From: Halanaerobiales bacterium
GTDB taxonomy: Bacteria; Bacillota_F; Halanaerobiia; DY22613
Assembly (NCBI GenBank): GCA_023128035.1
Contig: JAGMES010000164.1
Coordinates: 1-9,209, forward strand
Reading direction: 5' to 3'
Length of the DNA: 9,209 bases
Below are positions 1 through 9,209 of this stretch, in pieces. Below the pieces are notes generated by a model, which had not been told where the DNA came from, did not search any database, and was given only the letters and a program-made list of their open reading frames with translations. Both the position numbers and the translations under genes were made by a program. How positions within the stretch are numbered: position 1 is the first letter of the stretch; each line of letters starts with the position of its first letter.

Positions 1-82
1 TGTTAGTAGGTGAGTAGTAACTAAAAATAAATGTCACTACAATAAATAATATACTGCTTAATATAGACATACTTTTATTCAT
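1..82 (-). CDS. Partial CDS: N-terminus of a membrane or exported protein running off the left edge
   Basis: Only the first 27 codons lie inside the window. The ATG at 80-82 (minus strand) is preceded by GGGGGA, 7 nt away, a plausible ribosome binding site. The visible protein starts with a short basic stretch (MNKS) followed by a hydrophobic run from about residue 7 to 20 (ILSSILFIVVTFIF) and then a polar segment. This is what a signal peptide or N-terminal membrane anchor looks like. No family can be assigned from so short a piece. The frame stays open to the window edge. The unusually long leader upstream (to about 225) contains a strong unused AAGGAGG, so the locus may itself be partly degraded. 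Confidence 0.5.
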   Translation of the reverse strand, partial: MNKSMSILSSILFIVVTFIFSYYSPTN

Positions 83-224
83 AACTTGTCCCCCAAATAT
101 TCTCATTAAAATGTGTTTGTCACTAAGAAGTACTACATCACTGTGATATTTGTGATTCTTAAAATTTATAACTAAGCTATTATTAATAACTTTTATATAT
201 ATTTCTCATTACATGCAAGTTTTC

Positions 225-231
225 CTCCTTC
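225..231 (-). promoter_or_regulatory. Strong Shine-Dalgarno with no intact gene behind it
   Basis: On the minus strand AAGGAGG is followed by AAAACTTGCATGTAATGAG. The candidate starts (TTG, ATG) lead only to very short frames: ATG is followed at once by TAA, and TTG opens 11 codons before a stop. The site just follows the end of a short reading remnant (FNNEEGITISLK, stop near 236). It looks like the intergenic junction of a former operon whose downstream gene has lost its start. The rest of 83-250 is AT-rich with nothing recognised. Confidence 0.3.
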
Positions 232-252
232 TATTTCAAAGATATTGTTATT

Positions 253-290
253 CCCTCTTCGTTATTGAACAAGATGTCTAAGAACATATA
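253..290. repeat. Dispersed direct repeat, copy A (about 38 nt; partner at 1976-2014)
   Basis: The 30-nt core at 258-287 matches 1981-2010 with a single difference (G versus T at the tenth base), and similarity extends a few bases on either side. On the minus strand both copies encode MFLDIL(F/L)NNE(E/K)G before diverging. In the second copy this fuses into a YgjP-like peptidase remnant. It may be a shared fragment of a gene or of a mobile-element end that recombined at two sites. Read on the plus strand, both copies also resemble a promoter (TTGAAC or TTAACA, 16 nt, TATACA). Confidence 0.7.
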
Positions 291-291
291 C

Positions 292-318
292 AGAAAAAGA
301 GACGTAATACTCCGTCTC
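292..318 (-). terminator. Rho-independent terminator, minus strand
   Basis: The arms GAGACG (299-304) and CGTCTC (313-318) enclose an 8-nt loop. Read on the minus strand the hairpin is followed by TTTTTCTG. It lies about 55 nt past the stop of the remnant at 372-572 and would end minus-strand transcripts coming from the first Rpn-type copy. Confidence 0.65.
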
Positions 319-371
319 CTTTAACTTTAAATTATTAAATTAACTCCGTTTTATAATCAATCGTCTTTCAT

Positions 372-546
372 TTACTGCATAGCATGTTCATTCAATCTTT
401 TAGATAAGTTATATGTTGAGAAATCCTTTTTGCATTTAACCATCATCCCCTCGACCTGATCCCTTAATTTGATATCTTGAAGCAATGTTTGTTCAGTATG
501 ATATTTATACTTACCTTTTTCAATATCTTTACCAAATCTAATCTCG
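372..546 (-). pseudogene. Unidentified 3' gene remnant fused to the tail of the first Rpn-type copy
   Basis: An open frame continues past the end of the Rpn-type gene and stops at 372-374. Its first eight or nine codons are just the Rpn coding sequence read in another frame. The remaining ~58 residues (from about NNEIRFGKDIEKG to LNEHAMQ) are Lys/Glu-rich and look coding. No start codon or ribosome binding site of its own is visible, and a terminator follows at 292-318. I read it as the 3' end of a gene whose 5' part was replaced when the Rpn-type segment arrived. I do not recognise the family. Confidence 0.35.
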
Positions 547-1391
547 TTATTGTAACTTTTGTATTTCTTCACTAGATAAACCTGTCAATTCCATGATTTT
601 TGAAGTCAACATATCTGCTGATAACATCTTTTTAGCAATTTCTCTCCTAGCTTCCTCTCTCCCTTTAAGTCGATAAGAAGAAACAAATTCCATACTCTTT
701 TCAACCTCCTTTTCATCTAATTCATTTTTTATTCTATTACGATAGGTTTCTTCTTCATTTTCAGTGAGGGATAAATATGTTTCAAAAAATGTTACCAAAA
801 ACTCATTTTTCAAATCGTCTAACTTCATCTCTAATAACATTCGTAGGAACTCAATCTTCACTTCTATCTTTTCTTTTTCTGTCCAATCCATTTTACTTAT
901 TAACGCTGCCGCAACTGGATTATTGCTCTTTATAAACTTCTTCCATGATTCTTTTCTTAATTGAATTCTAAAGTTTTCAAAAATGGAAACTCTATTATAA
1001 AACTATCTGGTTCTACGATCTTTGCATCATGAGAGTATATGACTATTGGAATGATTTTATGTTGATACTTTTTATACAACTCAGCAAAATAACGATACAT
1101 ACTTTCATTATAATCTGCTAATCTCTGCGCCTGGCTTTCTACATGTATTAATATTACTCCATCTTCACTTCTTAGTTTTGTTTCTACAAGAATATCTACA
1201 TAGTGTTGTTTAAACTTCTTATAATCTGTTATTACTTCCTCTCTTAAAAACTTTACATGATTTTTGTCCATCACTTTGATAATTTCAGGAAAAAACAACT
1301 CCACAAACTCTACAAAAAACGTTTCTAAAAGAGTTTTAAACAAGGCATCATGTTTTTTTCTACTTACCTTCCTGCTTTCTACACATAACAT
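547..1391 (-). pseudogene. Rpn-family PD-(D/E)XK putative transposase/nuclease, copy 1, frameshifted
   Basis: Rpn-type proteins (PDDEXK_2 family) are nuclease-fold proteins linked to recombination and often annotated as putative transposases. The start is ATG at 1389-1391, with GAGGAG about 10 nt upstream; the longer frame to 1418 has no ribosome binding site. The first half (to the stop at 957) holds the nuclease core: D66 in YVDILVETKL, then E85 and Q87 in ILIHVESQ. The second half (547-~958, other frame) holds the helical and charged C-terminal part ending in SSEEIQKLQ. Against the second copy (4727-5740), copy 1 lacks 16 nt at 967-972. In copy 2 that interval lies between two TCTAAA hexamers (5156-5161 and 5172-5177), a typical slippage deletion, and it causes the frameshift. 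Copy 1 keeps 48 nt (LRMLLEMKLDDLKNEF) that copy 2 lacks. A truncated N-terminal nuclease domain might still be made. Confidence 0.85.
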
Positions 1392-1608
1392 AATATAATC
1401 ACTCCTCAGATAATACAATTAATTTAAATCTAAGGTAGTGGGAATTAGTATTTTATCTAATCTAAATTTATTTCTTTATCAGTTTAAAACAATAAAATTT
1501 ATATTTTAGCAGGAAAGTAAATAAATTCTTATCTTTATTTTACCATTACAGCTATCAGATTTCAAGAGTTTTAAGTAACTTTTTTGACAAAATTCATTTA
1601 TTGGTTTA
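565..1608 (-). repeat. Large duplicated segment (Rpn-type gene plus ~215 nt upstream), copy 1; partner 4765-5960
   Basis: Near-identity with the second copy begins within the last codons of the Rpn-type gene and runs through the whole gene and its upstream non-coding block, ending at TTGGTTTA (1601-1608 here, 5953-5960 there). Beyond both edges the sequences are unrelated. The upstream block carries the same promoter-like elements and the motif AATTTAAATCTAAGGTAGT (1421-1439 and 5772-5790). A related motif forms a perfect inverted repeat at 7860-7913. The unit may be a mobile segment, but I see no clean target-site duplication. Confidence 0.85.
1537..1565 (-). promoter_or_regulatory. Probable sigma-A-type promoter of Rpn-type copy 1
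   Basis: On the minus strand TTGAAA (1560-1565) and TAAAAT (1537-1542) are separated by 17 nt, about 145 nt upstream of the start at 1391. In the second copy the same place reads TTGAAA, 17 nt, TAAATT, a weaker -10. Prediction from sequence only. Confidence 0.45.
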
Positions 1609-1612
1609 GTAT
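1584..1612 (+). promoter_or_regulatory. Outward-facing promoter-like element upstream of Rpn-type copy 1
   Basis: Consensus TTGACA (1584-1589), a 17-nt spacer and TAGTAT (1607-1612) lie on the plus strand, divergent from the Rpn-type gene and at the edge of the duplicated block. Copy 2 keeps TTGACA and has TATTGT as -10. If active in copy 1, it would transcribe antisense to the YgjP remnant and toward the Met-rich peptide gene at 2108. The hairpin at 1644-1659 has no T-run on this strand and would not obviously stop it. Confidence 0.4.
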
Positions 1613-1635
1613 TTTAACTAATTAAATCATCGACT

Positions 1636-1659
1636 AATAAAAAACACCTTTTCAGGTGT
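1636..1659 (-). terminator. Rho-independent terminator after the YgjP-like remnant
   Basis: ACACCT (1644-1649), loop TTTC, AGGTGT (1654-1659). On the minus strand the stem is followed by TTTTTTATT. It lies 23 nt past the stop codon of the peptidase remnant. The same 16-nt hairpin with its A-tract recurs at 7930-7945. Confidence 0.75.
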
Positions 1660-1681
1660 AAGAATTCTATTAATTCTAATT

Positions 1682-2010
1682 TTATAAATCCATCTTAATA
1701 CCATAGTTCTTAAGCCATTCTTTTCTTCTTTCGTAATCTGGCATGAAACTTTCTACCATATTCCAAAAAAATTTTGAGTGATTTAAATAAATCAAATGGC
1801 ACATCTCATGAACAACAATATAATCAAGAACATATGCTGGAGCCATTGAACAACGCCAATTAAACATCAGGTCATGATTAGAAGTGCAACTGGTCCATCT
1901 CTTTTTTTGTTCCTTTATCTTTACAGAATTTGGCTAACATTGAAATGAGGTTGATAATATTCTATTCTTTCTAAACCCTTTTCGTTATTTAACAAGATGT
2001 CTAAGAACAT
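1682..2010 (-). pseudogene. YgjP/SprT-like zinc metallopeptidase (DUF45), 5'-truncated and frameshifted
   Basis: The C-terminal half of a YgjP-type (M48-related) metallopeptidase is clear: KIKEQKKRWTSC, NWRCSMAP, then VVHEMCHLIYLNHSKFFW with the zinc motif HExxH, and a final PDYERRKEWLKNYGIKMDL. Full-length members have about 230-240 residues; only about 110 remain. Translation from 1682 upward stays open to a TAG at 1934-1936. The preceding segment (GLERIEYYQPHFNVS) is in another frame, so one base has been gained or lost around 1925-1935. The 5' part is replaced by the dispersed repeat at 1976-2014. A short zinc-motif protein could start at the ATG at 1867, but it would lack the N-terminal domain. 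The RWGSC motif common in the family reads RWTSC here. Confidence 0.85.
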
Positions 2011-2014
2011 TATA
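1976..2014. repeat. Dispersed direct repeat, copy B (partner at 253-290)
   Basis: The core at 1981-2010 differs at one of 30 bases from 258-287. It sits at the truncated 5' end of the peptidase remnant, which suggests a recombination or insertion joint. It also overlaps the best plus-strand promoter candidate for the Met-rich peptide gene. Confidence 0.7.
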
Positions 2015-2016
2015 CA
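1989..2016 (+). promoter_or_regulatory. Candidate promoter of the Met-rich peptide gene
   Basis: TTAACA (1989-1994), 16 nt, TATACA (2011-2016) is the best sigma-A-like pair upstream of the ATG at 2108, leaving a leader of about 85 nt. Another -10-like hexamer, TATATT, lies nearer the gene (about 2055-2060) but lacks a convincing -35. A sporulation or stress sigma factor could be used instead; the sequence does not settle it. Confidence 0.3.
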
Positions 2017-2107
2017 TCAAAATAGGAAGTAACATTTCCCGAAATAGAGAATAGTATATTAGCAAGTCAAATACCTAAAAAAATTTTGAATGAGGTGGAT
2101 TTTTAAA

Positions 2108-2251
2108 ATGGAGAAACAATATCATGATTGTCAATCAATGGATTCTATGTATTCCATGAAACCTATGGCTGGTATGGCTTCCATGCATCCAATGACTTGC
2201 ATGTCTTCGTCTTCTATGCAACCTATGGCTTCTAAGTATCCTATGAGATAG
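2108..2251 (+). CDS. 47-residue Met-repeat peptide, candidate precursor for the convergent YcaO protein
   Basis: A small gene with an ATG at 2108-2110, GAGGTGG (2092-2098) 9 nt upstream and TAG at 2249-2251. A transcription terminator follows at 2389-2418. The product has 12 Met in 47 residues. From residue 11 to 32 every third residue is Met (11, 14, 17, 20, 23, 26, 29, 32), then 37, 40 and 46. The residue before Met is nearly always Ser, Pro, Gly or Cys, giving tripeptides such as SMD, SMY, PMA, GMA, SMH, PMT, CMS. A short leader-like start (MEKQYHDCQ) lacks the repeat. Cys8, Cys31, His6 and His27 are the other potential metal ligands or modification sites. There is no signal peptide or membrane segment. 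MxxM repeats are known in Cu(I)/Ag(I)-binding proteins such as SilE. Convergence with a YcaO gene suggests a RiPP precursor modified on its backbone. Both roles are inference; I know no described family with this pattern. Confidence 0.8.
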   Translation: MEKQYHDCQSMDSMYSMKPMAGMASMHPMTCMSSSSMQPMASKYPMR

Positions 2252-2388
2252 TTTAAGACTATAAAGGGTCTAAATTAAGATCTTCAGATGTAATTTCAAA
2301 GACGTGAAACATAGAACAAAAACGATTGACTTCTATCATTAAAAAATTTATTTTCCGTGCTTTTAGGTTCTATGATAAGCAATCAAAC

Positions 2389-2418
2389 AAAACCCCACTA
2401 AATTTCTAGTGGGGTTTT
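2389..2418. terminator. Bidirectional terminator shared by the Met-rich peptide gene and ycaO
   Basis: The 12-bp arms AAAACCCCACTA (2389-2400) and TAGTGGGGTTTT (2407-2418) are perfectly complementary around a 6-nt loop (AATTTC). T-runs lie at the 3' end on both strands. It is 138 nt past the peptide stop and 7 nt past the ycaO stop. A weak inverted pair, CATAGAAC (2310-2317) and GTTCTATG (2367-2374), lies in the peptide transcript's 3' part. Confidence 0.9.
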
Positions 2419-2424
2419 CGACCT

Positions 2425-4248
2425 TTACCGCACTAAATTCATTAATTCCTGCTGGTTTATTCTGCTTGTTGCATATCTTTCCTTTAAAACTCTAAATACC
2501 CTTTCCGTATTTTTATATTGACACTTATATTTAAATTGGCAATTTCCACAATCATAACATTTTATAAGATTTTGCTTTGGAAAAATAGTTTCAGGATTTC
2601 CAATTTCCTTTATAACACCTTTAATCATGGATAGAGGATAAAAAGTTCCCAGCATCTCTATAATGTCTCTATCATCCAAACCATCTGAACGTGCTGCCAA
2701 ATAATCCCTCATACATTTATAGTACGTAACCATAGGTTTATGGAAAGTATTTGTTTGAATTTTACCCAAGAATCGTTCAAACACCCTATATGCACTACTA
2801 AAATCACCCTTTTTGCAGTAAAGAGCAGTAGTAAATAAAGATACATCTGCATAATACCAAGGCAGATCATTACTTATTGGTAGGTTTAAAATTTGTAACA
2901 CCGTTGTATTATGGCTAAGATCCTTTTTTTCCAGAAAAGTAGAAAGGCTTTCAATATCTTCATCTGTGATATGTTTCATATTTCTGATCAACTTTTTAAA
3001 CTTTACAAACTCTGCATATTCATCTAATTCTTTAACCTCATTGATTTCTTCAATCTCGCTGAAACCCGGAACTATAACATGAAATGCAGGAAATCCCAAA
3101 AAGGACACATCTCGCACATATGTATCATGGCCTTTAGTTTTCAGAAGGTTGATTAAGTATTTCAGCATCTCTTTGTTGGTCATCCTGCTAACATCTTCAA
3201 AAGGTCTAAATTCATAGCTTGGGGTTGTTTTAAAAAACTCAGGGGGATACCATCCACAACCGTTAACAAGAATATTTAATAAATTACTGTGTTCATCCTC
3301 CATATTACTCCTAAATGAAAACTCCCATACACCCCGCATATTCCTTACATCCTGTCCCTGCAAGAGTTCGGTTAGGGTACGCTCTGCTGCAATCTCAAAA
3401 GCAGGATGAGAACCGAATTTTACAAAATAGTTCTGCTGATCTCTGTTGATAAAGATTACTCCCACCACAGGAAGGCCTTGACCTAATGAGCAATCTTTTA
3501 ATAGAACACTATAATTTCCACTTAACTCAATCTGCTTAATCATCATTTCTATTTTAGGATATTTTTTTAAATAACTCATAGGAATAGTAGGGGGGGTTAT
3601 CCTTTCATCCATGATCCGTTGATTAACATTCCTTTCCAGCACTTCAGATATACCCTGCACTAATGCTTCCTCCGGGCTATTCCCAGCACACATTCCGTTC
3701 GACATATACATTTTTGAAACCATTTTCATCGGAATATAGGAGAGTTTACCACTATTCATGTTACAAAATGGAATAGCGATAAAGCCACAAGGGGATTCCT
3801 CATAGGAAATATCTTGCCATTTTTTTAGAAGCTCTTTTTGATCTATACTGGAGTCCAACTGAGTCAATTTTTCTTTGATCCATCCATTCTTACTCTTTAG
3901 TACATCTTCTATGCTCATCTGTTTTTCGTCAGGTGCATAAAAAAATCCTTTGTACTCTATCGCTTCCTGACTAACATCAGTATTAAGTCTAAAAGGTGCC
4001 TGATTTTGAAGTCGTTCCATTAGCTCACCATAAGCACTTGCCAGAGCGTATTCATAGGTGGTTCCTTTACCATTAGTAGAAAGAGTGGTATTCTCAATTC
4101 CAATTGTAAGAGAATAAAACCACTTTGCAAAATGGGCTACACCTTTTTGTACAGTTAAAATCCCTAAATCATTTAATATATTCCTGATTCGATTTAGAGT
4201 ATTACGAGGTGATTCATCCTTATACTTTCGTGTGCCGATATGCTTCAT
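2425..4248 (-). CDS. ycaO: YcaO-domain ATP-dependent amide-activating protein, E. coli YcaO type, with C-terminal Cys cluster
   Basis: A 607-residue protein. The start is ATG at 4246-4248 with GAGGTGA 5 nt upstream; an in-frame TTG 10 codons earlier (4278) has no ribosome binding site. YcaO proteins bind ATP and phosphorylate a backbone amide oxygen, leading to azolines, thioamides or amidines in peptides. E. coli YcaO instead assists RimO-dependent methylthiolation of ribosomal protein S12. ATP-site signatures are visible: S71-x3-E75-x2-E78-R79 after NGKGTT, E194-x3-Q198 with E202/E205-R206 in the GNSPEEALVQGISEVLER block, and R290-x3-E294-x2-Q297 in ERTLTELLQGQ. YIPM, SNGMCAGN and the C-terminal helical (TPR-like) part, about residues 455-555, match the E. 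coli YcaO layout. The PxPxP tail of azoline-forming YcaOs is absent. Unlike E. coli YcaO as I recall it, residues 564-576 carry C-x2-C-x2-C-x5-C, possibly a Zn or Fe-S site. The gene is monocistronic and convergent with the Met-rich peptide gene. Substrate unknown. Confidence 0.92.
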   Translation of the reverse strand: MKHIGTRKYKDESPRNTLNRIRNILNDLGILTVQKGVAHFAKWFYSLTIGIENTTLSTNGKGTTYEYALASAYGELMERLQNQAPFRLNTDVSQEAIEYKGFFYAPDEKQMSIEDVLKSKNGWIKEKLTQLDSSIDQKELLKKWQDISYEESPCGFIAIPFCNMNSGKLSYIPMKMVSKMYMSNGMCAGNSPEEALVQGISEVLERNVNQRIMDERITPPTIPMSYLKKYPKIEMMIKQIELSGNYSVLLKDCSLGQGLPVVGVIFINRDQQNYFVKFGSHPAFEIAAERTLTELLQGQDVRNMRGVWEFSFRSNMEDEHSNLLNILVNGCGWYPPEFFKTTPSYEFRPFEDVSRMTNKEMLKYLINLLKTKGHDTYVRDVSFLGFPAFHVIVPGFSEIEEINEVKELDEYAEFVKFKKLIRNMKHITDEDIESLSTFLEKKDLSHNTTVLQILNLPISNDLPWYYADVSLFTTALYCKKGDFSSAYRVFERFLGKIQTNTFHKPMVTYYKCMRDYLAARSDGLDDRDIIEMLGTFYPLSMIKGVIKEIGNPETIFPKQNLIKCYDCGNCQFKYKCQYKNTERVFRVLKERYATSRINQQELMNLVR

Positions 4249-4297
4249 TTTTCTCACCTCACATAAATTTGGCTTCAATAAAAAACTTTACTCATAG

Positions 4298-4337
4298 CCT
4301 GTTGTCACCTGTTGTCACCTGTTGTCACCTGTTGTTG
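4298..4337. repeat. Four-unit 10-bp tandem repeat in the ycaO leader/operator region
   Basis: The unit CCTGTTGTCA occurs three times exactly (4298-4307, 4308-4317, 4318-4327) and a fourth time with its last two bases changed (4328-4337). A 10-bp period puts each unit on the same face of the DNA helix. The array lies between the likely -10 (4339-4344) and the ycaO start (4248), covering the expected transcription start. On the minus strand each unit contains AGGTGA, like the gene's own Shine-Dalgarno. It could be an operator array, a leader element or a slippage-prone tract; nothing here decides between them. Confidence 0.85.
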
Positions 4338-4338
4338 A

Positions 4339-4347
4339 ATTGTATCA
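4339..4347 (-). promoter_or_regulatory. Probable extended -10 promoter of ycaO
   Basis: On the minus strand TGATACAAT combines an extended TG motif with a good TACAAT -10. The hexamer 17 nt upstream (TACCAT) is a poor -35, which fits an extended -10 promoter. Transcription would start inside the tandem repeat, giving a leader of about 85 nt. Confidence 0.45.
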
Positions 4348-4536
4348 ATCACTCTTTTATGATGGTACTAGTAAAAATAAAATTATCCTAATTAGTATAT
4401 TATATTTTAGGTAAACCAATCATATTACTCTAATTAAAAAGGTGCATACTATATTTATTAATCTATTTACTGTATATATCCTTTGTGACAGCTATTTGGC
4501 GACTTAACGTTATAAATTAATAAAAGAAACCCAGAA

Positions 4537-4719
4537 CTAAACCATTATCAAAATGTCTTTATCCTGTTCAGTTAAAAAATACCCATCAATAATGGACGAC
4601 TCTTCACCGTACATTTGATAGGTATTTTTTAACCTTTAAATCATCTCTTCTAAAGAAATTTCAACTTTTTTATTAACATTCGCGTCAACGTTGCCCAAAA
4701 AACAATCCTCTTTCTGACA
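4537..4719 (-). pseudogene. Unidentified coding remnant with an internal frame break
   Basis: Two coding-like stretches lie head to tail on the minus strand in different frames. The first (CQKEDCFLGNVD... to ISLEEMI) ends at a TAA near 4637. The second (LKNTYQMYGEESS... to KDILIMV) ends at TAG 4537-4539. Together they read as about 60 residues from one protein with a single-base frameshift. There is no start codon with a ribosome binding site. I do not recognise the family. It is squeezed between the ycaO upstream region and the end of the second Rpn-type copy, whose arrival may have removed its 5' end. The remaining intergenic stretch, 4348-4536, is AT-rich with nothing recognised. Confidence 0.35.
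4572..4631. repeat. 60-nt stem-loop (12-bp perfect outer stem)
   Basis: TTAAAAAATACC (4572-4583) is perfectly complementary to GGTATTTTTTAA (4620-4631). A one-base mismatch is followed by ATCAA pairing with TTGAT further in, leaving a loop of about 24 nt. The T/A-rich outer stem could act as a terminator for the minus-strand remnant or for leftward transcripts from Rpn-type copy 2. It lies inside the coding-like remnant at 4537-4719, so part of it may be incidental. Confidence 0.5.
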
Positions 4720-4726
4720 TCTTAGG

Positions 4727-5740
4727 TTAACATATAATTTCCTCTTCTTGTTTTAGAGTTTGTATTTCTTCAAGTGATAAACCTGTCAATTCTTTGACTC
4801 TCGAAATCAATATATTTGCTGATAACATTCTCATTACTACTTCCCTCATAGCCTCTGCTTTACCTTCTATACGACCTATCTCTATACCCTCAGCCCTACC
4901 TTTTAAACGATAAGATGAAACAAACTCCATACACTTCTCAACCTCCTTTTCACCTAATTCGTTTTTTAATCTCTTACGATAGATTTCTTCTTCATTTTCA
5001 GTGAGAGGTAAATACGTCTCAAAAAATGTTACCAAAAACTCAATCTTCACTTCTATCTTTTCTTTTTCTGTCCAATCCATTTTACTTATTAACGCCGCTG
5101 CAACTGGATTATTGCTCTTTATAAACTTCTTCCATGATTCTTTTCTTAATTGAATTCTAAAAAATTTAAACTCTAAAGTTTTCAAAAATGGAAACTCTAT
5201 TATAAAACTATCTGGTTCTATTATTTTTGCATCATGAGAGTAAATAACTATTGGAATAATTTTATGTTGATGCTTTTTATACAACTCAGCAAAATAACGA
5301 TACATATTTTCATTATAGTCTGCTAATCTCTGGGCCTGGCTTTCTACATGAAATAGTATTACTCCATCTTCCCTCTTAGTTTTGTCTCTACAAGAATATC
5401 TACATAGTGTTTTGTGAACTCCTTATAATCAGTTATTACTTCCTCTCTTAAAAACTTTACATGATTTTTGTCCATATCTTTGATAATTTCAGGAAAAAAT
5501 AACTCCACAAACTCTACAAAAAACATTTCCAAAAGAGTGTTTAAAGTCGAGGTAATAACTACGTTAATACCTCTTAGGTTTAACGACTTCAGAAGGTTAT
5601 TTGAACTCCCACTAAAGTTTTTAAATTGTTCTAGTTCTTTCACCCCCACCTATAGGGAAGAGAGACTTCGCCTTCTAAAATGTCGTTAAACAAGGCATCA
5701 TGTTTTTTCTACTTACCTTCCTGTTTTCCACACATAACAT
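4727..5740 (-). pseudogene. Rpn-family PD-(D/E)XK putative transposase/nuclease, copy 2, multiply disrupted
   Basis: This is the paralogue of the gene at 547-1391. The original start is ATG at 5738-5740, with GAGGAG upstream. Lesions: (i) the T-run at 5703-5708 has six T's where copy 1 has seven, a frameshift after about ten codons; (ii) a ~145-nt insertion at 5541-5685; (iii) one base lost near 5370 (between VETKLR and the VILIHVESQ equivalent). A 48-nt in-frame stretch present in copy 1 (LRMLLEMKLDDLKNEF) is missing near 5040. Its C-terminal half, open from 5305 to 4727, keeps the region that copy 1 lost by its 16-nt deletion (KFFRIQLRK). Its C-terminal coil differs from copy 1 (AEGIEIGRIEGKAEAMREVV, with EIGRIEG-type repeats common at the end of such proteins). 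Neither copy is intact, so neither is likely to make full-length nuclease. Confidence 0.85.
5541..5685 (-). mobile_element. ~145-nt insertion with hairpin ends, probably a minimal IS200/IS605-type derivative
   Basis: Copy 1 reads AAAAGAGTTTTAAACAAGG where copy 2 has about 145 extra bases inside the same flanks, at a TTTAA-type site with no obvious target duplication. One end carries a hairpin at 5549-5573: a 6-bp stem GAGGTA/TACCTC, one mismatched base, a 4-bp stem TAAC/GTTA and a 3-nt loop. A stem interrupted by a mismatched or unpaired base near an element end is typical of sites bound by Y1 (TnpA) transposases. The other end (minus strand) has a smaller stem GAAG-TCTCT-CTTC. GTTTAACGAC at 5578-5587 is inverted at 5683-5692. 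No transposase or TnpB gene fits in this length. The middle resembles the 3' tail of such elements (FKNFSGSSNNLLKSLNLRG on the minus strand), so it may be a deletion derivative (PATE/MITE-like). Confidence 0.6.
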
Positions 5741-5771
5741 ACAATCACTCCTCAGATAATGAAATACAATT

Positions 5772-5790
5772 AATTTAAATCTAAGGTAGT
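5772..5790. repeat. Motif AATTTAAATCTAAGGTAGT upstream of Rpn-type copy 2
   Basis: Identical to 1421-1439 upstream of copy 1, and one base different from both arms of the inverted repeat at 7860-7913 (AAAGTAGT instead of AAGGTAGT). It lies about 30 nt upstream of the former start codon, within the conserved upstream block that runs to 5960. The stretch 5741-5996 otherwise holds only this block, including a TTGACA-17-TATTGT outward promoter-like pair. Confidence 0.7.
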
Positions 5791-5996
5791 GGGAATTATT
5801 ACTATATATAATCCGAATTTATTTCTTTATCAGTTTGAAACAATAAAATTTATATTTTAGCAGGAAAGTAAATAAATTCTTATCTTTAATTTACCATTAC
5901 AGCTATCAGATTTCAAGAGTTTTAAGTAACTTTTTTTGACAAAATTCATTTATTGGTTTATTGTTTTAAATCTTTAAATTAGCAACTCATACTAAT

Positions 5997-6061
5997 AATA
6001 AAACCCCTTTAAGTAAATATTAGTTGTTTTTCAACCTATATCTACTTAAAGAGGTTTTATT
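5997..6061 (-). terminator. Long stem-loop terminator after the PIN-like remnant
   Basis: The 19-nt arms at 5997-6015 and 6043-6061 pair at 18 positions, with one C/A mismatch. The loop carries its own small hairpin GTTG-TTTTT-CAAC (6023-6035). On the minus strand the stem ends in GGGGTTTTATTATT. It begins 4 nt past the stop codon of the third gene of the Xre-ImmA operon. Confidence 0.8.
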
Positions 6062-6064
6062 AGT

Positions 6065-6489
6065 CTAAAAGAAATCATCATATAATTCATCCATTTTGTG
6101 AAAAAAATCACTCCAGCTTGGATTCTTTGCTTTATCTGATTTAGTTAGATAGTATGAATACTTATATAATTTACGTAACTCAACTTTCTTTCCCAAATTA
6201 GTTTTAACTAAATAATAAATAATTTCATATGGCCTAATTGCTTGCACATTATCTAAATTCGTTTTTAAATCTTCTGCTTATTCTATAAGCCTTAAAGCAT
6301 TATAGTCATGTGAACAAAAATATAAATATTCCTTAGTTGCAATATGGGCCAGCGATTTAACCTCACCTCGATCATCACTATTATCCAATTTAGGGTCATA
6401 AGCTGTACAATATGAAATAGTGTATTATTTTCAATCAAAGATATAACGGCTTGATTTTGGACATCCGTATTTACAAGATTTAATTTCAT
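6065..6489 (-). pseudogene. PIN-like protein, third gene of the Xre-ImmA operon, frameshifted and with an in-frame stop
   Basis: The gene begins at ATG 6487-6489, 3 nt after the peptidase stop codon, so it is the third gene of that operon. Its start reads MKLNLVNTDVQNQAVISLIE. Around 6412-6430 the coding frame shifts to SYCTAYDPKLDNSDDRGEVKSLAHIA...YFCSHDYNALRLIE. A TAA at 6278-6280 then interrupts the same frame, which continues as AEDLKTNLDNVQAIRPYEIIYYL... to the true stop at 6065. Repaired, it would have about 140 residues. NTD near the start, D-x-GE-x-xS-xxxA in the middle and SHDxxA further on resemble PIN-type nuclease motifs, which would suit the toxin or effector of the module. This assignment is from motifs only. 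Loss of the effector while regulator and peptidase stay intact is a common decay pattern of such modules. Confidence 0.6.
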
Positions 6490-6492
6490 GGG

Positions 6493-7347
6493 CTAACTCC
6501 CAAAAAAGTCTTTGATTTCTTCTAAATCTTCTATATCAATTTCTTCTTCTATTCCAAAATCAAATAAAGTCTTATTAAAAATATCTAAATCCTCACTTAA
6601 TTCATTTAATGAAATTTTTCCATCCTCATAGTTTAGAATAAATTCTTCTAAAGCTGGACCATCCACACCAGATTTTTTTGTTCGTTGATTTAATAATTTA
6701 AAAGTAGTTTCATCAACATTGAGCCCAATTAAGTAATATTTATCGCCTTCATTTCTTACAGATTCTCTTATAAGTTCAGTAAATTGTTTATCATCTATAA
6801 CTTCAATTTCTCGAAACCGTCTAACAATTGCTTTATAGGGAAGTTTATATTCACAATGCAACCTAGCAATTAAACGTAGCAAACTCAAATGACCCCAACT
6901 TTTTAAACTTATTTCTCCCTTATTTACTTTTTTAATCTCTTCTTGCAAAGTTTCAATAGGTAGTAATAATTCAGCAGCAAAACGATTGGCTTTGCACTCT
7001 CTTGCATCTTCTCTATCAATTGAAAACCTACAAATTGTCCAATCAATTTTTTCATAGTGATGATATAACTCATGTCCTAAAGCAAAAATTTGCTTATCAT
7101 AATATTCATAGGTATTCAAACCAACAAAAGCAATTATTTTATTGATTTCTTTTGATCTTATATATAATGCCGAGAAAATATTATTTTGTTTATCACCTGT
7201 TTCAATTGGAAGATATAGAATTTGAATACCTATTTCACGAATAAGTTTAAAAATGTTATCTCCCAAGGGACCCATTCCAAAACCATACATATTTCGCTTT
7301 TCTTTAACTAATCGTTCAATTTCATAAATATCTTGTTTATCCAACAT
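6493..7347 (-). CDS. ImmA/IrrE-family zinc metallopeptidase
   Basis: A 284-residue cytoplasmic protein. ImmA/IrrE (COG2856, DUF955) peptidases cleave or relieve HTH repressors, as ImmA does for ImmR in ICEBs1, and are also frequent next to toxin genes. The zinc site is clear: H92-E93-L-Y-H96 in ALGHELYHHYE, and the downstream E117-C-K-A-N-R-F-A-A-E-L-L-L-P block, where E117 is the likely third ligand. Residues 1-90 form the usual N-terminal part; 131-284 form a longer C-terminal region ending in a very acidic stretch (EEEIDIEDLEEIKDFF). The start is ATG at 7345-7347 with AAGGAGA 7 nt upstream. The upstream regulator's stop is 1 nt away, so the genes are co-transcribed and probably coupled. 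It likely acts on the adjacent Xre protein. Confidence 0.9.
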   Translation of the reverse strand: MLDKQDIYEIERLVKEKRNMYGFGMGPLGDNIFKLIREIGIQILYLPIETGDKQNNIFSALYIRSKEINKIIAFVGLNTYEYYDKQIFALGHELYHHYEKIDWTICRFSIDREDARECKANRFAAELLLPIETLQEEIKKVNKGEISLKSWGHLSLLRLIARLHCEYKLPYKAIVRRFREIEVIDDKQFTELIRESVRNEGDKYYLIGLNVDETTFKLLNQRTKKSGVDGPALEEFILNYEDGKISLNELSEDLDIFNKTLFDFGIEEEIDIEDLEEIKDFFGS

Positions 7348-7348
7348 T

Positions 7349-7687
7349 TTAAGTTCTCCTTAAACGATGATGTTTTCTAAGACGTAAGACCATAGAAATC
7401 ATTTGATTAAACCCTTTTTTTTCTTTTTCAGACTGTGTTTCGCCAAGCATAGCAATAAAAATATCCGAATTACTTTCCTCTTCTAGAATTTCTTCAAAAT
7501 TAATATTTAATTCTTTTAAAAGCGCATTTAATTGTGATAACGAGGGTAAATGATTTTTACATTCAATTCTACTTATTATATTACGATTCATATTTGTTAA
7601 CTTTGCTAATTCCTCTTGCGTCAATTCCAATTGCCTTCTTTTTTGTTCAACAATCTTTCCCAACTTCTCTAAAGAGATTTGTTTCAA
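7349..7687 (-). CDS. Xre-family HTH transcriptional regulator
   Basis: A 112-residue DNA-binding protein. Residues about 8-62 form a lambda-repressor-like helix-turn-helix (LGKIVEQKRRQLELTQEELAKL, then NMNRNIISRIECKNHLPSLSQLNALLKELNI). The rest is a charged linker and a basic C-terminal tail (LRLRKHHRLRRT). The start codon is TTG at 7685-7687 with GGGGGTG 5 nt upstream; no ATG lies between it and the HTH. It is first in the operon with the zinc peptidase and the broken PIN-like gene. Inverted and direct ATGATAC/GTATCAT sites lie directly upstream (7702-7753), so it probably represses its own operon and the neighbouring peptidase relieves it. Helix assignment is firm; the target sites are inferred. 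Confidence 0.9.
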   Translation of the reverse strand: MKQISLEKLGKIVEQKRRQLELTQEELAKLTNMNRNIISRIECKNHLPSLSQLNALLKELNINFEEILEEESNSDIFIAMLGETQSEKEKKGFNQMISMVLRLRKHHRLRRT

Positions 7688-7701
7688 CGTTACACCCCCA
7701 C

Positions 7702-7753
7702 TTATGATACTTTCTATATCATATTATATGTGCACCTATATTAATATGATACT
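7702..7753 (-). promoter_or_regulatory. Probable operator/promoter of the Xre-ImmA operon
   Basis: TATCATATTA (7717-7726) and TAATATGATA (7742-7751) are perfect 10-bp inverted arms around a 15-nt spacer. TTATGATACT (7702-7711) nearer the gene repeats the half-site ATGATACT, also seen at 7746-7753. On the minus strand TTGATT, 16 nt and TATCAT form a plausible promoter whose -10 lies in the outer half-site. Binding of the Xre protein here would block transcription. Confidence 0.6.
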
Positions 7754-7859
7754 ATACATAGCAAAAAAATCAACTTTTTTAAAATATTTTTACCTCCATT
7801 TTCTATTGCGTAAATATTCCTAACTTTATATCGTTATTTTACTTGAAATGTTCACAGAT

Positions 7860-7913
7860 AATTTAAATCTAAAGTAGTAAAAATGATAATTTTAACTACT
7901 TTAGATTTAAATT
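7860..7913. repeat. Perfect 19-bp inverted repeat with a 16-nt spacer
   Basis: AATTTAAATCTAAAGTAGT (7860-7878) and ACTACTTTAGATTTAAATT (7895-7913) are exact reverse complements. The same 19-mer with one change occurs once upstream of each Rpn-type copy (1421-1439, 5772-5790). It has no T-run and little GC, so it is not a typical terminator. It might be a solo pair of element ends, the scar of an excised element, or a protein-binding palindrome. Confidence 0.8.
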
Positions 7914-7923
7914 ATTAACTAAG

Positions 7924-7945
7924 AAAAAAACACCTTTTCAGGTGT
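7924..7945 (-). terminator. Rho-independent terminator downstream of the RelE-like toxin gene
   Basis: ACACCT (7930-7935), TTTC, AGGTGT (7940-7945), followed on the minus strand by TTTTTTTCTT. It has the same hairpin sequence as 1644-1659. It ends about 100 nt past the toxin stop. A second hairpin with imperfect ACATG/CATGT arms lies between them at about 7968-7993. Confidence 0.7.
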
Positions 7946-8045
7946 GAAAATTGAACAGTTATAATAAACATGCGAGTGAATACTCCTCACATGTACAGAT
8001 TCCATTCCAAAAACATTTCTAGCCAAAACATAAAGTTTTAAATGG

Positions 8046-8459
8046 TTATTCTTTTTCTAACTCTTTTAAGAGTTTATTTAACCTTTTAGCAGTTTCTTTA
8101 TATATCATATTATCGTCTCTCCGAACGCCTATAATCAGGACTTTTACCATTGAATCATCCTGAATAACTTTGTAAGCTATCCTAATTGAGGCTTTTCCTT
8201 TTATTTTTACGGCTGAACATCCGGTAAGATTAAATCCATATTTATTTCCAAGTGGCTCTCCATAACCTCCTTGGTCTTTAGTAAGTGGATTTACGGATAT
8301 TTTTAATAAAGCCCCTAAAACTTTTTGTAAATGTCCGCTTTTTTGAACCTCATGTAAGTCAGCATAGGCTTCTTTTACAAAACCTATATCATATTTTGCA
8401 TTTAACCCTTTTTCAGACAAAATGGACATAAGTAGTTTATCTATATCCTTTTTATTCAC
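8046..8459 (-). CDS. RelE/ParE-superfamily toxin of a type II toxin-antitoxin pair
   Basis: A 137-residue cytoplasmic protein. RelE-like toxins cleave mRNA at the ribosome; ParE-like ones poison gyrase, and the sequence alone does not decide between them. The RelE/ParE fold is visible from about residue 22: YDIGFVKEAYADLHEV, LKISVNPLTKDQGGYGEPLGN, then strands with SIRIAYKVIQ and KVLIIGVRRDDNMIYKETAKRL, which hold the basic residues expected near the active site. An extra N-terminal helix (MNKKDIDKLLMSILSEKG) precedes it. The start is GTG at 8457-8459, overlapping the antitoxin stop by 4 nt (GTGA), as usual for translationally coupled toxin-antitoxin genes. Confidence 0.85.
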   Translation of the reverse strand: MNKKDIDKLLMSILSEKGLNAKYDIGFVKEAYADLHEVQKSGHLQKVLGALLKISVNPLTKDQGGYGEPLGNKYGFNLTGCSAVKIKGKASIRIAYKVIQDDSMVKVLIIGVRRDDNMIYKETAKRLNKLLKELEKE

Positions 8460-8818
8460 TCAAATTCCACCTCATCCATCGCCTTTAAGAGGTCATCTTT
8501 TGATATATTAAAATCCTTTACCATATCTGAAAATTTTGCAACAACTGGAGATTCTAATCTATTAAAAACCGATTCATAAAAATTCATTTCCTCAGCCTCA
8601 TTTAAATGCTTGAGAAATATCAAAATCTCCATAATAAAACGAAAGTCATCAAAATTAATTATAGCTTTTTTAGTAATACCATCCTGTTGTATAAAAAATG
8701 GTTCTTCTGAGTCAATAATTTTAGCTAACTGACCACGATTATACTTAGAAATCGTATGAGAATTACGATTAAGAAGATCAAGCAATTCAGAAACATCATA
8801 AGGTAAAGACATTGACAT
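8456..8818 (-). CDS. Phd/YefM-like antitoxin partner of the RelE-like toxin
   Basis: About 120 residues. The start is taken as ATG at 8816-8818, 5 nt after AAGGAG; a GTG at 8824 is only 1 nt from that site. A second ATG two codons later is possible. The N-terminal half (VSELLDLLNRNSHTISKYNRGQLAKIID, then EPFFIQQDGITKKAIINFDDFRFIMEIL) matches the Phd/YefM layout: a DNA-binding helix-strand part followed by a hydrophobic strand and a helix. The acidic C-terminal part (SKDDLLKAMDEVEFE) would wrap the toxin. It precedes the toxin and overlaps it by 4 nt. It should neutralise the toxin and, with it, repress the promoter at 8888-8916. Family membership rests on motif layout and gene order. Confidence 0.75.
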   Translation of the reverse strand: MSMSLPYDVSELLDLLNRNSHTISKYNRGQLAKIIDSEEPFFIQQDGITKKAIINFDDFRFIMEILIFLKHLNEAEEMNFYESVFNRLESPVVAKFSDMVKDFNISKDDLLKAMDEVEFE

Positions 8819-8887
8819 ACCCACTCCTTCTCAACTCCTTTCTATTAATATAATCAATAGCTAAGTAACATATGCATCATTTACTAT

Positions 8888-8929
8888 ATTTTAACATAGT
8901 TTTTGTAAGAATTCAATGCAAAAGTTGCA
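8888..8929 (-). promoter_or_regulatory. Promoter and possible operator of the toxin-antitoxin operon
   Basis: On the minus strand TTGAAT (8911-8916), 17 nt and TAAAAT (8888-8893) form a strong sigma-A-type promoter about 70 nt upstream of the antitoxin start. TGCAA-AAG-TTGCA (8917-8929), a 5-bp palindrome directly upstream of the -35, is a candidate binding site. Confidence 0.6.
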
Positions 8930-9000
8930 GCACTTTCTGCATATCTTTCTTTACAATCTAAAAAAATTATTTATTCATAATTTAACAACAGTTCGTCGCC

Positions 9001-9180
9001 TTATAATAGAGATACTCTTTCTTTATCATTATAATTTGCTGTAGTCAAGACTACTACTAATTCTGAGTTTCTAAGTTTATCCTCTATAGCTTTAAATGCC
9101 ATATCAAGTTTCGGGCCAATATCAAAAATCAAATCCTTTATCTTCTCCCATCTTACCTTTTCAGGTACAAAGGTAACTAT
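9001..9180 (-). pseudogene. Unidentified C-terminal gene fragment at the right edge
   Basis: On the minus strand an open frame runs from a TGA at 9181-9183 to a TAA at 9001-9003 and encodes about 59 residues (VTFVPEKVRWEKIKDLIFDIG, then KLDMAFKAIEDKLRNSELVVVLTTANYNDKERVSLL). It has the regular hydrophobic pattern of real coding sequence but no start codon or ribosome binding site. The upstream bases to 9209 have stops in the same frame. It looks like the end of a gene with a frameshift near 9180. The family is not recognised. The stretch 8930-9000 between it and the toxin-antitoxin promoter holds nothing I can identify. Confidence 0.35.
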
Positions 9181-9209
9181 TCAATCGCTAACTAAAAAGT
9201 AAAGCTTTT

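Follow-up and report, generated by a model that had tools for sequence, protein, structure and literature searches.

A YcaO enzyme recurrently paired with a methionine-triplet repeat peptide: a putative sporulation module

Heterocycloanthracin-type RiPPs combine C-x-x repeats with a YcaO enzyme, and the His-Xaa-Ser repeat system, so named in NCBIfam, uses radical SAM enzymes. According to the available text of PMC13063428, the YcaO of Escherichia coli (EcYcaO) is strongly acidic (pI 4.4) and thioamidates Met82 of the ribosomal protein uL16 in a reaction using ATP, Mg and sulfide, in an organism without TfuA. The same text places a few non-acidic enzymes of the EcYcaO group in RiPP-like contexts, and these may include relatives of the clade described here. 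In this work we analyze a ycaO gene and a neighboring small gene for a repeat peptide in the window, by which we mean the whole 9,209-nucleotide stretch of DNA. The two constitute a real, recurrent enzyme-peptide pair that is, as far as we searched, undescribed: a search of the open literature, mostly of titles and the beginnings of abstracts, found no description of a YcaO paired with a Met-rich repeat peptide.

The peptide gene (2108..2251, + strand) encodes 47 residues (MEKQYHDCQSMDSMYSMKPMAGMASMHPMTCMSSSSMQPMASKYPMR), with Met at positions 11, 14, 17, 20, 23, 26, 29 and 32, eight in a row, and again at 37, 40 and 46. Such a run of eight arose in 0 of 20,000 permutations of the residues after Met1, and the corresponding eight-ATG pattern, found once in the window, in 0 of 200 dinucleotide-preserving shuffles of it. 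A ribosome-binding site, GAGGTGG (2092..2098, + strand), lies 9 nt 5' of the ATG, and similar sites precede many of the relatives described below. The gene is convergent with ycaO across an intergenic gap of 173 bp, within which a terminator scan and the sequence itself place a 13-bp palindromic, terminator-like stem (2389..2418), reported for the − strand alone by a scan in which 1.4 such sites are expected by chance. The original prediction had pointed to Met at every third residue, a good ribosome-binding site and an adjacent YcaO gene, and all three observations hold, as seen in the translation, in the GAGGTGG element and in a PF02624 match at 1e-54 in the convergent gene. The predicted model of the peptide is disordered or unfolded (pLDDT 46). 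A single-sequence protein search with the peptide returned no matches, megablast of the window against plasmids returned none, and tblastn against plasmids gave only chance-level matches (best E 0.3); every match fell below cut-off in an NCBIfam scan of the peptide and 20 relatives and in a Pfam scan of the peptide and 11 Met- or Cys-rich relatives. Four proteins retrieved by a profile search are of low complexity, look unrelated and were discarded.

Domain, profile and structure comparisons assign the product of ycaO (2425..4248, − strand) to the E. coli type of YcaO enzymes. The best start is the ATG at 4248, yielding 607 aa, the same length as database entry P0002; YcaO searches were run with 2425-4242, a form two residues shorter. 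The PF02624 match reaches 186.5 bits against a gathering score of 25.7, placing the protein in the YcaO family, and is accompanied by a weak match to YcaO_C that lies under the cut-off; against NF040716, the equivalog model of the E. coli S12-accessory YcaO, the score is 320 bits for a cut-off of 700. Among solved structures, E. coli YcaO is nearest both by sequence (4q84) and by predicted fold (4q86, the best fold match), and the Glu aligned with E202 is conserved, as judged from invariant Glu columns and from the alignment to 4q84 with the position counted by eye. From 7998 scored candidates, 5132 relatives were obtained at E<=1e-30, and among the matches listed (the best 120 of 5132) the nearest named relatives belong to Desulfitobacterium and Sedimentibacter. 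A C-terminal Cys cluster, CxxCxxCx5C, was considered and rejected as unspecific, being present in many YcaOs without a peptide. Just 5' of the ycaO start lies a perfect 10-bp tandem repeat of 3.8 copies (4298-4335), which possibly confers phase-variable ycaO expression. A different locus (L014) contains a second YcaO-like ORF (2321-4441, 706 aa) some 5.5 kb upstream of the first.

The linkage between enzyme and peptide was analyzed on 92 loci, comprising the window, 80 YcaO loci from a genome scan (L001-L080) and 11 from whole-genome searches. Loci were scored with the A1 profile and searched for ORFs with at least five Met/Cys in phase 3, and the line between close and distant YcaO loci was set at 650 bits after viewing the score table. 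An in-frame small ORF with Met/Cys at period 3 is present within 1.5 kb in 29 of the 34 close loci (at least 650 bits), versus 0 of the 58 distant ones (<650 bits), a set that includes two loci with less than 1 kb of downstream sequence (L040, L072) and some near-duplicates (L111 and L034 are identical in the tree, and L158 and L159 come from the same genome). The prediction that homologous small frames would occur near other ycaO genes is thereby strongly upheld. The 29 linked peptides come in three arrangements, with 26 downstream and convergent, one upstream and divergent (L021) and two upstream on the same strand (L020, L026); those of L010 and L022 are partial and reach the contig end. 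Five close loci have no linked peptide: in L150 the contig ends 320 bp past ycaO; in two Tepidibacter loci (L016, L019) a Met-rich small protein is present only unlinked, elsewhere in each genome (L089/L090); L028 has a looser Met/Pro-rich ORF, convergent and 48 bp from ycaO; and L027 shows no Met/Cys phase-3 ORF within 1.5 kb. One member of the distant group (L029) has a repeat ORF at 2.9 kb, and nothing further out was found in any other of the 92 loci; in L031, at 49% identity, ycaO is split over two frames and scores low as a fragment, and no peptide is seen. A tree of 67 rows was inferred with a quick method, leaving out rows below 330 bits, L031 and L072, and scoring unlinked, loose and 2.9-kb cases as absent. 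On it the peptide label requires 2 changes, or 1 if the contig-edge L150 is not counted, whereas shuffled labels need 21.9 on average, with as few as 2 in none of 500 shuffles; the peptide-linked YcaOs are essentially one clade.

Besides YcaO, the most widespread linked protein cluster reaches only 7 of 32 loci, a result obtained by counting clusters and not by scanning directly for E1-like or RRE domains. That cluster corresponds to a YlbF/YmcA-like gene near ycaO in seven loci (L001 at 9572-9913, L011, L014, L015, L016, L019 and L021), with PF06133 in the four that were scanned. The pair in the window is flanked by direct repeats of about 1.1-1.3 kb (535-1639 and 4736-5991), 73-95% alike in pieces, which contain short frames weakly matching, below cut-off, models of Rpn-type nucleases/transposases, and may therefore lie in a duplicated or mobile setting. 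Beyond it, an IrrE/M78-like metallopeptidase gene adjoins a helix-turn-helix regulator (6493-7687), an ImmA/ImmR-like pair.

Repeat units were counted in 15 Met-type peptides (the window, L118 and 13 linked ones) and nine Negativicutes peptides, excluding L010, L025, L144, L148, L153 and L157. In the Met type 419 of 426 units end in Met, a near-constancy that partly follows from how the unit is defined, preceded by Ser, Gly, Pro or Ala in 360 units and, one residue earlier, by Gln, His or Asn in 248. The Negativicutes peptides alternate Cys and Met in one phase (199 Cys-ended and 166 Met-ended among 365 units, with Ser before in 245), in agreement with the initial idea of Met replacing Cys in a repeat. 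The longest Met run extends over 56 in phase. Peptide N-termini are often acidic or Tyr-rich (e.g. MYYDDDDDD), and some C-termini are acidic.

Similar repeats were also sought throughout genomes. The eight-ATG pattern was detected in 20 of 391 Clostridia genomes and a YcaO at E<=1e-120 in five, with both in two (G001, G003). One locus was inspected from each of the 20, and those besides G001 and G003 showed CotJB-like Met-Gly proteins (L113, L114) and out-of-frame or other repeats. Met-triplet proteins without a clade YcaO are small in L115 and L119 and part of a larger protein in L121, and G070 (L118) holds a clear-looking family member at a contig edge. The CotJB-like proteins (L113 1450-1932, L114 1171-1671) have an N-terminus of Met-Gly-x repeats (Pfam scan of L113), with no recognized YcaO in the 3-kb loci. 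Among 200 Negativicutes genomes, the alternating Cys/Met pattern was found in 12, in six of them at the ycaO locus (G004, G011, G017, G024, G493, G501); the other six matches lie away from it, in different proteins or frames. Two Negativicutes genomes carry, also away from the ycaO locus, a Cys/Met-rich N-terminus (CDCMPSCEPMPMCEPM) on a Cys-pair, Phe/Gly-rich protein (L168 1405-1959, L169 1135-1644). Six-ATG patterns elsewhere in 30 genomes were rejected as family members, among them GroEL GGM tails, a Met-Asn protein (L083) and an out-of-frame repeat (L086).

A link to sporulation, absent from the original prediction, is provided by a sigma-K-like motif and by restriction to genomes with SpoIVA. 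The sigma-K elements of C. difficile are AC and CATATAAT, according to the available text of PMC3789822. We searched the pattern AC-N14-17-CATANNNT upstream of 27 peptide genes, namely 25 of the 29 linked ones and two from Tepidibacter; L007 was masked, L010 and L022 were cut, and L025 was added later. The motif precedes 19 of the 27, where shuffling predicts 1.2 and none of 100 shuffles exceeded 5. Correction of the L148 start raises the count to 20 of 27, compared with 20 of the 318 remaining genes at these loci; the 20 peptide genes are not independent cases, because several come from close relatives. It is positioned 31-47 nt before the start in 19 of the 20, and the remaining one, at 100 nt in L014, may be due to chance. 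The strict motif was missed in the window, L001, L015, L020, L026, L089 and L090. In the window, AC (−35) is followed after 16 nt by AATAGTAT as −10 (2032..2057, + strand), one mismatch from consensus, with A for its first C. Four additional peptide upstream regions were inspected, and L118 matches while L025, L028 and L029 do not; in L025 a CATATTAT box is present, but AC is missing at the appropriate spacing. Patterns for sigma-A, E, G and H were found in 0 of the 27 peptide genes, and that for sigma-F in 2 against 0.3 expected. With a relaxed −10 and a spacer of 16-17, the motif is also present ahead of 15 of 34 ycaO genes versus 28 of 318 others, including 14 of 16 in Negativicutes; outside the Negativicutes it is confined to L018 among 18 ycaO genes, and that of the window lacks it. 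No named Clostridium species is found among the motif-bearing ycaO genes, although L005 has such a motif with a 14-nt spacer. SpoIVA is encoded in 34 of 34 genomes (those harboring the close loci, 33 without the window, and the one harboring L029), and in 17 of 17 YcaO-positive Negativicutes, one of which (G549) has a more distant YcaO and no peptide, versus 51 of 200 Negativicutes overall; this co-occurrence weighs less because the genomes are related. Judging from these upstream motifs, the peptide seems to be turned on at a late stage of sporulation.

We put forward, with a probability of roughly 0.55 for the reading as a whole, that ycaO and its neighboring peptide gene together make up a sporulation module of two genes, producing a YcaO-modified spore-surface peptide, in Clostridia and in Negativicutes carrying spore genes. 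The peptide gene would be transcribed late in the mother cell by sigma-K RNA polymerase, as the Negativicutes ycaO probably is too, and such late mother-cell transcription would make the peptide most likely a component of the spore coat or exosporium; we regard this surface location as quite probable. It is likewise rather likely that the peptide is the substrate of YcaO, an ATP-dependent backbone-activating enzyme whose action would fall on the Met/Cys triplets. Of the possible reactions, backbone thioamidation at the repeated sulfur residue, like that of EcYcaO at uL16-Met82, is the likeliest, and by this analogy we give thioamide chemistry on the repeats about even odds. Since many units lack Ser, Thr and Cys, ring formation cannot be the reaction common to all, while an external sulfide nucleophile could act on every repeat. 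The product would be a polymer bearing a ladder-like array of thioether/thiol and C=S groups, with a putative role in metal binding or protection from oxidants. We know of no YcaO-modified structural endospore protein and of no densely thioamidated natural protein. The broader picture, in which the spore surface of many anaerobes carries a polymer whose backbone a dedicated YcaO thioamidates at one residue in three, is tentative and somewhat more doubtful than the module itself. Transfer from EcYcaO is not simple, and a preference for Met is unsupported, since in the available text of PMC13063428 that enzyme shows no activity on 11- and 21-residue peptides and still modifies the M82A variant. 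TfuA was found in 0 of 24 genomes tested, drawn from the 34 hosts.

Met triplets also exist without a clade YcaO, in the CotJB-like fusions (L113, L114) and small proteins (L115, L119) noted above, and the Tepidibacter protein is unlinked, as might be expected if the peptide were an unmodified spore coat or metal-binding (Cu/Ag) protein and YcaO were linked to it for some other reason; linkage at the level of a clade, in several arrangements, makes this unlikely. The original prediction had considered a new class of repeat-type RiPP precursor with Met in place of Cys, comparing it with heterocycloanthracin-type precursors, or else a small peptide that may sequester metal. In an azol(in)e RiPP of the heterocycloanthracin type, YcaO, belonging to the cyclodehydratase family, would cyclize Cys, Ser or Thr of the repeats, and the product would be a secreted natural product. 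The nine Cys/Met-type peptides suit this proposal, with 199 of 365 units Cys-ended, Ser frequently before, and only 45 of 365 (the sum of per-peptide counts) without Ser, Thr or Cys, and rings could thus still form in them. Over 25 peptides, however, 285 of 815 units have none of these residues (55 of 58 in L026, 43 of 50 in L020), and azoline rings are therefore not the general product; the peptides, moreover, have no clear leader, and no partner gene recurs at the loci beyond the cluster count given above. As a common rule azoline chemistry is not supported, and we consider the azol(in)e RiPP rather improbable, with cyclization in the Cys type as the part that survives.

A further alternative is that uL16 of the ribosome is the thioamidation target of the clade YcaO, just as in E. 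coli, and that the peptide has only a regulatory or competing role. Membership in the same subfamily, the shared fold and the moderately acidic pI of many clade members, near 5, speak for it, but pI values in the close loci span 4.75-8.66 (7.19 in the window), compared with the 4.4 given in the available text for EcYcaO (PMC13063428), and the linkage to the peptide goes against it as well. With a YcaO at E<=1e-120 in only 5 of 391 Clostridia genomes, uL16 thioamidation is not a core Clostridia function, and we deem this explanation improbable. The detection of 18- and 27-bp tandem repeats could suggest a 9-bp minisatellite devoid of coding meaning, which is very improbable: in a frame-blind search of the 92 loci, Met/Cys-phase repeats were confined to close-group loci and L029, the ATG frame of each peptide was open to its own stop, and a closed or shifted Met frame was looked for and not seen. 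Divergence between neighboring units is greatest at the third position of codons, 119 of 197 neighboring pairs with an identical residue before Met show codon differences, and ribosome-binding sites precede many of the peptide genes.

Under the favored reading of a sporulation module with a YcaO-modified peptide, an orphan YcaO branch would gain a probable substrate encoded next door, YcaO chemistry would become tied to endospore formation, and the repeat substrates would offer many equivalent sites for EcYcaO-type thioamidation, including sulfur delivery without TfuA.

Compared with known systems, the present family shares its three-residue period and its YcaO with heterocycloanthracin-type RiPPs, and differs in having Met or Met/Cys for Cys, no recurrent linked partners and many units without a ring-forming residue. 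The His-Xaa-Ser repeat system likewise sets a small three-residue-repeat protein beside modification enzymes, but these are radical SAM enzymes instead of YcaO, and the peptide of L026 scores 40 bits against its cut-off of 55. CotJB-like coat proteins with a Met-rich N-terminus (L113, L114) resemble the family in bringing Met triplets into spore coat proteins, and are set apart by their CotJB domain (scanned in L113) and by loci of 3 kb with no recognized YcaO. The AC/CATANNNT promoter of sigma-K-regulated spore genes is shared by 20 of 27 peptide genes versus 20 of 318 others, and by the window only with one mismatch. YcaO-TfuA thioamitides, as presented in the available text of PMC8120280, have in common with the present clade a YcaO and possible thioamides, and differ by TfuA, found in 0 of the 24 genomes tested here. 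A further likeness is to E. coli YcaO, which belongs to the same subfamily, has the same fold, operates without TfuA and acts at the Met backbone carbonyl of uL16-Met82; whereas the available text (PMC13063428) describes a folded ribosomal substrate, a strongly acidic enzyme and no small ORF nearby, the present clade combines a less acidic enzyme with a linked repeat peptide in genomes that carry spore genes.
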